The notes under the pieces are model-generated. The model worked only from the letters and a program-made list of their open reading frames with translations. It had not been told where the DNA came from and did no database searches. A stretch of DNA of 64,000 nt from Pyxidicoccus trucidator (GTDB taxonomy: Bacteria; Myxococcota; Myxococcia; Myxococcales; Myxococcaceae): the NCBI RefSeq assembly GCF_010894435.1, contig NZ_JAAIXZ010000011.1, positions 186,001-250,000 on the forward strand, given 5' to 3'. Within the stretch, counting starts at the first letter, position 1, and every line of letters begins with the position of its first letter. Position numbers and translations under genes: made by a program. Of this stretch, positions 1 through 64,000 are shown in pieces.

Positions 1-348
1 GCGAATGCCCGCGCCCTGCAGGAACAGGCGCAGCAGGCGCGGCGAGTACTGCCCGGCGGCGTTCTGGACCACGAGCATGGACAGCGACAGCACGATGCTC
101 AACGAAGAGATTGCGATGCCCAGTACCGTGGAGAGCATCGTCCGCGCCTCGACCACTGACGCCTTCCAGGCGACCCCTCGCAACGCCGAGGCGATGAACC
201 CGGGCTGAAGCACCAGCAGCACGCCCAGCAGCGCGCCCAGCACCGCACTCAGCAGGGGCATCAGCCACACCCTGTGATGGAGCCACCAGCGAACCCGGTG
301 GACGTCATGCGCCCGCGCGCGCCTCGGGATATCGAGCCGAGCCTCCAT
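1..348 (-). CDS. DUF2254-type membrane protein, N-terminal part only
   Basis: The reverse strand reads from an ATG at 348 to the window edge without a stop, giving 116 residues of a longer protein. After a basic N-terminus there is a hydrophobic helix at about residues 34-54, an amphipathic stretch and a second hydrophobic helix at about 75-92 followed by a VVQNAAGQYSPRLLR-type segment. That pattern is typical of the N-terminus of the DUF2254 family of predicted inner-membrane proteins, whose function is not known. The C-terminal part lies outside the window. The family call rests on recalled similarity of this segment; that it is a coding membrane protein is clear from composition and frame. 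Confidence 0.72.
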   Translation of the reverse strand, partial: MEARLDIPRRARAHDVHRVRWWLHHRVWLMPLLSAVLGALLGVLLVLQPGFIASALRGVAWKASVVEARTMLSTVLGIAISSLSIVLSLSMLVVQNAAGQYSPRLLRLFLQGAGIR

Positions 349-740
349 GCGAGCGAGTGTCCGGGAGCCCACCATGTACCTCACCTCTCGAGCGCATGAG
401 CCTCACGGGGGGAAGCGTCCATGGCTGCCTCAAGTCTGTACCTCGTTGGCGGGACCTGCCACGGACGGCGACCGTCCAGCGGTTCGCAGCCGGAGCAGAC
501 GAGTCCGCGCGGGCCCGTATCCGCAAGGTTCAATCCCGGACGGCACCTCATGCTCAGACTCCCTTGACAGACACCCCCGCGATTGAGCCGGGTGCCAGTG
601 CGCAAAACATCTGAACAATCTCAGACATCCCCAGACACAAAGAAGACAGGGGGCTCCTTGCCTTACAAGGAAATGACAGACATAATTGATATCTACAGCC
701 CGGCTCAACAGGCGCGACCGCGCCTCGACAGTGGGGGCTC
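349..740. other. Intergenic region, 392 bases, no convincing gene
   Basis: This gap separates the divergently transcribed DUF2254 gene and the small gene at 741. Several short open frames cross it on both strands, but none has a good ribosome site or a recognisable protein. It contains an unusually AT-rich patch at about 655-700, which holds the promoter candidate listed separately, and a lone TTGACA at 564-569 without a matching -10 box. Confidence 0.6.
658..686 (+). promoter_or_regulatory. Candidate sigma-70 promoter for the gene at 741
   Basis: TTGCCT at 658-663 and CATAAT at 681-686 are separated by exactly 17 bases, in an AT-rich patch inside otherwise GC-rich DNA. A start near 693 would give a leader of about 50 bases. 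This is inferred from consensus only. Confidence 0.35.
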
Positions 741-1172
741 ATGTCCGGGGGACAGCGAATGATTGATTTCAGGTACGACCTGGTGAACGACATCGTCATC
801 GCCACGGTTCACTGGACGCTGCGCACCCGGGACGACGTGCTCGCCTGGCATGAGGAGTGGAAGCAGGGTCTCAAACACTTCACGCTGGAGCACAGGCCGG
901 ACGTCGTCATCGTGCTCGACGACTTTCAGGTCGTGGACGACGCGCTGGCCCTCTGGGGAGAGTATCGGGCCGACCTGTGCAACCACTACATGGGCATCAC
1001 CTATCGCGTCCGGACCAGCACCGACGGGCGGGCCACCTTCCGCACCAGCGGCGCGCGCTACAACGCCCAGACGGCGGATGCCAACAGCGTGGAAGCGGCC
1101 ATCGAGGGCATCCGCGCCATCCGCCGCCGCGCCCAGCTCTCCCAGCGCGGCATCATGGCGTCTCTGGGGTGA
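741..1172 (+). CDS. Small conserved-looking protein of unknown function
   Basis: This 143-residue protein has no signal peptide or membrane helix. The sequence alternates beta-like and helical segments: DFRYDLVNDIVIATVHW, then a helix, then a strand DVVIVLDDF, and a helical C-terminus. That order faintly recalls STAS/SpoIIAA-like single-domain proteins, but no diagnostic motif is present and I do not recognise it. Two starts are possible, ATG 741 and ATG 759; both have G-rich stretches upstream (the second has GGGGGA eight bases away). Its last 20 bases overlap the end of the convergent hydrolase gene. It is likely real because of its clean codon bias and upstream promoter candidate. Confidence 0.7.
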   Translation: MSGGQRMIDFRYDLVNDIVIATVHWTLRTRDDVLAWHEEWKQGLKHFTLEHRPDVVIVLDDFQVVDDALALWGEYRADLCNHYMGITYRVRTSTDGRATFRTSGARYNAQTADANSVEAAIEGIRAIRRRAQLSQRGIMASLG

Positions 1173-2259
1173 CGACCAGCCGGAGCCCGCCGGGCTTCCA
1201 GTCATCCCCGTCCAGCGGCGCGAAGCATGCCTCCACGTCCGCGTCCGACACGTCGGACAGCGTGGCCGGACGCCAGCGCGGCTTGTTGTCCTTGTCCACC
1301 AGCACCGCGCGGATGCCCTCGCGGAAGTCCGCTCGCGCCGTCAGCGCCTGGCTCAGCCGGTACTCCACCGGCACCAGCTCGTCGTAGTCGCGCGTGCGCC
1401 CCATCCGGAGCAGGTGCAGCGACACCTTGAGACTCAGGGGGCACATGCGCAGCAGCGTGGCCCAGGTCTCCTGGGCCCACGGCGTGCCCTCCAGCTCCAG
1501 CGCCTGCTGGATGTCGTCCACCCGCTCCGCCGCGAAGCACCGGTCGATGGCCGCATGCTGCACCGCCAGCGGTGACGTCCCCGCGTCCGCATGGAAGCCC
1601 GCGAGCACGTGCTCCACCACCGCGCTCGCGGCCGAGCCGTTCCACTCCGCTCCGACGAGCGCCTCCAGCACGGCGTCCAGCCGCGCGGACTCCACGTGGT
1701 GTGTCGCGTACCCGAGCCACAGCGCGTCCGCCGCGTTGCACCGGGCCCCCGTGAGCCCCAGGTACGTGCCCGACTCGCCCGGGAAGCGCGGCAGGAACCA
1801 GCCGCCGCCCACGTCGGGGAACAGGCCAATCGCCGTCTCCGGCATCGCCAGCACCAGCTTCTCGGTGACGACGCGGTAGGGGCCGTGGATGGAAAGCCCC
1901 AGCCCGCCGCCCATGCAGATGCCGTCCACCAGCGCGATGAACGGCTTGCCGAAGTGGTGGATGCGGTGGTTCAGCGCGTACTCGGCGCGGAAGAACTCCC
2001 GCGACAGCGGCCCGTCCTCCCCGTCCGTCACCGCGCCCAGCGAGGAGGCGACCGCGCGCACGTCGCCTCCCGCGCAGAAGGCCCGGCCTCCCGCGCCCCG
2101 GATGACCACCGCCTTCACGGCAGGGTCCACGGCCCAGGCGTCGAGCGCCGGGTGCAGCGTCCGGCACATCCCCAGGTCCAGCGCGTTCAACGCCTTGGGA
2201 CGGTTCAGCGTCACCACGCCCACCGCCCCCCGAGTCTCCAGGAGCACGTCATCACTCAT
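1153..2259 (-). CDS. 3-hydroxyisobutyryl-CoA hydrolase (crotonase superfamily)
   Basis: The 368-residue product belongs to the enoyl-CoA hydratase/isomerase superfamily and has the length of 3-hydroxyisobutyryl-CoA hydrolases (about 350-385). Seen motifs are GAGGRAFCAGGDVRAV near residues 55-70, forming the CoA oxyanion hole, GICMGGGLGLS, and MPETAIGLFPDVGGGWFLP, whose Glu and Asp are the catalytic residues in this subgroup. The long C-terminal region typical of the hydrolase rather than of simple hydratases is present. The family acts in cytoplasmic valine breakdown, releasing 3-hydroxyisobutyrate and CoA. No clear Shine-Dalgarno precedes the ATG. The 3' end overlaps the convergent gene by 20 bases. 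Confidence 0.9.
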   Translation of the reverse strand: MSDDVLLETRGAVGVVTLNRPKALNALDLGMCRTLHPALDAWAVDPAVKAVVIRGAGGRAFCAGGDVRAVASSLGAVTDGEDGPLSREFFRAEYALNHRIHHFGKPFIALVDGICMGGGLGLSIHGPYRVVTEKLVLAMPETAIGLFPDVGGGWFLPRFPGESGTYLGLTGARCNAADALWLGYATHHVESARLDAVLEALVGAEWNGSAASAVVEHVLAGFHADAGTSPLAVQHAAIDRCFAAERVDDIQQALELEGTPWAQETWATLLRMCPLSLKVSLHLLRMGRTRDYDELVPVEYRLSQALTARADFREGIRAVLVDKDNKPRWRPATLSDVSDADVEACFAPLDGDDWKPGGLRLVVTPETP

Positions 2260-2342
2260 GATCGCAGGGGATATCAGGCGGGCGGTCCCCGCGCGCGGAT
2301 TTGCGTGGCCCCGGGTGTCACCGGACGCGCTATGGGAACACC

Positions 2343-3026
2343 ATGACTTCCTCCATGGACTCCCTCCGCGCCGTCGTCTTCGACATGGACGGCACGCTCG
2401 TCGACAACATGGTCTTCCACAACCAGGCCTGGGTGGCGCTCGCCCGGAAGCTCGGACTGTCGATGACGGCCGAGGACTTCCAGAACCACCACGCCGGAAA
2501 GAAGAACGAGGAAATCCTCCCCGTGCTGCTCGGGCGCCCCCTCCTCCATGACGAGCTGAACCAGCTCGCCGAGGAGAAGGAGAACCACTACCGCACCCTC
2601 TACCGGCCCCACCTGAGGCTCCACCACGGCGCTGAGAGCTTCATCAACCGCCTGCGCGAGGCGCGCATCCCCACGGCCATCGCCACCGCGGCGCCGCAGG
2701 GCAACCGCGAGCTGGTGCTCGACGGGCTCGGCATCCGCCCGCTCTTCACCCGCGTGGTGGGGGCCGAGGAGGTGACGCGGGGCAAGCCCTGGCCCGACAT
2801 CTTCCTCGCCGCGGCGAAGGCGCTGGACGTGGAGCCCTCCGCCTGTCTCGCCTTCGAGGACGCCATCCTCGGCGTCAGGTCCGCGCGGGACGCCGGCATG
2901 CCCGTGGTGGGCGTCACCACCACGACGTCCGCGGAGCAGCTCCGTGAGGCCGGGGCCCAGTGGATTGTCCCGGACTTCACCTCGCTCCCGCCGGAGCTGG
3001 AGGCCCGCCTCTTCCGCGCCCCCTGA
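2343..3026 (+). CDS. HAD-superfamily hydrolase, beta-phosphoglucomutase/phosphatase-like
   Basis: The 227-residue protein carries the HAD motif I VFDMDGTLVDN at about residue 12, a helical cap, a motif II region (ATAAPQGN), a motif III Lys in the RGKPWPDIFL segment and motif IV FEDAILGV. The cap type and spacing match subfamily I enzymes such as beta-phosphoglucomutases and sugar phosphatases. The substrate cannot be read from the sequence. The ATG at 2343 is chosen because the HAD core follows directly; an upstream in-frame start would add 14 unlikely residues. The gene is divergent from the hydrolase gene, with an 83-base gap that must hold both promoters. Confidence 0.9.
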   Translation: MTSSMDSLRAVVFDMDGTLVDNMVFHNQAWVALARKLGLSMTAEDFQNHHAGKKNEEILPVLLGRPLLHDELNQLAEEKENHYRTLYRPHLRLHHGAESFINRLREARIPTAIATAAPQGNRELVLDGLGIRPLFTRVVGAEEVTRGKPWPDIFLAAAKALDVEPSACLAFEDAILGVRSARDAGMPVVGVTTTTSAEQLREAGAQWIVPDFTSLPPELEARLFRAP

Positions 3027-3194
3027 GGGACGGAGGGCACGGGCTGGGCCCGAGCCTCAGGGGGCCGCCGTGCTCCCTGGTGGGTACCGGGCACACGCGC
3101 CCCGGGTCCAACGGCACCAGTCGGCCCCCTCCCCCGCGCGTCCATGCGCCAAAAGGGCGCCAGCGGCGGGCGCGTTGTGTAGTGTTGCGCGCCC

Positions 3195-4724
3195 ATGGCG
3201 ACGTCCTCAGCCAAACTCAAGCTTCCTTCGGGCCCGTCCCGGCACGTCTATGACGTCATCGTGCTCGGCAGTCAGCTGGGCGGTGCGCTCGCGGCCGCGA
3301 TTCTCGCCAAGCGCAACCACCGCGTCCTCCTGGTCGAGCATGACGGCATGGGCCCCGGCTACGAGCACGGCGGCTACGTGCTCCCCTATGCCCCCTTCGT
3401 GGCGCCTCCGCTGAAGACCATGCCCACGGTGGAGGAGGCCCTCACGGAGCTGGGCCTCGCCGGCAGCGTGCAGCGCTCGCTGCGGCCCCACGCCCCGGAG
3501 CTGCAGCTGTTGCTGCCCCGGAACCGCCTGGACCTGCACGCCGACCCCGCCCGCCGCAAGGCCGAGGCCACGCGCGAGCTGGGCGAGGAGGGCGAGGCGC
3601 TCCTCGGGGCCCTGGCCGGCGCCTCCGCGCAGCACGAGACGACCGACGCCTTCATCAAGGCCGCCCCACCCCTGCCCCCGGACGGCTTCTTCGAGGGTTG
3701 GGGCCTGAAGAAGGTCATCAAGGCCAACCCCGGCCTGGAGGCCACGCCCCGGCTCGCCGGGGACTCCGCCGCGCTGAAGCTGGTGCGCGGCATGCTGCCC
3801 TTCGTCACCCACCTGGAGAACCCCGAGTCTCCGCTGGCCCTCACGCGGGCCCTGTCCCAGGTGCTCTCGTCCCCCTCCTGCTTCAACGGCGGGCGCGAGG
3901 GACTGCGCGAGCTGCTCACCCGGCGCGTGACGGAGCTGGGCGGAGACGTGCTCGGCCGCGACAGCCCCTCCGGCTTCATCGTCGAGGAGCTCACCTTCGA
4001 CGGCAGCAAGTTCGCGGGCATGAAGCTGCTGCGCTCGGACACCGTGTACCGGGCAGCGTGCCTCGTGGCGGCCACGGATGCCGGTGCGCTGCGGCGGCTG
4101 GTGACGGACAAAAAGCACAACCGCGGCCTGCTGGAGCACCTGGACCAGTCCGCCCCGAAGTCCCTCCTCTTCACCGTGAACTGGGTGGTGCCGGAGTCGG
4201 CCCTGCCGCGCGGCCTGGGCGAGCTGGCCCTGGTGGAGACCGGGGACCAGGAGCTGGGCCCGCTGCTGGTGCAGGTCCACCTGGCGCGCTCCGCCCCGGG
4301 CCCCAGCGGCAAGGAGGGCAAGGAGGTGGAGGGCCTGCGCGTGGTGTGCGTCGGCGCCTTCGTCCCGGCCTCCTACCGCGACCTGGGCGAGGAGCACCTC
4401 CAGGGCGTGGCCAACCGCATCGACGAGCACCTGGACGCGCTGATGCCCTTCACCGCGCAGCACCGGCTGCTTCGCTCGGCGCCCTACCTGGACGCCGGAG
4501 GAGTGCGCGGCAGCCGGCTGATGCCCCATCCGCTCTATAGCTTCGAGTCGGAAGCCTTCCTGGGCGTCACGGGTTTGAGCCAGCGTACGCCCGCGAAGAA
4601 CATCCTCCTCGCCGGCCGTGAAGTGCTGCCGGGACTGGGGCTGGAGGGCGAGATGATCGCCGGCATCCGGGCCGCGCGGATGGTTCAGGACATGTTGAAG
4701 AAGAAGGATCCGCTCAAGGGCTGA
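3195..4724 (+). CDS. NAD(P)/FAD-dependent oxidoreductase, phytoene-desaturase-like fold
   Basis: A 509-residue protein with an N-terminal dinucleotide-binding fold: strand DVIVLGSQLGGALAAAILA at about 20-38, then RVLLVEHD. The usual GxGxxG is changed to GSQLGG. The C-terminal NILLAGREVLPGLGLEGE segment is the second FAD-contact motif of amine-oxidase/phytoene-desaturase relatives. The substrate is unknown. It has no signal peptide and is probably cytoplasmic. No Shine-Dalgarno is visible before ATG 3195, so the transcript may be leaderless or the start weak. It stands alone between a HAD gene and rpmB. Confidence 0.82.
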   Translation: MATSSAKLKLPSGPSRHVYDVIVLGSQLGGALAAAILAKRNHRVLLVEHDGMGPGYEHGGYVLPYAPFVAPPLKTMPTVEEALTELGLAGSVQRSLRPHAPELQLLLPRNRLDLHADPARRKAEATRELGEEGEALLGALAGASAQHETTDAFIKAAPPLPPDGFFEGWGLKKVIKANPGLEATPRLAGDSAALKLVRGMLPFVTHLENPESPLALTRALSQVLSSPSCFNGGREGLRELLTRRVTELGGDVLGRDSPSGFIVEELTFDGSKFAGMKLLRSDTVYRAACLVAATDAGALRRLVTDKKHNRGLLEHLDQSAPKSLLFTVNWVVPESALPRGLGELALVETGDQELGPLLVQVHLARSAPGPSGKEGKEVEGLRVVCVGAFVPASYRDLGEEHLQGVANRIDEHLDALMPFTAQHRLLRSAPYLDAGGVRGSRLMPHPLYSFESEAFLGVTGLSQRTPAKNILLAGREVLPGLGLEGEMIAGIRAARMVQDMLKKKDPLKG

Positions 4725-4762
4725 TCCTCCGGCGGCGGTAAAGGCTGGATTTCCAGGCCGTC

Positions 4763-4790
4763 TTCTGGCAGGTTCCGCCGCTCTTTTAAT
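4763..4790 (+). promoter_or_regulatory. Candidate promoter for rpmB
   Basis: TTCTGG at 4763-4768 and TTTAAT at 4785-4790 are 16 bases apart. The -10 sits in the only AT-rich stretch of the gap, about 40 bases before the rpmB start. Inferred from consensus only. Confidence 0.3.
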
Positions 4791-4831
4791 GGCAGGCGCC
4801 CGACGCCCCAGTTTTCAAGGAGTTAGAAGTC

Positions 4832-5023
4832 ATGGCGTGGAAGTGCGACATCTGTGGGAAGCGTCCGCTGGTGGGTAACAACGTCAGCCACGCGAACAAC
4901 AAGACCAAGAAGCGGACCCTCCCGAACCTCCAGAAGGTCCGGGCGAGCGTCGAGGGCAGCACCCAGCGCGTGCTGGCGTGCACCCGCTGCATCAAGGCGG
5001 GCAAGGTGACGAAGGCCGCCTGA
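4832..5023 (+). CDS. rpmB: 50S ribosomal protein L28
   Basis: The 63-residue basic protein starts [20 protein letters not shown], the classic L28 opening, and ends with a conserved [14 protein letters not shown] segment. Two CxxC pairs (C5/C8 and C50/C53) mark it as the zinc-ribbon form of L28. L28 is a component of the large ribosomal subunit near the exit-site tRNA. A strong ribosome site AAGGAG lies nine bases before the ATG. It is followed after 17 bases by murQ, so the two may share a transcript although their roles are unrelated. Confidence 0.97.
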
Positions 5024-5040
5024 AGTCAGGACGCTCGAGG

Positions 5041-5985
5041 GTGGGCACGTCTCGCGCTTCACCGCCGGTACTGCCCCCCACCGAGCGGCTTCACCCCCGT
5101 GCGGACGACCTGGATCTGCTTTCCATCAGGTCGGTCGTCCGTCGGTTGCATGACGAAGACCTGGCTGCCGTCCGTGCGGTCCGTGCCTCGCTTCCCGCTG
5201 TCGCGGAGGCGGCCCGGGCCGTGGCGGACGCCTTGCGTTCGGGCGGTCGCCTCCTCTACGTCGGGGCTGGCACCAGCGGACGGCTCGGCGTGCTGGACGC
5301 GAGCGAGTGCCCTCCCACCTTCGGAGTCCCTCCGTCCCGGGTGCGCGCCGCCATTGCCGGTGGCCGCCCGGCGCTGACGCGCGCGGTGGAGGGCGCCGAG
5401 GACGACGTCGACGCCGGAGCCGCGGCGGTGCGCACCTTCCGGGCGGGCCCGAAGGACGTGGTGTGCGGCATCTCCGCGAGCGCCTCCACGCCGTACGTCC
5501 TGGGCGCGCTGGGCGAGGCGAAGCGGCGGGGCGCGCGCACGGTGCTGGTGTGCTGCAACCCGCCCGGCCCGAAGGTGGACGCGGACACGGTGGTGCTGGC
5601 GCGCACGGGGCCGGAGCTGGTGGCGGGCTCCACGCGCCTCAAGGCCGGCACCGCGACGAAGCTGATCCTCAACGCCGTGACGACCGCGGCCTTCGTGTCC
5701 CTGGGCAAGGTGTACCGGGGGCGCATGGTGGACGTGCGCCCGGCCAACGCGAAGCTGCGCACGCGCGCGGCGCGCATGGTGGCGGAGCTGACGGAGCTTC
5801 CCGCCAGGCAGGCCTCGAAGCTGCTGGAGGCCGCGGGCGGGGAGGTGAAGCTGGCGCTGGCCATGCACTTCACCGGGCTGGACGCGAAGGAGGCCCGGAA
5901 GCGGCTCCTGGCGAAGGGCCTGCGTGCCCTCTCGCCCACCGGCCGGAGGGGCGCGAAGCCCCGGAGCAGGCGCACGACCCGGTGA
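5041..5985 (+). CDS. murQ: N-acetylmuramic acid 6-phosphate etherase
   Basis: MurQ cleaves the lactyl ether of N-acetylmuramate 6-phosphate to GlcNAc-6-phosphate and D-lactate in peptidoglycan recycling. The translated SIS-fold protein shows LLYVGAGTSGRLGVLDASE followed by CPPTFG, the family signature, and IAGGRPALTRAVEGAEDD, which contains the second catalytic acid region. The closing region is helical as in other MurQ proteins. I place the start at GTG 5041, 17 bases after rpmB, giving 314 residues (usual length about 300). Longer in-frame starts would overlap rpmB and encode unlikely sequence. The next gene, anmK, makes the substrate of this enzyme, so the pairing supports the call. Confidence 0.93.
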   Translation: MGTSRASPPVLPPTERLHPRADDLDLLSIRSVVRRLHDEDLAAVRAVRASLPAVAEAARAVADALRSGGRLLYVGAGTSGRLGVLDASECPPTFGVPPSRVRAAIAGGRPALTRAVEGAEDDVDAGAAAVRTFRAGPKDVVCGISASASTPYVLGALGEAKRRGARTVLVCCNPPGPKVDADTVVLARTGPELVAGSTRLKAGTATKLILNAVTTAAFVSLGKVYRGRMVDVRPANAKLRTRAARMVAELTELPARQASKLLEAAGGEVKLALAMHFTGLDAKEARKRLLAKGLRALSPTGRRGAKPRSRRTTR

Positions 5986-6022
5986 GGAGCGGGGTGTGGG
6001 CCCCGGGGCTTACACTGCCGGT

Positions 6023-7177
6023 ATGCGCCTGCACCCGCCCCTCACTGACTCGCGACAGCCGCGCCTGTGCGTGGGCCTGCTGTCCGGCACCAGCGTGGAC
6101 GCCGTGGAGGCGGCCCTGTGCGAGGTGACGGGGACGGGCGACAGCGTGCGGCTGAGGCTGCTGTCGCATGTCTCGGTGCCCTTCCCTCGCGAGTTGGTGG
6201 CGCGCGTGCTGGGGCCCCAGGACGCGGGCTCGCTGAGCCAGCTCAACTTCGAGCTGGCCGAGCACTTCGCGGACGCCGCGCGGCAGGCCATGGCCCGCGC
6301 CGGCGTGACACCGGAGCAGGTGGCCGCCATCGGCTCGCACGGGCAGACGATGGCGCACGTGCCTCCTGGCGCGGACGGGACGCCCTCCACCCTGCAGATT
6401 GGCGAGCCCGCCGTCATCGCCGAGCGCACCGGCGTCCCCGTCATCAGCGACTTCCGCACGAGGGACATGGCCGCCGGTGGCCATGGCGCGCCGCTGGTGC
6501 CCTACCTGGACTGGGCCGTCTTCCGGAGCCGCGAGGCCCCCCGGGCCCTCCTCAACATCGGCGGCATCGGCAACGTCAGCGTCGTCAGCGCGCGGCTGGA
6601 GGACACCCTCGCCTTCGACACCGGCCCCGGCAACATGGCCCTGGATGGACTGGCGCGGCGCGTCACCCAGGGCCGGCTCGCGTGTGACATGGACGGCACG
6701 CTGTCGCGGCGGGGCCGGGTGATTCCGGAGCTGCTCGCGGAGCTGCTGGAGCACCCCTTCCTGGCGCAGCCCCCGCCCCGGAGCGCCGGACGCGAGAGCT
6801 TCGGCGAGGTGCTGGTGGAGCGGATGTGGGCGAGGCACCCGGAGCGCCCGTATGACCTGGTGGCCACGGCGCTGGAATTCACGGTGGAGAGCATCGCCCA
6901 GTCGTATGAAACGTGGCTCCTGCCGCGCTTCCCCCGGCTGGAGGGCATGTACGTCTCCGGGGGAGGAACGCGGAACCCGTCGTTGATGGAGCGACTCCAG
7001 GCCCGGATGATGCCGCTGCCGGTTTACACGTTGGACACCCTGGGTTTCCCGGAAGGTGCGAAAGAGGCAGCCCTCTTCGCGCTCCTGGCGGCCGAACATC
7101 TCGTAGGGACTCCGGCGAATGTGCCATCCGCAACTGGCGCAAGGCGTCGAGTCGTTCTAGGAAAGCTGACACCGTGA
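6023..7177 (+). CDS. anmK: Anhydro-N-acetylmuramic acid kinase
   Basis: AnmK hydrates and phosphorylates 1,6-anhydro-N-acetylmuramate to MurNAc-6-phosphate, which MurQ then uses. The 384-residue product has the expected length (about 370) and the ASKHA-fold motifs: GLLSGTSVDAVEAAL at residues 18-32 (usually GLMSGTSLDGID), GSHGQTMAH, LNIGGIGNVS, DTGPGNMALD and a late VSGGGTRNP. Start ATG 6023 is chosen because the conserved motif follows closely and there is no room upstream after murQ. Its stop codon overlaps the GTG start of the next gene (GTGA), so the GTPase gene is translationally coupled to it. Confidence 0.94.
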   Translation: MRLHPPLTDSRQPRLCVGLLSGTSVDAVEAALCEVTGTGDSVRLRLLSHVSVPFPRELVARVLGPQDAGSLSQLNFELAEHFADAARQAMARAGVTPEQVAAIGSHGQTMAHVPPGADGTPSTLQIGEPAVIAERTGVPVISDFRTRDMAAGGHGAPLVPYLDWAVFRSREAPRALLNIGGIGNVSVVSARLEDTLAFDTGPGNMALDGLARRVTQGRLACDMDGTLSRRGRVIPELLAELLEHPFLAQPPPRSAGRESFGEVLVERMWARHPERPYDLVATALEFTVESIAQSYETWLLPRFPRLEGMYVSGGGTRNPSLMERLQARMMPLPVYTLDTLGFPEGAKEAALFALLAAEHLVGTPANVPSATGARRRVVLGKLTP

Positions 7178-8337
7178 GCAGCGTGAACCTGATGGCCCGC
7201 GAGGTGGCCGCGAAGATTGTCTTCTACGGGCCGGGCCTGTCGGGGAAGACGACCACCCTGCGGAAGATCTACGAGACAGTGCGTCCCGCGCACCGTGGCG
7301 AGATGATGTCCATCGCCACGGAGGGCGACCGGACGCTCTTCTTCGACTTCCTCCCCGTGAAGGTGGAGCGCGTGGGCGACTGCTCCGTGCGGCTCGCCCT
7401 CTACACGGTGCCCGGCCAGGTCTTCTACAACGCCACCCGCAAGCTGGTGCTCCAGGGCGCCGACGGCGTGGTGTTCGTGGCGGACTCGCAGCCGGAGGCC
7501 ATGGACGCCAACCGCGAGTCCCTGGCCAACCTGGAGGAGAACCTCTTCGAGCACGGCATCCGCATCGACCGCTTCCCGCTGGTGATGCAGTGGAACAAGC
7601 GCGACCTGGAAGGCGTGCTGCCCGTGGATGAACTCCGCAGGGAGCTCAACCCCCGGGGCGTGCCCGAGTTCGAGACGGCCGCGGCCAACGGGCGCGGGGT
7701 GCTCGACACGCTGAAGGCGATTACCCGGCTGGTCATCAAGGACCTGCGCACCAAGCGGATTGTTCCGCCGCCGCGTCCCGCGACTCCGGCCGGAGGGCAG
7801 CAGCCCGCGGGCCTGGAGGCGCAGCTCACGCAGCACCTGCAGAACCGGCAGCAGCCGAACCCGGGACAGCAGCAGCCGCCTCCGGCGCAGCCGCCGGGCC
7901 TGGCTTTCGGTGGAGGCCCCGCGCAGACGCCGGTGCCTCGCGTGGCGCCGGTGACGATGGTGCCGCAGCCCCGCCCCGAGGTGGCCCAGGTCACCGCGCC
8001 GCCGGCCGGCCCGAAGCTGCTGGGCGCGGCGAGCGCGCTGGCCTCGGGGGACATGTTCGACCATGCGCGCGCCGCCGAGGCCGCGTTCATGTCGGGCGAC
8101 TACGCGACGTGCGTCACCGCGTGCACGGACGCCATTCGCCGGGCCCTGTCCTTTGCGGGTGAGGGCTCACTGGCGCAGCAGGCGTACCTGCTCCGCGTGG
8201 ATGGAGCGGACCTGCTCCGGTTCCAGGGCATGGCCACACAGCAGCACATCCGCGTGGATGACGCCGCGTTCGCCCTGTACGTGCTGATGCAGGTCTTCGT
8301 CCGGCTCAACGCGGTGGGGCTGCCCAACGCGGAGTAG
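7174..8337 (+). CDS. MglA-like small GTPase with a long C-terminal extension
   Basis: Residues 1-195 form a prokaryotic Ras-like GTPase of the MglA family: P-loop GPGLSGKTT at 19-27, TEGDRTLFFDFLP switch region at 49-61, YTVPGQVFYNATRK at 77-90 (the Thr in place of the Ras DxxG Asp is an MglA hallmark) and NKRD at 141-144. A Pro/Gln-rich linker covers about 196-285 and a helical, TPR-like domain fills 290-387. Plain MglA, the gliding-polarity switch of Myxococcus, is only about 195 residues, so this is a paralog with an added module. GTG 7174 overlaps the anmK stop and has AGGAAA ten bases upstream. The role is not known; association with a polar or envelope process is inference. Confidence 0.88.
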   Translation: MSSVNLMAREVAAKIVFYGPGLSGKTTTLRKIYETVRPAHRGEMMSIATEGDRTLFFDFLPVKVERVGDCSVRLALYTVPGQVFYNATRKLVLQGADGVVFVADSQPEAMDANRESLANLEENLFEHGIRIDRFPLVMQWNKRDLEGVLPVDELRRELNPRGVPEFETAAANGRGVLDTLKAITRLVIKDLRTKRIVPPPRPATPAGGQQPAGLEAQLTQHLQNRQQPNPGQQQPPPAQPPGLAFGGGPAQTPVPRVAPVTMVPQPRPEVAQVTAPPAGPKLLGAASALASGDMFDHARAAEAAFMSGDYATCVTACTDAIRRALSFAGEGSLAQQAYLLRVDGADLLRFQGMATQQHIRVDDAAFALYVLMQVFVRLNAVGLPNAE

Positions 8338-8351
8338 CCCCCGGGCTGGCG

Positions 8352-9437
8352 TCAGCGCGGAAACGTGAGCTGCAACAGCCCCATCCGCTGAAGCTTCGCC
8401 AGCGTCTTCAGCGTCTCCAGCTCGCGCGCGGGGCTCGCCAGCACGAGCGTGGACACGTCCCACGTTCCGCTCACCAGGCCGGCCACCTGCCGCTCCTCGG
8501 GCTTGAGCATCGCCAGCCCCTGCGGGTCGTGCACCATCACCGGCACCACCAGCGGGGGCAGCTCGCTGTAGAGCGCCGCCACGTGCTCGCGCTGCACCAG
8601 CCGGGCGAACTCGCGCACGCGCCGGTCCGCGGGGTCGCTGGCCAGCAGGGACGCGCAGACGATGCCCGCCGCGTCGAACTGGCCCTCGCGCATCAGCACC
8701 GCGCCCTTCTCCAGCATCTCCGCCACCGGGTCCGCCTCCACCTGCGGCGCCCCGTCCACGTCCACCAGCTTCGCCCGGAGCAGCTCGTACACCCGCCGCG
8801 TCACCGACGAGCGCGACACGCCCATCGACAGCCGCAGCCGCCCCAGGTTCTGCGGCGTCGCGCACAGCCCCAGGATGATTCGGTGCATCAGCGGCTGGCT
8901 CGGGCTCGGCGGCGACAGCGCGCGCACGCTCAGCGCGTCAATCGGCAGCGCCTTGTCCACGTCGGGCTGCTCGTCCACCCACCGCAGCGACTCGAACAGC
9001 AGCTCGCGGATGCTCATGTCCGACGGCACCCAGTCCTCGCCCGAGCGGTCCGCGTCCTCCGTCCAGTGGAACGTGCCCCGCGCGGCGATTGTCAGGTCCG
9101 TCATCGCCGCGAACAGCTCCTCGCGCCCCAGGTCGCGAATCCACCGCGCCTGCAGGCCATGCGAGTCGAACGCCGCGTCCACGTCCGGCGTGCGCGCCAG
9201 CTCGTCGAAGGCCGCCAGCACCTTCGTCCCCGAGGCCAGCTTCGCCAGCGTCAGCAGCCGCGCCACCCGGCCCCGCAGCCCCTCCGACGCCGTGGCGCCC
9301 ACCTGTCCGGACAGGACGAAGAGCTTGCGCTCGCCAGCCTCCCAGGAGAGCTGGAGCGTTCCCGTCTTGCGGGAGCTATCCAACCATTGAAGGAACTCAG
9401 GAAGCGGGTAGCTGAAGAGGTCGCCGTGGAGGGCCAT
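8352..9437 (-). CDS. DUF4388 domain protein
   Basis: The 361-residue protein opens MALHGDLFSYPLPEFLQWLD, the DUF4388 (PATAN-type) hallmark found in many myxobacterial signalling proteins, with SSRKTGTLQL and a RKLFVLSGQVGATAS segment completing the domain by about residue 110. A middle region around 205-250 looks like a winged-helix (LGRLRLSMGVSRSSVTRRVYEL near 200), and the C-terminus is helical with a repeat-like character. There is no receiver or catalytic domain. It is convergent with the GTPase gene (14 bases apart) and head-to-head with the next gene; its ATG lies in the same CATG as the proposed start of that gene. Function is unknown; a protein-interaction adaptor is a guess from domain usage. 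Confidence 0.85.
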   Translation of the reverse strand: MALHGDLFSYPLPEFLQWLDSSRKTGTLQLSWEAGERKLFVLSGQVGATASEGLRGRVARLLTLAKLASGTKVLAAFDELARTPDVDAAFDSHGLQARWIRDLGREELFAAMTDLTIAARGTFHWTEDADRSGEDWVPSDMSIRELLFESLRWVDEQPDVDKALPIDALSVRALSPPSPSQPLMHRIILGLCATPQNLGRLRLSMGVSRSSVTRRVYELLRAKLVDVDGAPQVEADPVAEMLEKGAVLMREGQFDAAGIVCASLLASDPADRRVREFARLVQREHVAALYSELPPLVVPVMVHDPQGLAMLKPEERQVAGLVSGTWDVSTLVLASPARELETLKTLAKLQRMGLLQLTFPR

Positions 9438-10404
9438 GCTGTCGGATTCGAGGATACAGTCGACAGCCGTGCGAGTCGCGCTCCTGTTCATCGATGGCGT
9501 GGGCATTGGCCGGAAGGACCCGGCCGTGAATCCACTTGCCCACCGGGAGCACCTGCTTTCCTGCTTCCAGGACGCCCCGGGCCCCTTCCTGCCGGACGGA
9601 GGCCGCTGCCTCCCCGTGGACACCACCTTCGGTGTCGCCGGCCGGCCCCAGTCCGCTTCCAATCAGACGGCCATCCTCACCGGAGAGCCCGCCCCCGCCC
9701 TCCTGGGCCGCCACATCCTCGGCTACCCCAATGCGCCCCTCCGGGGGCTGATGGCGGACCGCTCCATCGTCAAGCGGCTGGTCGCCGCCGGCCGCACCGC
9801 CACCTTCGCCAACGCCTACCCCGCCCCGTACCTGGACGCGATGGACGTGCCCCGCCGCGCCAGCACCTCCCCTCCCGAGTTCGCCGTCACTCCCGAGGCC
9901 CGCCGAAAGATGAAGCCCTCGGCCTCCAAGCTCGCCTTCGCCGCCGGCGGTGTCCCCTTGCGGACGTTGGATGACGCGCGCGCCGGAGACGGCCTCACCC
10001 CCGACATCACCGGCGCCGCCGCCCGCGCCTACGGCCTGCCCGCCCCGGTACGCACCCCCGAGGAGGCCGCCCACGTCTTCTGGCACGTGGCCTCCGGCGC
10101 GGACTTCACCTTCTTCGAGCACTACCTCGCCGACGAGGCCGGCCACGCTCAAGACTTGAAGGCCGCCCTGGACGCGCTGGACACCTTCGACGCCTTCACC
10201 CGCGCCGTGGTGGCGGCCCGCCCGGCGGACGCCCGGGTGCTCGTGTGTAGTGACCACGGCAATGTGGAGGACCTGTCCACGCGCGGGCACACCCTGCACC
10301 CCGTGCCCGTGCTCTACTTCGGGCCACCCCTGTCGCCGGAGGAGCCCTTCTCCACCGTGGCCGACGTGGGGCGCGCGGTGCTGCGCTGGCTCAGGGTGGT
10401 GTGA
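9436..10404 (+). CDS. Alkaline-phosphatase-superfamily metalloenzyme (iPGM/phosphopentomutase-like)
   Basis: The protein (322 residues from ATG 9436) shows the two-metal core of the superfamily: ALLFIDGVGIG near the start, SASNQTAILTGEPAP with the likely nucleophile Thr or Ser, FFEHYLADEAGH in the middle and VLVCSDHGNVED near the end, giving the Asp/His metal ligands. It is shorter than cofactor-independent phosphoglycerate mutase, so the substrate is unclear. ATG 9436 has GGAG four bases upstream; GTG 9469, just before the first strand, is the alternative start. It overlaps by one codon with the divergent DUF4388 gene and its stop overlaps the next gene in GTGA. Confidence 0.82.
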   Translation: MLSDSRIQSTAVRVALLFIDGVGIGRKDPAVNPLAHREHLLSCFQDAPGPFLPDGGRCLPVDTTFGVAGRPQSASNQTAILTGEPAPALLGRHILGYPNAPLRGLMADRSIVKRLVAAGRTATFANAYPAPYLDAMDVPRRASTSPPEFAVTPEARRKMKPSASKLAFAAGGVPLRTLDDARAGDGLTPDITGAAARAYGLPAPVRTPEEAAHVFWHVASGADFTFFEHYLADEAGHAQDLKAALDALDTFDAFTRAVVAARPADARVLVCSDHGNVEDLSTRGHTLHPVPVLYFGPPLSPEEPFSTVADVGRAVLRWLRVV

Positions 10405-11348
10405 GACACGTGAAGCGGGGATGGACGCACAGGGGAGGAAGTCACGGCCGGGTGGCGGCGCTGCTGCTGCTGGCCCTGCTGTCGGGCTGCGCCAGGACGC
10501 TCAGCTCCAGCGTGCCCGCCACGGAGTCGTCCACCTCGGAGTCCGCCGATGGCGCGCGCATGAAGACGTCCGCCGGCCCCCGCATCGACGTGCACTACCG
10601 GGAGCGCGACACCGACGCCGCCCGCCAGGTGCAGCTCGCGGTGGAGCGTGCCCTCCCGAGGCTGGCCCGCTGGGGCGCCTTCGACGACTCCGTCACCATC
10701 GTCATCCACCCCAACCACGCCGCCCTGGAGCGCGCCGCCAACCGCTCCGGCTACGACTTCCTGCGCGCGTGGGCCCGCTACGAGCAGATAGAGCTGCAGA
10801 GCCCCAGGACGTGGACGCTGCTCGGCGCCAGCCAGCCCCAGGTGGACGAGCTGCTGCTGCACGAGCTCACCCACAGCCTCATGTACCAGGTGGCCTCGGA
10901 CCGGCTCGGCTGGACGCGCAAGCGCATCCCCCTCTGGTTCCGCGAGGGCATGGCCTCGTACACCGCCGAGCAGGGCTACCGCGTCCCCAGCCTGGATGAC
11001 CTGGAGCGCTTCTGGCGCACCCACCCCGGCGCGGACCCGCTCATGCAGGCGGACTCCCTCTACCAGGGCGACAGCGACATCGTTTACGGCGCCGCCCACC
11101 ACGCCTTCACCTTCCTGGTGCGCCGCTACGGCGAGCCCGCCATCCGCGGCGTCCTCCACGCCATGAGCCGGGGCCCCGACTTCTCCGACGCCTTCGCCGA
11201 GGCCGTGGGCCTGAAGCACGAGGCGTTCCTCGAGGACTTCCGCCGCTACGTCCGCCTGCGGGGCTTCAAGGGCGGCCGGAAGCTGGCCCCCCAGCGCCCG
11301 GCCCCCTCCGCCCCGGCCCTCTCCGTCCCACCCCCCTCTGCCCACTGA
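10401..11348 (+). CDS. Lipoprotein with gluzincin (peptidase MA-like) metallopeptidase domain
   Basis: The GTG start overlaps the previous stop (GTGA). A signal sequence ends in lipobox LLSGC with Cys 30, so the mature protein should be lipid-anchored. The body carries HELTH at residues 154-158, a zinc-binding HExxH motif, followed about 20 residues later by WFREGMASY, whose Glu is the expected third ligand in gluzincins of the peptidase MA type. The C-terminal 25 residues are Pro/Ala-rich. It probably cleaves or once cleaved protein in the cell envelope; the substrate is unknown. Coupling to the upstream metalloenzyme suggests co-expression. Confidence 0.83.
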   Translation: MRHVKRGWTHRGGSHGRVAALLLLALLSGCARTLSSSVPATESSTSESADGARMKTSAGPRIDVHYRERDTDAARQVQLAVERALPRLARWGAFDDSVTIVIHPNHAALERAANRSGYDFLRAWARYEQIELQSPRTWTLLGASQPQVDELLLHELTHSLMYQVASDRLGWTRKRIPLWFREGMASYTAEQGYRVPSLDDLERFWRTHPGADPLMQADSLYQGDSDIVYGAAHHAFTFLVRRYGEPAIRGVLHAMSRGPDFSDAFAEAVGLKHEAFLEDFRRYVRLRGFKGGRKLAPQRPAPSAPALSVPPPSAH

Positions 11349-11369
11349 AGCCCACATCCGCCGCCAGCC

Positions 11370-11388
11370 TGCATTTTCCAAAAATGCA
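11370..11388. repeat. Perfect AT-rich inverted repeat upstream of a kinase gene
   Basis: TGCATTTT and AAAATGCA flank a CCA spacer, a perfect 8-base dyad in the gap between the lipoprotein gene and the hybrid kinase gene. Another ATGCAT follows at 11395-11400. It could be an operator or a weak hairpin terminator without a U tract. Confidence 0.5.
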
Positions 11389-11486
11389 CACTGGATGCAT
11401 CTCACAAAATAGTGGCACTATTCTCACCGCGTTGGAATCCGGGAGGCGGAGGGGGATGCCGCCGCCCGGACACGAGGGGTGAGTTC

Positions 11487-13349
11487 ATGGTCGAGCAGCA
11501 CGGCGTACGACAGGAGCCGGCCGGCGAGTGGGCGGACTCACGGACGCTGCTGGAGCGCCTCCAGCGGTCCGAGGAGAGCCTGGAGCGCCTCTGCGCACCG
11601 GCGACGCCTGGCGTCGAGGCCGACACCCACGCCGCGTTGCGCCAGGAGGTCACCGCGCTGCGGCAGATGCGCGGTGAGCTGGAGAAGCTGTTCAAGCGGA
11701 GCGCGCTCATCTCCGACACGGCGCACCGGCTGCTCAACCTGCCTCCGGACGAGATGGAGTCCGGCATCCGCGCCGCGCTCGCCCTGCTGGGCGAGCACGT
11801 GCACGCGCAGCGCTGCTACGTGGGCCTGCTGTCCGACGACGGCGACCAGGTGACGGACGCGTACGAGTGGTGTGCGCCGGGGACGGAGCCCTTCGGGCTG
11901 GAGTCCTACCGCGGCCGCTCCACCGCCGGCTTCGACTGGACGCTGAAGCAGTTCAAGGCGGGCCAGACGGTGACTGTCACGGACCCGTCCATGCTGCCGC
12001 CCGAGGCCGTCGCGGAGCGCGACTCCCTGGATGCGCGGCGCGTGCGCGCCTACGTCAACACGCCCCTGTCGCTCGGGGGCCGGCTCGTCGGGTGGATGGG
12101 CTTCGACGCGGTGAGCCTGTCCCGCGGCTGGACGCCGGAAGAGCTGCAACTGCTGGGGATGACGGGCAGCGCGCTCGTGACGGCGCTGGAGCGCAAGCGG
12201 CGTGACACGCTGCTCCTCCACGAAAAGGAGCAGGAGCAGCGCGCGCGCTCGCTGGGCATCCTCGCCGCGGGGCTGGCGCATGAAATCAACAACCCCCTCG
12301 CCTACACGACGGGCAACCTGGAGTACCTGAAGCAGCGGCTGCCCTGCCCCTCCTCGGCGGAGGGCCTCGCGGACGAGTGCCACCAGGTGCTGGACGAGGC
12401 GCTGGAGGGCGCGGTGCGCATCCGGCGCATCGTCGCGGACCTCGGGGCCTTCTCGCTCAAGGACACCGGCGGCGAAGAGCCGGTGGACCTCAAGGCCGTC
12501 CTCGAGAGCACCCTGCGCATGACCGCCAATCAGCTCCGCCACCGCGCGCAGGTGGTGCGGGACTTCGACGTGAAGACCCCCCGGGTGAGGGGCACCCCGA
12601 CGCGGCTGGGACAGGTGGCACTCAACCTCGTGCTCAACGCCGTGCAGGCCATCCCCGAAGGGCGCTACTCCGAGCACCGCATCACCCTCTCCGTGCGCGC
12701 CACGGACCACGGGGCGGTGCTCACCGTCTCCGACACCGGCCGCGGCATCCCCCCGGAGGTGCTGCCCCGCATCTTCGACCCGTTCTTCACCACGCGCCGC
12801 GTGGGCGGAGGCATGGGCATGGGGCTGGCCATCTGCCGCGACATCGTCACCACGCTGGGTGGGAGCATCGCCGTGCGCAGCGAGCCGGGCCAGGGCACCA
12901 CGGTGGAGGTGTGCCTGCCCCGCGCCGAGGACGTCGTCCCCCAGCCTCCCGCCCCGGCCCAGGCGTCGCCGTCGAGTGGCCGCCGCGTGCTGGCGGTGGA
13001 TGACGAGCCCCGGGTGCTGGACCTGCTGCGGCGGCTGCTGCGCGGGCACGAGCTGGTCACCGCCGCCAACGGCCGCGAGGCCCTGGAGCGGCTGCGCGTC
13101 GACCGGGCCTTCGACCTCATCCTCTGTGACTTGATGATGCCGGAGCTGACCGGCGTGGACGTGTACGAAGCCGTGCGCGAGTCCTGGCCGGGGCTGCAGG
13201 AGCGCATCGTCTTCGTCACCGGCGGCGCCTTCACCCCGGACACGCAGCGCTTCCTCCAGCAGGTGGGCAACCCGACGCTCACCAAGCCCTTCGAGCCCGC
13301 TCACGTCCGCGACCTGGTGGCCGCCGCCAGCGCGCGGCTGCGCAACTGA
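11487..13349 (+). CDS. Hybrid sensor histidine kinase: GAF, kinase core and receiver
   Basis: The 620-residue protein is soluble. A coiled-coil-like N-terminus (about 10-80) is followed by a GAF-type sensor (about 85-225), a His-phosphotransfer helix with GLAHEINNPLAY (phospho-accepting His 265), an ATPase domain with N-box NLVLNAVQAI, DTGRGIPPE and GGGMGMGLAIC, and a C-terminal receiver with LAVDDEPR and phospho-acceptor Asp 548 in LILCDLMMPE. So it should autophosphorylate and pass phosphate to its own receiver. ATG 11487 is preceded by GAGGGG at a good distance. It stands alone with no cognate response regulator next to it; the GAF ligand is unknown. Confidence 0.92.
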   Translation: MVEQHGVRQEPAGEWADSRTLLERLQRSEESLERLCAPATPGVEADTHAALRQEVTALRQMRGELEKLFKRSALISDTAHRLLNLPPDEMESGIRAALALLGEHVHAQRCYVGLLSDDGDQVTDAYEWCAPGTEPFGLESYRGRSTAGFDWTLKQFKAGQTVTVTDPSMLPPEAVAERDSLDARRVRAYVNTPLSLGGRLVGWMGFDAVSLSRGWTPEELQLLGMTGSALVTALERKRRDTLLLHEKEQEQRARSLGILAAGLAHEINNPLAYTTGNLEYLKQRLPCPSSAEGLADECHQVLDEALEGAVRIRRIVADLGAFSLKDTGGEEPVDLKAVLESTLRMTANQLRHRAQVVRDFDVKTPRVRGTPTRLGQVALNLVLNAVQAIPEGRYSEHRITLSVRATDHGAVLTVSDTGRGIPPEVLPRIFDPFFTTRRVGGGMGMGLAICRDIVTTLGGSIAVRSEPGQGTTVEVCLPRAEDVVPQPPAPAQASPSSGRRVLAVDDEPRVLDLLRRLLRGHELVTAANGREALERLRVDRAFDLILCDLMMPELTGVDVYEAVRESWPGLQERIVFVTGGAFTPDTQRFLQQVGNPTLTKPFEPAHVRDLVAAASARLRN

Positions 13350-13373
13350 AAACCCCGCGCGAGGGGCCCGGCG

Positions 13374-14291
13374 TCAGGGGCCCGCGGCCTCGGTGACCAG
13401 CTCCACGCGGCGGCTGCGCGCGAAGCACTCGGGCGTGTGCTCGTTGCACGGTGGCCGCGCGTCGCCTTCCGTCTGCAGCACCAGCCGCGCGCTCGCCACT
13501 CCGAGCGCCACGAGGTACGCGGCCACCGACTGCGCGCGCCCCTGGCCCAGGGACGTGTTGATGGACTCGGGCCCGCTCGTATCCGCGTGGCCGGCCAGGC
13601 GCACGCGCAAGGCAGGCTGCTGGAGCAGGCACTCCGCGGAGCGGCGCAGCACCGCCTCCGCCTCGGGACTCAGGCGCGTGTCGAAGAAGCCGAAGAAGAC
13701 GGGCTCCAGCGCGCACGAGGCGGTGACCTCCATCCGGGCGGCGGAGGCGGGCACCTGGCGACGGGCCTCGGCGAGCACCTCGTCCACGGCGCGCGAGGCG
13801 GCGGCCCGCGCCAGCGGCGTGTCCTCCACGGGCCCGTATTCGATGCCCACCACGGCCGCCTGAGGCTGGCCCTGGAGCAGGAAGCTGGGGCGCCGCTGCC
13901 ACTCCACCGTGACGCCCTCGCGCGCGGAAGCCGTGGAGGTGATTCGCACCGTGTCCCTCGGGCGCGCGTCCAGCGTGACGCGGCCCCGCATCACGAAGCG
14001 GTAGCCGTCCACGTACGAGAACACCTGCGAGCGCCCCTCGTACACCACGCGCACGTCCAGTTGGCGCACGCCCGTGGGGAGAGACACGCTAACGCCGACC
14101 GACTCCGCCGCCAGCGGCGTGCCGTCCAGCCAGTACTCCACCGAGCGCAGCTCCCAGTCCCCTTCCGCTCCGAGCCGGTCCTCATGGGCCAGCTCCAGCG
14201 AGGCCCGGGCAGACGGGGCCTGGGCGTTGGCGCCGGAGGCCACGGCGAGCGCGAGCAGCGGGAGGAGCAGGACGGGACGCATCATCGACAT
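13374..14291 (-). CDS. Secreted OmpA-family protein
   Basis: A signal peptide (MMRPVLLLPLLALAVASGANA) precedes a beta-rich N-terminal region of about 160 residues with no recognised domain, then a C-terminal OmpA-like peptidoglycan-binding domain (about 190-300) containing VFFGFFDTRLSPEAEAVL, RLAGHADTSGPE and SLGQGRAQSVAAYLVALGV. In this family the C-terminal domain grips the peptide of peptidoglycan in the periplasm. No beta barrel is obvious, so it may be a soluble or lipid-less periplasmic protein. The start is one of three Met codons at 14291, 14285 or 14282; I use the first. It is convergent with the hybrid kinase gene. Confidence 0.86.
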   Translation of the reverse strand: MSMMRPVLLLPLLALAVASGANAQAPSARASLELAHEDRLGAEGDWELRSVEYWLDGTPLAAESVGVSVSLPTGVRQLDVRVVYEGRSQVFSYVDGYRFVMRGRVTLDARPRDTVRITSTASAREGVTVEWQRRPSFLLQGQPQAAVVGIEYGPVEDTPLARAAASRAVDEVLAEARRQVPASAARMEVTASCALEPVFFGFFDTRLSPEAEAVLRRSAECLLQQPALRVRLAGHADTSGPESINTSLGQGRAQSVAAYLVALGVASARLVLQTEGDARPPCNEHTPECFARSRRVELVTEAAGP

Positions 14292-14362
14292 GAGACGAGG
14301 GAGCGGGGGCGGACACAAGTGCCCCCGAGGTCAGGTGCGGGCCTCCGCGAAGCGCCGACGCG

Positions 14363-16120
14363 CTATGGCTTCTCCGGGCGGGTCGCGGGCTTCTCCTGGC
14401 GGAGGGACGGCTCGCGCAGGGCCTCCGCGGGGCTGGAGAGGATGGGCGGACGGTCCTTGCCCTCCACCGCGCGCTGCAGCTCCAGCTCCTGGAGCAGCAT
14501 CGAGGGCGCCACGGTGGACACCGGCACGTTACCGCTCTCCGCGCCGCAGAAGCCGTTGAAGATGCCCTGCTTCTGCCCGGACGCCATGATGCGATTCACG
14601 GCCGACAGCGGCGTGCCGACGATTTCCACGCCGCGCACCAGCGTCTCCTGCCCCGTCTTCACGTCCACCCGGTACACCATCCGCGGCACGCCCTTGAACG
14701 CCTGGTAGCCGAAGCTGGACGTGTTGGTGTTGCCGCCGGTGATGTCGCGGATGATGAGGCCGTACGGCTTGCCCTGCCGCTTCGCCTCGGCGATGAGCAT
14801 CCGCTTCAGCTCCGCGTCGCTCACCGCCTTGGTGCTGTCCACGAGGAGGTTCGCCATGCGCGCCACCGGCTTCAGCGTGCCCTGGCTGCGCCCGTGGCCG
14901 TTGGACTGGAGGAAGCCCTCCACCGGCACGCGCCCCAGCAGGTAGTTGCGCAGCACGCCCTTCTCCACCAGCGTCACCCGCTGCCCCTTCACGCCCTCTT
15001 CGTCGAATTGGTAGTAGCCGTTGAGCGGCTCCCCGTTGAGCATCCGCAGCGACGGGTCATCGTGGATGGAGATGAACGACGGCAGCACCAGCTTGCCCAC
15101 CTGGCCCTTGTACGTCTTGCCCTCGTTGTCCCCGTCCTGCCGCTCACCCTCCAGCCGGTGGCCCACCGCCTCGTGGAAGAGCACGCCGGCCGCCTCGGGC
15201 GCGAGGATGGCCGGGCCCGTGTACGGGTCGATGGCCGGCGCCGCGCGCAGCGCCAGCAGCTCCTCGATGACCTTCGCCGCCGCCTCGCGCACCTTCGCGT
15301 CGTTCGGCAGCCCCGCCTCCGTGGGCGAGTAGTAGTCCCGCGAGTCGTCCAGCAGCTGCCCGTCCGGCGCCCGCGTCACCGCGGAGACGTGGAGGCCGTA
15401 GAGGACCTCCTCGGAGATGATGCGGCTGCCCTCGGTGGACACGAACAGCCGCGTCACCTTGTCGGTGGTGACGCGCACCTCCGAGTCGAACAGCTCCGGG
15501 TGCGCGTTGAACTGCGCGGACACCTCGCGCGCCAGCTTCACCCAGCGCTCCCGGTTGAACGGGGCCTGCACGGGCGGCTGCACCAGGGTGCTCGGCTTCT
15601 CCTTCGTGAAGGACGGAGGCCGCTTCGGGTCCTCCACCGAGTAGACGTCCTCGCCCTTCTTCTTCAGATACTGGAAGAGCGCCGACTTGTACTTCTCGTC
15701 GGTGATGAGCCACAGCGCGGTGCGCAGCGCCAGCGGCGAGTCATCCAGCGGCCCTTCCTTGCGGGAGATGTAGCTGGTGCCCTTGGTGGAGAAGCTGAAC
15801 TCGAAGCCCTCCGGCACGGAGCTGTCGAACTCGTAGCTGCCCACCCGGACGTCGACGTACAGCTTCCGCTCGCGGTAGCCATCATCCAGGAAGAGCGCGC
15901 CATAGCGCGCGCCCACGGCGTACTGCACGTAGTCCTTGAGCTGGTAGCTCATGAAGTACGGCGGCTCGTGGCTCTGCATCTTCAGCTGCTGCTGGTTGCG
16001 CGTCAGCTCGCTCGCCATGGCGTCGAGCAGCGTCACGCGAGCGTCCGGCGCGGGCGCCGCCGCCATCAACACGGCCGAGGCCGCCAGCAGTGGGAGTACA
16101 GGACGGAAGAAGGTTCGCAC
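14363..16120 (-). CDS. TldD/PmbA-family metalloprotease with a signal peptide
   Basis: The 585-residue protein matches TldD in the core: FHEAVGHRLEGERQD is the HExxxH zinc motif, and GFCGAESGNVPVSTVAPSML near the C-terminus holds the Cys that is the third zinc ligand in Escherichia coli TldD. Unlike ordinary cytoplasmic TldD, it starts (GTG 16120) with a basic-hydrophobic leader (VRTFFRPVLPLLAASAVLMAAA) that looks like a cleavable signal peptide, and has an N-terminal region of about 200 residues beyond it. TldD normally works with TldE; no partner gene lies next to it. It is probably periplasmic. Its downstream neighbour at 13374 is also exported. Confidence 0.87.
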   Translation of the reverse strand: MRTFFRPVLPLLAASAVLMAAAPAPDARVTLLDAMASELTRNQQQLKMQSHEPPYFMSYQLKDYVQYAVGARYGALFLDDGYRERKLYVDVRVGSYEFDSSVPEGFEFSFSTKGTSYISRKEGPLDDSPLALRTALWLITDEKYKSALFQYLKKKGEDVYSVEDPKRPPSFTKEKPSTLVQPPVQAPFNRERWVKLAREVSAQFNAHPELFDSEVRVTTDKVTRLFVSTEGSRIISEEVLYGLHVSAVTRAPDGQLLDDSRDYYSPTEAGLPNDAKVREAAAKVIEELLALRAAPAIDPYTGPAILAPEAAGVLFHEAVGHRLEGERQDGDNEGKTYKGQVGKLVLPSFISIHDDPSLRMLNGEPLNGYYQFDEEGVKGQRVTLVEKGVLRNYLLGRVPVEGFLQSNGHGRSQGTLKPVARMANLLVDSTKAVSDAELKRMLIAEAKRQGKPYGLIIRDITGGNTNTSSFGYQAFKGVPRMVYRVDVKTGQETLVRGVEIVGTPLSAVNRIMASGQKQGIFNGFCGAESGNVPVSTVAPSMLLQELELQRAVEGKDRPPILSSPAEALREPSLRQEKPATRPEKP

Positions 16121-16245
16121 CGCCCCACTGTATCCGGCCCATGACGAAAGACGAGCAGGTCCTCGCCTCCCGACGCCCCTCCCGGCGTCCGGAGACGAGG
16201 ACCCTTGCCCGGAGGGTCGGTATCCGGGCAACTCCTCGGTCTTCG

Positions 16246-17574
16246 CTAGGCCTTCGTCACCTTCTCACGGCCCTTGCTGACGTTCTTCGTGGCGTTGCGC
16301 GTGTCGATGACGACCTGCGACTTCGCCACCACCATGTTGAAGTCGATGTTCGAGTGGTCCGTGAGGATGAGGACGGCGTCGTACTGGCCGAGCTTCTCCG
16401 GGTCCAACGGCACCGACGTCAGCTCCATGTTGAAGCCGTGGCCCTTGTGCAGCTCGGGGACGTACGGGTCGTGGTACTCGAGCTCCGCGCCCTTCTCCTT
16501 GAGCAGCGTCATGACGCGCAGGGAGGGGCTCTCACGCATGTCGTCGATGTCCTTCTTGTACGCCGCGCCGATGCAGAGGACCTTGGCGCCGTTGAGCGTC
16601 TTCCGGTTGTTGTTGAGGGCCTCCATGGTGCGCTGCACCACGTAGTAGGGCATCTGCCAGTTCACCTCGCCGGCCAGCTCGATGAACTTGGTGTGGAACT
16701 CGAACTCGCGCGCCTTCCACGTCAGGTAGAACGGGTCGATGGGGATGCAGTGCCCACCGAGGCCCGGGCCCGGGAAGAAGGGCATGAAGCCGAAGGGCTT
16801 GGTGCTGGCGGCCTGGATGACCTCCCACACGTCCACATTCATCCGGTCGCAGAGCATCTTCATCTCGTTGACCATGGCGATGTTGACGCAGCGGAAGATG
16901 TTCTCCAGCAGCTTGGACAGCTCCGCCACGCGGGTGGAGGAGACCGGCACCACTTCCTTCAGCGCGCTGCCGTAGAGGGCGCAGGCCACCTCGGCGCACT
17001 CGGGAGAGTAGCCGCCGACAATCTTCGGAATCGTCTTGGTGTTGAAGTTCTTGTTGCCCGGGTCCTCACGCTCAGGACTGAAGGCCAGGTAGAAGTCCTT
17101 GCCCGCCTTGAGGCCGTTCTTCTCGAGCAGCGGCTTGAGCACCTCCTCGGTGGTGCCAGGGTAGGTGGTGGACTCCAGGATGAAGAGCTGACCGCGGCGC
17201 ACGTGCGGCGCCAGGGCCTCACCCGTCTGGATGATGAAGCTCATGTCCGGCTCGCGCGAGGCGGTGAGCGGCGTTGGGACGCAGATGATGACGCAGTCCA
17301 TGTCCTTCGCCTTCGCGAAGTCCGACGTCGCCTTCAGCTTGCCCGACTTGCTCAGCTCCGCCAGCGGCGCGCTGGGGATGTGCTTGATGTAGCTCTCACC
17401 CTTCTCAATCTTGTCGATCTTCCGCTTGTCGATATCGAGCCCCATGACAGGGAAGCCCGCTTCCGCGAACGCCATGCCCAGCGGCAGACCGACGTAACCC
17501 AGCCCAACGACCCCGACCCTCGCGTCCCGCGCCTTGATGCGATCCAGCAGCGGGCTGCCAACCATCACCCTCAT
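16246..17574 (-). CDS. Nucleotide-sugar dehydrogenase (UDP-GlcNAc 6-dehydrogenase, WbpA-like)
   Basis: The 442-residue protein has a Rossmann motif VGVVGLGYVGLPLG (about 20-33), FSPEREDPGN, and the active-site segment GPGLGGHCIPIDPFYLTW with catalytic Cys 276. These features place it in the UDP-glucose/GlcNAc/ManNAc dehydrogenase family, and the exact active-site wording resembles the WbpA group, which oxidises UDP-GlcNAc to the uronic acid with NAD. ATG 17574 has AGGAGAGG upstream. It lies next to a heparinase-like gene on the same strand (59-base gap), so both probably serve surface or matrix polysaccharide metabolism. Confidence 0.9.
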   Translation of the reverse strand: MRVMVGSPLLDRIKARDARVGVVGLGYVGLPLGMAFAEAGFPVMGLDIDKRKIDKIEKGESYIKHIPSAPLAELSKSGKLKATSDFAKAKDMDCVIICVPTPLTASREPDMSFIIQTGEALAPHVRRGQLFILESTTYPGTTEEVLKPLLEKNGLKAGKDFYLAFSPEREDPGNKNFNTKTIPKIVGGYSPECAEVACALYGSALKEVVPVSSTRVAELSKLLENIFRCVNIAMVNEMKMLCDRMNVDVWEVIQAASTKPFGFMPFFPGPGLGGHCIPIDPFYLTWKAREFEFHTKFIELAGEVNWQMPYYVVQRTMEALNNNRKTLNGAKVLCIGAAYKKDIDDMRESPSLRVMTLLKEKGAELEYHDPYVPELHKGHGFNMELTSVPLDPEKLGQYDAVLILTDHSNIDFNMVVAKSQVVIDTRNATKNVSKGREKVTKA

Positions 17575-17633
17575 CGTCCTCACCTCTCCTGATGCGACGT
17601 GCCGTCGCCGACGGTCACGCCCCGACCCGACAC

Positions 17634-19709
17634 TCACCTGAAGACAACCACCCACCTCAGCCACACCGGAGGCGTCACCTGCCCCCGGAACTCCACCGCC
17701 AGCGCCGGCACCACGCGCCCGTACCCTGGCGAATACCGCGACGGCGCCAGCTTCAGCGCCAAGCCTTTTTCCAGCACCACCCACGCGTGCGGCGCCCCTT
17801 CCGGGCCCAGCTCCACCGCGAGCGGCTCGAACTCCACCGGCCCTTCCGCCACGCGCCTCGCGCGCTCCAGCACCTGCACATCCGGCGCCACCATCCGCGC
17901 CTGCTCGTCCGGCAGATGCAGCCGGCCCACCACGTCATGCCGGCCCATGCCGACGAACCTGTCGCGCCCGGCCAGCGCGCGCTCGTGCCGGTCCAGCCGG
18001 AACGTGCGCTCGATTCCCACCGGCGCCGGCAGCATGCGGTAGCCGTCGTGGCGGACCAGCAGCCTGTCCACGGTGCCTCCGGGAAGGAAGGCCACCACCC
18101 GCGCCCGGGCCTCTTCCGGCAGCGCGAACAGTCGCGCCGGGTCCAACGTGGACTGCTCCGCGCCATCCACCTGCACCGTGTTGTGCGCCGCCGTGCCGCG
18201 GAACCAGTTCCGCGTCGCCGGGTCCCGCGTGTACGTGCCCGTGCCCGGATCCACGATGACGGGGCGCCCGTCGAGGTGGAGCTCGAAAGAAAGTTTGTCG
18301 TTGTGGCTGTGTCCCCCGACTCCGCCCTGCCCCTGCTTGCCGGCGCTGACAGTGATAACGGCACCCGCTCCGCGCAAGATGTGGAAGCCACCGTCCGGAA
18401 AACTCACCGAGACGGGCGCCGGCGCGACGGGAAGCGCACGGAAGCGCTCCAGGCCCGCCCGGCCCAGCAGCCACGCCGCCTCGTCCGGAAGCTCGCCACC
18501 GCCCAGGCCCGCGTCACCGAAGAGCGCCGCGCCCAGGCCCACCAGGTAGCCGTGCTCGTTGTCCTCGCGCTCCCGCAGCGGGAAGACGCGGCCGGAGTCG
18601 TTGTCGCCAATCTGCGGCGCCAGCCCCTGCTCCGAGCACCACGCGCGCACGGCGTGGAACATGCGTCGCAGCCGTGACTCGTACCCCGGCCCCAGCGGCA
18701 CGCCCGCCCCCCGGGCCACGAGGTACGCGAGGCCGAAGAGCTCCACCGCCAGCCGGTGGTAGGGAATGGAGCCCTCGAAGGACGTGCCCTCGAGGTGGAC
18801 CTGCGCCACCATCTGGTCTCTCAGGCCGCCCACCGCGAGCGCCACCTGCCGCGGCGCCCCTGGCAGCTCCGGGAAGAGCAGGCCCACCACCAGCAGGCCC
18901 ACGTAGTTGGAGACCAGGTGGTTGTTGGGCACCGCACTCCGGTCCTCGAGGTGGGCCTCCACCCAGGCGGTGTGCTCGGCGAGCGAGCCCAGCACCGGCA
19001 CCAGGAACTCCGGCCGGCGCACCTCGGGCGCGTCGGAGAACATCACCAGCGCCTGCGCGAGGTTCGCCGCGCGCAGGGCAATCTCCATGGCGCACGTCCA
19101 GTGGACGCCCAGGCCCACGGGGTTGGCCTGCAGGAAGTCCAGCGTCTGGGCCACGAAGGCGGTGGCCAGCCGGGCGCGCGCCCCGCGCGAGGCCGCCAGC
19201 CAGTAGCCCTGCCCCAGCGCCACCGCGCTGTCGAGCCGACCCATCACCCACGGGTACTTCGGGTCCTTCCCCGTCGAGTGATGCGGCATCCGCTCCACCG
19301 GCTCCACCGGGTAGCGGTGACCGCTGATCGGATCCAACGACCAGTCCACCGGACGGCCCTCACCAAAGGACACGCGAGTGCCAAAAAGGTCCCACTCCTG
19401 CCGGAGCGCGGCGTGGGCCCGGGCCACCGCGCGCTCGCGGGCACCCGGAATGGCGGCGAGCGCCTCGAGCACCGAGGCCCGCTGGGAGACTTCGCACCAG
19501 ACGCGTGAGGAGCGCTGCCCCAGGGCGAGGTCCGCCAGCTCGTCGGCGACCGTCGCGCCGAAGGCCTGGAGGAGCTGCACCTCGTCGGCACGCTCGCGCC
19601 GACGATAGAGCGCCTGCCTGGCCACGCCTTGAACCCGCCGCACCGCGCTCCGCGCCAGCCCCGCTGGTGCAAGTCGAGCGATCGCCGCGTAGTAGTCGAG
19701 AGTCCCCAT
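17634..19709 (-). CDS. Heparinase II/III-like protein
   Basis: The 691-residue protein has a long alpha-helical N-terminal half (about 60-400), as in the alpha/alpha toroid of polysaccharide lyases, and a beta-rich C-terminal half with GGVGGHSHNDKLSFELHL, PVIVDPGTGTYTRD and RGTAAHNTVQVDG, the heparinase II/III-like signature. Such proteins cleave or are linked to uronic-acid-containing polysaccharides and often occur in capsule and EPS loci. No signal peptide is visible at ATG 19709, which has GGAAGG upstream; that argues for a biosynthetic or cytoplasmic role, an inference only. It precedes the nucleotide-sugar dehydrogenase gene, probably in the same operon. Confidence 0.87.
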   Translation of the reverse strand: MGTLDYYAAIARLAPAGLARSAVRRVQGVARQALYRRRERADEVQLLQAFGATVADELADLALGQRSSRVWCEVSQRASVLEALAAIPGARERAVARAHAALRQEWDLFGTRVSFGEGRPVDWSLDPISGHRYPVEPVERMPHHSTGKDPKYPWVMGRLDSAVALGQGYWLAASRGARARLATAFVAQTLDFLQANPVGLGVHWTCAMEIALRAANLAQALVMFSDAPEVRRPEFLVPVLGSLAEHTAWVEAHLEDRSAVPNNHLVSNYVGLLVVGLLFPELPGAPRQVALAVGGLRDQMVAQVHLEGTSFEGSIPYHRLAVELFGLAYLVARGAGVPLGPGYESRLRRMFHAVRAWCSEQGLAPQIGDNDSGRVFPLREREDNEHGYLVGLGAALFGDAGLGGGELPDEAAWLLGRAGLERFRALPVAPAPVSVSFPDGGFHILRGAGAVITVSAGKQGQGGVGGHSHNDKLSFELHLDGRPVIVDPGTGTYTRDPATRNWFRGTAAHNTVQVDGAEQSTLDPARLFALPEEARARVVAFLPGGTVDRLLVRHDGYRMLPAPVGIERTFRLDRHERALAGRDRFVGMGRHDVVGRLHLPDEQARMVAPDVQVLERARRVAEGPVEFEPLAVELGPEGAPHAWVVLEKGLALKLAPSRYSPGYGRVVPALAVEFRGQVTPPVWLRWVVVFR

Positions 19710-19838
19710 CCGTCCCTTCCGCCGCCCGTCGCGGAGGGTGTTAGCAAACGCCCGGCCAGTGGGTACTCCCGAGGAGTTGAAGGGGTTTGGCGGATCACCC
19801 CACCCCGTACGGCGGTAAAAATTCGGGAGGAAGGGGGG

Positions 19839-20945
19839 ATGGCGTGGGTAAAGGATTTCCGCCCGACGCCTTCCGGTTTCCCAGCATGGGCAGCGTTGCG
19901 TCCCGGCCGGTCCATGCCCATACCTTGGCGCGTGCGGGCTGGGGCTTGGATGGGGCGGCGCATCGAGGACAGCCTCGATGCAAGGGTGGAGAAGGTGCTC
20001 GCGGCGGTGGCCGAGCGGGCGCTGCGGTGTGGCACGCGCGCGGGGCTGGACGCCCTGGTGCGCGAGGCACTGCGGCTGACCGGTGCTTCCGGGGCAGCTC
20101 TCTATGATGGGCGTACGTGCGTGGCCAGGGCGGGACATGCCGCCCCGGCACGCGCATGTGCCCCGACGGCGCGGAGGCAGGCGCTGGTGGTGTGGCCGGA
20201 GCGGACGGGGGCTTCTGAACAGGAGCTGCTCGCCCGGCTGGCGTCCTTTGGAGGCTCATTGATGGCGGCGCATGCGCGCGAAGTGGACGCGGGGGCGCGG
20301 CAGGCGCGCCTGCTGGAAGCGAAGCAGCGGTTGGAGCGGGCGGTGGCCCAACAGGAGCGGCGGCGCTCGCGGGCGTCGCATGACCTGCGCACGCCGCTGA
20401 TGGTCATGAAGGGCTACGTGGACATGATGGTGAAGGGCACCGCGGGCCCGCTGACTCCGGCCATGCAGCGGTACCTGGACCGGATGCAGCGGGTGGCGAA
20501 CGACCAGGGCGCCCTCATCGAGCGCCGCCTGGCGAAGGGGGTGGACGAGGGCGTGGACGACCTGCGTCCCCTCCTCCGGACCGCCTTCATTCCGGCCACG
20601 CGCGGGGGCCGCACGGCGGACGTGGCCCTGACGCTGCCGGGCCGGCCCGTGGCGGTGAAGGGGCCCCGGGCCGACGTGGACCTGCTGGTGCGCACGCTGG
20701 CGCGCACCGTGGCGGCGTCCGGCGCGGCGGTGGCCGTGCGCGTGGAGTCAGCCGAGGAGCCAGGCATGTGGCGGCTGCGCGTGGACTCGCGCGGCGGGCG
20801 GGCCCTGCCGGAGAAGACGGCGGCGGTGCTGCGGCACCTCGCGCAGCGGCTGCGTGGCGGGCTGGCGCTGCCCACGGAGGACGGAGGCGAGCTGGTGGTG
20901 CACCTGCCCGCCGATGACACCGTGCCCGCGTCGCTCGACGCGTAG
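19839..20945 (+). CDS. Histidine-kinase-like protein with degenerate ATPase region
   Basis: ATG 19839 follows a strong GGGAGGAAGG site and gives 368 residues. The middle resembles a small GAF-like region (about 50-145), then a coiled coil, then a HisKA helix with SRASHDLRTPLMVMKGY, His 181. After that, an ATPase domain is expected, but the N-box (NLxxNA) is replaced by a DVDLLVRTLARTVAASG segment and no DxGxG or GxGxGL motif is seen. It therefore looks unable to bind ATP by itself and may be an adaptor or phosphotransfer protein. It sits 6 bases from the convergent cheA gene. Alternative start: ATG 19914, without a ribosome site. Confidence 0.8.
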   Translation: MAWVKDFRPTPSGFPAWAALRPGRSMPIPWRVRAGAWMGRRIEDSLDARVEKVLAAVAERALRCGTRAGLDALVREALRLTGASGAALYDGRTCVARAGHAAPARACAPTARRQALVVWPERTGASEQELLARLASFGGSLMAAHAREVDAGARQARLLEAKQRLERAVAQQERRRSRASHDLRTPLMVMKGYVDMMVKGTAGPLTPAMQRYLDRMQRVANDQGALIERRLAKGVDEGVDDLRPLLRTAFIPATRGGRTADVALTLPGRPVAVKGPRADVDLLVRTLARTVAASGAAVAVRVESAEEPGMWRLRVDSRGGRALPEKTAAVLRHLAQRLRGGLALPTEDGGELVVHLPADDTVPASLDA

Positions 20946-20951
20946 GAAGGC

Positions 20952-23483
20952 TCAGGACGCGGGCAGCAGCTGGCGCACCAGCTCCAGCAGCTTGCCGCGC
21001 TCCACCTCGCGCTTGACGAGGTAGCCGTCCGCGCCCGCCTCCAGGCCCGCGGCCCGGTCCTCCGGGCTGTCGAGCGAGGTGACGAGGATGACGGGCGTGC
21101 GGTTCATCCCGGGGTGGGCCTTGATGCGCCGGGTCAGCCCGACGCCGTCCAACCGGGGCATCTGCCAGTCGCTCACCACCAGATGGCAGGGCGAGCGCTC
21201 CAGCACGCTCCACGCCTCCTCGCCATCCGCCGCCGTCACCACCGGGTAGCCGGCAATCTCCAGCAGCGACTTCATGGCGAAGCGCGTGGTGAGCGCGTCG
21301 TCGCACACCAGGATGCGGGGCCGCGTGCCCTGCGTCGACGCGGAGCGCGTCTCCGGCCGGGCCGCCCGCACCAGCTCGGTGGCGTTGAGCACCGGCACCA
21401 CGCGGCCGTCGTCCAGCACCGCCGCGCCCGCCAGGTGCCGCACGCCCTGCACGTGCCGCCCCAGGGAGCGGACGACAATCTCCTGCTGCCCCACCACCTC
21501 GTCGATGGCGAACAGCACCTTGTCGTCGCCCACCGTCAGCAGCGCCGCCGTCTGGAGCTTCCCCGCGTCCATCGCCATGGGCAGGCGCGGCAGGCCGATG
21601 GACTCCGCGAGCGGCAGGAACGTCAGCTGCTCGCCGTCCACCCGCGCCACCACGCGGCCCGCCACCGTGCCCACCTCGTCCGGCGTCAGCCGCAGCACGC
21701 GATTCACGCAGTCGGAGGGAATGGCGGACACCGTCGTGCCGGTGCGCACCAGCAGCCCCAGCGCCGCGGCCAGCGTCAGCGGCAGGTCCACCGTGAAGCG
21801 CGTGCCCCGGCCCGCCGTGAAGCCCACGTCCACCGAGCCCTGCAGGCGCTGCGCGGTGGCCTGCACCACGTCCAGGCCCACGCCGCGCCCGGAGGTGGCC
21901 GTCACCTGCTCGCGCGTGGAGAAGCCGGGCTGGAACACCAGCCGCGCCGCCTGCGCGTCCGTCAGCTTCTCCGCCGCCTCCGCCGTCAGCAGGCCCCGGC
22001 GCACGGCCGTGGCCCTCACCCGCTCCGGGGAGAGCCCCGCGCCGTCGTCCTCCACCACCACGGCGATGCGCGTGCCCCGGGGCTCCACCCGCACCGACAG
22101 CCGCCCCGCCTCGGGCTTGCCCACCGCGCGCCGCTCCACCGCGGACTCGAGCCCGTGGTCGATGGCGTTGCGCACCAGGTGCAGCAGCGGGTCCTTCAGC
22201 GCGTCGAGGATGCGCCGGTCCAACCGCACGTCCCCGCCCACCAGGTCCAGCGTGACGTCCTTGTTCAGCCGCGCGGACACCTCGCGCACCGTGCGCCGCA
22301 GCGGCTCCAACACCTGCGAGGCCGGCACCATGCGCAAGTCGCGCAGGTCGTCGCGCGCCACCTGCGCAATCAGCGAGAGCTGCTCGCCGTCGCGGTGCGT
22401 CTCCCTCGACAGCTCCAGCAGCCGCTTCTGCAGGCCGCGCATCAGCGACACGCCCGAGCGCAGCGGCTCCAGCGCCGGCCCACCGCCGGACAGGACGAGC
22501 TGCGACGACGCGCGCTCCAGGTGCAACAGCACCTCGTGCATCCCATCCATCAGCAACCGGTGCGACTCGCCCCGGCGGGCCTGTTGTGCCCGGCCGGCCA
22601 CCAGCAACTCCACCTGCAGGGCCAGTGACTCCAGCGTCTTCACCGACACGCGCACCGAGCGGTCCGCCGCGCCCCGCGACTCCTGCGAGGCCCCGGCCGA
22701 CGCATGCGTCCCCGAGCCCTCCGCCGCCGAGGGCGCCGGCACCGAGCGCAGCGCCTCCACCGCGCGCTCCACCACGCCCGCCCCGCCCGACGCCTCCAGC
22801 GCGGCGCGCAGGTCCACCAGCGTGCCCGCCACGTCCGAGGCGGCCATGCCCGCGGCGTCGCCGCCCGGCTCCATGCGCGTGAAGCCCAGCGCCGCGGCCT
22901 CCGCCAACGAGGCCACCGTCTCCGCCCCGGAGGCCTCGGCCAGGCCCTTCAGCACGCGGGCCCGCTCCACCGCCGTGCGCACCACCGCCGCGCGGTCCGG
23001 CACGTCTGGCGAGCACAGCGCGCCCAGCGCCGCCTCCAGCAAGTCCAGCGAGTCCAGGCCCTTCACCATGGGCCCGCCGGCCGGGGTGGCCACCGCGCCC
23101 TCGCGACCCAGCGCCGCCAGCAGCGGCCCCAGCCCATCGACGACGGGGGACTGGCCCGCGTCGCCACGGCTCATGGCCGTCTCGATGGAGGACAGCCCGC
23201 GCAGCATGGACTCCACCACCGTGCGAGCCAGCCGCTCCTCCGGCTTGAAGTGGGCCAGCCCGTCCTCGATGGCGTGGACCACCTGCTCGATGTCGTCCAG
23301 CCCCAGGCTGGCCGCCGAGCCCTTGAGGCTGTGCACCAGGCGCTTGAGGGACGGCAGCAGGTCCGGCTCACGCTCCTGCGCGGGGCCCTCGAGCCCCAGC
23401 ACCTTCGACCCGATGGCCTGGATCTGCTCGCGCGTCTCCGCGGAGAACACCGGCCAGATGCTGCGCAAGAGCTGTGCGTCCAT
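20952..23483 (-). CDS. CheA-type chemosensory kinase with C-terminal receiver
   Basis: The 843-residue hybrid has an Hpt domain with HSLKGSAASLG (His 51), a second Hpt-like helix bundle at about 145-225 where the His is lost (RVLKGLAEASG, residue 176), a dimerisation domain from about 275, an ATPase domain with HLVRNAIDHGLE, VEDDGAGLSPE and SGRGVGLDVV, a CheW-like domain (about 565-700) and a receiver with Asp 772 in VVSDWQMPRLDG. It should autophosphorylate in a receptor-CheW complex and pass phosphate to its own receiver or to the CheY at 24085. It is the last gene of the leftward chemosensory operon, nine bases after cheW. Confidence 0.93.
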   Translation of the reverse strand: MDAQLLRSIWPVFSAETREQIQAIGSKVLGLEGPAQEREPDLLPSLKRLVHSLKGSAASLGLDDIEQVVHAIEDGLAHFKPEERLARTVVESMLRGLSSIETAMSRGDAGQSPVVDGLGPLLAALGREGAVATPAGGPMVKGLDSLDLLEAALGALCSPDVPDRAAVVRTAVERARVLKGLAEASGAETVASLAEAAALGFTRMEPGGDAAGMAASDVAGTLVDLRAALEASGGAGVVERAVEALRSVPAPSAAEGSGTHASAGASQESRGAADRSVRVSVKTLESLALQVELLVAGRAQQARRGESHRLLMDGMHEVLLHLERASSQLVLSGGGPALEPLRSGVSLMRGLQKRLLELSRETHRDGEQLSLIAQVARDDLRDLRMVPASQVLEPLRRTVREVSARLNKDVTLDLVGGDVRLDRRILDALKDPLLHLVRNAIDHGLESAVERRAVGKPEAGRLSVRVEPRGTRIAVVVEDDGAGLSPERVRATAVRRGLLTAEAAEKLTDAQAARLVFQPGFSTREQVTATSGRGVGLDVVQATAQRLQGSVDVGFTAGRGTRFTVDLPLTLAAALGLLVRTGTTVSAIPSDCVNRVLRLTPDEVGTVAGRVVARVDGEQLTFLPLAESIGLPRLPMAMDAGKLQTAALLTVGDDKVLFAIDEVVGQQEIVVRSLGRHVQGVRHLAGAAVLDDGRVVPVLNATELVRAARPETRSASTQGTRPRILVCDDALTTRFAMKSLLEIAGYPVVTAADGEEAWSVLERSPCHLVVSDWQMPRLDGVGLTRRIKAHPGMNRTPVILVTSLDSPEDRAAGLEAGADGYLVKREVERGKLLELVRQLLPAS

Positions 23484-23492
23484 GGCGCCCCC

Positions 23493-24080
23493 CTATTCCT
23501 GCTCCTGGCGCGCGACGGAGGGTCCCCCGAGCAGCTCCAGGTCCAGCACCGTCAACCGGTCCGGCGTGAGGAACAGGAAGGGCCCCGGCGGCGGCTGCGA
23601 CAGCTCCGACCTCGGCAGCTCCTTGCGGCCCTCCACGCCCTCCGCCGCCAACCCGAAGCTCTCCTCACCCACCTCCACCACCACGACCTTCCCCAGGTCC
23701 GACATGCCGCCGCCCTCCAGCCCCAGCAGCTGGCGCAGGTCCAGCACCGGCACCACGCGCGAGCGGCTCACCACCGCGCCCATGACGTGCCTCGGCGCCC
23801 CCGGCAGCGCGGCGAGGCCGCGCGCCTCCAGCACATGGTCCACGTGCTCGATTCGCACCGCGTAGCGCTCGCCGCCCACCTGGAAGACCAGCACCGACAG
23901 GACCTCCTGGCGCTCCTCATGGCGGGACTCGGCCAGCGCCCGGGCGCGCGCGCCCAGCACCTCTCGCCGCTTCTCGGCGCTCACCGTCTGAGTGCCCTTC
24001 AGCAGGGCATTCGCGTCGTCGAGCTGCCGCCGCAGGCCGGTGTAGTCGATCTCCACCTTCTTCGAGTCGTCGCCGGACAT
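23493..24080 (-). CDS. CheW-type coupling protein
   Basis: The 195-residue protein has a helical N-terminus (about 1-55) and then a CheW SH3-like fold: VLSVLVFQVGGERYAVRIEH, RHVMGAVVSRSRVVPVLDLR and a closing strand pair near TPDRLTVLDLEL. CheW bridges receptors and CheA at the membrane-facing array. The N-terminal extension exceeds that of ordinary CheW (about 160 residues). It lies four bases after cheY and nine bases before cheA in the operon, and is the second of two CheW proteins here, so each may pair with a different partner. Confidence 0.88.
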   Translation of the reverse strand: MSGDDSKKVEIDYTGLRRQLDDANALLKGTQTVSAEKRREVLGARARALAESRHEERQEVLSVLVFQVGGERYAVRIEHVDHVLEARGLAALPGAPRHVMGAVVSRSRVVPVLDLRQLLGLEGGGMSDLGKVVVVEVGEESFGLAAEGVEGRKELPRSELSQPPPGPFLFLTPDRLTVLDLELLGGPSVARQEQE

Positions 24081-24084
24081 GGGC

Positions 24085-24495
24085 TCAGTACCGGGTGGCG
24101 GGCAGCTTCAGGATGTCGCGCACCTTCGAGCGCAGGTCATCCACGGACACCGGCTTGTTGAGGAACGCGCTGGCACCCACCAGCTTGCCCTTCTGCCGGC
24201 TGGCGTCGTCCTTCAGGGACGTGAGCATCATGAAGGGCGTGTTGTGCAGGCCCGGGTCCGCCCGCACCGCCGCGCAGAGCGCGAACCCGTCCATCTCCGG
24301 CATCTGCACGTCGGAGATGATGAGGTCCGGCTTGAGGTCCCGGGCCTTGTTGAGCCCGAGGACCCCGTTGGGCGCATCGAAGAACTCCAGCCCCCAGCCC
24401 ATCAGATACACCTGGAGGAGGTTGGTGATGGTCTTCGTGTCCTCGACGATCAGCACCTTCATGGCGTTTCGTGCCCCCGCCATCGTTGCGTTCAT
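24085..24495 (-). CDS. CheY-like single-domain response regulator
   Basis: This 136-residue protein is only a receiver: VLIVEDTKT, phospho-acceptor Asp 62 in [13 protein letters not shown], the conserved Thr in MLTSLKD and Lys in FLNKPVS. There is no output domain, as in CheY. ATG 24495 overlaps the receptor stop codon in ATGA, so it is translated by coupling; Met 12 at 24462 is a second possible start nearer to the fold. It likely takes phosphate from the CheA at 20952. The downstream target is not evident. Confidence 0.92.
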
Positions 24496-26105
24496 AGCTG
24501 GTACCTACCCACCAAATCCGAGAACCGCTTGGAAAGATTCGAGAGGTTGCCGGCCACCTGCTCGATGCGCCGTGTCTGCTCCACCGAGTCGCCCATGGCG
24601 GAGGTCAGCTCGCCCATCGCCATGGCAATCTGCTCCACGCCGATGGTCTGCTGGCGGGTGTTGCCGGCAATCTGCCGCGCCGCGCCCGAGGACTCGCGGA
24701 TGACCTCCGACAGGCCGAGGATGGTGGAGCCCGCGCCGCGCGCCAGCTCCATGGCCGCCTGTGCCCGACGGCTGCCCTCCTCGGTGGCGTTGACCGCCGC
24801 CCGGGTGCCCTTCTGCACTTCGTTGAGCAGGCCGCGCACCTGCTCCGCGGCGATGCGCGACTGCTCCGCCAGCGTGCGCATCTCCGTGGCCACCACCGCG
24901 AAGCCCCGGCCGTGCTCGCCCGCCTTGGCCGCCTCGATGGAGGCATTGAGCGCCAGCAGGTTCGACTGCTCGGCCACGTCCTTCACCGTGCTGATGATGT
25001 CGCCAATCTGCAGGGTGCGCTCGCTCAGGTCGGTAATCGACAGGGCGATGGCCTTCACCTGCTCGCCCAGCTTCTCCATGCCGGAGACGCTCTCGGCCAC
25101 CACCTTCTGGCCTTCCGTGCTCAGCGACTCCGACTTCTGCGTCTGGGAGATGACCGAGTCCGCGTAGGCCGTGGCCTGCTTGGACGTCTGGGCAATCTCC
25201 GCCATCGTGGTGCTCGTTTCATTGATGGCGGAGGCCTGCTGGTGCGCCATGGCCGACTGCTGCGTGGAGGTGGACAGCACGCCGTTCGCCTCGCGCTCCA
25301 TCTCCGCCGCCGCGCCGCGCAGGTCCTGCAGGAGGTGCGTCAGCGCGTCCGCCATGGCGGCGAAGCTGCGGGCCACGTCGCCAATCTCGTCCCGCCCCTG
25401 GGTGTCGATCTGCTGGCGCAGGTCCCCGCTGGCGATGCCCGCCGCCGCGCGCGCCAGTCGCTCCAGCGGGACGATGAGAAACCCGGACATCATCCAGGAC
25501 GCCAGCAGGCAGGCCGCGAGGATGAGCACGCCCACCACCATGGTGAAGCGGGTGGTGCCGCTCAGCGCATCGGCCAGGGCCTCCTCGTGGAGCGCCACCT
25601 GCACGGTGCCCACCCGCTGGGGCGTGGCCCCCGGGGTGGCGACAGGCGCGAAGAGGGGCGTCGTGGTCTCCACCACGCCCAGGCCGCGGACGCTCAGCCG
25701 GCGGTCCACGACGTCGTCGCTCTGGGGCGCCACCTGGTCCTCGCCCGCGAAGCGCTCGGAGGCGACCTCGCCCAGCAGGTCGCCATTGGCGTCGCGCACC
25801 AGCACGTAGGCCACGTCCGGCACGTGGCGCAGCACGCCGTGCGCCGTCGCCTGGAGCTTCCCCGGGTCGCCCTTCGCGGCCAGCATGGGGGTCAGCGTCT
25901 TCGCCAACTCGACGCTCACCGAGCGGGAGCGCCGGGACAGGTCCTCGCGCTGCGCGGCGCCCATCTGCAGCCAGAAGGCCAGGATGAGGATGCCGGCCAC
26001 CAGCGCACCCGTCACACCGGTGACGGCGAGGATCTTGGTCCTCAGGCTGAGCTTCGCCACCGCGGCCTGCATCGGCAGTGTCAGCTTCGTCCCCTTGACG
26101 TCCAC
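24492..26105 (-). CDS. Methyl-accepting chemotaxis protein
   Basis: The 537-residue receptor has TM1 at about 25-46, a periplasmic part of about 140 residues with a PAS/Cache-like look ([17 protein letters not shown]), TM2 at about 187-209, a HAMP domain and a long coiled-coil signalling domain. The hairpin tip [20 protein letters not shown] is conserved, so it should contact CheA and CheW. GTG 26105 has GGAGGT four bases upstream. No C-terminal CheR-binding pentapeptide of the NWETF kind is seen; the protein ends LVGRYQL. The ligand is unknown. It lies between cheR and cheY in the operon. Confidence 0.94.
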
Positions 26106-26136
26106 GTTACCTCCCACCTGCTCCGGCAGGCGCCGC

Positions 26137-27483
26137 TCAGCGCGCGCCCTGCCATCCGGCCTGCGTCCTCGGCAACAGGGCCTGCCGCAGGCCACCCGCC
26201 GTCATCGTCTCCACCCCGCGCAGCGGCTGCTCGTCGTCGAGCCCCTCCAGCGCGCGCAGGGCATTCTGCCTCGCCCGCTCCGAGTCCTCGCGCCGGTCCA
26301 TCCGCCCGTAGAGCGCCACCAGCGTCGCGTGCCCGAGCGCCAACTGCGGCTCCAGGTACAGCGCCTTGCGCACCGCCTCCACCGCCCCGTTCAGGTCTCC
26401 CCGCCCCTCGGCCACCATGGCCAGCAGCAGGTACGCCTCCGGCACCAGCCCCTTCGCCGCCTCGCGCGCCAGCGCTTCCGCTTCCTCGAAGCGGCCCGCG
26501 CGCGCCGCGTCCAGCGCCAGCCGCAGCGGCTCGGGCGCGGCCGGGGCCTCGACGCGAGCGACGGGCGACGGCACGGGCTCCGCCACCAGCGGCGGCAGGG
26601 GCGCGCTCCGGCGCGGAGGCGACGGAAGAGGCCGGGGGCGCTCTGAGCGGGCCACGGGGGCCGCGGCCGCGGGGCGTGTCGAGCCCGAAGTCGGCACGCG
26701 CAGCGCCACGCTGCCCTCGGCGTCCACCGTCTCCAGCCCCAGGCCGTTGGTGAGAGGCACCTCGGCGGGCGACACGAAGAGCAGCCCGCCCGGAGCGAGC
26801 GCCGCGACGAAGCGCGCCAGCACGTCGCGCACCAGCTCCGGGGGGAAGTAGATGAGGACGTTGCGGCAGAAGATGGCGCCCAGCCCCGAGACGGGCGGCT
26901 CGTCCACCGCGAGGTTGTGGCGGCGGAAGTCCACCGAGCGCCGCACCTGCGGCACCACGGAGAGCTGCTCGCCGCGCGCCATCAGGAAGCGCTTCTCCAG
27001 CTCCGGCTCGATGCGGCGCAGCGACCAGGCACCGTAGGCGCCCTCGCGCGCACGCTGCAGCGCCCGGCCCGACACGTCCGTGGCCAGCACGCGGAAGCGC
27101 CCTTCGGGGATGCCCGCCGCCAGCAGTGCCATGGCGATGCTGTAGGGCTCCTCGCCGGTGGCGCAGCCCGCGCTCCAGACGTGGAAGAAGGGCCCCGGGT
27201 GTGCCCCCGCCTGCCGCGCCAGCGTGCGCAGGTGCTCCGGGTGGCGGAAGAAGTACGTCTCGCCGATGACGGCGTGCTCGATGAAGCTCTCCACCGCCGA
27301 GGACTCGCGCAGCAGCAGCCGCCGCAGGAAGGCCTCCGGGTCCAGCCGGCACGCCGCGGAGGCCCGGGCCAGCGCCGTCTCCAGCGAGCGCCGCAGGCTG
27401 CGCGCCAGCGTCAGGCCACAGGCCGCCCGGAGCACCTCCTCGACGCGGATGAGCGTCGCATCGTCGAGCACCGCCTCGCTCAC
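26137..27483 (-). CDS. CheR-type receptor methyltransferase with TPR extension
   Basis: Residues 1-270 are a CheR methyltransferase: helical N-domain, [14 protein letters not shown] at 72-85, SAM-binding [12 protein letters not shown] at 104-115 and [13 protein letters not shown] Pro/Ala-rich linker follows, then a TPR-like region at about 340-425 ([39 protein letters not shown]). CheR transfers methyl groups from SAM to glutamates of receptors; TPR tails are known in CheR proteins of several proteobacteria. The GTG start overlaps the upstream cheW stop in GTGA. No cheB methylesterase gene is present in the operon. Confidence 0.92.
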
Positions 27484-28043
27484 GACGCCTCCGGCCCCAC
27501 CAGCACCGCCGAGGTGCGCAGCAGCGGGCGCACTCCTTCCGGCGTGCGGCACAGGCCCGCCATCAGCCCCGTGGCGTCCCAGGGCAGCGCCTCCGAGCCG
27601 TCGGGCGCGCCGTCCACCAGCACCGGCGTCTCGACCAGGTCCCTCACCCGGTCCACCAGCACCGCCACCGTGCGCGCGCCCTTGCAGATGACCAGGTGCG
27701 CGTCCAGGTCCGGCACGCGGCGCACGCCCAGCAGCGTCGCCAGGTCCACCACCACCGCCGGGCTGCCCCGGTAGACGAAGGTGCCCGCGATGTGCGGCGG
27801 CGCGCCTGACAGCGGCTCCAGCTCCACCAGGCGGACGACCTCCTGCACCGTGTCCGCAGCCAGCAGCGCGCTGGTGCCCGCCGCGTCCAGCGTGAGGTAC
27901 AGGCCGGGCAGGCGCAGCTCGCCCGCCAAGGTGGCCAGCTCGCGACGCAGCTGGACCTGCTCGGCCTCGAGCTCGCTCAGTCGCTCCTGCACCGAGACTC
28001 GGCGCACCTGCGCATTCACGGGATTGTTGGGGGTGTCGGACAT
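27480..28043 (-). CDS. CheW-type coupling protein, first gene of the chemosensory operon
   Basis: The 187-residue protein has a short coiled-coil N-terminus (about 17-42) followed by a CheW fold (LYLTLDAAGTSALLAADTVQ, HIAGTFVYRGSPAVVVDLA and AVLVDRVRDLVETP). It is more divergent than the CheW at 23493. It probably couples the receptor at 24492 to the kinase. The stop overlaps the cheR GTG start, which implies coupled translation. No Shine-Dalgarno is clear before ATG 28043, but a promoter candidate and two inverted repeats lie just upstream. Confidence 0.85.
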   Translation of the reverse strand: MSDTPNNPVNAQVRRVSVQERLSELEAEQVQLRRELATLAGELRLPGLYLTLDAAGTSALLAADTVQEVVRLVELEPLSGAPPHIAGTFVYRGSPAVVVDLATLLGVRRVPDLDAHLVICKGARTVAVLVDRVRDLVETPVLVDGAPDGSEALPWDATGLMAGLCRTPEGVRPLLRTSAVLVGPEAS

Positions 28044-28058
28044 CGGCGCGTCCGGCCT

Positions 28059-28074
28059 GCTTCAGCCCTGAAGC
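28059..28074. repeat. Perfect inverted repeat in the che operon leader
   Basis: GCTTCAG and CTGAAGC are separated by CC, a perfect 7-base dyad, 16 bases before the first cheW start and just downstream of the promoter candidate. It may form a leader hairpin or serve as an operator half. Confidence 0.5.
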
Positions 28075-28075
28075 G

Positions 28076-28098
28076 CCGGACTCCTCACGCTAGTCCGG
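28076..28098. repeat. Inverted repeat spanning the che promoter -10
   Basis: CCGGACT and AGTCCGG flank 9 bases, a perfect 7-base dyad. The centre holds the -10 box of the promoter candidate read on the minus strand, so a bound dimer would block polymerase. Regulator unknown. Confidence 0.5.
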
Positions 28099-28116
28099 AG
28101 GGTAAAGAAGCGTCAA
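28087..28116 (-). promoter_or_regulatory. Candidate sigma-70 promoter of the che operon
   Basis: On the minus strand TTGACG (28116-28111) and TAGCGT (28092-28087) are 18 bases apart. Transcription would begin near 28080, leaving a leader of about 37 bases before cheW. The -10 lies within the dyad at 28076-28098. Inferred from consensus. Confidence 0.48.
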
Positions 28117-28292
28117 AGGGGGCCGCACCCTCCATCCGCCCACACCCTCCCTCGGGGGCAGGGTCGTCGCCGAGAGCAACCAGACGTGCTGGATCAGACA
28201 ACCCAGGGGTGCGTCTCGTCGGGAATTTGTGGTTTGATGCCAACTCGCCACACTCCTGGAGAATCCATGTTGCTTGCTGTCAGGGGCTACGA

Positions 28293-30332
28293 ATGATCAA
28301 GGGCGACGCGTCGAACCCCGAGGCACCAGCTGGCACGGGCGCTGATCCGCTCATCGGACGGACCCTGAATGGCCGCTTCAGCATCCTGGAACCGCTCGGT
28401 GTCGGAGGCATGGGCAAGGTCTACCGCGCCCTGCAGGCCCCGCTGGAGCGCGTGGTTGCCCTGAAGGTGCTCAACCCCAACTTCCAGAGCACCAAGGACC
28501 CGGGGTTCCAGAAGCGCTTCCTTCGTGAGGCGTCGCTCACCTCCAAGCTGCGCCACCCCAACACCGTCACCGTCATCGACTACGGGCAGACGGACGACGG
28601 CATCTACTACATCGCCATGGAATACCTGGACGGCCGCACGCTGGCCCAGGTGCTCGGACAGGTCGGGCCGCTGTCGTGGCAGCGCTCGGTCTCCGTGGCA
28701 CAGCAGATCTGCCGCTCGCTGCGCGAGGCGCACAGCCTGGGCATCGTCCACCGGGACTTGAAGCCGGCCAACATCATGCTCCTGAACGAGTCCGACCAGG
28801 ACCTCGTGAAGGTGCTGGACTTCGGCCTCGTGAAGTCGGTGGCCGAGCCCCAGGACGGGCAGATCTCCCCGGAGATCACCCAGAACGGCACCTTCCTCGG
28901 CTCGCCGCAGTACATGGCGCCGGAGCAGGCGCGCAACGTCACCGACGCGCGCAGCGACGTGTACTCGCTGGGCATCGTCATGTTCCAGATGCTGATGGGG
29001 CGCCCGCCGTTCATCGCGAGAGACCACATCGAGCTCATCTTCGCCCACTACAAAGAGGCCCCGCCCACCTTCCAGCAGGTGCGCCCGGACCTCAACGTGC
29101 CTCCGGAAATCGAGGCGGCGGTGCGGCGCTGCCTGGAGAAGGACCCGGCCCGGCGCTTCCAGACGATGGACGAGGTGCTGGAGGGGCTGCGCGAGGCCAG
29201 CATGTCCGCGGGCGGCAACAGCGGCATCTTCAAGCGGCCCGGCGGCGCGACGACGACGGGCCCCTACCCGTCCCCCGCGCTGTTCTCCAACGTGGGCAAG
29301 GCCAATGACTCCGGGGACACCCTGGCGGTGGACATCAGCGTGGAGGTGCCCCGGGACGTGAAGCGCGCCCGGCAGCGCACGCTCCTGACGGGCGGCCTGG
29401 GCGGCCTCGTGGTGGCGGGCCTCATCGCCGGTGGCGCGGTGTTCTTCCTGACGCGTGGCAAGGCCGAGGAGGCGAAACCGGAGCCGGTGGCCGCGGCCCC
29501 CGTCGCGGCCGCGCCCGCCCCCACGCCGGAGCCCGTCGCGGCCCCCAGCACGGGCAAGGTGCGCTTCAAGCTGATGAGCCAGCCGAGCGGCGCGCGCGTC
29601 TTCTACCGGGGCAAGGAGCGGGGCACCACGCCCTTCACGCTCGAGATTCCCCCGGGACAGGACGGCTCCGTCACGGTGGAGCTGACCTTCGCGCTGGAGG
29701 GCTACCAGATGGAGACCGTCGTCGCGGGCGGCTCCGGCGAGGTGGTGCTGTCCCAGAAGCTGCAGAAGCGGCGCGGCGGCGGGGGTGGCGGCCGGAACAA
29801 CATCGAGGTGGCCTCGGCCTCCGCCACCGACGAGGTGGAGGCCGTCGAGCCGGTGGCCACGCCGGGCGGCATGTCCGCCCCGGTGATGCTGGCGCCCACG
29901 TCCATGCCCGCCCCCGAGCCCGTCACCACGGGCGCGGTGGGCGCCTCCGCCGCTGCCAACCCGACCCCGGCCAAGGGGATGACGGGCCTCGCGGTGCCGG
30001 TGCTGCCCTCGGCGGCGCTGGCGTCCGCGCGCGGCGACGTGCTGCCCTACAACGACGAGATGCCCCGCCCGGAGCTGCTCGACCAGACGAAGGACATCGT
30101 CTACACGCGCGAGGCCATCGCCATGAAGGCCGGCGGCGCGTTCATCGCCAAGTGCACCATCACCACCAAGGGCCGCGTGGAGAAGTGCCGCGTCCTCAAG
30201 ACGGTGCCGCTCATGGAGAAGGCGGTGCTCGAGGCGCTCCAGTCGCGCACCTACAAGCCCGTCGTCTACCAGGGTCACCCGGTCAACGTGGAGTACGCCT
30301 TCAGCATGAGCCTGGTGGCGCCGCGGCGCTGA
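28293..30332 (+). CDS. Transmembrane Ser/Thr protein kinase with PEGA and TonB C-terminal-like domains
   Basis: The 679-residue protein has a Hanks-type kinase (about 28-300): glycine loop GVGGMGKVY, Lys 58, HRDLKPAN with Asp 155, DFG at 176-178 and GSPQYMAPEQ. A single TM helix lies at about 364-387, a Pro/Ala linker follows, then a PEGA-type beta domain (about 421-490) and, after a low-complexity stretch, a domain resembling the TonB C-terminus (about 595-679; GGAFIAKCTITTKGRVEKC, LEALQSRTYKPVVYQGHPV). So the kinase faces the cytoplasm and the sensor end faces the periplasm. ATG 28293 follows AGGGG. Divergent from the che operon. Confidence 0.92.
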   Translation: MIKGDASNPEAPAGTGADPLIGRTLNGRFSILEPLGVGGMGKVYRALQAPLERVVALKVLNPNFQSTKDPGFQKRFLREASLTSKLRHPNTVTVIDYGQTDDGIYYIAMEYLDGRTLAQVLGQVGPLSWQRSVSVAQQICRSLREAHSLGIVHRDLKPANIMLLNESDQDLVKVLDFGLVKSVAEPQDGQISPEITQNGTFLGSPQYMAPEQARNVTDARSDVYSLGIVMFQMLMGRPPFIARDHIELIFAHYKEAPPTFQQVRPDLNVPPEIEAAVRRCLEKDPARRFQTMDEVLEGLREASMSAGGNSGIFKRPGGATTTGPYPSPALFSNVGKANDSGDTLAVDISVEVPRDVKRARQRTLLTGGLGGLVVAGLIAGGAVFFLTRGKAEEAKPEPVAAAPVAAAPAPTPEPVAAPSTGKVRFKLMSQPSGARVFYRGKERGTTPFTLEIPPGQDGSVTVELTFALEGYQMETVVAGGSGEVVLSQKLQKRRGGGGGGRNNIEVASASATDEVEAVEPVATPGGMSAPVMLAPTSMPAPEPVTTGAVGASAAANPTPAKGMTGLAVPVLPSAALASARGDVLPYNDEMPRPELLDQTKDIVYTREAIAMKAGGAFIAKCTITTKGRVEKCRVLKTVPLMEKAVLEALQSRTYKPVVYQGHPVNVEYAFSMSLVAPRR

Positions 30333-30349
30333 GCCGCTCGTGCCTCCAT

Positions 30350-30391
30350 CCGGGCCCGGTCGCCGCTTCCTGGCGGTGACTCAGGGCCCGG
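30350..30391. terminator. Candidate bidirectional terminator hairpin
   Basis: CCGGGCCC (30350-30357) and GGGCCCGG (30384-30391) pair perfectly around a smaller internal hairpin, between two convergent genes and reaching into the 3' end of the phosphatase gene. There is no U tract, so it may act as a Rho-assisted or two-way stop. Confidence 0.35.
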
Positions 30392-31097
30392 TGGACGGCA
30401 CCACCGGCGGAGCGGGCGGCGCGGCCGGAGCGCCTCCCGGAGGCACGCCCCAGCTCACCACCGGCCAGCCGCGCCTTCTCGCCTCGCGCTTCAGCCGGTG
30501 GTCGGGGTGCACGGCCACCGGCCGCCCCACCACCTCCATCACCGGCAGGTCCGAGTACGAGTCCGTGTAGAAGGCGCACGCCGCCAGCTCCACGCCGGCC
30601 TCTCGCGCGTAGGCCTCGGCGACGGTGCGCTTGCCCTGGCCGAAGCAGATGACGCCCAGCGGCCGGCCGGTGTGCCGGCCCGCGGCGTCCACCTCGAAGC
30701 GATTGCACAGCACGGCGTCCAGCCGCAGCTCCCGCGCCACCAGCTCCGACAGGTAGCCCGACGAGGACGTGAGCAGCACCAGCCGGTCTCCCGCCTGGCG
30801 GTGCTCCTCCAGCGCCACGCGCGCGCCGGGGCGGTACAGGGGCCGCACCAGCTGCTCGTAGAAGACGGCGGTGCGCTCCTGGATGGGCAGGGCCTCGGAG
30901 CCCGCGAGCAGGGCGATGGCGCGCGCCACCGCGTCCTGCATGGACACGAAGCCCAGGTGGTAGCGCGCAATCCACAGGCTGGCGCGCAGCGCCTGCAAGC
31001 GGGTGATGTGCCCCAGCTCCAGCTCGCGACGCACCCACAGCGAGCCGGAGTTGGCGGCGATGAGCGTCTTGTCCAGGTCGAAGAAGGCGACGGCCAC
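30381..31097 (-). CDS. HAD-IB phosphatase (SerB/CicA-like)
   Basis: The 238-residue protein begins at GTG 31097 (AGAGGT upstream) directly with the motif I strand AFFDLDKTLIAANSG. Motif II is LLTSSSGYLSEL, motif III is a Lys in the QGKRTVAEAY segment and motif IV is AFYTDSYSDLPVMEVVG, the pattern of HAD subfamily IB phosphatases related to phosphoserine phosphatase. The last 25 residues are Pro/Ala-rich. Substrate unknown: phosphoserine or a lipid headgroup phosphate are both possible for this subgroup. It is downstream of the protease pair on the same strand, 10 bases after it, so probably co-transcribed. Confidence 0.86.
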   Translation of the reverse strand: MAVAFFDLDKTLIAANSGSLWVRRELELGHITRLQALRASLWIARYHLGFVSMQDAVARAIALLAGSEALPIQERTAVFYEQLVRPLYRPGARVALEEHRQAGDRLVLLTSSSGYLSELVARELRLDAVLCNRFEVDAAGRHTGRPLGVICFGQGKRTVAEAYAREAGVELAACAFYTDSYSDLPVMEVVGRPVAVHPDHRLKREARRRGWPVVSWGVPPGGAPAAPPAPPVVPSTGP

Positions 31098-31107
31098 GCG
31101 GGGACCT

Positions 31108-32082
31108 CTAGCAATCCCGCCCGCGAGGGGCCGCGACGCCGTCCGGGGTTCCAGGCGGCCTGGCCGTCCGCCGCCGTGCCAGGGCGAGCGCGGCCAGCAC
31201 CGCGCCCAGCGCCAGGGGGCCCGGTGCCGCCGTGCAGCCGGTGCCCCGGCCCTCCGCTGCCACCGTGAGCCCCGCGCCCTCGCGGACGAAGCACTGGGTG
31301 GGCGGCAGGCCGCGCGGGTAGATGGAGCAGAAGCCCTCCGCCGAACCCGGGTCGATGATGCGCTTGCCCGTCTCCCCGGGCGGCGCGGTGGCCTCCATGG
31401 TGGCGCCCGTGTTGAACACGTGGTCCAGCCCCACCACGTGGCCAATCTCGTGCGTCATGGTGTTCTGCAGGTCCGTGGCCACGCAGTCCGTTGAAGGCGT
31501 CGCGGTGGCACACACCGGAGAGTCCACGGTGGTGAAGAGGAAGCCGGGGCCGCCACCGGGCTGCGACGCGTTCAGCTCGATGTCCGAGTCCAGCACCCGC
31601 CCGTCGCGGAAGCTGAAGGTGGAGGTGGTGAGGCCGATGGTGCCCGAGCCGTGCTCCCAGCAGCGGTACACGTTGCCGCACGCCTCGTCCTCCCAGCACG
31701 GGTCCTCGGCGGAGACCACGTCCGGGCACGACAGCTCGCGGAAGGTAACGATGTTGTAGTTGTTATACGGCTTCTCTTCGTCGTACCCCACCTTCACCGG
31801 CAGGCTCCAGTCCTCGCCCCGGCGGAAGTTGTAGTCGCTGCACGTGCCGGACAGCGCGCGCCAGGACCCGAAGGAGGCCTCGATGGCGGCCACCTCGCTG
31901 TCGCCCGGCGTGCGCTCGCTGCCGGCGGCGTCCAGGTGGTAGACGTAGTCGCGTCCCGGCCACATGAGACACAGCGGCCGCCCCGGCACCACGGTGCGCC
32001 GGAAGGGCGCGTCCTCGTCCTGAGCCAGCGAGGGAGCCGCCACCACCAGCGCGGCCGTGAGCACCAGGAGCGGCGTCTTCAC
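31108..32082 (-). CDS. Matrixin-like zinc protease with MYXO-CTERM-like tail
   Basis: A signal peptide (VKTPLLVLTAALVVAAPSLA) leads a metzincin domain with HEIGHVVGLDH (ligands His 211, His 215, His 221) and a later Met-turn region ATMEATAPPG. Six or more cysteines suggest disulfides. The C-terminus has a GCTAAPG motif, a hydrophobic helix and an ARRRTAR basic end: the MYXO-CTERM sorting pattern, which in this family sends proteins to the cell surface through myxosortase. GTG 32082 overlaps the upstream gene stop (GTGA) and has GAGGAGGG eight bases away. It is a paralog of the upstream protease (32079). Confidence 0.88.
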   Translation of the reverse strand: MKTPLLVLTAALVVAAPSLAQDEDAPFRRTVVPGRPLCLMWPGRDYVYHLDAAGSERTPGDSEVAAIEASFGSWRALSGTCSDYNFRRGEDWSLPVKVGYDEEKPYNNYNIVTFRELSCPDVVSAEDPCWEDEACGNVYRCWEHGSGTIGLTTSTFSFRDGRVLDSDIELNASQPGGGPGFLFTTVDSPVCATATPSTDCVATDLQNTMTHEIGHVVGLDHVFNTGATMEATAPPGETGKRIIDPGSAEGFCSIYPRGLPPTQCFVREGAGLTVAAEGRGTGCTAAPGPLALGAVLAALALARRRTARPPGTPDGVAAPRGRDC

Positions 32083-32966
32083 CGGGAGCCCTCCTCGCGG
32101 CGGCGGCGCGCCAGCCCCAGCACCCACGCGGCCAGCGCGGGCAGTACGGCGGCGGAGCCGGTGGCGGCGCAGCCCGTGCTGCCCTTGGGCCCCAGGTCCT
32201 CATCGATTTCAGGGTGCAGGCACGCCTGGCTCTCGCGGCCCCTGGGGTACACCGCGCAGACGAAGTCGCGCGAGCCCGTGTCGATGCTGCGCTTGGACAC
32301 CTCGCCGGGCGGGGCGCTCGGGTTCATGGTGGAGCCCTGCGCGCGCGTGTGGTCCAGGCCGATGAAGTGGCCAATCTCGTGCGTGGCCGTGTTCTGCACG
32401 TCCGTGGCCACGCAGTTGGTCGTCACCGGCGGGAAGCAGGGGCCGCCATCCGCCGTGGTGAAGGCGAAGCGCCCCGCGTTGAAGGAGATGTCCGAGTCGT
32501 AGATGATGCCCGAGCGCTCGTCGTACGTGGTGAGGGTGATGGCGATGGTGTTGTCGTCATCCTCCCAGCAGTCGTACTCGTTGGCGCACGTCTCCTCTTC
32601 CCAGCACGCGTCCGTCGCCGGCACCACCGCGTTGCAGTCCCTGTCCCGGAAGAGCACCAGGTTGAGGTTGTCCCCCTCGCGCTTGTAGCCCACGTCGCGC
32701 TCGTCCACGCGGGGGCCCTCCACCAGCGTGAGGTTGCCGCACTGGGCGAAGATGTCCTGCCAGCTCTGGAAGGAGCTGCGCATCGCCTCGAACTCCGTCT
32801 CGCCGGGCGTGTCCGGGTTGCCGTAGGTGCTCTGGTTCCAGGTGAGCGTCGTGGACGTCCAGAAGAGGCACTGGGTCCGCGTGTCGCCCGCGTCCACGCG
32901 GCTGCGCACGTACGGGTCCGACTGGCCCAGCGCCAGGGCCACCATGAGGGGGGCGAGCGAAATCAC
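32079..32966 (-). CDS. Matrixin-like zinc protease with MYXO-CTERM-like tail, paralog
   Basis: This 295-residue protein has a signal peptide, a metzincin core with HEIGHFIGLDH (His 196, 200, 206), a STMNPSAPPGE Met-turn, and a C-terminal GCAATG motif, hydrophobic helix and ARRRREEG end. Along its length it mirrors the downstream protease at 31108: both share WNQ/WED-type cysteine segments (CWEEETCANEYDCWE against CWEDEACGNVYRCWE). The pair looks like a tandem duplication. The GTG start overlaps the preceding stop in GTGA. Surface-anchored proteolysis is the likely role; targets are unknown. Confidence 0.88.
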   Translation of the reverse strand: MISLAPLMVALALGQSDPYVRSRVDAGDTRTQCLFWTSTTLTWNQSTYGNPDTPGETEFEAMRSSFQSWQDIFAQCGNLTLVEGPRVDERDVGYKREGDNLNLVLFRDRDCNAVVPATDACWEEETCANEYDCWEDDDNTIAITLTTYDERSGIIYDSDISFNAGRFAFTTADGGPCFPPVTTNCVATDVQNTATHEIGHFIGLDHTRAQGSTMNPSAPPGEVSKRSIDTGSRDFVCAVYPRGRESQACLHPEIDEDLGPKGSTGCAATGSAAVLPALAAWVLGLARRRREEGSR

Positions 32967-33541
32967 GGCGTCTGCCCCTTCTGCGCGGGCGCCGTCCGCA
33001 GCGCGGCGTGGACGGCCGCCTTCAGCTCCGCCAGCGTCAGCGGCCGGAGCGCGCTCTCGGTCGGCTTGCGGGTGACGGGGTCCAGCAGCAGCGCCTCCGA
33101 GGACTCCGGCACCGCCAGGGCGGCCTTGCCGTCCGCGTCACGCTTCACCTGGTACTTGCCCTGGGCCATGGCGGACACGCGGAAGGCGCGCGCCCCGCGC
33201 TTCTCCAGGAACACCACCACCTCCTCGCCCGGAGTGAAGGAGGCCAGGCCATGCACCACCTGCCCCACGTCACCCACACGGCCCCCGGGCTGGATGACGA
33301 GCACCGAGCCGCCAGGCTGCCCCTTGAGGGCCTCCGTCACCTGGATTTCCACGTCGGTGACGATGCGCATCTTGTCGGCACTCCAGCGGCTCTCCACCCG
33401 CCGGACGACTCCGTGGACGACGGCGTCCGCGCCCCGGGCGAGCCCGGACAGGTCCACGGCGAGCTGGGTGGTGGCGCTCGCCGGCAGGGCCCCCAGGAGG
33501 GCCGCCAGCAGCAACGTGCGAAATACCTGACGAATGGACAT
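32963..33541 (-). CDS. Secreted protein of unknown function, leads the protease operon
   Basis: The 192-residue protein has a signal peptide (MSIRQVFRTLLLAALLGALP, cut near ASA) and a compact beta-rich body (VVHGVVRRVESRWSADKMRI, VTDVEIQVTEALKGQPG, GEEVVVFLEKRG). No catalytic motif is visible and I do not recognise the family. A ribosome site GGGAG lies nine bases before ATG 33541. Its stop overlaps the first protease gene, so the three proteins are made together; it could be an inhibitor, chaperone or partner of the proteases, which is only inference from context. Confidence 0.8.
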   Translation of the reverse strand: MSIRQVFRTLLLAALLGALPASATTQLAVDLSGLARGADAVVHGVVRRVESRWSADKMRIVTDVEIQVTEALKGQPGGSVLVIQPGGRVGDVGQVVHGLASFTPGEEVVVFLEKRGARAFRVSAMAQGKYQVKRDADGKAALAVPESSEALLLDPVTRKPTESALRPLTLAELKAAVHAALRTAPAQKGQTP

Positions 33542-33652
33542 ACGCGTTCTCCCTGGCCCCCGAGCCTACCCCAACAGCCCCGCTCCGCATGTCATCCAGA
33601 ATGGCCGCCCGCGTTGACCCCCCACCCTCTCCCTGCTAATCCGCGCGCCAGT

Positions 33653-35092
33653 ATGCCTTCCGCCCTTCGCGTCCGCTTCGCTCCCTCGCCTACCGGCTAC
33701 CTCCACATTGGCGGTGCCCGCACGGCGCTGATGAACTTCCTCCAGGCCCGGCGCCAGGGCGGCACCTTCATCCTCCGGATGGAGGACACGGACCAGGGCC
33801 GCTCCACGCCCGAGTCGGTGCAGGCCATCCTGGACGGCCTCAACTGGCTGGGCATCGACTGGGACGAGGGCCCCGGCAAGGAGGGCCCGTACGCCCCCTA
33901 CTTCCAGATGCAGCGGCTGGGCACCTACCGCGAGCACTCGGACCGGATGCTCGCCGAGGGCAAGGCCTACCGGTGCTACTGCACCCGCGAGGAGCTGGAC
34001 GCGCAGCGCCAGGCCGCGGAGAAGGCCGGCGGCGCCTTCAAGTACCCGGGCACCTGCCGCGAGCTGAAGGCCCCGCCCCCGGGCAAGCGCGCGGAGGACG
34101 CGGTCATCCGCTTCAAGATGCCCTCGGGCGAGGGCTCCGTCTCCTTCGACGACAAGGCGCTGGGCGTCATCACCAAGCCGTACTCGGACCTGGATGACTG
34201 GGTCATGCTGCGCGCGGACGGCATCCCCCTCTACAACTTCGGCTGCGTCATCGACGACCACCTGATGGACATCACCCTGGTGGCGCGCGGCCAGGAGCAC
34301 GTCAACTCCACCTTCCCGCAGCTGATGCTGTACCAGGCGCTGGGCTGGCAGCCGCCGGACTTCGCCCACCTGCCGCTCATCCTCGCGTCGGACCGCAAGA
34401 AGCTGTCCAAGCGCCTGCACCCCGAGGCGGACGTGATGCGGCACAAGGCCGACGGCATCCTGCCGGAGGCGCTGCTCAACTACGTCATCCGCCTGGGCTG
34501 GAGCCACGGCAACGACGAGGTCATCTCCCGCGAGCAGATGGTGGAGTGGTTCGACTTCACCGGCGTGGGCACCACGTCCGGAATCTGGGACCGCAACAAG
34601 CTGCTGTGGCTCAACCAGCAGTGGCTGAAGCTGCTGCCCGAGTCCGTCATCGCCGAGCGGCTGCTGCCCTTCCTGGAGGCGAAGGGTGTCCAGGCGAAGG
34701 GCGACGCGCGCCTGGAGCCGCTGGTGCGCGCCCTGCGCGAGCGCTCCAACACGCTGGAGGAGATGGCCACCACCGCGGCCAACGTCTACTTCCGCTCCGG
34801 CGTCACCCTGGACGAGAAGGCCGCCGCCAAGCACCTCACCGGGGACTCCCTCGGCCTGCTGCGCAAGGTGCGCGAGGCGCTCACCGCCCTGCCCGGGTGG
34901 ACGGTGGAGGCGCTGGACGGCGTGGTGAAGACGGTGAGCGAGTCGTCCAGCGTGGGCATGGGCAAGGTGGCCCAGCCCGTGCGCGTGGCCCTCACCGGCA
35001 ACACCACCAGTCCGGGCATCGGCGAGACGCTGCTGCTCGTGGGCCGGGACGAGGCCCTGAGCCGCATCGACGCGGCGCTCGCTCGCGGCTGA
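33653..35092 (+). CDS. gltX: Glutamyl-tRNA synthetase
   Basis: GltX charges tRNA-Glu with glutamate using ATP. The 479-residue class I synthetase has the HIGH-like PSPTGYLHIGGAR (HIGG at 18-21) and KMSKS-like KLSKR at 250-254, plus a CTREELDAQRQ segment in the acceptor-binding region. The C-terminal helical anticodon-binding domain is present. ATG 33653 is the first codon before the conserved fold. Two tRNA genes that are its natural or possible substrates follow within 750 bases, tRNA-Gln and tRNA-Glu. Upstream it is divergent from the protease operon. Confidence 0.96.
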   Translation: MPSALRVRFAPSPTGYLHIGGARTALMNFLQARRQGGTFILRMEDTDQGRSTPESVQAILDGLNWLGIDWDEGPGKEGPYAPYFQMQRLGTYREHSDRMLAEGKAYRCYCTREELDAQRQAAEKAGGAFKYPGTCRELKAPPPGKRAEDAVIRFKMPSGEGSVSFDDKALGVITKPYSDLDDWVMLRADGIPLYNFGCVIDDHLMDITLVARGQEHVNSTFPQLMLYQALGWQPPDFAHLPLILASDRKKLSKRLHPEADVMRHKADGILPEALLNYVIRLGWSHGNDEVISREQMVEWFDFTGVGTTSGIWDRNKLLWLNQQWLKLLPESVIAERLLPFLEAKGVQAKGDARLEPLVRALRERSNTLEEMATTAANVYFRSGVTLDEKAAAKHLTGDSLGLLRKVREALTALPGWTVEALDGVVKTVSESSSVGMGKVAQPVRVALTGNTTSPGIGETLLLVGRDEALSRIDAALARG

Positions 35093-35125
35093 ACGTCAGG
35101 CACAGGTAGCGGTGGACGTCAGTGG

Positions 35126-35560
35126 ATGCGGCACCTATCTTTCGGACCCATGATGCGAGCGCTTGACAGCCTGAAACGCCATTTCTATAAGGCGCGCCCG
35201 CTCGGGGCGGCGCTGTTCACGCTCTGGGCCACGGTGGCGGGCGCCGAGGTGGTCAGCGGCGCGCAGCTCCCGGACGGCTCGCAGAAGGTCGGCGAGAATC
35301 GCTACCGGGCGCCCCGGGACTTCGAGGCGACGCTCGACTACTACCGCTCGGTGTATTCGACGTCGAACTACCCTCGCCGGCAGATCGTCAACCAGCCGGG
35401 CGTGAAGGCGGTCCACATCATCAATCCCTCGGGGAAGAACTTCGCGGGCTTGAACATTTACGAGGCGAACGACGAGGTTCGCATCTTCATCGTGCCGAGC
35501 CAGCAGGCGGCCAGGCCGGTGAAGAAGCCCGAGAATCCGAAGCCTCCGAAGAAGAAGTAG
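35126..35560 (+). CDS. Small exported protein of unknown function
   Basis: The 144-residue protein has a long basic N-terminus and a hydrophobic segment (LGAALFTLWATVAGA) that reads as a signal peptide, especially if translation starts at ATG 35150. The mature part is basic and beta-like (RYRAPRDFEATLDYYRSVY, KAVHIINPSGKNFAGLNIY), ending in a Lys/Pro-rich tail PKPPKKK. That body recalls small secreted proteins with a single alpha/beta fold, but I do not recognise a family. It starts 33 bases after gltX and could be its operon partner. Confidence 0.75.
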   Translation: MRHLSFGPMMRALDSLKRHFYKARPLGAALFTLWATVAGAEVVSGAQLPDGSQKVGENRYRAPRDFEATLDYYRSVYSTSNYPRRQIVNQPGVKAVHIINPSGKNFAGLNIYEANDEVRIFIVPSQQAARPVKKPENPKPPKKK

Positions 35561-35611
35561 CAGCAGGCGGAAAAGCAGCGGATTGGAAGAAGGAAGCACC
35601 CCTCGAAGTTG

Positions 35612-35640
35612 TTGCAGTCCCGAGTCGGTGTTGGTAGAGA
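35612..35640 (+). promoter_or_regulatory. Candidate promoter of tRNA-Gln
   Basis: TTGCAG (35612-35617) and TAGAGA (35635-35640) are 17 bases apart; transcription would begin about eight bases before the tRNA. The first transcribed bases resemble those of the tRNA-Glu promoter. Confidence 0.45.
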
Positions 35641-35654
35641 AGCGCCGCAGTTCT

Positions 35655-35725
35655 TGGGGAATCGTCTAACGGCAGGACAGCAGACTCTGACTCTGCTTAT
35701 CTAGGTTCGAATCCTAGTTCCCCAG
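35655..35725 (+). tRNA. tRNA-Gln (anticodon CTG)
   Basis: The sequence folds as a standard cloverleaf: acceptor TGGGGAA with TTCCCCA, anticodon arm GCAGA-CTCTGAC-TCTGC with anticodon CTG reading CAG, and T arm CTAGG-TTCGAAT-CCTAG, with a G discriminator. The 3' CCA is not encoded. It lies between gltX and tRNA-Glu. Confidence 0.95.
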
Positions 35726-35772
35726 CTCGCAGCACCCGGCGGTCCGAAGCAACCAGCAGCACGAAGAGATGG

Positions 35773-35801
35773 TTGACGAGGGCAGACGGAAAATGTAGGA
35801 A
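35773..35801 (+). promoter_or_regulatory. Candidate promoter of tRNA-Glu
   Basis: TTGACG (35773-35778) and TAGGAA (35796-35801) are 17 bases apart, a close match to the sigma-70 consensus for this GC-rich genome. The leader to the tRNA would be about 28 bases. Confidence 0.45.
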
Positions 35802-35835
35802 GCAGCGGCAGTTAGCACCGGTTGAAACAAGTGTC

Positions 35836-35907
35836 GGCCCTGTCGTCTAGTGGTTAGGACGGAGCCCTCTCACGGCTCAAACTCGGGTTCGAATCCCGGC
35901 AGGGTCA
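35836..35907 (+). tRNA. tRNA-Glu (anticodon CTC)
   Basis: Cloverleaf: acceptor GGCCCTG with CAGGGTC (one G-U pair), anticodon arm GAGCC-CTCTCAC-GGCTC with anticodon CTC reading GAG, T arm TCGGG-TTCGAAT-CCCGG and discriminator A. CCA is not encoded. It supplies both translation and, through HemA at 60046, haem synthesis. Confidence 0.95.
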
Positions 35908-35912
35908 CTCAG

Positions 35913-35942
35913 ACGCCCACCTTCTGAAAAGAAGGTGGGCGT
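35913..35942 (+). terminator. Strong intrinsic terminator after tRNA-Glu
   Basis: A perfect 13-base-pair stem (ACGCCCACCTTCT pairing with AGAAGGTGGGCGT) closed by a GAAA tetraloop and followed by TCTGCTTT. This is the clearest intrinsic terminator in the window and ends the tRNA transcript. Confidence 0.88.
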
Positions 35943-35999
35943 TCTGCTTTGCGGGCCATGGCGTCCCTCCCGTGCGGGCTCACGCCCCGCTTCCGCACC

Positions 36000-36971
36000 T
36001 CAGGCGGGCGGCGAGGCGATGCTCTGGCGGAAGGCCGCGAGCGCGGTGGCCAGCCGGTCCTGGGCACGCTGGACGCCCCGGCGCAGCAGCAGCATCCGCA
36101 CCTTCTCCGGCAGCGCGCTGGCGCCCTGGGTGCTGCCGAAGCCGACGAGGTCCATGCGGAGCGTAATCGCCTCCAGCAAATCCCCCAGGTCCGCCTGCGG
36201 GTTGGCCAGCAGCAGCACGTCCGGCGGCAGGCGCTGGAGCCGCTCGGCCAGGGTGCGCCACTGCGGGTCGCCCGTCTCCACCACGACGACGTCCGCGCCC
36301 TCCAATTCCGGCGCGTAGGGCGGCAGGTCCAGCGTCTCGAAGCCGTGCTCCTTCAGCACGGCCACGGCCTCGCTGCTGCCCACCACCGCCACCCGGCCGT
36401 TGAGGCCCACGCGCACGGCCTCCTCGTAGGCGCGCAGCTCCTCTTCCAGTGCCTCGTGGGCGGGCTCGGGGGCGTCCTGGCCGGCGGCCAGCAGCACGGC
36501 GGCCTCTCGGGCCACCTCCCGGGCCTGCTCTCGCACGCGCACCCCGGAGGTGCGGCGCTCCAGGGCGGCCCGCACCTTGGCGCGCAGCACCCGGAGGTCA
36601 TCGAAGGGCTTGAGGATGTAGTCGCTGGCGCCGGCGGCGAAGGCGGCGACGACGGACTCGGAGCTGGCGTAGGCGGTAATCATCACCGCCTCCAGCGAGG
36701 GCTGCAGCCGCCGCGCCTCGGCGATGAGCTCCACCCCGCCCAGGCCGGGCAGGTTCTTGTCCGTCACCAACACGTCGAAGCGCTGCTCGGCCAGGAGTGG
36801 CAGCGCCTCCTCGGCGCTCTGAGCCAGCGTCACCGCCAGGTCTGGCTCGCGCTCCAGCAGGCGCGCGCAGATGTCCAGGACGACGGGCTCGTCATCCACC
36901 ACCAGCACCGTCGAGGCGAGCGTTCCCCCCTCCCCACCCTCGCCGTCCCCGGTCTCGAACGGGAGATCCAT
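36000..36971 (-). CDS. Response regulator with receiver and a receiver-like second domain
   Basis: Residues 20-140 are a receiver: LVVDDEPVV, Asp 71 in VLVTDKNLPG, Thr in VMITAYAS and Lys 121 in ILKPFDD. Residues 150-200 form a helical segment. The C-terminal part (about 200-300; GRVAVVGSSEAVAVLKEHG, DVVVVETGD, DVLLLANPQA) has the alternating strand/helix pattern of a second receiver but without the acidic pocket and phospho-Asp, so it looks like a pseudo-receiver. No DNA-binding domain is seen. It is divergent from the small membrane protein gene at 37028. Confidence 0.85.
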   Translation of the reverse strand: MDLPFETGDGEGGEGGTLASTVLVVDDEPVVLDICARLLEREPDLAVTLAQSAEEALPLLAEQRFDVLVTDKNLPGLGGVELIAEARRLQPSLEAVMITAYASSESVVAAFAAGASDYILKPFDDLRVLRAKVRAALERRTSGVRVREQAREVAREAAVLLAAGQDAPEPAHEALEEELRAYEEAVRVGLNGRVAVVGSSEAVAVLKEHGFETLDLPPYAPELEGADVVVVETGDPQWRTLAERLQRLPPDVLLLANPQADLGDLLEAITLRMDLVGFGSTQGASALPEKVRMLLLRRGVQRAQDRLATALAAFRQSIASPPA

Positions 36972-37027
36972 GCGCGGAGATTCGCACAGCTCTCTTCCAA
37001 CTTCGAGGCTCGGATGTCAGGCCCGCT

Positions 37028-37595
37028 ATGCTGCGGGGCGTGGCGAGCTTCGAGGACGCGCTCCAGGACAACCGGGTGCCCCGCCTGCTGGGCGACGTGA
37101 GGCTGCGCTACGACGGCGGCAGGCTGGTGGGCGAGTCCCTGCCCCCTCCCTGGGACAGGCGCCTGCTGCCGGGGCTGTGTGTGGGAGTGGCACTGGGGTG
37201 CACGTTGGGCGCGGCCGTGCTGGTGGGCAGGGAGGGCGGCACCTTGCCGGCCGCGTCCTTCGCCCTGGCCCTGACGGCGGCGGCCCTGGTGGGACTGGCG
37301 CTGCGGCTGGAGTCGCGGCTGGGCCGGCGCCGCTTCGTGCTGCACTTCCGCTCGGAGTCACTGCGCGTGGAGCGGCTGGCCTGGTCGCCCGGGGCCACGC
37401 GCACGGAGCTGGTGCCCTTCGACGCGGTGAAGGCCGTGCACGTGGTGGAGCGGCCGGGCCCGCGCTACGCGCTGGTGGTGGAGTACGCAGCCGAGGGCGA
37501 GCCGCCGCGCCGCGCGGTGCTGGTGGAGGGCGTGCGCCCCGCCGAGGGCGAGACGCTGCACCGCGTGTGGCGCATGCTGAGCAACGCCTTCGGGC

Positions 37596-37624
<29 letters not shown>
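37028..37624 (+). CDS. Small membrane protein of unknown function
   Basis: The 198-residue protein has a soluble N-terminus, two adjacent hydrophobic helices (about 43-65 and 75-95; LLPGLCVGVALGCTLGAAVL and SFALALTAAALVGLAL) and a charged C-terminal beta-like domain ending near LRGAGLAGG, a layout of membrane-anchored PH-like or regulatory proteins. ATG 37028 and GTG 37040 are both possible starts. The 3' end overlaps the convergent kinase gene by 29 bases. No family is recognised. Confidence 0.65.
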
Positions 37625-38753
<1,129 letters not shown>

Positions 38754-39011
38754 GACGCTCCTCCTGGCCGGGGTGTCCCGACGGGGGCCAGGCTGGTACG
38801 GCCAATAGGATAGCGCCTCCCCCCACCTGGGTTCGCTGGGTGCGGCGCGCACCAGGCAGCATATGGGGAGACCCTGACGCGTAGCATCCCCCCGTCCCTC
38901 CTCTCTTCCGAGGGAGGCTTCCCGAGGAAATCCTGCAGTGACAGTGAAGAGCGGGAGACTCGCGGGATTTACACGCTTGTCAGCCCCAACGCGCGAGGCG
39001 CGGGACGCGAC

Positions 39012-39320
39012 TCAGCGCGAGGACGCGGCGGGCGGGTGCGCCGGGGCGGCGTCGACTCCGGACAGGTCTCCCTCCAGCGCGAGGGCCACCGCGTCCAGGG
39101 AGGCAAAGTGGCCGCGCGGCAGTCCGCCCAGCAGCGACAGCACCGTGGGGGGGGCCTCGTTCTCCCGGGCCACCCACGTCAGCTCCTCGGCGGTGAGGGG
39201 GAAGACGGCGCCGAGGAGGGCCTCGTGCAGCGACTGCGCAAGGGGCAGCGGCTGGCCCACGCGGGCCTCCAACGCCGACACACCCTGGGCGAGCCGTTCG
39301 CGTGTCATGTCGTCGTTCAT
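39012..39320 (-). CDS. DUF2795-like small protein
   Basis: The 102-residue protein contains a stretch matching the DUF2795 pattern: a short helix, then FPLTAEELTWVARENEAPPT, then LSLLGGLPRGHFASLDAVALAL. DUF2795 is a small helical domain of unknown function found widely in bacteria. The start is uncertain: ATG 39320 or ATG 39308, neither with a clear ribosome site. It is followed on the same strand by the receiver-kinase gene at 37596 after a 258-base gap in which I see nothing else. Confidence 0.65.
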   Translation of the reverse strand: MNDDMTRERLAQGVSALEARVGQPLPLAQSLHEALLGAVFPLTAEELTWVARENEAPPTVLSLLGGLPRGHFASLDAVALALEGDLSGVDAAPAHPPAASSR

Positions 39321-39487
39321 TGCATTGAAGTTAAGCAGCGAACGCGCCCGGCCGCCGACCTTTTTTGCACGGCCGCCCAGCAACCAGGAGAGCGAGCCGG
39401 TCCGCGTCATGCTCCCGGGTGGTCAGCCCGCGTGACGCGTCCCACCGTTACCGCCACGGAGTCATTCCAACGAAGGAGGACAGCGCC

Positions 39488-39733
39488 ATGGCGAAGAAGG
39501 ACAAGGCGGACGAGAACAAGCGCAATGCCGGCGGCGAGAAGGGTTACGCCGAGCGCATCGAGCATGTGCAGGCCACCCGGCCGGAGCCGTGGCCTGGAAT
39601 CGAGGGCCGCTCGAAGGGTGAGGAGCATGACCTGCCCACCGGCACCCCGCGAGAGCAGCAGGCGAGCGTGACGAACGCGCAGCGCCAGCTGGAGAAGGAC
39701 ATGGACGATTCGAAGGAGCCGACGCGCGAGTAG
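39488..39733 (+). CDS. Small highly charged protein of unknown function
   Basis: The 81-residue product is strongly hydrophilic with many Lys, Glu and Asp residues (MAKKDKADENKRNAGGEK) and no hydrophobic core or cysteine. It begins at ATG 39488, nine bases after a textbook AAGGAGG, which is the main evidence that it is translated. It may be intrinsically disordered. A strong bidirectional hairpin follows. No family is recognised. Confidence 0.72.
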   Translation: MAKKDKADENKRNAGGEKGYAERIEHVQATRPEPWPGIEGRSKGEEHDLPTGTPREQQASVTNAQRQLEKDMDDSKEPTRE

Positions 39734-39749
39734 CGCCCCGGCCCCTCCC

Positions 39750-39785
39750 CGCCTCCGTGCGCCCCGTCATGGGGGCACGGGGGCG
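39750..39785. terminator. Bidirectional terminator hairpin between convergent genes
   Basis: A 15-base-pair GC-rich stem (CGCCTCCGTGC side with GCACGGGGGCG, one bulged G and a TG pair) with loop GTCAT sits between the small charged protein and the E2 gene. No U tract on either side. Confidence 0.55.
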
Positions 39786-39800
39786 GGTACCGCCCGGGGC

Positions 39801-41423
39801 CTAGAAGAGCAGCCGCGTGGGGTGCTCGAGCAGGCCGCGCAGCTCGCGCAGGAACTCCGCGCCGATGGCGCCGTCGATGACGCGGTGGTCACACGACAGC
39901 GTGGCCGTCATCATCTTCCGCACCGCGAGCTGCCCGTTGATGACCACCGCCTTGTCGGCCACCGCGCCCACCGCGAGGATGGAGGCCTGCGGCGGGTTGA
40001 TGACGGCGACGAACTGGTCGATGCCGTACATGCCCAGGTTGCTGACGGTGATGGAGCCGCCGGTGTACTCGGCCGGCTTGAGGGCGCGCTTGCGGGCGCG
40101 CTCCGCCAGCTCCCGCACCTCGGTGGCGATGGCCTGCAGGCCCTTCTGGTCCGCGTCGCGGAGAATGGGCGTAATCAGCCCCTCCTCCAGCGCCACGGCG
40201 ATGCCCACGTCCACGGTGCTGAACTGGACCACGTGGTCGCCCTGCAGCGACACGTTGATCTTCGGGTAGCGGCGCACCGCCATGGCCACGGCCTTCACGA
40301 TGAGGTCGTTGACGGAGACCTTGAGCTCCATCGCCTTGGCCTCCTCGCGGACCTTCACCGCGGCGTCCATGTCCACCTCGATGGTGAGGTAGAAGTGCGG
40401 GACGCCGGGCTTCACCTCGGTCATCCGCTGCGCGATGACCTTGCGCATGGACGAGAGGGGGACCACCTGCGGCTCGGGGCGGACACCCGCCGCCGGACGC
40501 GCGCCGGGCGCCGGGGCCTGCTTCGCCGCCGGAGCCGTGACGCCCTTCGCCAGCGCCTCCTCGATGTCGCGCTTCACGATGCGACCCGAGGGGCCGGAGC
40601 CCTGCACCTGGTGGATGTCCAGGCCGCGCTCGCGGGCAATCTTCTTCGCCAGGGGGCTGGCGCGCAGCCGCCGTCCACCGGCCGGGGCCGGCTCCTCGCG
40701 GCGCAGCGGCACCACCTGGCCCCCGGCCGGAGCCTGGGGCGCGGCGGCGGCGGGCGCCGGAGCGGAGGCCGCCGGCTTCGGCGCCGGAGCGGACGGAGCC
40801 GCCTTACCGCCCTTGCCGGTGAGGTACGCGATGGGCGCGCCCACGGTGGCCATCTGGTTCTCGCCGACGACGATTTCCGCCAGCGTGCCGTCGTCGTACG
40901 CCTCGATTTCGAGGTTGGACTTGTCCGTCTCCAGCTCGGCGATGGCGTCGCCGGAGGAGACCTTGTCGCCCACCTTCTTCAGCCACTTGATGATCTTCCC
41001 CTCCTTCATCGTCGGGGAGAGGCTGGGCATGACCACTTCGATGCGGCTCCCCCCTCCGCCCGCGGCGGGCGGGGAGGCGGGAGGCGGCGAGGCGGGGGCC
41101 GGAGGCTTCGCGGCGGCGGGCGCCTGCTCGGGCTTCGCGGCGGGTGCGGGCGCGGCGGCGGCCTTGCCGGCCTCCACCTTCTCACCCTTGGCTCCAAGGA
41201 AGGCGATGGGCGCGCCGACGGCGGCCATCTGGTCCTCACCGACGACGATCTGCAACAGGTAGCCGTCGTCGAAGGCTTCGATTTCGAGGTTGGACTTGTC
41301 CGTCTCAACCTCGGCGACAGCCTCGCCGGAGGAGACCTTGTCGCCCACCTTCTTGAGCCACTTGATGATCTTTCCCTCCTTCATCGTGGGGGAAAGGCTG
41401 GGCATCTGGATGGGAGTGGCCAT
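39801..41423 (-). CDS. Pyruvate dehydrogenase E2, dihydrolipoamide acetyltransferase
   Basis: The 540-residue E2 has two lipoyl domains with lipoylated Lys 43 and Lys 168 in the DKSNLE context, Ala/Pro-rich hinges, a peripheral E3-binding domain (about 253-291; LAKKIARERGLDIHQVQGSG) and a catalytic domain ending with DHRVIDG (His 513). It transfers the acetyl group to CoA within the pyruvate dehydrogenase complex. The start ATG 41423 lies 6 bases after the E1-beta stop, so the genes form one operon with E1-alpha at 43611. An E3 gene is not in the window. The lipoyl domains are nearly identical at DNA level (see repeats). Confidence 0.95.
   Translation of the reverse strand: MATPIQMPSLSPTMKEGKIIKWLKKVGDKVSSGEAVAEVETDKSNLEIEAFDDGYLLQIVVGEDQMAAVGAPIAFLGAKGEKVEAGKAAAAPAPAAKPEQAPAAAKPPAPASPPPASPPAAGGGGSRIEVVMPSLSPTMKEGKIIKWLKKVGDKVSSGDAIAELETDKSNLEIEAYDDGTLAEIVVGENQMATVGAPIAYLTGKGGKAAPSAPAPKPAASAPAPAAAAPQAPAGGQVVPLRREEPAPAGGRRLRASPLAKKIARERGLDIHQVQGSGPSGRIVKRDIEEALAKGVTAPAAKQAPAPGARPAAGVRPEPQVVPLSSMRKVIAQRMTEVKPGVPHFYLTIEVDMDAAVKVREEAKAMELKVSVNDLIVKAVAMAVRRYPKINVSLQGDHVVQFSTVDVGIAVALEEGLITPILRDADQKGLQAIATEVRELAERARKRALKPAEYTGGSITVSNLGMYGIDQFVAVINPPQASILAVGAVADKAVVINGQLAVRKMMTATLSCDHRVIDGAIGAEFLRELRGLLEHPTRLLF
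40903..41030 (-). repeat. Second lipoyl-domain DNA repeat
   Basis: This 128-base segment is nearly identical to 41278-41405; the last 80 bases differ at only four positions. Both encode the lipoyl attachment region. Copies are 375 bases apart. Confidence 0.9.
41278..41405 (-). repeat. First lipoyl-domain DNA repeat
   Basis: Partner of the repeat at 40903-41030, inside the E2 gene. The low number of silent differences suggests recent duplication or ongoing gene conversion. Confidence 0.9.
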
Positions 41424-41429
41424 ACGCGT

Positions 41430-42416
41430 TCAGGCTCCCTCGCGGTACAGCACCTTCTTCACCGCGTCGATGATCTTGGGCGCGTCCGGCTGGGTCGCGT
41501 TCTCAAGATTTGCCGCGTAGGACATGTTCACGTCGAGCCCCGTCACGCGCCCTACCGGCGCGTCCAGGTCGTCGAACGCCTTCGACTGGATGAGGTCCAC
41601 CACCGAGGCACCGACGCCCGCCAGCGCCCAGCCCTCCTCGACGATGACGACGCGGTTGGTCTTCCGCACGCTGGCGAGGATGGCTTCCTCGTCCAGGGGC
41701 CGCAGCGTGCGCAGGTCCAGCACCTCCGCGGAGATGCCCTCCTTCGCCAGCTGCTCGGCCGCCTCCATGCAGAAGTAGTACATGCGGGACCAGGTGATGA
41801 TGGTGACGTCCGTGCCCTCGCGCTTGACGTCCGCCTTGCCCAGCGGCACCACGTGCTCGCCCTCGGGCACCTCACCCTTGAGCGCGTAGAGCCGCTCGCC
41901 CTCGAACATGATGACGGGGTTCTCGTCCCGGATGGCCGCCTTGAGCATGCCCTTGGCGTCCGCCGGGGTGGCCGGGGCAATCACCTTCAGGCCCGGGAAG
42001 TGCGCGTAGTTGGCCTCGAGCGCCTGGCTGTGCTGGCTGGACAGCCGGCCGCCGGCGCCACCGGGGCCGCGGAAGACAATCGGGCAGCGCAGCTGGCCGC
42101 CGGACATGTGGCGCAGCTTGGCGGCGTTGTTGACGATCTGGTCCATCGCCAGAATGGCGAAGTTCCAGGTCATCATCTCCACCACGGGGCGCAGGCCCAC
42201 CATGGCGGCGCCCACGCTCATGCCGGTGAAGCCCAGCTCGGAGATGGGCGCGTCGATGATGCGCGCGCTCCCGAACCTGTCCAACAGCCCCTGCGACACC
42301 TTGAAGGCGCCGTTGTAGCGGCCGACCTCCTCGCCAATCAGGAAGACGTTGGCGTCGCGCTCCATCTCCTCGGCGAGCGCCTGGTTCAGGGCCTCGCGGT
42401 ACATCAACTCGGGCAT
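41430..42416 (-). CDS. Pyruvate dehydrogenase E1 component, beta subunit
   Basis: The 328-residue protein starts MPELMYREALNQALAEEM and contains FLIGEEVGRYNGAFKVSQGL, PISELGFTGMSVGAAMVGLRP and RGPGGAGGRLSSQHSQALEA, the usual E1-beta segments of branched-chain/pyruvate dehydrogenase with thiamine-diphosphate contacts from Glu in GEEVG. The C-terminal domain ends in the expected EEGWALAGVGASVV helix region. Together with E1-alpha it decarboxylates pyruvate and acetylates the E2 lipoyl group. It lies between the E1-alpha and E2 genes. Confidence 0.94.
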   Translation of the reverse strand: MPELMYREALNQALAEEMERDANVFLIGEEVGRYNGAFKVSQGLLDRFGSARIIDAPISELGFTGMSVGAAMVGLRPVVEMMTWNFAILAMDQIVNNAAKLRHMSGGQLRCPIVFRGPGGAGGRLSSQHSQALEANYAHFPGLKVIAPATPADAKGMLKAAIRDENPVIMFEGERLYALKGEVPEGEHVVPLGKADVKREGTDVTIITWSRMYYFCMEAAEQLAKEGISAEVLDLRTLRPLDEEAILASVRKTNRVVIVEEGWALAGVGASVVDLIQSKAFDDLDAPVGRVTGLDVNMSYAANLENATQPDAPKIIDAVKKVLYREGA

Positions 42417-42471
42417 CGTCAGCTCCGAAGGGAATCGAAAGAAAGGGTTGGGTTCCAGGGCATCCGGAGCA

Positions 42472-43611
42472 CTAGCGGCTCAGGCCCGCCTTCTTGTCGG
42501 CCTGCTCGGCCTGCTCGCGGGGCTCGAGGTCCCACGTCACCTTCAGCTCCTGGCCGCTCGGGTACTTCGGCCAGTTGGTCACCTTCACCCCCAGCACGCG
42601 CTCGCGGGGGCGCACGTCCTGCTCGCCCTCCTCGACGATGGTGTCCCGCCACAGCTCTTCCAGGGCCGGCTCCGGGGACTCGTCCGCGAACTTCACCGCC
42701 GCGTCCACCTGCGCCTTCACTTCCTCGTCGATGGCCTCGAAGTCGGAGTCCACCGCCAGCTTGTTCTTGATGGCGTAGTCGCGCAGCTTGGGGATGGGGT
42801 CGTTCTTCCGCTCCTCCTCCACCTCCTGCTTGGAGCGGTAGGTGGCGGGGTCCGCCACGGAGTGGCCGCGGAAGCGGTAGGTGTTGGCCTCCAGCAGCAC
42901 GGGGCCCTTGCCCGCGCGGCAGTACGCGGCGGCGTCCTTCACCGCCTCGTACATCTTCAGGCAGTCCATGCCGTCCACCGGCTCGCCGCGCATGCCGTAG
43001 GCCGACGCGCGCTTGTAGATTTCAGGCACCGCGGACGTGCGGGCAATGGCCGTGCCCATGCCGTAGCGGTTGTTCTCGCAGATGTAGATGACCGGCAGCT
43101 TCCACTTGGACGCCATGTTGAGCGTCTCGTGGAACGAGCCCTGGTTGGCCGCCGCGTCGCCGAAGTAGCAGACCGTGACGCGGTCCTCGTTGCGGTAGCG
43201 GCTGGCGAAGGCCATGCCCGCCGCGAGCGGAATCTGCCCGCCGACGATGCCGTAGCCCCCGTAGAAGTGGTGCTCGATGTCGAAGATGTGCATCGAGCCG
43301 CCCTTGCCCTTGCTGTAGCCGGTGCCGCGGCCGAACAGCTCCGCCATCACCATGCCCGCGTCGCTGCCACGGGCCAGCGGCTGGCCGTGGTCGCGGTACG
43401 CGCTCAGCATGTAGTCATCCGGACGGATGGCCTCGTTGGGACCCACCGCGACGGCTTCCTGGCCGATGTACAGGTGGCAGAAGCCGGCGATCTTCCCCAG
43501 CGTGTACTGCTGACCCGTGCGCTCCTCGAAGCGACGGATGAGGTACATCTTCCGGTACATCGTCAACAGCTGTTCCTTCGAGTACGGGCTGGCCACCGCG
43601 GGTGCCTCCAT
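42472..43611 (-). CDS. Pyruvate dehydrogenase E1 component, alpha subunit
   Basis: The 379-residue protein has RMYLIRRFEE-like opening helices, a substrate/cofactor region with GHGQPLARG, GRGTGYSKGKGGSMHI (regulatory loop), and the thiamine-diphosphate motif CYFGDAAANQGSFHETLN, which corresponds to the GDG-NN motif. YGMGTAIARTSAVPEIYKRA follows as in other E1-alpha. It is the first gene of the PDH operon (E1-alpha, E1-beta, E2). A ribosome site GAGGGG lies upstream of ATG 43611. An acetyl-CoA supply role is expected for central metabolism. Confidence 0.95.
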   Translation of the reverse strand: MEAPAVASPYSKEQLLTMYRKMYLIRRFEERTGQQYTLGKIAGFCHLYIGQEAVAVGPNEAIRPDDYMLSAYRDHGQPLARGSDAGMVMAELFGRGTGYSKGKGGSMHIFDIEHHFYGGYGIVGGQIPLAAGMAFASRYRNEDRVTVCYFGDAAANQGSFHETLNMASKWKLPVIYICENNRYGMGTAIARTSAVPEIYKRASAYGMRGEPVDGMDCLKMYEAVKDAAAYCRAGKGPVLLEANTYRFRGHSVADPATYRSKQEVEEERKNDPIPKLRDYAIKNKLAVDSDFEAIDEEVKAQVDAAVKFADESPEPALEELWRDTIVEEGEQDVRPRERVLGVKVTNWPKYPSGQELKVTWDLEPREQAEQADKKAGLSR

Positions 43612-43730
43612 GCTGGCCGTCCCCTCGGTCTTGCGGGACGGCGGACGCCGAGCGCCTCATAGCGCGCGGCAGGGGGACTTCAAAGCCCAACAAACCGTTC
43701 TCTACCGCGACTGTCTTCAGCCGCGCTGCG

Positions 43731-44477
43731 TCAGGACTCCAGGGCGAAGTGCGGGACGGAGACGACGCCCTCCAGCAATTCCACCGGCCGGCCCGAGTGG
43801 TCGGTGGCCAGATGGATGACGGTGGCCTCGGGGAACTTCCGCCGGTAGTCATTGGCGTGGGTGGGCTCGTTGTCGAAGGCGGCCACCACGGTCCCCAGCC
43901 GGCCCAGCCGCGCATGGGCCTCTCGCTTGAAGGCGTCGTCGTCCCCCGCCAGCTCCGGCTTCATGAAGAGGTGCACCTGCCGCTCGTCCGGGAGCACCAG
44001 CCCGTGCTGGCGCATGCAGGAGACGGAGCCCTGGCGCATGCCCTCATGCCGGCCGGTGACGTAGACGAGCAGCGCGCCGGTCGCCACCACGGCGTGGGTG
44101 AAGGCGCCCGCCCCTTCAATCGCCCCGTCCTCCAGGCAGTAGTCGCTGGTGAAGAAGCGCTCCACCCAGAAGCGGCGGGCCGTCGGGTAGTGGGCCTCCA
44201 CCTGGGCCTCCTCCAGGCCGCAGGCCCGCATGGCCTCGCGCATGTCCCAGCCGCTGTCCCAGTGGTGGGGGGCGCAGGCCGTCAGCGCCGTCAGGTCGCT
44301 CGAGACGCCATACTCCCGGAGGATGCGGGCCTGCCGGGGGCGGTTGTCGAAGAGGGTGGAGTCCAGGTCGAACGCCAGCACCGCCTGGGGGCCGAGCGAG
44401 CGGGCCCGCGCCAGGATGCCGCGCAGGGTGTCCCGCCAGTCGTCTCGGATGCGTTTCTTGAAGTCGTCGTAGGCCAT
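43731..44477 (-). CDS. HAD-superfamily hydrolase
   Basis: The 248-residue protein has the HAD motif I LAFDLDSTLFDN at about residue 34, a motif II-like LVYVTGRHEG, and the motif III/IV area FDNEPTHANDY. Other features such as HWDSGWDMREAMRACG are not family-specific. The DxDxT core is intact, so phosphatase activity is plausible; the substrate is unknown. It lies between the PDH operon and an unknown membrane protein, all on the minus strand. Confidence 0.82.
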   Translation of the reverse strand: MAYDDFKKRIRDDWRDTLRGILARARSLGPQAVLAFDLDSTLFDNRPRQARILREYGVSSDLTALTACAPHHWDSGWDMREAMRACGLEEAQVEAHYPTARRFWVERFFTSDYCLEDGAIEGAGAFTHAVVATGALLVYVTGRHEGMRQGSVSCMRQHGLVLPDERQVHLFMKPELAGDDDAFKREAHARLGRLGTVVAAFDNEPTHANDYRRKFPEATVIHLATDHSGRPVELLEGVVSVPHFALES

Positions 44478-44532
44478 GAGCGCGGGAGAGATTACCCGTG
44501 CCCGGGCGGGGACGCCGCCGAATCCGCGCGGT

Positions 44533-46101
44533 TCAGGCGGCCGACTGCCAGGGCGCGGTGCCAGGAGGCATCCCCGGAGAGGACGACTCCGGGAAGCGCT
44601 GCATGCGCTGGATGCCGTTGCGGTCCAGCACCAGCCGGACGAACTGCGTCGTCTCCTGGCGGCGGTCCGTCTCCTCCTCCTCCACGGTGAAGCGGAACAC
44701 CACGTCCACCGGGTAGCGCTTGGCGCCGCGGATGTGGCCCACGGACAGGTCCGCCAGGTCCACGTACTCCAGCGCCAGCTCCGGCTCGTCCATGTCGCGC
44801 AGGAAGCGCTCCACGTTCAGCCGGAGGATGTCGGTGACGCCCGTCAGGCCCCGCTCCGTGCGCGGCATGAGGCGCGCGTCCAGGTCGATGTGCTTGCGGT
44901 AGCGGATGACCGTCTCCGACACCTCGCCCTGGGACGCGGTGAGGAAGTCGTCGCGGTGGCGCAGCCCGGACACGGACTCGGGCACCTTGAAGACCGGCGC
45001 GTAGTCCACCCGCTCCTCGCAGGTGCCGATGGAGCGCCCGGTGACGGGGTCCACCAGGTCCGCCGTCCGGTCCGCCAGGTGCGTGGCGGCCACGCGGCTG
45101 AGCATGCGCCGCAGGCCCTCCTTGATGCGGTCCTTCACCATGTAGCCGACGACGAGGATGAGGAAGAAGTTGAGGCTGGCCTGCGCGAAGCGCGCCTGCG
45201 CCCAGAAGGCCACCGCGGTGGCGAACGTCATCGCCACGCCCGCGGCGAAGGCGAAGAGCATCTCCTCGAAGCCCTGCCGCTTCTGCCTCCGCTTCGAGGA
45301 CAGGAAGAGCACGTTCATGCAGAACTTCTTCAGGAAGCCCAGCCGCTGGATGTACTCCTCGTTGTCCCCCGTGGGGCTCAACACGCTGCGCAGCCGGTGC
45401 TCCTTGCGGTACGCCTCCTCGCGCAGCACCGCCTCCATCAGCCCCTTGCGCAGCCCCATCCACGGCTCGGACTTCGGCAGCGCCTTCATGTCCGCCACCG
45501 AGCGCCGGAAGCCGCCCTCCACCAGGAGGCTGACGTACTCGTCCACCAGCCGCAGCGCCGCGCGCGAGCGCTCCTGCAGCCGCAGCTCCCCCACCGCGCG
45601 CAGCCACACGCGGAAGCGCTCCAGCACCCGGGTGACACCGGCCTGCATGGCGATGATTTCCGCCTCCAGCACCGCGCACGCCTCGGCCGGCAGCCCCCCC
45701 GTCCCCTCGCAGCGCGACTCCACGCCGATGGCGAAGCGGCGCAGCGCACCGCGCAGCACGCACGACAGCAGCTTCGCCTGGTAGACGACGTCCGCCTCCG
45801 TCCCCATCCCCGTGCGCAGCCACGCCTCCAGCCGCACCAGCGGCGAGGCGTCCGACGACAGCAGCTCGTCCACCGCCATCACCGGCGTCTTGAAGCGCAC
45901 GTAGTTGTGGATGTCGGCGTAGAAGTCCGCGCGCGGGTACGTCTCCGCGTCGATGTTCAGACTGCCGGGCAGGAAGAGATACGCCTCCACGAGGTAGCGC
46001 GTCGCCTCCGTGCCGGTGGGCTGGTACTCGAGCTTTATCTCGAACTGCTTCCGGTCATGGACCTCGAAGCGGCTCTGCAAGGGTGCGGATGCCTGGGACA
46101 C
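44533..46101 (-). CDS. Large protein of unknown function with two membrane helices
   Basis: The 522-residue protein begins at a GTG and has a beta-rich first 60 residues (KQFEIKLEYQPTGTEATRYL), a long helical middle, and two hydrophobic helices at about 288-330 (FAFAAGVAMTFATAVAFW and ASLNFFLILVVGYMV) separated by a short loop, then a beta-rich C-terminal 170 residues. The layout suggests a membrane-anchored protein with both large ends cytoplasmic. I recognise no family. The flanking transporter and HAD genes are on the same strand, with no clear functional link. Confidence 0.72.
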   Translation of the reverse strand: MSQASAPLQSRFEVHDRKQFEIKLEYQPTGTEATRYLVEAYLFLPGSLNIDAETYPRADFYADIHNYVRFKTPVMAVDELLSSDASPLVRLEAWLRTGMGTEADVVYQAKLLSCVLRGALRRFAIGVESRCEGTGGLPAEACAVLEAEIIAMQAGVTRVLERFRVWLRAVGELRLQERSRAALRLVDEYVSLLVEGGFRRSVADMKALPKSEPWMGLRKGLMEAVLREEAYRKEHRLRSVLSPTGDNEEYIQRLGFLKKFCMNVLFLSSKRRQKRQGFEEMLFAFAAGVAMTFATAVAFWAQARFAQASLNFFLILVVGYMVKDRIKEGLRRMLSRVAATHLADRTADLVDPVTGRSIGTCEERVDYAPVFKVPESVSGLRHRDDFLTASQGEVSETVIRYRKHIDLDARLMPRTERGLTGVTDILRLNVERFLRDMDEPELALEYVDLADLSVGHIRGAKRYPVDVVFRFTVEEEETDRRQETTQFVRLVLDRNGIQRMQRFPESSSPGMPPGTAPWQSAA

Positions 46102-46175
46102 ACCCGCACTCTACGTTACCTGTCTGTCACGCGGGAGAGACCCCCCCGTGACGCGTCCGTTGCAGCACGAAGGAG

Positions 46176-47639
46176 CTACCCCCCGGTGCCAGTCCGGGAG
46201 GCCGGGGCGGCCGGGGGCACGGGCAGCGAGGCGGGCACCGGCGTGGACTTCGGCTGGGGCTTCGCGTTCCACACCCGGGTGGCCAGCAGCATGCCCGCGA
46301 AGGACAGCGGGAGCATGGCCAGCGGCCAGTTGCCCCAGTTGCCCGGGGCCTTCGCCAGGTCCCCGGCGGGGAGGATGGAGCCCAGCAGAATCGACTGGAG
46401 GGCGGTGCCCGCGTACACGGCGCCGTCGATGATGCCCACCGCCAGGCCCGCGTTCTTCTTGCCGCCGAAGTCCATGCTGGCCGTGCCGGACAGCATGCCG
46501 TGCACGCCGATGACGCACAGGGACATGAAGATGACCGTCCACCCCAGGGCCACGCTCTCCAGGAGGAACAGGGTGGCGACGGCGCCCACGGACATGCCCG
46601 CGTAGAGCACGGCGGAGACGGGGCCCCGGCGCGAGTCGAAGACCCGGTCGCTGATGAGGCCGGCGAACATGCCGCCGGTGATGCCGGCCACGCACAGCAG
46701 CATGCCCCAGTTGGCCGCGACGAAGGCCTCACCGATGCCGGTGGCCTTCGCGAACTTGGGGTACCACTGCATGATGGCGTTGCGCATGAAGCCGCTGCAG
46801 AACTCGATGCAGAGGATGACGATGATGGTGCGGTTGCTGATCATCCGCTTGAACACCGGCCACACGCCCAGGGGCGCTCCGGTGTCACCCGAGGACGCGT
46901 CCGCGGTGTCGAAGTCCTTGTGGCCCGCGTGGCTCGGCGTGTCCCGGATGACGAAGAAGTCCAGCACCAGGAAGGCGGCGAGGATGGCGGCCGGCACGAA
47001 GAACGCCCAGTACGTGGGCGCCGCCTGCACGATGAACCGGCTCCAGTCGTAGGCGAAGTAGACGCCCAGCGAGATGAGGATGCCGAAGACGCCGCCCAGC
47101 TGGCCGCGCTCGCGCACGTGGAACCAGGACGCGTTCACCTTGACGATGGAGACCGCGCCGAAGCTCTGGAAGTACATGTTGACGGCGTAGAGGAACGACA
47201 GCGTCGCCACGAGGCCGCCGGGCGGCACCCAGCCCTGCGTCAGCACCGCGTACACCACACCGCCCATGGCGATGTTGGCCGCCGACGAGCCGGCCGCGGA
47301 GATGAGGATGGTCTTCCGCCCGCCCAGCCGGTCCGTCAGCGGGCCGTTGAGGAGGAAGGAGAAGCCGTAGGTGAGCGTGCCCCAGAAGAACACGGTGCCG
47401 AAGCCCGCGTTGTCGATGTGGTCCTTCATGGCGCTGGTGGCCACGTTGAGGTTGTAGCGCCCCATGTAGAGGAACGCGTACGTCATCCCCAGCGGGAACC
47501 AGTTGAAGAAGCGGCGGCGGCGGAACGCGTCCGTGTGGCCCAGCTCCACCTTGGGCAGGCGCGTCAGGACGAGGGCGATGGCCCCCAGCAGGATGAGGAT
47601 GGGCAGCAGCTGGGCCAGCCAGGGGGGCAGCGACGACAT
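46176..47639 (-). CDS. MFS transporter, organophosphate:phosphate antiporter type (GlpT/UhpT-like)
   Basis: The 487-residue protein has about 12 membrane helices. The start region RRRFFNWFPLGMTYAFLYMGRYNLNV matches the GlpT/UhpT opening, with the basic loop DRLGGRKTILI typical of the major facilitator superfamily between helices 2 and 3. So it likely exchanges an organophosphate such as glycerol-3-phosphate or a sugar phosphate with phosphate. ATG 47639 has GAGG upstream. The C-terminus is Pro/Ala-rich and cytoplasmic. It lies 98 bases downstream of the Nudix gene. Confidence 0.9.
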   Translation of the reverse strand: MSSLPPWLAQLLPILILLGAIALVLTRLPKVELGHTDAFRRRRFFNWFPLGMTYAFLYMGRYNLNVATSAMKDHIDNAGFGTVFFWGTLTYGFSFLLNGPLTDRLGGRKTILISAAGSSAANIAMGGVVYAVLTQGWVPPGGLVATLSFLYAVNMYFQSFGAVSIVKVNASWFHVRERGQLGGVFGILISLGVYFAYDWSRFIVQAAPTYWAFFVPAAILAAFLVLDFFVIRDTPSHAGHKDFDTADASSGDTGAPLGVWPVFKRMISNRTIIVILCIEFCSGFMRNAIMQWYPKFAKATGIGEAFVAANWGMLLCVAGITGGMFAGLISDRVFDSRRGPVSAVLYAGMSVGAVATLFLLESVALGWTVIFMSLCVIGVHGMLSGTASMDFGGKKNAGLAVGIIDGAVYAGTALQSILLGSILPAGDLAKAPGNWGNWPLAMLPLSFAGMLLATRVWNAKPQPKSTPVPASLPVPPAAPASRTGTGG

Positions 47640-47737
47640 GCAGCGACCTCGGCAGTGAGTGACGGAACGCCGCGCACCCTACCCCGGCGCGCGGCACGGC
47701 GGAAACCCGCGCCGCGATTCCCCCACCGCCCACCGCG

Positions 47738-48421
47738 TCAGGGCTGGCGGGCAAGCAGCCGCGTCAGCGCCACCTCCGTCTTCGCATCCGGGATGTCCCC
47801 CCGCCGGCACGCCTCCAGCACCTCCGGCAGGGGCCGCCAGTGCAGCTGCGTGCCCTCCTCTAGAGGCGTGCCGTCGCCTTCCGCCTCCACGGGCTCCAGC
47901 CCCGTGACGTCCACCGCGGCCGGGAAGACCTTCTCCGACAGGATGCCCGGCGCGAGGAAGAAGGAGCCACCCAGCAGCTGGATGTCCTCGGGCTTCACCG
48001 CGTAGCCCGCTTCTTCGCGCACCTCCTCCGCCGCGCGCCGCTTCAGCCCCTCGTCGCCCTTGTCCTCCGGCTCCAGCAGCCCCGCGACGATTTCCTCCAC
48101 CCGCAGGTAACCGGGCGCCGGGTCCGGCACCGTCATGGCGTCCCGGTTGTCCTTCCGGAAGTACGCCGCGGGCCGCAGGTTCATCCGCGTCAGGACCTCC
48201 AGCACGCCCGACGCGTCGCGTCGGAAGACGAGCACCGCGACGGCGTCCAGCCGGGGCCGGTCCACCACGTCCACGCGGTACACGGAAGAGGCCGTTCCAT
48301 CCGAGCGCCGGTTGCGGCAGCGCAGGCGCCGCACCCGCAGGAAGCCCTCGTCACACCTCGCGGTGGACGAGAAATCCTCGATGATCTCGATGTCAGTCAC
48401 ACTGGAATGGCGCTGCTTCAT
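47738..48421 (-). CDS. Nudix hydrolase
   Basis: The 227-residue protein contains a Nudix box: GLLEPEDKGDEGLKRRAAEE then VREEAGY, giving the GxxxxxExxxxxxxREUxEExGU pattern with REEAGY-type catalytic Glu residues. The N-terminus has RVDVVDRPRLDAVAVLVFRR, the usual lead strands. ADP-ribose or a nucleoside-diphosphate sugar is a common substrate for this shape, but it cannot be fixed from sequence. ATG 48421 has GGAGAGCAGG upstream. It is divergent from the 5'-nucleotidase-like operon, across a 144-base gap. Confidence 0.9.
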   Translation of the reverse strand: MKQRHSSVTDIEIIEDFSSTARCDEGFLRVRRLRCRNRRSDGTASSVYRVDVVDRPRLDAVAVLVFRRDASGVLEVLTRMNLRPAAYFRKDNRDAMTVPDPAPGYLRVEEIVAGLLEPEDKGDEGLKRRAAEEVREEAGYAVKPEDIQLLGGSFFLAPGILSEKVFPAAVDVTGLEPVEAEGDGTPLEEGTQLHWRPLPEVLEACRRGDIPDAKTEVALTRLLARQP

Positions 48422-48565
48422 GTCTGCCTGCTCTCCGGGCGAGAAGGAATGCGAGGGTGATGGAGTAGGAAAGTGATGGCGGCGTTGCTTGCCGGACAGA
48501 GGATGATCCCGTACGGTGCGCCGGCTTTACCGCTGTCTTCCCCCTGAAACACGGAATCTCTCCTG

Positions 48566-50950
48566 ATGCGTCGCGTCCTGCTCGGCCTCCTCTGCGCCCT
48601 GGCTACGGCTTCGTGTATGCCGGTGATGGAAGGCCAGGATTTCAACCTCGAGGGCCAGGAGGTGCGGTTGACGCTCCTCCATACCTCGGACATCCACTCG
48701 CGCCTCATCCCCTATGACTTCGCGCCGTTGAAGACGGACCAGGACCTGGGGCTCATTCCCGAGGCCGGTCCGTTCGGAGGCGCCACCCGCATGGCGGCGC
48801 TGCTCAAGCGCGAGCGGAGCCGGGGCGAGCGGGTCATCCACCTGGACTCGGGCGACTGCTTCCAGGGCGCGCCCATCTTCAACCTCAACACCGGCGAGGT
48901 GGAGTTCAAGTTCCTCTCGCAGGCGAGGCTGGACGCGGCCGTGGTGGGCAACCACGAGTTCGACGCGGGCGCCCTCAACTTCACGCAGCGCGCGCGCAAC
49001 AACGCCACCTTCCCGCTGCTGGCCGCCAACTACCAGTGGAGCGACTTCCGCCAGGTGGGCAGCAACCAGACGGCGCTGGAGACCGAGCCGTACACCATCC
49101 GCAACGTCAAGGGCGTGCGCGTGGGCATCATCGGCATGGCGAACATCTCCTCGCTCAACTCCATTGTCGAGGGCGGCAACAGCCTGCAGGCCATCGCCAT
49201 GGAGCAGAACGAGGTGGTGCGCGCGTACGTGGACCTGCTGCGCCCGGTGACGGACCTCATCGTCATCGTCAGCCACCTGGGCCTCCACGAGGACCAGGAC
49301 GTCATCCAGGGCTACGAGGCCTACTACGAGTACGGCCGCATCAAGTCCTTCACCACGCGCGCGAAGAGCCCCTGGCAGGTGCTGGAGTGGTTCGGTCCGG
49401 AGGGCGAGGAGAAGTCGGTGGTGCGCCTGCTCATCCCCGGCGTGTCCGGCGTGGACGTGGTGCTGGGCGGCCACCTGCACGTGGTGCTCAACCCGCCGCA
49501 GCTGCTGTCGGACCCGAGCGGCCGCAAGGTGGTGCTCGCGCACTCGGGTGCCTTCGCCAAGTACGTGGGCCGGCTGGAGCTGGTCGTGAAGATGCCGGAG
49601 GTGCCGGGCCAGGGCGAGGGCGCCGAGGTGCTCAGCCAGGACTACCGCGCCTTCCCGCTGGACGCGCTCTGGTGCGACGACGCCATGCGCCGCTACCGCT
49701 ACGACTCGTCCATCTTCTGGGAGGCGGGCCAGTACATCCAGAACACGGACGTGCGCGCGGCCATCAAGAACTGCCGCGACCAGGAGGACCGGGACACCAC
49801 GCAGCTGCTCCTGCCCTACATCCTGGGCATGGACTTCAAGCTGCAGCTGACCAACATCTTCTCCTACGCCCCGCGTGACGTGCAGCGCCGCAACAACTCC
49901 ACTGGCGGAGACTCGCCGCTGGGCAACGTGGCCGCGGACTCCATGCGCAAGCGCCGCCGCGTCGAGGCGGAGATGGCCCTCACCAACTCGCTGGGCATCC
50001 GCGACAACCTCTACTCCGGGGTGGTGACGCAGGAGTCGATGTTCAACGTGTTCCCCTTCGAGAACACCATCAACATCATGTACCTCTCCGGCAAGGAGAT
50101 GCAGGAGATGTTCAACTTCGTGGCCGAGCGCTCCGCCGAGCGTGGCTGCGTCAGCCAGGCGCAGATCTCCGGCGCGCGCTTCACCATGGACTGCGCCCAG
50201 GTGCAGATCAACGACCTGCGCATCTCCTGCGAGCAGGCGAGGGCCGGCGCCGACTGCCCCGCGGAGAACCGCGACGGCCACGCCCCCTGGCAGTGCCTGG
50301 AGGACGAGTCCTCCGCCCCCGGCGTAGGCCGCTGCTACGCCAACCCGGGAACTGAAATCGAGATCAACGGCAAGCCGCTGGACCCCACCGGCACGTACAA
50401 GATCGCCGTCAACGACTACATCGCCAAGGGCGGCTCGGGCTTCAACGTGCTCAAGCGCAACACCACCCGCATCGAGACGGGCATCTCCCTGCGCGACTCG
50501 CTCATCGGCTACATGCAGAGCTTCTGCACCTGCGAGGACATCCTCGCCGGCAATGCGACGTCCAAGACGGGGACCCGCTGCGGCACCCTCATCGACGGCC
50601 AGTGGACGGTGGACGAGCAGGTGGTGGGCTACTGCCGCTCGGCGAAGGACTTCGAGGACGCGCTGGAGCGTCAGGTGGGCAGCTGCTCGTGCCAGGAGCT
50701 GCTCGGCTTCCCGGCGGACGCGGCCCAGCGCTGCGGCGTGGCGGACCTGACGCCGGACGCCATCCAGGCGCAGTGCCAGGTGCCGACGGGCCCCTACACG
50801 GGCCGGTGCAGCTGCCGGGACGTGCTGACCGGTGGCAACCCCGTCTGCGGAAACGTGACGCCGCAGCTGCGTTCCTTCTGTGAGAACCCCACCTCCATCT
50901 CCATCGCGGACGCGGTGGAAGACGGCCGTATCGGCCGGAGGGTGAAGTAA
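48566..50950 (+). CDS. 5'-nucleotidase/UDP-sugar-hydrolase-like lipoprotein with a cysteine-repeat tail
   Basis: The signal peptide ends near TASC with Cys 17, a fair lipobox. The catalytic half has a two-metal phosphoesterase core (LLHTSDIHSRLIP, VVGNHEFDAG, LGGHLHVV). The second half is the 5'-nucleotidase C-terminal domain (GGDSPLGNVAADSM, VFPFENTINIMYLSG, YKIAVNDYIAKGGSGFN). Beyond residue 650 come three tandem modules beginning CTCEDIL (654), CSCQELL (707) and CSCRDVL (748), each closing with a CG and later C, a pattern I do not recognise. It probably hydrolyses nucleotides at the outer surface. It is the first gene of an operon with 50950 and 53027. Confidence 0.9.
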   Translation: MRRVLLGLLCALATASCMPVMEGQDFNLEGQEVRLTLLHTSDIHSRLIPYDFAPLKTDQDLGLIPEAGPFGGATRMAALLKRERSRGERVIHLDSGDCFQGAPIFNLNTGEVEFKFLSQARLDAAVVGNHEFDAGALNFTQRARNNATFPLLAANYQWSDFRQVGSNQTALETEPYTIRNVKGVRVGIIGMANISSLNSIVEGGNSLQAIAMEQNEVVRAYVDLLRPVTDLIVIVSHLGLHEDQDVIQGYEAYYEYGRIKSFTTRAKSPWQVLEWFGPEGEEKSVVRLLIPGVSGVDVVLGGHLHVVLNPPQLLSDPSGRKVVLAHSGAFAKYVGRLELVVKMPEVPGQGEGAEVLSQDYRAFPLDALWCDDAMRRYRYDSSIFWEAGQYIQNTDVRAAIKNCRDQEDRDTTQLLLPYILGMDFKLQLTNIFSYAPRDVQRRNNSTGGDSPLGNVAADSMRKRRRVEAEMALTNSLGIRDNLYSGVVTQESMFNVFPFENTINIMYLSGKEMQEMFNFVAERSAERGCVSQAQISGARFTMDCAQVQINDLRISCEQARAGADCPAENRDGHAPWQCLEDESSAPGVGRCYANPGTEIEINGKPLDPTGTYKIAVNDYIAKGGSGFNVLKRNTTRIETGISLRDSLIGYMQSFCTCEDILAGNATSKTGTRCGTLIDGQWTVDEQVVGYCRSAKDFEDALERQVGSCSCQELLGFPADAAQRCGVADLTPDAIQAQCQVPTGPYTGRCSCRDVLTGGNPVCGNVTPQLRSFCENPTSISIADAVEDGRIGRRVK

Positions 50951-52941
50951 TGAAGCGACTGATGCTCGTGTCGGCCTTCGTCCTGGCCGGCTGCTATACC
51001 GAAGAGGCCGTCCAGCCGAAGGGCGTGGCCACCTTTGACGTGCAGGTGAAGGGCCTCTACGTCGCCAACAGCAACCCGCGCGCGGCGTTGCCGGTGGCGG
51101 ACGAGTGCGCCGCCCGCCACAACGGCAACCAGAGCCAGGTGCCCCTGGAGGTGCGGGGCACCCCGGACTGCCGCTACCTCATCCCCCGCAGCGCGGTGGA
51201 CATCGACCTGGACATCACCGCCATCGACGCGAAGGGCCAGCAGATGGAGGCCTTCAATGGCCCGGTGGCCTTCCGCGTCGTCCCGGGCAACCTCACCGGC
51301 GCCTACAACTACCGGTGGACGAACCTGACCAACGGCAAGGGCACCGGCACCGTGCGCGCCTCGCAGCTGTACGGCGAGATGCACGTCTGGGTGCAGGACG
51401 AGGCGCCCGAGGTGGACTACTCCGAGGGCCAGGTGATGCCCGGAGACCTGCCAGAGGAGCCGGCGACGCGCAGCTACGCCACGGGCCTGTCGCGGGCGCT
51501 GCAGTTCGAAGAGCCCACGCTCGCCACGGTGCAGACGCCGCAGAACAGCGACCAGCTCACCGCGTACAACGGCACGTACATGCGAATTGGCCGCAACCCC
51601 GAGTCCGGGAGCGTGCTGCGCCAGAACTGCGAGGACGGGGACCCGAACGACAACGAGCCCGTGACGCTGCTGGTGACGGGCACGGACCCGGGCGGCTTCT
51701 TCGTGACGGACCTGACGGCGTGCCGCGTGCGGGAGAACAGCGTCCCGGGCGCCAACATCCAGACGGCCGAGCCGGACGGCTACTACCCGGGCCGGTTCAA
51801 CGCGCTCTACATCTACAACTACTCCTTCCCCGAGGGGCTGGACCCGGGCGACCTGCTCTGGACGGTGGCCGGCTCGGTGCAGGAGTTCACCGCCACCACG
51901 CAGCTCACCTTCCCCTCCTGGAGCGTGCGCGAGCACGTGCGGCTGCTGCCGCAGAGCGAGTGGGACAAGTACCTGCGGCTGGCCCCGCCGACGGAGCTCA
52001 ACGGCCGGCTGTGCGGCTACAGCAGCTCGCTGTACGTCACCGACCCGCTGTGCGGCTACAGCTACGGCAACTACAAGATGGAGAGCCTGGAGTCCGCGCT
52101 GGTGAAGGTGCGCCGCGTGAAGTTCCCCGAGGTCATCCACAGCTGCGACGCCAACGGCAACGGCCTGGTGCCCTTCTTCTGCCCGGACACGCGCGCGGGC
52201 ACCTGGGGCGCTTGCGGTGGGGACACCGCGGGGGACCCGGACGTGCCGGAGCGTCAGTGCAACATCGAGTGCACCCTGGGCGTGGGCCAGTTCGCCGGGA
52301 AGGTCTGCAGCGAGAAGAACACCTTCGACACCTTCGGCCAGTTCGTGGTGGAGATGAACCCCACCGGCGCGCCCGAGGCGGGCCTGGACGGCTCCGTCGG
52401 CGCCCGCATCCAGTACGTGGGCCGCGCTGTGGATGGGAATGCGGCCACCGCCGAGTGGGCCAGCTCCAAGGAGCTGGGCCCTGGCCTGAAGCTGAACATC
52501 TGGTGCGACAAGGCCGCGCTCCTGCGCTTCGGCGGCAGCACCCTGCCCGCCAGCGCGGACGTGCCGGTGGCCGCGCGCACCCTGCTCAAGCACACCCTGA
52601 CGTCGACCCAGGCCTTCGTCTGGGCCGCCGCGCAGAACGAGGCCGGTGGCGCCGTCACCTGCCAGGTGGGCCCGGACGCGCGCACCCGCATCAACGTGGT
52701 GATGAAGGACGCGGTGCCGGACCTCGTGGTGAACTGCCGCGAGGACGACCCGGACGCCGAGCGCGCCCAGCAGTGCCGCTTCATGCACGGCGCCACCTTC
52801 GACATCGTCGGTCACCTGCGTCAGGTGAGCGCCGCCCGGCCGCGGTGGATGGTGCTGCCTCGCGATCTGGACGACGTCTGCTGCAACCCGGGCCCGGACA
52901 TGCAGTGCCCGAAGCCCATCGAGCCTTGCGCCAATCCGTAG
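50950..52941 (+). CDS. Large lipoprotein of unknown function
   Basis: The start overlaps the previous stop (TAATG). A short signal peptide ends in VLAGC (Cys 15), a perfect lipobox, with Tyr at +2, which fits outer-membrane sorting. The 649-residue mature protein is beta-rich and has about 20 cysteines, with several NxT/GxG-rich stretches (ATFDVQVKGLYVANSN, DPGGFFVTDLTACRVREN), and no enzyme motif. No transmembrane helix. It is co-transcribed with the nucleotidase-like lipoprotein and the downstream barrel, so a shared outer-membrane complex is a reasonable inference. No family recognised. Confidence 0.85.
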   Translation: MKRLMLVSAFVLAGCYTEEAVQPKGVATFDVQVKGLYVANSNPRAALPVADECAARHNGNQSQVPLEVRGTPDCRYLIPRSAVDIDLDITAIDAKGQQMEAFNGPVAFRVVPGNLTGAYNYRWTNLTNGKGTGTVRASQLYGEMHVWVQDEAPEVDYSEGQVMPGDLPEEPATRSYATGLSRALQFEEPTLATVQTPQNSDQLTAYNGTYMRIGRNPESGSVLRQNCEDGDPNDNEPVTLLVTGTDPGGFFVTDLTACRVRENSVPGANIQTAEPDGYYPGRFNALYIYNYSFPEGLDPGDLLWTVAGSVQEFTATTQLTFPSWSVREHVRLLPQSEWDKYLRLAPPTELNGRLCGYSSSLYVTDPLCGYSYGNYKMESLESALVKVRRVKFPEVIHSCDANGNGLVPFFCPDTRAGTWGACGGDTAGDPDVPERQCNIECTLGVGQFAGKVCSEKNTFDTFGQFVVEMNPTGAPEAGLDGSVGARIQYVGRAVDGNAATAEWASSKELGPGLKLNIWCDKAALLRFGGSTLPASADVPVAARTLLKHTLTSTQAFVWAAAQNEAGGAVTCQVGPDARTRINVVMKDAVPDLVVNCREDDPDAERAQQCRFMHGATFDIVGHLRQVSAARPRWMVLPRDLDDVCCNPGPDMQCPKPIEPCANP

Positions 52942-53026
52942 TCATCCGTTGATGCAGTTCGCGCCCTGGTGAGAGCCGGGGCGCGGGGAGGAGCAGCCCC
53001 CCCGGGCCGCTTCGTGGAGAGGGACA

Positions 53027-54562
53027 TTGAAAACGCTGCAGACGCTGGCCCTGACCGGGCTGCTTTCCCTGAGTGTGCCCGCCTGGGCCGGTGATTTCGT
53101 GGACACGCGCTTGTCGTTCGTCTTCGCGGACGACAACGTGCTCGCGGGCGCGGGTGAAACGACACCCAACAGCCCGAACGCACGGTTTGGCGCGGGCAAC
53201 CAGAACACCCAGTTCTACGACAACTTCAACACCCGGTTCTCCGGCTTCGAGTCGCTGTCGAACGTGGTGCTCTACAAGCGCGCGCCCGCGTTCTTCGAGG
53301 GGCTCACCACGGAGGCGGCGCTGACGCTGCTGGTGCTGGAGCGCCCCGCGGGTGGCGTCGACATCCGCGACAACTCCAGCTACATCCGCCTCAACTACCA
53401 GCCGCCGGGCTGGAGCGAGAAGGAGGGAATCTCCCTCGTCGGCTTCCCGGTGTCCGCGGACCGCTTCCGCCTGGGCTACGCCTACCGCATCTCCTGGGGC
53501 GGCAGCGGCGTGTTCACCACGCGCTCCGCCGCCAACGGCGTGCCGGGCGTCAAGCTCCAGATTACGCGCGACAAGTGGTACGCGTACGCTGGCGCCAAGA
53601 CGGCGCTGGTGCAGAACGAGCTCATCCTCGAGGAGGAGACGCTCTACGGCGCCATGGCCGGCGCCGGCTGGGACATCCTGGAGACGCTGCGGGTGGAAGG
53701 CGGCGTCGGCTACTTCCAGAAGGGCCTCGTTCCGGGCCTGGCGACGCTGGGTGTGGAGGCGCCGGTGAACGCCGCGGGCGCGTCCGCGCAGGTCGTCTAC
53801 CACGTGGGTGTGCCGGTGGGCACGAGCGTGGACTTCCGGCTCTACAAGAACGACCCGGACATCTACCAGCGCTTCTTCGCGCCCGAGGCGTACCCGGGTG
53901 GCCTCTCCTACTCCGTGTCGCTGGAGGGCAGCTACCTCTCGCAGACGCTGGAGAAGCCGGACGAGTTCGGCGCCACGCAGCCCCAGGGCGCCACCGCGCT
54001 GGCGCTGCAGGCGCGGGCGAAGCTGGACAACATGCGCTTCAGCGTGCTCGGCCTGGTCCGCAGCCTGTCCTATATCCAGTTCGAGGTGCCGGGCTTCCCC
54101 CCGTTCCAGGACTTCCCCGAGGGCACGCAGCTGAACCCGGAGATGTTCCTGGCGGTGGGCGCGGACTACCACTTCCCGTCCATGCACTTCACGCCGGGCT
54201 TCATCCTCGGCGTGCAGCAGCCGGCCTCGTTCCGCAGCCCCACCCCGGTGCTGGGCGGCAACAACCCGCCGGAGAACCTCATCGGCACGCGCACCGTGGT
54301 GGTGCGTGACGCCAACGCGCTCAGCATCCTCCCGGAGCTCTGCGGCCAGTCCAACACGGTCTGCAAGGCGGAGCCCATCTACTCGGCCAAGGCCACCTTC
54401 CGGTGGGATTTGTCCGACTCCGTGGCGGCCGTGGGCGAGGTCTACTACACGTACGACAACAACCGGACCACGTTCCGGGACGACATCACCGGCGTGTCGC
54501 AGCCCACGTTCGAGGACCCGCACGCGTTGGGCTTCAACACCCTGCTGCAGGCGCGCTTCTAG
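53027..54562 (+). CDS. Predicted outer-membrane beta-barrel protein, TTG start
   Basis: The 511-residue protein starts at TTG 53027, four to five bases after GAGAGGG. It has a signal peptide (LQTLALTGLLSLSVPAWA), then a run of amphipathic beta strands rich in Tyr, Phe and alternate hydrophobics (GAMAGAGWDILETLRVEGG, SVSLEGSYLSQTLEK, SAKATFRWDLSDSVAAVGE), and a final Phe in LQARF, the sorting signal for barrel assembly by BamA. No plug domain or TonB box. It is the third gene of the operon, 85 bases after the lipoprotein. Confidence 0.82.
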   Translation: MKTLQTLALTGLLSLSVPAWAGDFVDTRLSFVFADDNVLAGAGETTPNSPNARFGAGNQNTQFYDNFNTRFSGFESLSNVVLYKRAPAFFEGLTTEAALTLLVLERPAGGVDIRDNSSYIRLNYQPPGWSEKEGISLVGFPVSADRFRLGYAYRISWGGSGVFTTRSAANGVPGVKLQITRDKWYAYAGAKTALVQNELILEEETLYGAMAGAGWDILETLRVEGGVGYFQKGLVPGLATLGVEAPVNAAGASAQVVYHVGVPVGTSVDFRLYKNDPDIYQRFFAPEAYPGGLSYSVSLEGSYLSQTLEKPDEFGATQPQGATALALQARAKLDNMRFSVLGLVRSLSYIQFEVPGFPPFQDFPEGTQLNPEMFLAVGADYHFPSMHFTPGFILGVQQPASFRSPTPVLGGNNPPENLIGTRTVVVRDANALSILPELCGQSNTVCKAEPIYSAKATFRWDLSDSVAAVGEVYYTYDNNRTTFRDDITGVSQPTFEDPHALGFNTLLQARF

Positions 54563-54598
54563 TCTCCGACAGCCCTGAGGGGCCCGCTTGAAACACCG

Positions 54599-54630
54599 CG
54601 GCCCGGTTCCCCTCGCGGGGAGCCGGGCCG
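54599..54630. terminator. Bidirectional terminator hairpin between convergent genes
   Basis: A 14-base-pair stem (CGGCCCGGTTCCCC pairing with GGGGAGCCGGGCCG, one TG pair) and TCGC loop lies between the barrel gene and the ATPase gene. No U tract; very stable, so Rho-assisted stopping on both strands is plausible. Confidence 0.6.
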
Positions 54631-54659
54631 TCGCAGGTCCGGGCCTGGAGGGCTTCGCC

Positions 54660-56504
54660 TCAGGCGGACGTCATCCGCACCACCTCGTCGAAGGCGGTGA
54701 GGCCCTGGGCCAGCTTGCGCACGGCGGCCTCGCGCAGGGTGCGCATGCCGGAGCGGCGGGCCGCTTCCACCAGCTTGTCGTACGGGGCCTCGCGGGAGAT
54801 GAGGTCTCGCAGCTCGCCGCCGGAGGTGACGATTTCGAAGACGCCGGTGCGGCCCACGAAGCCGGTGCCCCGGCAGCGCACGCAGCCGGCGCCCCGGAGC
54901 AGCCGCACCCCGCCCGGCAGCAGCGGCAGCGGGGCCTGGAGCGCCAGCAGCTCGTCCGGGGTGAGCGTCGTCTCCTCCGCGCAGTGGCTGCACACGCGCC
55001 GCAGCAGGCGCTGGGCCATGACGCCGAGCAGGCTCTGCGCCAGGAGGAAGGACGGCACGCCGAGGTCCCTCATGCGCGCCACCGCGCCCAGCGCGTCGTT
55101 GGTGTGCAGCGTGGACAGCACGAGGTGGCCGGTGAGCGCGGCCTGGATGGCGTTCTCCGCCGTCTCCGCGTCTCGAATCTCGCCCACCATGATGACGTCC
55201 GGGTCCTGGCGCAGGATGTGGCGCAGCGCCCCCGCGAAGTCGAGCCCGGCCTTGGGCTGCACCTGCACCTGGTTGAAGGCGTCCCACACCATTTCGATGG
55301 GGTCTTCAATCGTGGTGACGTTGACGTCCGGCCCGGCCAGCGCCTTGAGCGCGGAGTAGAGCGTCGTCGTCTTGCCGCTGCCCGTGGGGCCGGTGACGAG
55401 GATGAGGCCGTGGGGCCTGTCTATCCACGACTCGAAGGCGCCCTTCTCGTCCTGCTCGAAGCCGAGCTGGGCGATGTCCTGCACCAGCGTCTCCGGGTCG
55501 AAGATGCGGATGACCACCTTCTCGCCGAAGGCGGTGGGCAGCGTGGACACGCGCAGCTCCACCTCGCGGCCGTCGCGCTCCGTCTTGATGCGGCCGTCCT
55601 GCGGCCGGCGCTTCTCGGAGATGTCGATGCGCGCCAGCATCTTCACGCGCGAGACGATGGGCGCGTGCACCTGCGCGGGCAGCGTGTACACGGGGTGCAG
55701 CACGCCGTCGATGCGCAGGCGCACCATGCTGGTGGCGCGCTTGGGCTCGACGTGGATGTCCGAGGCGCGGTTGTCGAACGCGTAGCGCAGCAGGTAGTCC
55801 ACCGCCTGCACCACCGGCTTGTCCGACGCCTCCAGCTCCTGGGTGCCGCTGAGCGACACCAGCTGCTCGAAGTTGGAGACCTGGGCCCCGGCGGAGGCGC
55901 CGCCGAAGTCGTCCGCCGCGCGAGCCAGCGTCTTGTTGAAGCCGTAGATGTGGGCGATGGACCGGAGGATGTCCGCCTTGGCGCACAGCACCGGCTCCAC
56001 CGGCAGCCCGGTGAGGCGGTAGAGGTTCTCGAAGAGCTCGCGGTCGAACGGGTTGGCCACCGCCACCATCAGCCGCCCCTGCTCGTTGCGCTCCAGCGGC
56101 AGCAGCACGTGCTTCTGCGCGTAGGGCCGGGACACCGTGCGCGTGGCCATGGCCATGTCCAGCTTGAGCGGGTCTATCTTCCGGTAGGCGATGCCCGCGG
56201 CCCGGGCGGCGGCCTCGGTGACGCGGTCCTCGTCCAGAACCCCGCGCCCGTTGGCCAGGGGCACCTGGAAGGCGGCCACCACCTCCACCGGCGACACGTC
56301 GTAGCGCGCCGCCTCCTTGCCCCCCGCGCCCGCCTGCGCCTTGAGGACGCGCGCACGCGCGGCCGGCTCGCGGGCCAGCACCTCCTGCGCCTGCTGGGGC
56401 GTCAGCAGCCCCTGGCCCACCAGCGCCTCCAGCACGAAGAGCGTGGTGAAGTCGTCGCGGCTCCGCGAGGGGGTGCCGCCCGAGCCACTCACTGCCTGTG
56501 CCAA
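54660..56504 (-). CDS. GspE/PilB-type secretion/pilus ATPase
   Basis: The 614-residue protein has an N-terminal MshEN-like region (about 15-180; EDRVTEAAARAAGIAYRKI), a middle N2 domain with SDIHVEPKRATSMVRLRIDG and the ATPase core: GPTGSGKTTTLYSAL (Walker A), VTTIEDPIEMV, RHILRQDPDVIMVGEIRD (Walker B/Asp box) and GHLVLSTLHTNDA (His box). A CxxC-CxxC zinc region (CSHCAEE, CVRCRGTG) is present near 510-560. Such ATPases drive type IV pilus or type II secretion assembly; the partner genes are not nearby. Its start overlaps the upstream protease gene by 16 bases. Confidence 0.92.
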   Translation of the reverse strand: MAQAVSGSGGTPSRSRDDFTTLFVLEALVGQGLLTPQQAQEVLAREPAARARVLKAQAGAGGKEAARYDVSPVEVVAAFQVPLANGRGVLDEDRVTEAAARAAGIAYRKIDPLKLDMAMATRTVSRPYAQKHVLLPLERNEQGRLMVAVANPFDRELFENLYRLTGLPVEPVLCAKADILRSIAHIYGFNKTLARAADDFGGASAGAQVSNFEQLVSLSGTQELEASDKPVVQAVDYLLRYAFDNRASDIHVEPKRATSMVRLRIDGVLHPVYTLPAQVHAPIVSRVKMLARIDISEKRRPQDGRIKTERDGREVELRVSTLPTAFGEKVVIRIFDPETLVQDIAQLGFEQDEKGAFESWIDRPHGLILVTGPTGSGKTTTLYSALKALAGPDVNVTTIEDPIEMVWDAFNQVQVQPKAGLDFAGALRHILRQDPDVIMVGEIRDAETAENAIQAALTGHLVLSTLHTNDALGAVARMRDLGVPSFLLAQSLLGVMAQRLLRRVCSHCAEETTLTPDELLALQAPLPLLPGGVRLLRGAGCVRCRGTGFVGRTGVFEIVTSGGELRDLISREAPYDKLVEAARRSGMRTLREAAVRKLAQGLTAFDEVVRMTSA

Positions 56505-58288
56505 GCCCGTCTCCTTCCCGTCACCAGCAGCAGCACCACCAGCCCGCCGAGGAACGCCGCGGCGGACATCGGAGCACCCTGGCAGCCACAGCCTCCCGGC
56601 CCGCCCACGGAGCCCTCCGCGCCACCGTCCGTGGGGACGGGAGGCGGGGTGCCCGCGTCATTGCAGAGCGCGCACGTGCCGGCGTCCGGGCGCGCGGTAG
56701 GATCGTAACAGGCGCCTCCGGCACCGCAGAGCGTGTTGGGCGGGCAGTCCTGGCTGGACCGGCAGGCCGCCAGGCAGGCCGCGCCGTCCTCCACCGCGCT
56801 GCACTGCACCGGCGAGGTGCACGAGCCCTGCGAGCAGTCGCGCACGCAGGCCCGCTCTCCCTGGGGGCTGACCACGCGGCACGTGGTGCCACCCGGGCAC
56901 GAGCACGCCTGCAGGGAGCACGGCTGCGCGCACACGCCCTGCGGGTTGCCGTTGAGCAGCAGGCAGTACTGGTTGGTGCCGCACTGGTTGTCCGCCGTGC
57001 ACGAATCACCCACCTGCCGCCCGGACGTCTGGCGGACCACGCAGACGCGGTCGCACAGGCGGCACACGGAGTCGCTCGCGCAGTCCACGTCGCCGTAGCA
57101 GGCGGGGACGCACAGGTCGCCCTCGGGCCGCCGCGCGCACGTGTAGCCGGGGCGGCAGTCGCCCGGCGTGGCGCCACAGCGCTTGAGGCACACCTGCCCC
57201 TGGCCTTCCACCTGGGCGCACTCCGCGCCACCGGGACAGGTGCCCCGGCCGCTGCACGACTCGGTGCAGTACCCGTCGTCCCAGCGGTCGAAGCCGCTGC
57301 CCGTCCCGGAGGGCGGCACCGTGGGAGGGATGCAGCGGCCGTTCGCGGAGCCGCAGCTCCCCGTGCTCGAGTCACACTCGCGGCCCACCGGGGTGAGGGA
57401 GTCCGGCAGCGCCGGCAGGCACGCCTTCGTGAAGCCGGAGACGGCGGTGGAGGCGCGGCACACGTACGGGGCCGGGCACTCGCCCTCGGTGACGCCGGCG
57501 CAGCCCCTGGCGCACACCTGGAGGTTGGTGCTGGTGCCGCTGGTGGTGGACGGGACGGTGGCGCACGTCAGGCCGTTGGAGCAGGTCCCCGGGCCCGTGC
57601 ACGGCGAGCCCACCGCGCCCGTCTGGGGATAGAACCGGCAGAGCGCCGTGCGGTCATAAGCGGCGACGAAGCGCCGGCTCTCGCCCGGCCTCAGCACGGC
57701 GTACATCACCGCGTTGCTGCTATCGACGTCGTAGGTGTTGCCCAGGCCCAGGCAGTGGCCAAGCTCGTGCATCAGCACGCTGCGCAGGTCCATGGCGTCC
57801 GCGGGCGTGGTCGCCAGGGTGGACCAGCGGAAGTCCACCGCGTTGAGGTAGATGTCGCACTGGTAGACGTAGCCACCGAAGGTCAGCGGCCGGGCGGCCG
57901 AGGTGAGGCCTCCCCCGTTCAGCGTGTCGCGGTAGCGCGGGTCCTGGCTCTCCGTCACCCAGACGGGGACCACGGTGAAGCGGTCCGTGGGGTCCGCGAC
58001 GGTCGTCATCGGCGAGCCGTTGGTGGCACGGGACACGAACTGGAACGCGGGCCAGGCGCAGTCCACGTCCTCCCAGGCCTGGAATGCCGCCTTCGTCGCG
58101 GTCTCCACCTCGCTCAAGTCGGTGTCCGCGGGCCGGCTGCTCCGGGCATCCAGGTAGTAGCGGAGCCGGTCCTGGCTGCTGTTGAGCACCCGGTGACCCA
58201 GGTCTGTGTACTCCGTCTGAGCCATCGCCGTGGTGGACAGCACCAGCAGCCCGAGCGCCCACGCGCCCCGCAGCAGACCCCGCATCAT
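56489..58288 (-). CDS. Cysteine-rich matrixin-like protein with MYXO-CTERM tail
   Basis: The 599-residue protein has a signal peptide (MMRGLLRGAWALGLLVLSTTA) and an N-terminal metzincin region with HELGHCLGLGN: His 174, Glu 175 and His 178 are kept but the third position is Asn 184 instead of His or Asp. A Met-turn (AVMYAVL) follows. Residues 230-540 hold cysteine-rich modules (more than 40 cysteines), giving disulfide-rich repeats. The tail GGCGCQGAPMSAAAF, hydrophobic helix, TGRRRAWHRQ is a strong MYXO-CTERM signal. ATG 58288 has GGAGGAG upstream. It overlaps the downstream ATPase gene. Confidence 0.88.
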   Translation of the reverse strand: MMRGLLRGAWALGLLVLSTTAMAQTEYTDLGHRVLNSSQDRLRYYLDARSSRPADTDLSEVETATKAAFQAWEDVDCAWPAFQFVSRATNGSPMTTVADPTDRFTVVPVWVTESQDPRYRDTLNGGGLTSAARPLTFGGYVYQCDIYLNAVDFRWSTLATTPADAMDLRSVLMHELGHCLGLGNTYDVDSSNAVMYAVLRPGESRRFVAAYDRTALCRFYPQTGAVGSPCTGPGTCSNGLTCATVPSTTSGTSTNLQVCARGCAGVTEGECPAPYVCRASTAVSGFTKACLPALPDSLTPVGRECDSSTGSCGSANGRCIPPTVPPSGTGSGFDRWDDGYCTESCSGRGTCPGGAECAQVEGQGQVCLKRCGATPGDCRPGYTCARRPEGDLCVPACYGDVDCASDSVCRLCDRVCVVRQTSGRQVGDSCTADNQCGTNQYCLLLNGNPQGVCAQPCSLQACSCPGGTTCRVVSPQGERACVRDCSQGSCTSPVQCSAVEDGAACLAACRSSQDCPPNTLCGAGGACYDPTARPDAGTCALCNDAGTPPPVPTDGGAEGSVGGPGGCGCQGAPMSAAAFLGGLVVLLLVTGRRRAWHRQ

Positions 58289-58334
58289 CGCTCCACTCCT
58301 CCACGTCGGACCGCGCGCCCGACGGGCGGGGAGC

Positions 58335-59096
58335 TTAGCCGCGAACCGCCCGGACGGTGGCATCCACCAGCGACTCCATGGTGGGGCGCTCCGCGACGGC
58401 GGCCGCGGGCATGCCCAGGCGCTCCAGGGCCGCCGCCGTGGTGGGGCCGATGGCCACCACGCGCGCGGTGCCCAGGCGCTCGCGGCCCGCCGCCTCCAGG
58501 AAGGCCTCGGCGGTGCGCGGCGAGGCGAAGAGCGCCACGTCCGGAGGCGTGGACTCCAGCAGGGCCAGCGCCTCCGGCGGCATCGGCGCGGGCGTGGAGC
58601 GGTAGGCCGTCACCCGGGTGACGAGCACGCCCACGTCCCGCAACCCGTCCTCCAGCTCGCGCCGGCCCTCCTCGGCGGCGGGCAGGAGCACCTCGTCGCC
58701 CACCTGGAGTGTGTCCTTGATGAGCTGGAAGAGCGCCTCGCCCGTGCCCTCCTCCGGCTCCGCGGAGACCTCCAGGCCGAAGGCCTCGGCGGTGCGCGCG
58801 GTGCGGGGGCCCACGGCGGCCACCTTCACGCGGTGCAGCCGGTGCGCGGTGCCGGCCTCGCGCAGCGCCTCCATCAGCGCCTCCACCGAGGACGGGCTGG
58901 CGAACACCACCCACTTGTACCGCTGGATGTGCTCGGCCGCGGACGCCAGCGGACGCGGGTCCTCCGGCGGACGCAGCTCCAGGAGGGGGACGCTGAGCAC
59001 CTCCGCGCCCTCGTCCTCCAGGAGGAAGCACAGCTCTTCGGCCCGCTCACGCGGGCGCGTCACCAAGACTCGGATGCCTTCCAGTCGCCGTTCCAC
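58335..59096 (-). CDS. hemD: Uroporphyrinogen-III synthase
   Basis: HemD closes and inverts ring D of hydroxymethylbilane to give uroporphyrinogen III. The 253-residue protein has the expected two-lobe Rossmann-like layout (VLVTRPRERAEELCFLLEDEG, KWVVFASPSSVEALMEAL, DVALFASPRTAEAFLEA, VVAIGPTTAAALERLGMP), and HemD is known to be poorly conserved, so context adds weight: it follows hemC by 11 bases in the haem operon. Length matches the family (about 245). It is the last haem gene here. Confidence 0.9.
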   Translation of the reverse strand: MERRLEGIRVLVTRPRERAEELCFLLEDEGAEVLSVPLLELRPPEDPRPLASAAEHIQRYKWVVFASPSSVEALMEALREAGTAHRLHRVKVAAVGPRTARTAEAFGLEVSAEPEEGTGEALFQLIKDTLQVGDEVLLPAAEEGRRELEDGLRDVGVLVTRVTAYRSTPAPMPPEALALLESTPPDVALFASPRTAEAFLEAAGRERLGTARVVAIGPTTAAALERLGMPAAAVAERPTMESLVDATVRAVRG

Positions 59097-59107
59097 GCGG
59101 GCGCACT

Positions 59108-60049
59108 CTAGGACTCCCGGGCCTCCGCGCGGCGAGCGAAATCTCGCAGGATGTCCGCCGCGCCACGTGACAGCAGGTCGTCCGCCAGGACTTCACCCAG
59201 CGCGTGGGCGCTCGCCACCGGGCCGCGCACCTCGCCGCGCACCACGTGGGTGCCGTCCGGACGGCCCACCAGCCCGCGCAGGTACACGGTGCCCTCGGAC
59301 ACGGTGGCATGGCCGGCCAGCGGCACGGTGCAGCCGCCCTCCAGCTTCGCCAGCAGCGCGCGCTCGGCCGTCACGGCGATGCGAGTGGTGGCGTCGTCCA
59401 GTGGCGCCAGCAGTCCGCGCACTGCCACGTCGTCCGTGCGGCATTGGATGGCCAGCACCCCCTGCCCCACCGCGGGCAGGCTCACCTCGGTGGGCAGCAC
59501 CTGGGTGATGACGCCGTCCAGGCCCAGCCGCTTCAGGCCGGCGTACGCCAGCACCGCGCCCGCCAACCCCAGCTCGCGCGTCTTCGCCAGCCGCGTCTGC
59601 ACGTTGCCGCGCAGGCTGACGACCTCCAGGTCCGGCCGCCCCGAGCGCAGGATGCAGCTGCGACGCAGCGACGACGTGCCCACGCGCGCGCCCTGAGGCA
59701 GCGTGTCCAGCGTCAGCCCGGAGGTGCCACAGAAGGCGTCGCGCGGGTCTTCGCGCGTCGGCAGCGCCGCGAGCATCAGCCCCTCGGGCAGCACGGACGT
59801 CATGTCCTTCAGGCTGTGCACGGCCAGGTCGGCGCGGCCGTCAATCAGGGCCTGCTCGATTTCCTTCACGAACAGCCCCTTGCCCCCGACGGCGGACAGT
59901 GGCGCGGACAGGAAGCGGTCGCCCTCGGTGGTCATCTCCACCAGGGACACCTCGAGCCCCGGGTGCCGGGCGGCCAGCAGCGCGCCCACGTGGCGGGCCT
60001 GCCAGAGCGCCAGCGGACTCTGACGGGTGGCGATGCGCACGGCCTTCAT
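59108..60049 (-). CDS. hemC: Porphobilinogen deaminase (hydroxymethylbilane synthase)
   Basis: HemC joins four porphobilinogens into hydroxymethylbilane. The 313-residue protein opens [18 protein letters not shown], as expected, and carries [12 protein letters not shown] with the catalytic Asp, GTSSLRR, and [15 protein letters not shown], where the Cys carries the dipyrromethane cofactor. ATG 60049 overlaps the hemA stop by four bases, implying coupled translation. It is followed by hemD. The normal haem pathway of a Glu-tRNA-based organism is implied by hemA upstream. Confidence 0.96.
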
Positions 60050-61377
60050 CGCTTGGCCCCCGTGGCGGCCTGAGCGGCGGCGGGCAGCGGGGTGGCGGAC
60101 GGGGCGGAGGCCTCTTCCACCTCGCCCTCCAGCAGGCCGAACAGCTCGGCGGCGGCGCCGGCCAGGCGGTTGCCCTCGCCCTCCGGGCCCACGGCGCGCA
60201 GGCGCGAGGTGGGCTCATGCAGCAGCTTGTTGACGATGGCTCGGCCCATGGCCTCGATGCTCTTGCGTTGCTTGTCGTTGAGTCCGTCGCCCAGGGCGCC
60301 CAGCGTGCGCTCCACCTCGGCGCGGGCAATGGCCTCGGCGCGCTGGCGCAGGCGGGCCAGCACCGGCGTGCCCTCGCGCAGGGCGCGCTCCTTGACGAAG
60401 CGGGCCACCTCCTGCGCCACCAGCACGCCCGCCTTCTGCGCCTCCTCGGCGCGCGCGGCGGCGTTGTCCGCGACGAACTTCTGGATGTCGTCCACGTCGT
60501 AGGCGTGCACCCAGTTCAGCGTGCCCACGCCCGGGTCGATGTCTCGCGGCACGGCCAGGTCCACCATGAACAGCGGCCGGTGCCTGCGGGCCTTGCCCAC
60601 CGCGCCGACGTTCTCCTTCGTGAAGAGGGGCACCGGCGACGCCGTGCTGCACACCACCACGTCCGCGGCGGCCAGCAGCGCGAACAGCTCCTCGAAGGGG
60701 CGCGCCGTGCCGCCCACCTCGGCGGCCAGCCCTTCGGCGCGCGCCAGGGTGCGGTTGGTGATGAGCAGCTTCGTGGCGCCCGCGCCCTTCAGGTGACGCG
60801 CCGCCAGCTCGCCCATCTCCCCCGCGCCCACCACCAGCACCGTCTTGCCATTCAGGCCGTCGAACACCTTGCTCGCCAGTTGCACCGCCGCCGCCGCCAT
60901 GGACGTGGACGCGCGGCCGATGGCCGTCTCCGTGCGCACCCGCTTGGCGCAGCTGAAGGCCGCCGCGCACGCGCGCGTCAGCTCGCCACGCACCGCGCCC
61001 GCGCCCTGGCCCCGCTCGAAGGCGTCCTTCACCTGCCCCAGGATTTGCGCCTCGCCCAGCACCATGGAGTCCAGGCTGCCCGCCACGCGGAACAGGTGCA
61101 CCAGCGCGTTCTCCCCCTGGTGCTCGTACAGGTGCTCCAGCGCCTCGGGGCCGCCCAGCGACTGCAGCTCCGACACCACGCGCTGCCGCGCCAGGGCGGC
61201 GTCCGGCGCGGAGAGGTACACCTCCACGCGGTTGCAGGTGGACACCCAGAGCGCCTCGACGGGCGCCTGCGCCAGCCGCTGGACCACCTCCACCTGCCGG
61301 GACTCGGTCAGGGCCAGCCGCTCACGAACCGCCAGGGGCGCCGTCCGGTGGGACAGGCCGATGCAGATGAGCTCCAT
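60046..61377 (-). CDS. hemA: Glutamyl-tRNA reductase
   Basis: HemA reduces glutamate on tRNA-Glu to glutamate-1-semialdehyde, the first committed step of haem synthesis in most bacteria. The 443-residue protein has [27 protein letters not shown] with nucleophile Cys 48, [16 protein letters not shown], and an NADPH-binding [17 protein letters not shown]. Start ATG 61377 follows the upstream gene by two bases; no other in-frame start is convincing. The tail after about 425 is Ala/Pro-rich. It forms an operon with hemC and hemD. Confidence 0.96.
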
Positions 61378-61379
61378 AC

Positions 61380-62201
61380 TCAGGGCAACCTCATCGCCGC
61401 GGCCGTCGGCGCCGCCAGGTCGTAGGAGGAGAGGAAGGACACCAGCACCAGGCAGAAGCCGGCCATGGTGAGCAGCGCCACCCGGCGCCCGCGCCACCCG
61501 GCGAAGATGCGCGCATTCACCAGCGCGGCGAAGACGGCCCACGCCACCAGCGTGGCAATCACCTTGCCGTCCCAGTTCCAGCCCAGGCCCGGAGCGGTGG
61601 TGACGAAGAAGGCCCCGGTGGCCAGCGTCACCGACAGCGCGATGAAGCCCCACACCACCAACCGCCGGTTGAGGGTGTCCAGGAACTCCAGCGAGGGCAG
61701 GCGCGAGAAGAGCAGGCCGAAGCGCTTGGCCTTCACCTGCCGCTCCATGAGGATGTACATGACGCCCACCCCCGCGGCGATGGCGAACGCCGCCAGCCCC
61801 AGCAGCGCGAGGGTGATGTGCAGCGGCAGCAGCGGCTGGCGCACTCCCGGGGGCAGCGGCGCCTGACCGCCCTGCAGCAGCAGGCCCGGTATCAGCACCG
61901 TCACCGCCAGCGGGGTGAGGAAGGCGCCGATGACGGGCCGGCGGTAGCGCACATCCAGCGCCAGGAAGATGGCCAGCAGCAGGAAGGCCAGCGCGGAGAA
62001 GCCCTGGGCGAGGCCCACGGGGCGCCCTTCCTGGACGCCCAGCAGCTCGAAGAGGGCCACGCCGTGCAGCGCAAGGCCACCCCCCACCAGCACGCGGCCC
62101 ACCGTGGCCAGGGCCTCGGTCTGTCGGACGAGGTAGGCAAGGTAGAGCACGGCGGCGATGCCATAGGCGTGGCAGGCGAGTGAGACGAGCGTATGGCTCA
62201 T
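61380..62201 (-). CDS. CcsA/HemX-type membrane protein, cytochrome c assembly family
   Basis: The protein has about eight hydrophobic helices and the cytochrome c assembly (CcsA/CcmC/HemX) features: PLLPLHITLALLGLAAFAIA with the His and a WNWDGK segment near a WWD-like position (only partial), plus VMYILMERQVKA. In several bacteria a HemX/CcsA-like gene precedes hemA, as here, and HemX is thought to affect haem synthesis; haem export or control is thus plausible. ATG 62201 is used; GTG 62207 is two codons upstream. It overlaps no gene and lies two bases before hemA. Confidence 0.85.
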   Translation of the reverse strand: MSHTLVSLACHAYGIAAVLYLAYLVRQTEALATVGRVLVGGGLALHGVALFELLGVQEGRPVGLAQGFSALAFLLLAIFLALDVRYRRPVIGAFLTPLAVTVLIPGLLLQGGQAPLPPGVRQPLLPLHITLALLGLAAFAIAAGVGVMYILMERQVKAKRFGLLFSRLPSLEFLDTLNRRLVVWGFIALSVTLATGAFFVTTAPGLGWNWDGKVIATLVAWAVFAALVNARIFAGWRGRRVALLTMAGFCLVLVSFLSSYDLAAPTAAAMRLP

Positions 62202-62224
62202 GGGCACAGGCTCTCAACCACGAG

Positions 62225-62308
62225 AGACGGGCGAATCAGCCCGCCTTGTTGGCGATGGGCGGCTGCGCCCATCTTGTTTTGAAGACGGGCGAATCAGCCC
62301 ATCTTGTT
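62225..62308. repeat. Imperfect direct repeats containing the end of a gene
   Basis: Two 26-base copies (62225-62250 and 62283-62308, 58 bases apart, two mismatches) of a stretch starting AGACGGGCGAATCAGCCC, plus a third partial GCCCATCTTGTT at 62267-62278. The right copy includes the last codons and stop of the 62294 gene. Confidence 0.8.
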
Positions 62309-62668
62309 GAGGATGAAGGCGGCCAGCAGATCCGCCTCGGAGTCGGGCTTCTTCGCCGCCCCTTCCGGCTTGGGGGCCGAGACCTCCGCTACATACCCCG
62401 GGACCACCTCGTAGGCGTTGTCGCCCACCAGCACCGAGTCGGCCATCTGCTCGGCCCCCAGGCGGGCGAGCTGCTCCTCGGTCTTCACCCGGGCCACCAA
62501 CCCCTGGGAGTCCTCGCCCGACACGAGCTGGACGAAGTGCACCGCCGGGGTGAGGGGGAAGGTCGTACCACCCTCCGCCATGACCACCAGCTTGCCTTCG
62601 CGCAGGTCCGCTTTGTCCGCCAGCGCCCACTCCTCGAGCTGGGCCTGGGGCAGGAAGAGCTTCGTCAC
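62294..62668 (-). CDS. Small protein of unknown function
   Basis: The 124-residue protein (GTG 62668) has an alpha/beta look (MTKLFLPQAQLEEWALADKA, VMAEGGTTFPLTPAVHF, VLVGDNAYEVVPGYVAEVS) and ends in LLAAFILNKMG. No signal peptide or membrane helix. The C-terminal part is Lys/Pro-containing and probably disordered. Its last bases are duplicated downstream, described as a repeat. I do not recognise a family. Next in order on the same strand comes the haem operon, after 92 bases. Confidence 0.72.
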   Translation of the reverse strand: MTKLFLPQAQLEEWALADKADLREGKLVVMAEGGTTFPLTPAVHFVQLVSGEDSQGLVARVKTEEQLARLGAEQMADSVLVGDNAYEVVPGYVAEVSAPKPEGAAKKPDSEADLLAAFILNKMG

Positions 62669-62781
62669 GCCGGCCAGCTTACACCACCCTCCTCTCGCGC
62701 GGGGGGTGGTTCAGGGGAATGGGTTGAAACGAGGTCCGTCCGGCCGCATCTGTCCGGCCAGACGGGCTGATGCCCGGGCCG

Positions 62782-62810
62782 TTCTTGCAGGGCCATTGGA
62801 CGCGTACTAG
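62782..62810 (+). promoter_or_regulatory. Candidate promoter of trxA
   Basis: TTCTTG (62782-62787) and TACTAG (62805-62810) are 17 bases apart. A start near 62817 would leave about 38 bases before the ATG. Inferred from consensus. Confidence 0.35.
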
Positions 62811-62854
62811 AGGACGCGCCGGATTTGGCCGGAAGAGGGCCTGAAGGAGACACC

Positions 62855-63184
62855 ATGGCAGGCGCTGACGTGACGAATATCGGGGATGGCGACTTCAAGC
62901 AGCAGGTCCTGGACTCCCAGGAGCCCGTGCTGGTGGACTTCTGGGCCACCTGGTGCGCCCCGTGCCGGGCCATCGCCCCGGCCCTGGACGCCCTGGCCAC
63001 CCAGTACAAGGGCCAGGTGAAGTTCACCAAGCTGAACATCGATGACAACCAGGACACGCCGCAGCAGTACGGCGTCCGGTCCATCCCCACGCTGCTCATC
63101 TTCAAGGGCGGCCAGGTGGTGGAGCAGATTGTCGGCGCGGTGCCCAAGGCCCGCATCGAGGCCGCGCTGCAGAAGGCCCTGTAG
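62855..63184 (+). CDS. trxA: Thioredoxin
   Basis: The 109-residue protein has the thioredoxin fold with redox motif WCAPC (Cys 34, Cys 37); canonical thioredoxin has WCGPC, so the Gly is replaced by Ala. VLVDFWATW, KLNIDDNQDTPQQYGVRSIP and PTLLIFKGG with the cis-Pro are all in place, so reductase activity is expected in the cytoplasm. ATG 62855 has AAGGAG seven bases upstream; an in-frame ATG at 62825 would add ten residues with no ribosome site. It ends before a convergent PPK2 gene. Confidence 0.94.
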   Translation: MAGADVTNIGDGDFKQQVLDSQEPVLVDFWATWCAPCRAIAPALDALATQYKGQVKFTKLNIDDNQDTPQQYGVRSIPTLLIFKGGQVVEQIVGAVPKARIEAALQKAL

Positions 63185-63197
63185 TCCGGAGGCCGAG

Positions 63198-63227
63198 CGC
63201 GCGGGAGAGCGAGTGCCCTCCCGCGTG
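63198..63227. terminator. Candidate bidirectional terminator hairpin
   Basis: A stem of 8 perfect pairs (CGCGGGAG with CTCCCGCG), extendable to 10 with one G-T, around a 10-base loop, lies in the 53-base gap between convergent trxA and the PPK2 gene. No U tract. Confidence 0.5.
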
Positions 63228-63237
63228 TCGCCCCACC

Positions 63238-63927
63238 CTACTTCTCCAGCAGCTCCGCGCACCGGCGCAGCACCTCCAGCCGCGTATGGCGCTTGTCGTT
63301 CCCCGCCACCACGTGCCACGGCGCGTCCGGCCGGTGGGTGCGGTCCAGCATGTCCTGGATGGCCCCCTCGTACTTCTTCCACTTCGAGCGGTTGCGCCAG
63401 TCCTCCGGCCCCAGCTTGTAACGCTTGAAGGGGTCCTTCTCACGCGCCCGGAAGCGCTTGAGCTGCATCTGTTTATCAATGTGGATGAAAAACTTCGCCA
63501 TGCGTACGCCGTCGTCGGTGAGCATGCGCTCGAAGGCATTGATTTCGTCGTAGGCACGCCGCCACTCGGCTGGCTTCGCGAAGCCCTCCACCCGCTCCAC
63601 CAGCACCCGCCCGTACCAGCTCCGGTCGAACACACACACCTCCCCGGTGCCCGGCGTCTTCCGCCAGAAGCGCCAGAGGTAGTGGTGCCGCTGCTCCTCC
63701 TGGGACGGCGTGCCGATGGGCCAGACCTTGTACCCGCGCGGGTCCATCAGCGAGGTGAGCCGGCGGATGGCGCCTCCCTTGCCCGACGCGTCCCAGCCCT
63801 CGAACACGAGGACGGCCCGGCGCCCGGACAGCCAGGCCTGGATCTGCAGCTGGAAGACCCGCTCCTGGAGGGCCTCCAGCTCTTTTTCATACGCCTCGTT
63901 GCTCTCCACCGAGGCCGACAAATCCAC
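63238..63927 (-). CDS. Polyphosphate kinase 2 family protein
   Basis: The 229-residue protein has the PPK2 core: FEGWDASGKGGAIRRL (Walker A, 44-52), HHYLWRFWRKTPG, VFDRSWYGRVLVERVEGF (Walker B region) and a lid segment with KRFRAREKDPFKRYKL. PPK2 enzymes transfer phosphate between polyphosphate and nucleotides. GTG 63927 is the only convincing start; upstream the frame stays open but has no ATG. The short length fits class I or II one-domain PPK2. It is convergent with trxA. Confidence 0.92.
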   Translation of the reverse strand: MDLSASVESNEAYEKELEALQERVFQLQIQAWLSGRRAVLVFEGWDASGKGGAIRRLTSLMDPRGYKVWPIGTPSQEEQRHHYLWRFWRKTPGTGEVCVFDRSWYGRVLVERVEGFAKPAEWRRAYDEINAFERMLTDDGVRMAKFFIHIDKQMQLKRFRAREKDPFKRYKLGPEDWRNRSKWKKYEGAIQDMLDRTHRPDAPWHVVAGNDKRHTRLEVLRRCAELLEK

Positions 63928-64000
63928 GGCGCTCAGTGACAGCGTGCCTGGAGGACATACGGGAAATACGTATCCCTTTGCAGCCTTGTCATCAATTTGC
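63928..64000. other. Right edge, 73 bases, no gene seen
   Basis: Noncoding edge upstream of the PPK2 gene with an AT-rich end and a short palindrome ATACGTAT near 63966. Too short to assign a promoter. Confidence 0.4.

Follow-up and report, generated by a model that had tools for sequence, protein, structure and literature searches.

A conserved gene trio of Myxococcota encoding a 5'-nucleotidase-type lipoprotein, an OB-fold lipoprotein and a porin-like barrel: a candidate outer-membrane unit for nucleotide scavenging

In Escherichia coli, UshA is soluble and periplasmic, Tsx is a 12-strand nucleoside channel, and the genes of the two are unlinked. The NAD route of Haemophilus influenzae places the outer-membrane phosphatase lipoprotein e(P4), the nucleotidase NadN and the porin OmpP2 in series. 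A membrane-bound 5'-nucleotidase with a lipoprotein-like signal, NutA, has been described for Vibrio parahaemolyticus (PMC8475336), and the OB-type region of Shewanella ExeM is reported to hold two putative OB folds and to be crucial for nuclease function (PMC6085458). The window analyzed here, a stretch of 64,000 nucleotides of Pyxidicoccus trucidator (contig NZ_JAAIXZ010000011.1, positions 186,001 to 250,000), contains three genes on the + strand, P1 (48566-50950), P2 (50950-52941) and P3 (53027-54562). Like UshA and Tsx, the trio combines a nucleotidase with a predicted outer-membrane channel for the product, but the enzyme is a lipoprotein, the genes are linked and the P3 model is of the maltoporin type. 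The H. influenzae route resembles the trio as read here in that a lipoprotein phosphatase, a nucleotidase and a porin act together, whereas its genes lie at separate loci and its phosphatase belongs to a different family. P1 shares with NutA, as the latter is described, the UshA/CD73 class, a lipoprotein-like signal and a Gram-negative host; compared by description and without alignment, P1 differs in its tail, Cys-rich and about 144 residues long, and in its linked partners. The preliminary description of this DNA had proposed a system without a known counterpart. This holds only partly, because there are known examples of surface 5'-nucleotidase lipoproteins (NutA), of OB regions in secreted nucleases and of specific porins. 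The parts thus resemble known proteins, while the three-part combination looks new: a literature search, with most subscription papers outside its reach, gave no description of the trio as a unit.

The P1 and P2 genes overlap at TAATG, P1 ending and P2 starting at position 50950, and a gap of 85 bases (52942-53026) separates P2 from P3, both as first described. Among the loci of the best 80 of 146 P3 relatives, the P1 and P2 genes overlapped in 52 of 65, and in 46 of these the overlap was exactly 1 or 4 bases long. The order P1-P2-P3 was found in 61 of the 67 loci whose sequence extends 4.5 kb or more upstream of P3. The 13 loci with less than 4.5 kb were excluded from this count; P1 matches were seen in 7 of them and P2 matches in 11. 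In a second set of 40 fetched loci of the window's order, which overlaps the first in genomes so that the counts are not additive, P1 and P3 had the same order and strand in all 40, the contig of one locus (L101) holding just one end of P1. P2 was detectable between them in 38 loci, and a divergent lipoprotein occupies its slot in L107 and L108. All three genes were present in 93 of the 145 genomes of the order, none in 49 and a partial set in 3; occurrence was all-or-none in 142, and P1 was present in each of the 95 P3-bearing genomes. This arrangement is far beyond chance. The synteny across Myxococcota on which the preliminary description was to stand or fall therefore exists, and its operon is borne out as an operon-like unit by gene order, strand and conservation. 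The P3 and P2 alignments used below comprise 59 of 80 P3 and 53 of 76 P2 sequences plus those of the window; near-duplicates, fragments, RCC1-bearing P2s and N-terminally extended P3s were omitted.

P1 (794 aa) has a lipoprotein-type signal peptide with the lipobox Cys17 (48614-48616), followed by a metallophosphatase domain (48671-49483; PF00149, E 2e-07, 32 bits, cut-off 21.5), a 5_nucleotid_C domain (49886-50458; PF02872, E 1.6e-29, 103.5 bits, cut-off 23.6) and a Cys-rich tail with 12 Cys in 144 residues (50516-50947). The order of the two domains is that of the UshA/CD73 family. Cys17 was invariant in 21 of 21 aligned sequences. The residues D42, H44, D97, N129, H130, H237, H303 and H305, which we take to be the dinuclear metal ligands and the catalytic His/Asn, were invariant in the same number of sequences. 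The metal-site motifs were also set beside those of five paralogs; the genome carries five further 5_nucleotid_C genes besides P1. Both domains and the intact presumed ligands agree with the 5'-nucleotidase-like lipoprotein proposed earlier, and P1 probably hydrolyzes 5'-nucleotides, judging from its sequence. P1 scored far under the cut-off of every named-enzyme profile matched, including the UshA equivalog NF007109 (142.4 bits, cut-off 600), and reads GGSGF where four of the five paralogs carry Asp. Its substrate may therefore differ.

P2 (663 aa; model mean pLDDT 92.9) was likewise confirmed as a lipoprotein, with a lipoprotein-type signal peptide and the lipobox Cys15 (50992-50994), which was invariant in 54 of 54 aligned sequences from the loci of the best 80 of 146 P3 relatives. 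Start codons of relatives were picked by a score favouring a lipobox, and the invariance counts of the lipobox Cys in P1 and P2 therefore lean that way. Asp at position +2 is a rule for inner-membrane retention of lipoproteins. Lys at +2 is the retention rule described for Myxococcus xanthus (PMC3222651). The +2 residue in the window is Met in P1 and Tyr in P2; both proteins thus have the lipobox Cys and no known inner-membrane retention residue, as expected of outer-membrane lipoproteins.

The initial view that P2 has no known fold was not upheld. An Ig-like sandwich domain (51019-51510), an OB fold (51511-51933; OB matches Z 8.0 at best) and a jelly roll (52405-52677) were found in the predicted structure, of which residues 329-485 and 577-663 were barely covered by the fold comparison. 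Pfam and NCBIfam gave no family above cut-off for P2, its sequence had no useful match among solved structures, and Foldseek with the whole protein returned weak or single-domain matches only. Residues 190-315 matched the OB region of myxobacterial ExeM (hhalign probability 84%, E 7.2e-6, 78 columns), compared with 0.2% and 1.6% in control comparisons, and NF033681 was matched weakly by 6 of 23 P2s (best E 0.0018). By these profiles, the OB fold of P2 looks distantly related to that of the ExeM/NucH extracellular nucleases, the region being assumed, without alignment, to be the one described in Shewanella ExeM. P2 differs from ExeM/NucH in being a lipoprotein and in lacking the nuclease (EEP) domain. 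No EEP domain was found in Pfam scans, and the assignment of P2 as a nuclease was rejected; the ExeM/NucH nuclease profile gave 17.2 bits (cut-off 300), over residues 258-323 only. Nor did P2 turn out to be a known enzyme unrelated to its neighbors, the finding that would have told against the trio as first described. With a pI of 4.2 and a charge of -11, the OB domain is acidic and so unlike a typical polyanion binder, which weakens the idea that it binds DNA by charge. A similarly low pI (4.2-4.6, two proteins) was obtained for the OB region of ExeM.

P3 (511 aa; TTG start; model mean pLDDT 83.3) has a signal peptide and a C-terminal Phe, the latter found in 55 of 60 aligned sequences among the best 80 of 146 P3 relatives. 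The P3 model aligned with maltoporin (1mpr) over residues 23-511 with Z 20.7 (VIA-align; rmsd 4.1, 343 aligned), and with OccK/Opd porins at Z about 18-20. In the predicted model, a barrel like that of the 18-strand specific porins (maltoporin, OprD/Occ) runs over the full length. The barrel ending in Phe of the preliminary description is in keeping with these results. Despite the likeness in predicted fold, P3 differs from maltoporin and OprD/Occ porins in sequence: identity in the structural alignments was about 6-11%, Pfam gave no family at E up to 1, hence no porin family and no secretion barrel, and a search against the PDB returned a single, unrelated match (E 0.16). No Pfam match to a TonB plug or TonB-dependent barrel was obtained, with the porin alignments spanning model residues 23-511, and in this P3 is unlike SusCD and TonB-dependent receptors. 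N-terminally extended P3 homologs yielded no Pfam domain that passed its cut-off. P3 carries a net negative charge (-14), with as many as seven invariant acidic residues versus four basic, and therefore shows no clear sign of being an anion channel.

MXAN_2659, MXAN_2660 and MXAN_2661 of M. xanthus are likely the counterparts of P3, P2 and P1, respectively, as interpolated by gene position. In the M. xanthus outer membrane, MXAN2659 is listed as a barrel with 17 peptides, called hypothetical, and MXAN2660 as a lipoprotein with 6 peptides in the outer-membrane fraction; the nucleotidases MXAN2470 and MXAN5361 also appear there, with 1 peptide each, whereas the passages and table parts of this source do not name MXAN2661, which speaks against the scavenging reading given below (PMC3222651). 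MXAN_2661 is counted with the hydrolytic enzymes that increase during predation, and is placed in outer-membrane vesicles (PMC9548883). The identity of P1 with MXAN2470 was ruled out because a different nucleotidase gene sits about where MXAN2470 is expected in the genome G104.

We regard it as about evenly likely (probability around 0.5) that the trio is one transcription unit for an outer-membrane apparatus scavenging nucleotides or phosphate. Gene order, conservation, lipoprotein-type signals, the family of P1 and the predicted folds of P2 and P3 were computed. On this basis the genes would be read as a single transcript and the proteins would lie at the outer membrane or cell surface, perhaps in a physical complex. 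P1 would dephosphorylate 5'-nucleotides as a UshA/CD73-class lipoprotein of the outer membrane; P2 would present or recognize a nucleic-acid-derived substrate and/or dock P1 to P3; and P3, as a maltoporin/OprD-type porin with substrate specificity, would let the products, nucleoside and phosphate, in. A different layout, considered rather unlikely, is a periplasmic one, in which nucleotides enter via P3, an inward-facing P1 hydrolyzes them as UshA does, and P2 is a scaffold. UshA of E. coli is periplasmic, and lipoprotein signals are silent on the membrane face. The M. xanthus counterparts, however, were found in vesicles and by whole-cell biotinylation (Kahnt et al. 2010, as cited by PMC3222651 and PMC9548883), although vesicle proteins may be lumenal. 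That P3 is instead an exporter or anchor displaying lipoproteins on the surface appears quite improbable. In trio loci the barrel gene comes immediately after the genes of the lipoproteins, and Foldseek placed the alginate exporter AlgE second-best (E 3.1e-8), ahead of maltoporin (4.9e-8); VIA-align, in contrast, ranked maltoporin (20.7) and the best OccK/Opd porins (19.9) over AlgE (17.4-18.9) by a small margin, and no secretion barrel was matched in Pfam.

The variant loci bear on the substrate. In L169, L174, L176 and L178 no nucleotidase was detected with P2 and P3, and in L175 and L183 P3 lacks both partners; P3 therefore need not carry nucleosides. In the deep-branching L169, L176 and L178, another OB-like lipoprotein of 439-448 aa lies before P2 in the place of P1, and gave 45% in comparison with ExeM (E 2.2e-4, three sequences). 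The surroundings of nine P3 paralogs were fetched. In three of these loci a gene for a ChaN-family (PF04187) lipoprotein precedes the paralog, immediately in L191 and L193 and by about 1.2 kb in L196. The pairing of barrel and lipoprotein is therefore wider than the link to the nucleotidase. These loci would fit a general uptake or recognition pair of P3 and the OB/Ig lipoprotein, with P1 as an exchangeable enzyme module and a substrate that is not primarily nucleotides. This too is held to be fairly unlikely, given the presence of P1 in every P3-bearing genome of the order, the failure to find ChaN in six of the nine paralog loci, and the lack of a match between the replacing lipoprotein and P2 itself (1.7%).

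Predatory bacteria feed on material from lysed prey, including its nucleic acids, and the trio, read as a scavenging unit, is a candidate for nucleotide handling at the outer membrane. It is widely kept in Myxococcota, and two of its proteins, P2 and P3, belong to no family in Pfam. Should the mapping be correct, MXAN2659, the "hypothetical" barrel with 17 peptides in PMC3222651, would gain a possible role. The relation of P2 to ExeM, if true, would mean that OB folds of the nuclease type also occur in non-catalytic lipoproteins. Tentatively, Myxococcota may possess a modular, previously unnamed outer-membrane acquisition system, in which a large porin family works with lipoproteins (nucleotidase plus OB, two OB, or ChaN) that process or capture the substrate. 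Predators could thereby harvest nucleotides and phosphate from lysed prey, in a manner analogous to SusCD-type uptake complexes at the surface but independent of TonB.

A conserved promoter-like element (TTGCCG, 17-base spacer, TACGGT; 48489-48517, + strand) ends 48 bases upstream of the P1 start codon. The pattern TTGnnn-17-TAYnnT was found at most 150 bases from P1 in 36 of 101 related and partly duplicated regions, versus a mean of 0.6 and a maximum of 3 in mononucleotide shuffles; it was missing in the other 65, Corallococcus loci included, and a stricter sigma-70 scan gave 0 sites. The P2-P3 gap (52942-53026) contains two GC-rich hairpins directly before P3 (MFE -45.2, z -2.25 in the window). 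The z value was above -1.8 in 6 of 11 folded sequences, and 2 of 10 consensus pairs were changed on both sides, with a covariation term of just -0.05. A terminator scan gave 3 sites versus 2.4 expected, and therefore no terminator is claimed; Rfam gave 0 matches over 46000-57000. A NUDIX-like gene (47738-48421, - strand; NUDIX E 0.033, under the cut-off) is associated with the trio but lies outside the unit, divergent from P1, with which it has a 144-base intergenic region in common. The four flanking genes of the window went undetected in the nine fetched loci outside family f1, bar one weak M10 match. The NUDIX-like gene adjoined P1 in 0 of the 9 loci of other families, and in 30 of the 31 fetched loci of family f1.

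The 5'-nucleotidase-type lipoprotein P1 (48566-50950, + strand, 794 aa), the multi-domain lipoprotein P2 (50950-52941, + strand, 663 aa) and the porin-like barrel P3 (53027-54562, + strand, 511 aa) are encoded consecutively in the window, whose source genome is 12.67 Mb. The positions given for the three open reading frames in the preliminary description were reproduced exactly on re-reading of the sequence. P1 and P2 carry lipoprotein-type signal peptides (Cys17 and Cys15, respectively), and P3 has a TTG start, an ordinary signal peptide and Phe as its last residue. The start codon of P2 shares bases with the stop codon of P1 (TAATG), and the spacing between P2 and P3 is 85 bases. TTGCCG and TACGGT, separated by 17 bases, form a promoter-like element whose end lies 48 bases upstream of P1. 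A loose form of this pattern was observed no more than 150 bases from P1 in 36 of 101 upstream regions, which are related and partly duplicated, and was missing in 65; mononucleotide shuffles averaged 0.6. The gap between P2 and P3 (52942-53026) holds two GC-rich hairpins; z was -2.25 for the window's sequence. Covariation is modest, both sides having changed in two of ten consensus pairs; no clear excess of stability was found in six of 11 folded sequences of this gap.

Of 145 Myxococcales genomes, 96 gave a P1 match at E up to 1e-30; at E up to 0.001, 93 had P2 and 95 had P3. Counted genome by genome, 93 had the full trio and 49 had none; in two (G037, G038) the place of P2 between P1 and P3 is taken by a divergent lipoprotein (489 and 482 aa), and one (G124) gave a partial P1 match only. 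P1 was located upstream of P3 on the same strand in all 40 loci fetched around hits, with a detectable P2 between them in 38. The GTDB species collection was scanned by pattern and gave 146 P3 relatives. Among the best 80 of these, 67 loci had 4.5 kb or more of sequence before P3, and the full trio was found in order in 61 of the 67. By title, the best 80 are from myxobacterial isolates or from bins of Myxococcota, Myxococcales, Nannocystineae and 'Deltaproteobacteria', with two exceptions: L164, labelled Proteobacteria, and L117, titled 'Comamonas sp. KCTC 72670'. L117 has the full trio, with a P3 of 89% identity; its sequence resembles Myxococcus, which makes a wrong name probable. A P3 profile search across 195 genomes of the phylum detected relatives, counting paralogs, in 119. 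Of 65 named loci, 52 show an overlap between P1 and P2, which in 46 cases is exactly 1 or 4 bases long. Identity to the window's proteins was 36-95% for P3, 27-81% for P2 and 42-87% for P1, and by this measure P3 is the least and P2 the most variable. The closest named relative of P3 was that of Pyxidicoccus caerfyrddinensis (94% identity), in a search that may omit very near genomes.

The flanking genes were kept less than the trio, so the conserved unit is the trio and not the region. A NUDIX-like gene (47738-48421, - strand), divergent from P1, adjoins P1 in 30 of the 31 loci fetched from family f1 and was found in none of nine fetched loci of other families; co-regulation with P1 in nucleotide metabolism is possible. 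The window's four flanking genes were not found in these nine loci, except for one weak M10 match. The downstream neighbours, a T2SSE/MshEN-type ATPase (54660-56504, - strand) and a matrixin-domain protein (56489-58363, - strand), are not tied to the trio.

Both UshA/CD73 nucleotidase domains of P1 scored above the Pfam cut-offs. Eight residues, at positions which we take to be metal-binding or catalytic by UshA/CD73 numbering, were invariant in 21 of 21 aligned sequences. P1 matched no named equivalog, UshA included, at the required score. The window's genome has six 5_nucleotid_C genes including P1, which is thus one of several nucleotidases. The substrate-pocket motif of P1 is GGSGF, with Asp in four of the five paralogs of the same genome and Ser in one. 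The tail is rich in cysteine (12 per 144 residues) and in most relatives ends with DGRI, one residue, then RRVK.

The AlphaFold2 model of P2 had a mean pLDDT of 92.9. By VIA-align, about residues 24-187 form an Ig-like sandwich (best Z 7.8, to GH2-type domains), residues 188-328 an OB fold (Z 8.0 to the HIN domain of MNDA and 7.8 to that of p204) and residues 486-576 a jelly roll (Z 7.7). The OB fold superimposed on the two HIN domains with an rmsd of 2.1-2.3 over about 80 residues, and RPA and POT1 scored lower. The OB assignment leans on sequence as well, since a widespread arrangement may yield Z values of this size. The model for ExeM/NucH, extracellular nucleases with an OB region and an EEP nuclease domain, weakly matched the window's P2 at 258-323, and five other P2 proteins matched it somewhere (23 scanned). 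A P2 profile matched four myxobacterial ExeM-type proteins with a probability of 84% (E 7.2e-6, 78 columns), compared to 0.2% and 1.6% in two control comparisons. A study of Shewanella ExeM describes an OB-type region with two putative OB folds, crucial for nuclease activity (PMC6085458), which is taken to be the region matched by P2. No nuclease domain was found in P2. The OB domain of P2 is acidic, as is the OB region of ExeM. One lineage has a long P2 of 1066-1076 aa (L093-L096, L145, L146, L148-L151, L161), and the only such member scanned, L094, contains an RCC1-like propeller (PF25390, E 4.8e-125).

The P3 model (mean pLDDT 83.3) was matched along its entire length by large barrels. VIA-align gave maltoporin Z 20.7, Occ/Opd porins about 18-20, MOMP 19.2 and AlgE 17.4-18.9; Foldseek ranked MOMP highest, then AlgE, then maltoporin. 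Four basic residues (R28, R146, R148, K191) and seven acidic residues (D23, D26, D65, E75, D115, D269, E300) were invariant across all 60 aligned sequences. In five homologs (L172, L181, L182, L188, L190) about 100-200 residues, partly rich in Pro, Ala and Glu, precede the barrel start motif (positions 105-204), and no Pfam domain scored above cut-off in these extended proteins.

Most likely, P1 dephosphorylates nucleotides, P2 serves as binder or holder and P3 as passage. At the outer membrane P1 would act on nucleotides from prey or detritus, P2 would bind substrate or hold the parts together, and P3 would pass nucleoside and/or phosphate. Families, predicted folds and conservation were computed; activity, partners, topology and transport direction we infer. 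The acidic OB domain of P2, the loci without P1 and the pocket motif of P1 count against this mechanism. The main rivals are a periplasm-facing layout of the trio, a barrel that displays the lipoproteins, and a general uptake pair for which P1 is one exchangeable enzyme. Three deep-branching loci (L169, L176, L178) have another lipoprotein, 439-448 aa long and not a nucleotidase, encoded ahead of P2; it matched the ExeM OB region with a probability of 45% (E 2.2e-4, three sequences only) and did not match P2 (1.7%). P1 was not found before P2 in L174, and L175 and L183 have P3 without P1 and P2. The usual partner of a P3-family barrel in the order searched is the nucleotidase.

In the window's genome, a lipoprotein gene of the ChaN family (PF04187) is immediately followed by a P3 paralog (L191:6659-9161, contig C29 of G000). 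The arrangement recurs in L193, and in L196 the two genes are about 1.2 kb apart; ChaN was not found in the remaining six of nine paralog loci. Together with the variant loci, this indicates that P3-family barrels are often, not always, encoded beside lipoproteins. Since every component resembles something known, the trio is not a new category. It merits testing for its tight three-gene linkage, for a possible fit with predation data and because two of its proteins match no Pfam family.

Counterparts in Myxococcus xanthus were sought by position. In G104, a complete genome of the same genus, the trio sits between two secretin genes with P1-P3 on the minus strand. With the secretins taken as MXAN2514 and MXAN3106, or a nucleotidase paralog taken as MXAN2470, hand interpolation of gene positions placed P1 at about MXAN2659-2664. 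One study gives 17 peptides for MXAN2659, which it classes as an outer-membrane barrel, and 6 for MXAN2660, classed as a lipoprotein; it does not name MXAN2661 (PMC3222651). In the consulted text of another, MXAN_2661 is among predation-induced hydrolytic enzymes located in outer-membrane vesicles, its enzyme class unstated (PMC9548883). By position alone, the consecutive tags MXAN2659, 2660 and 2661 would fit P3, P2 and P1.
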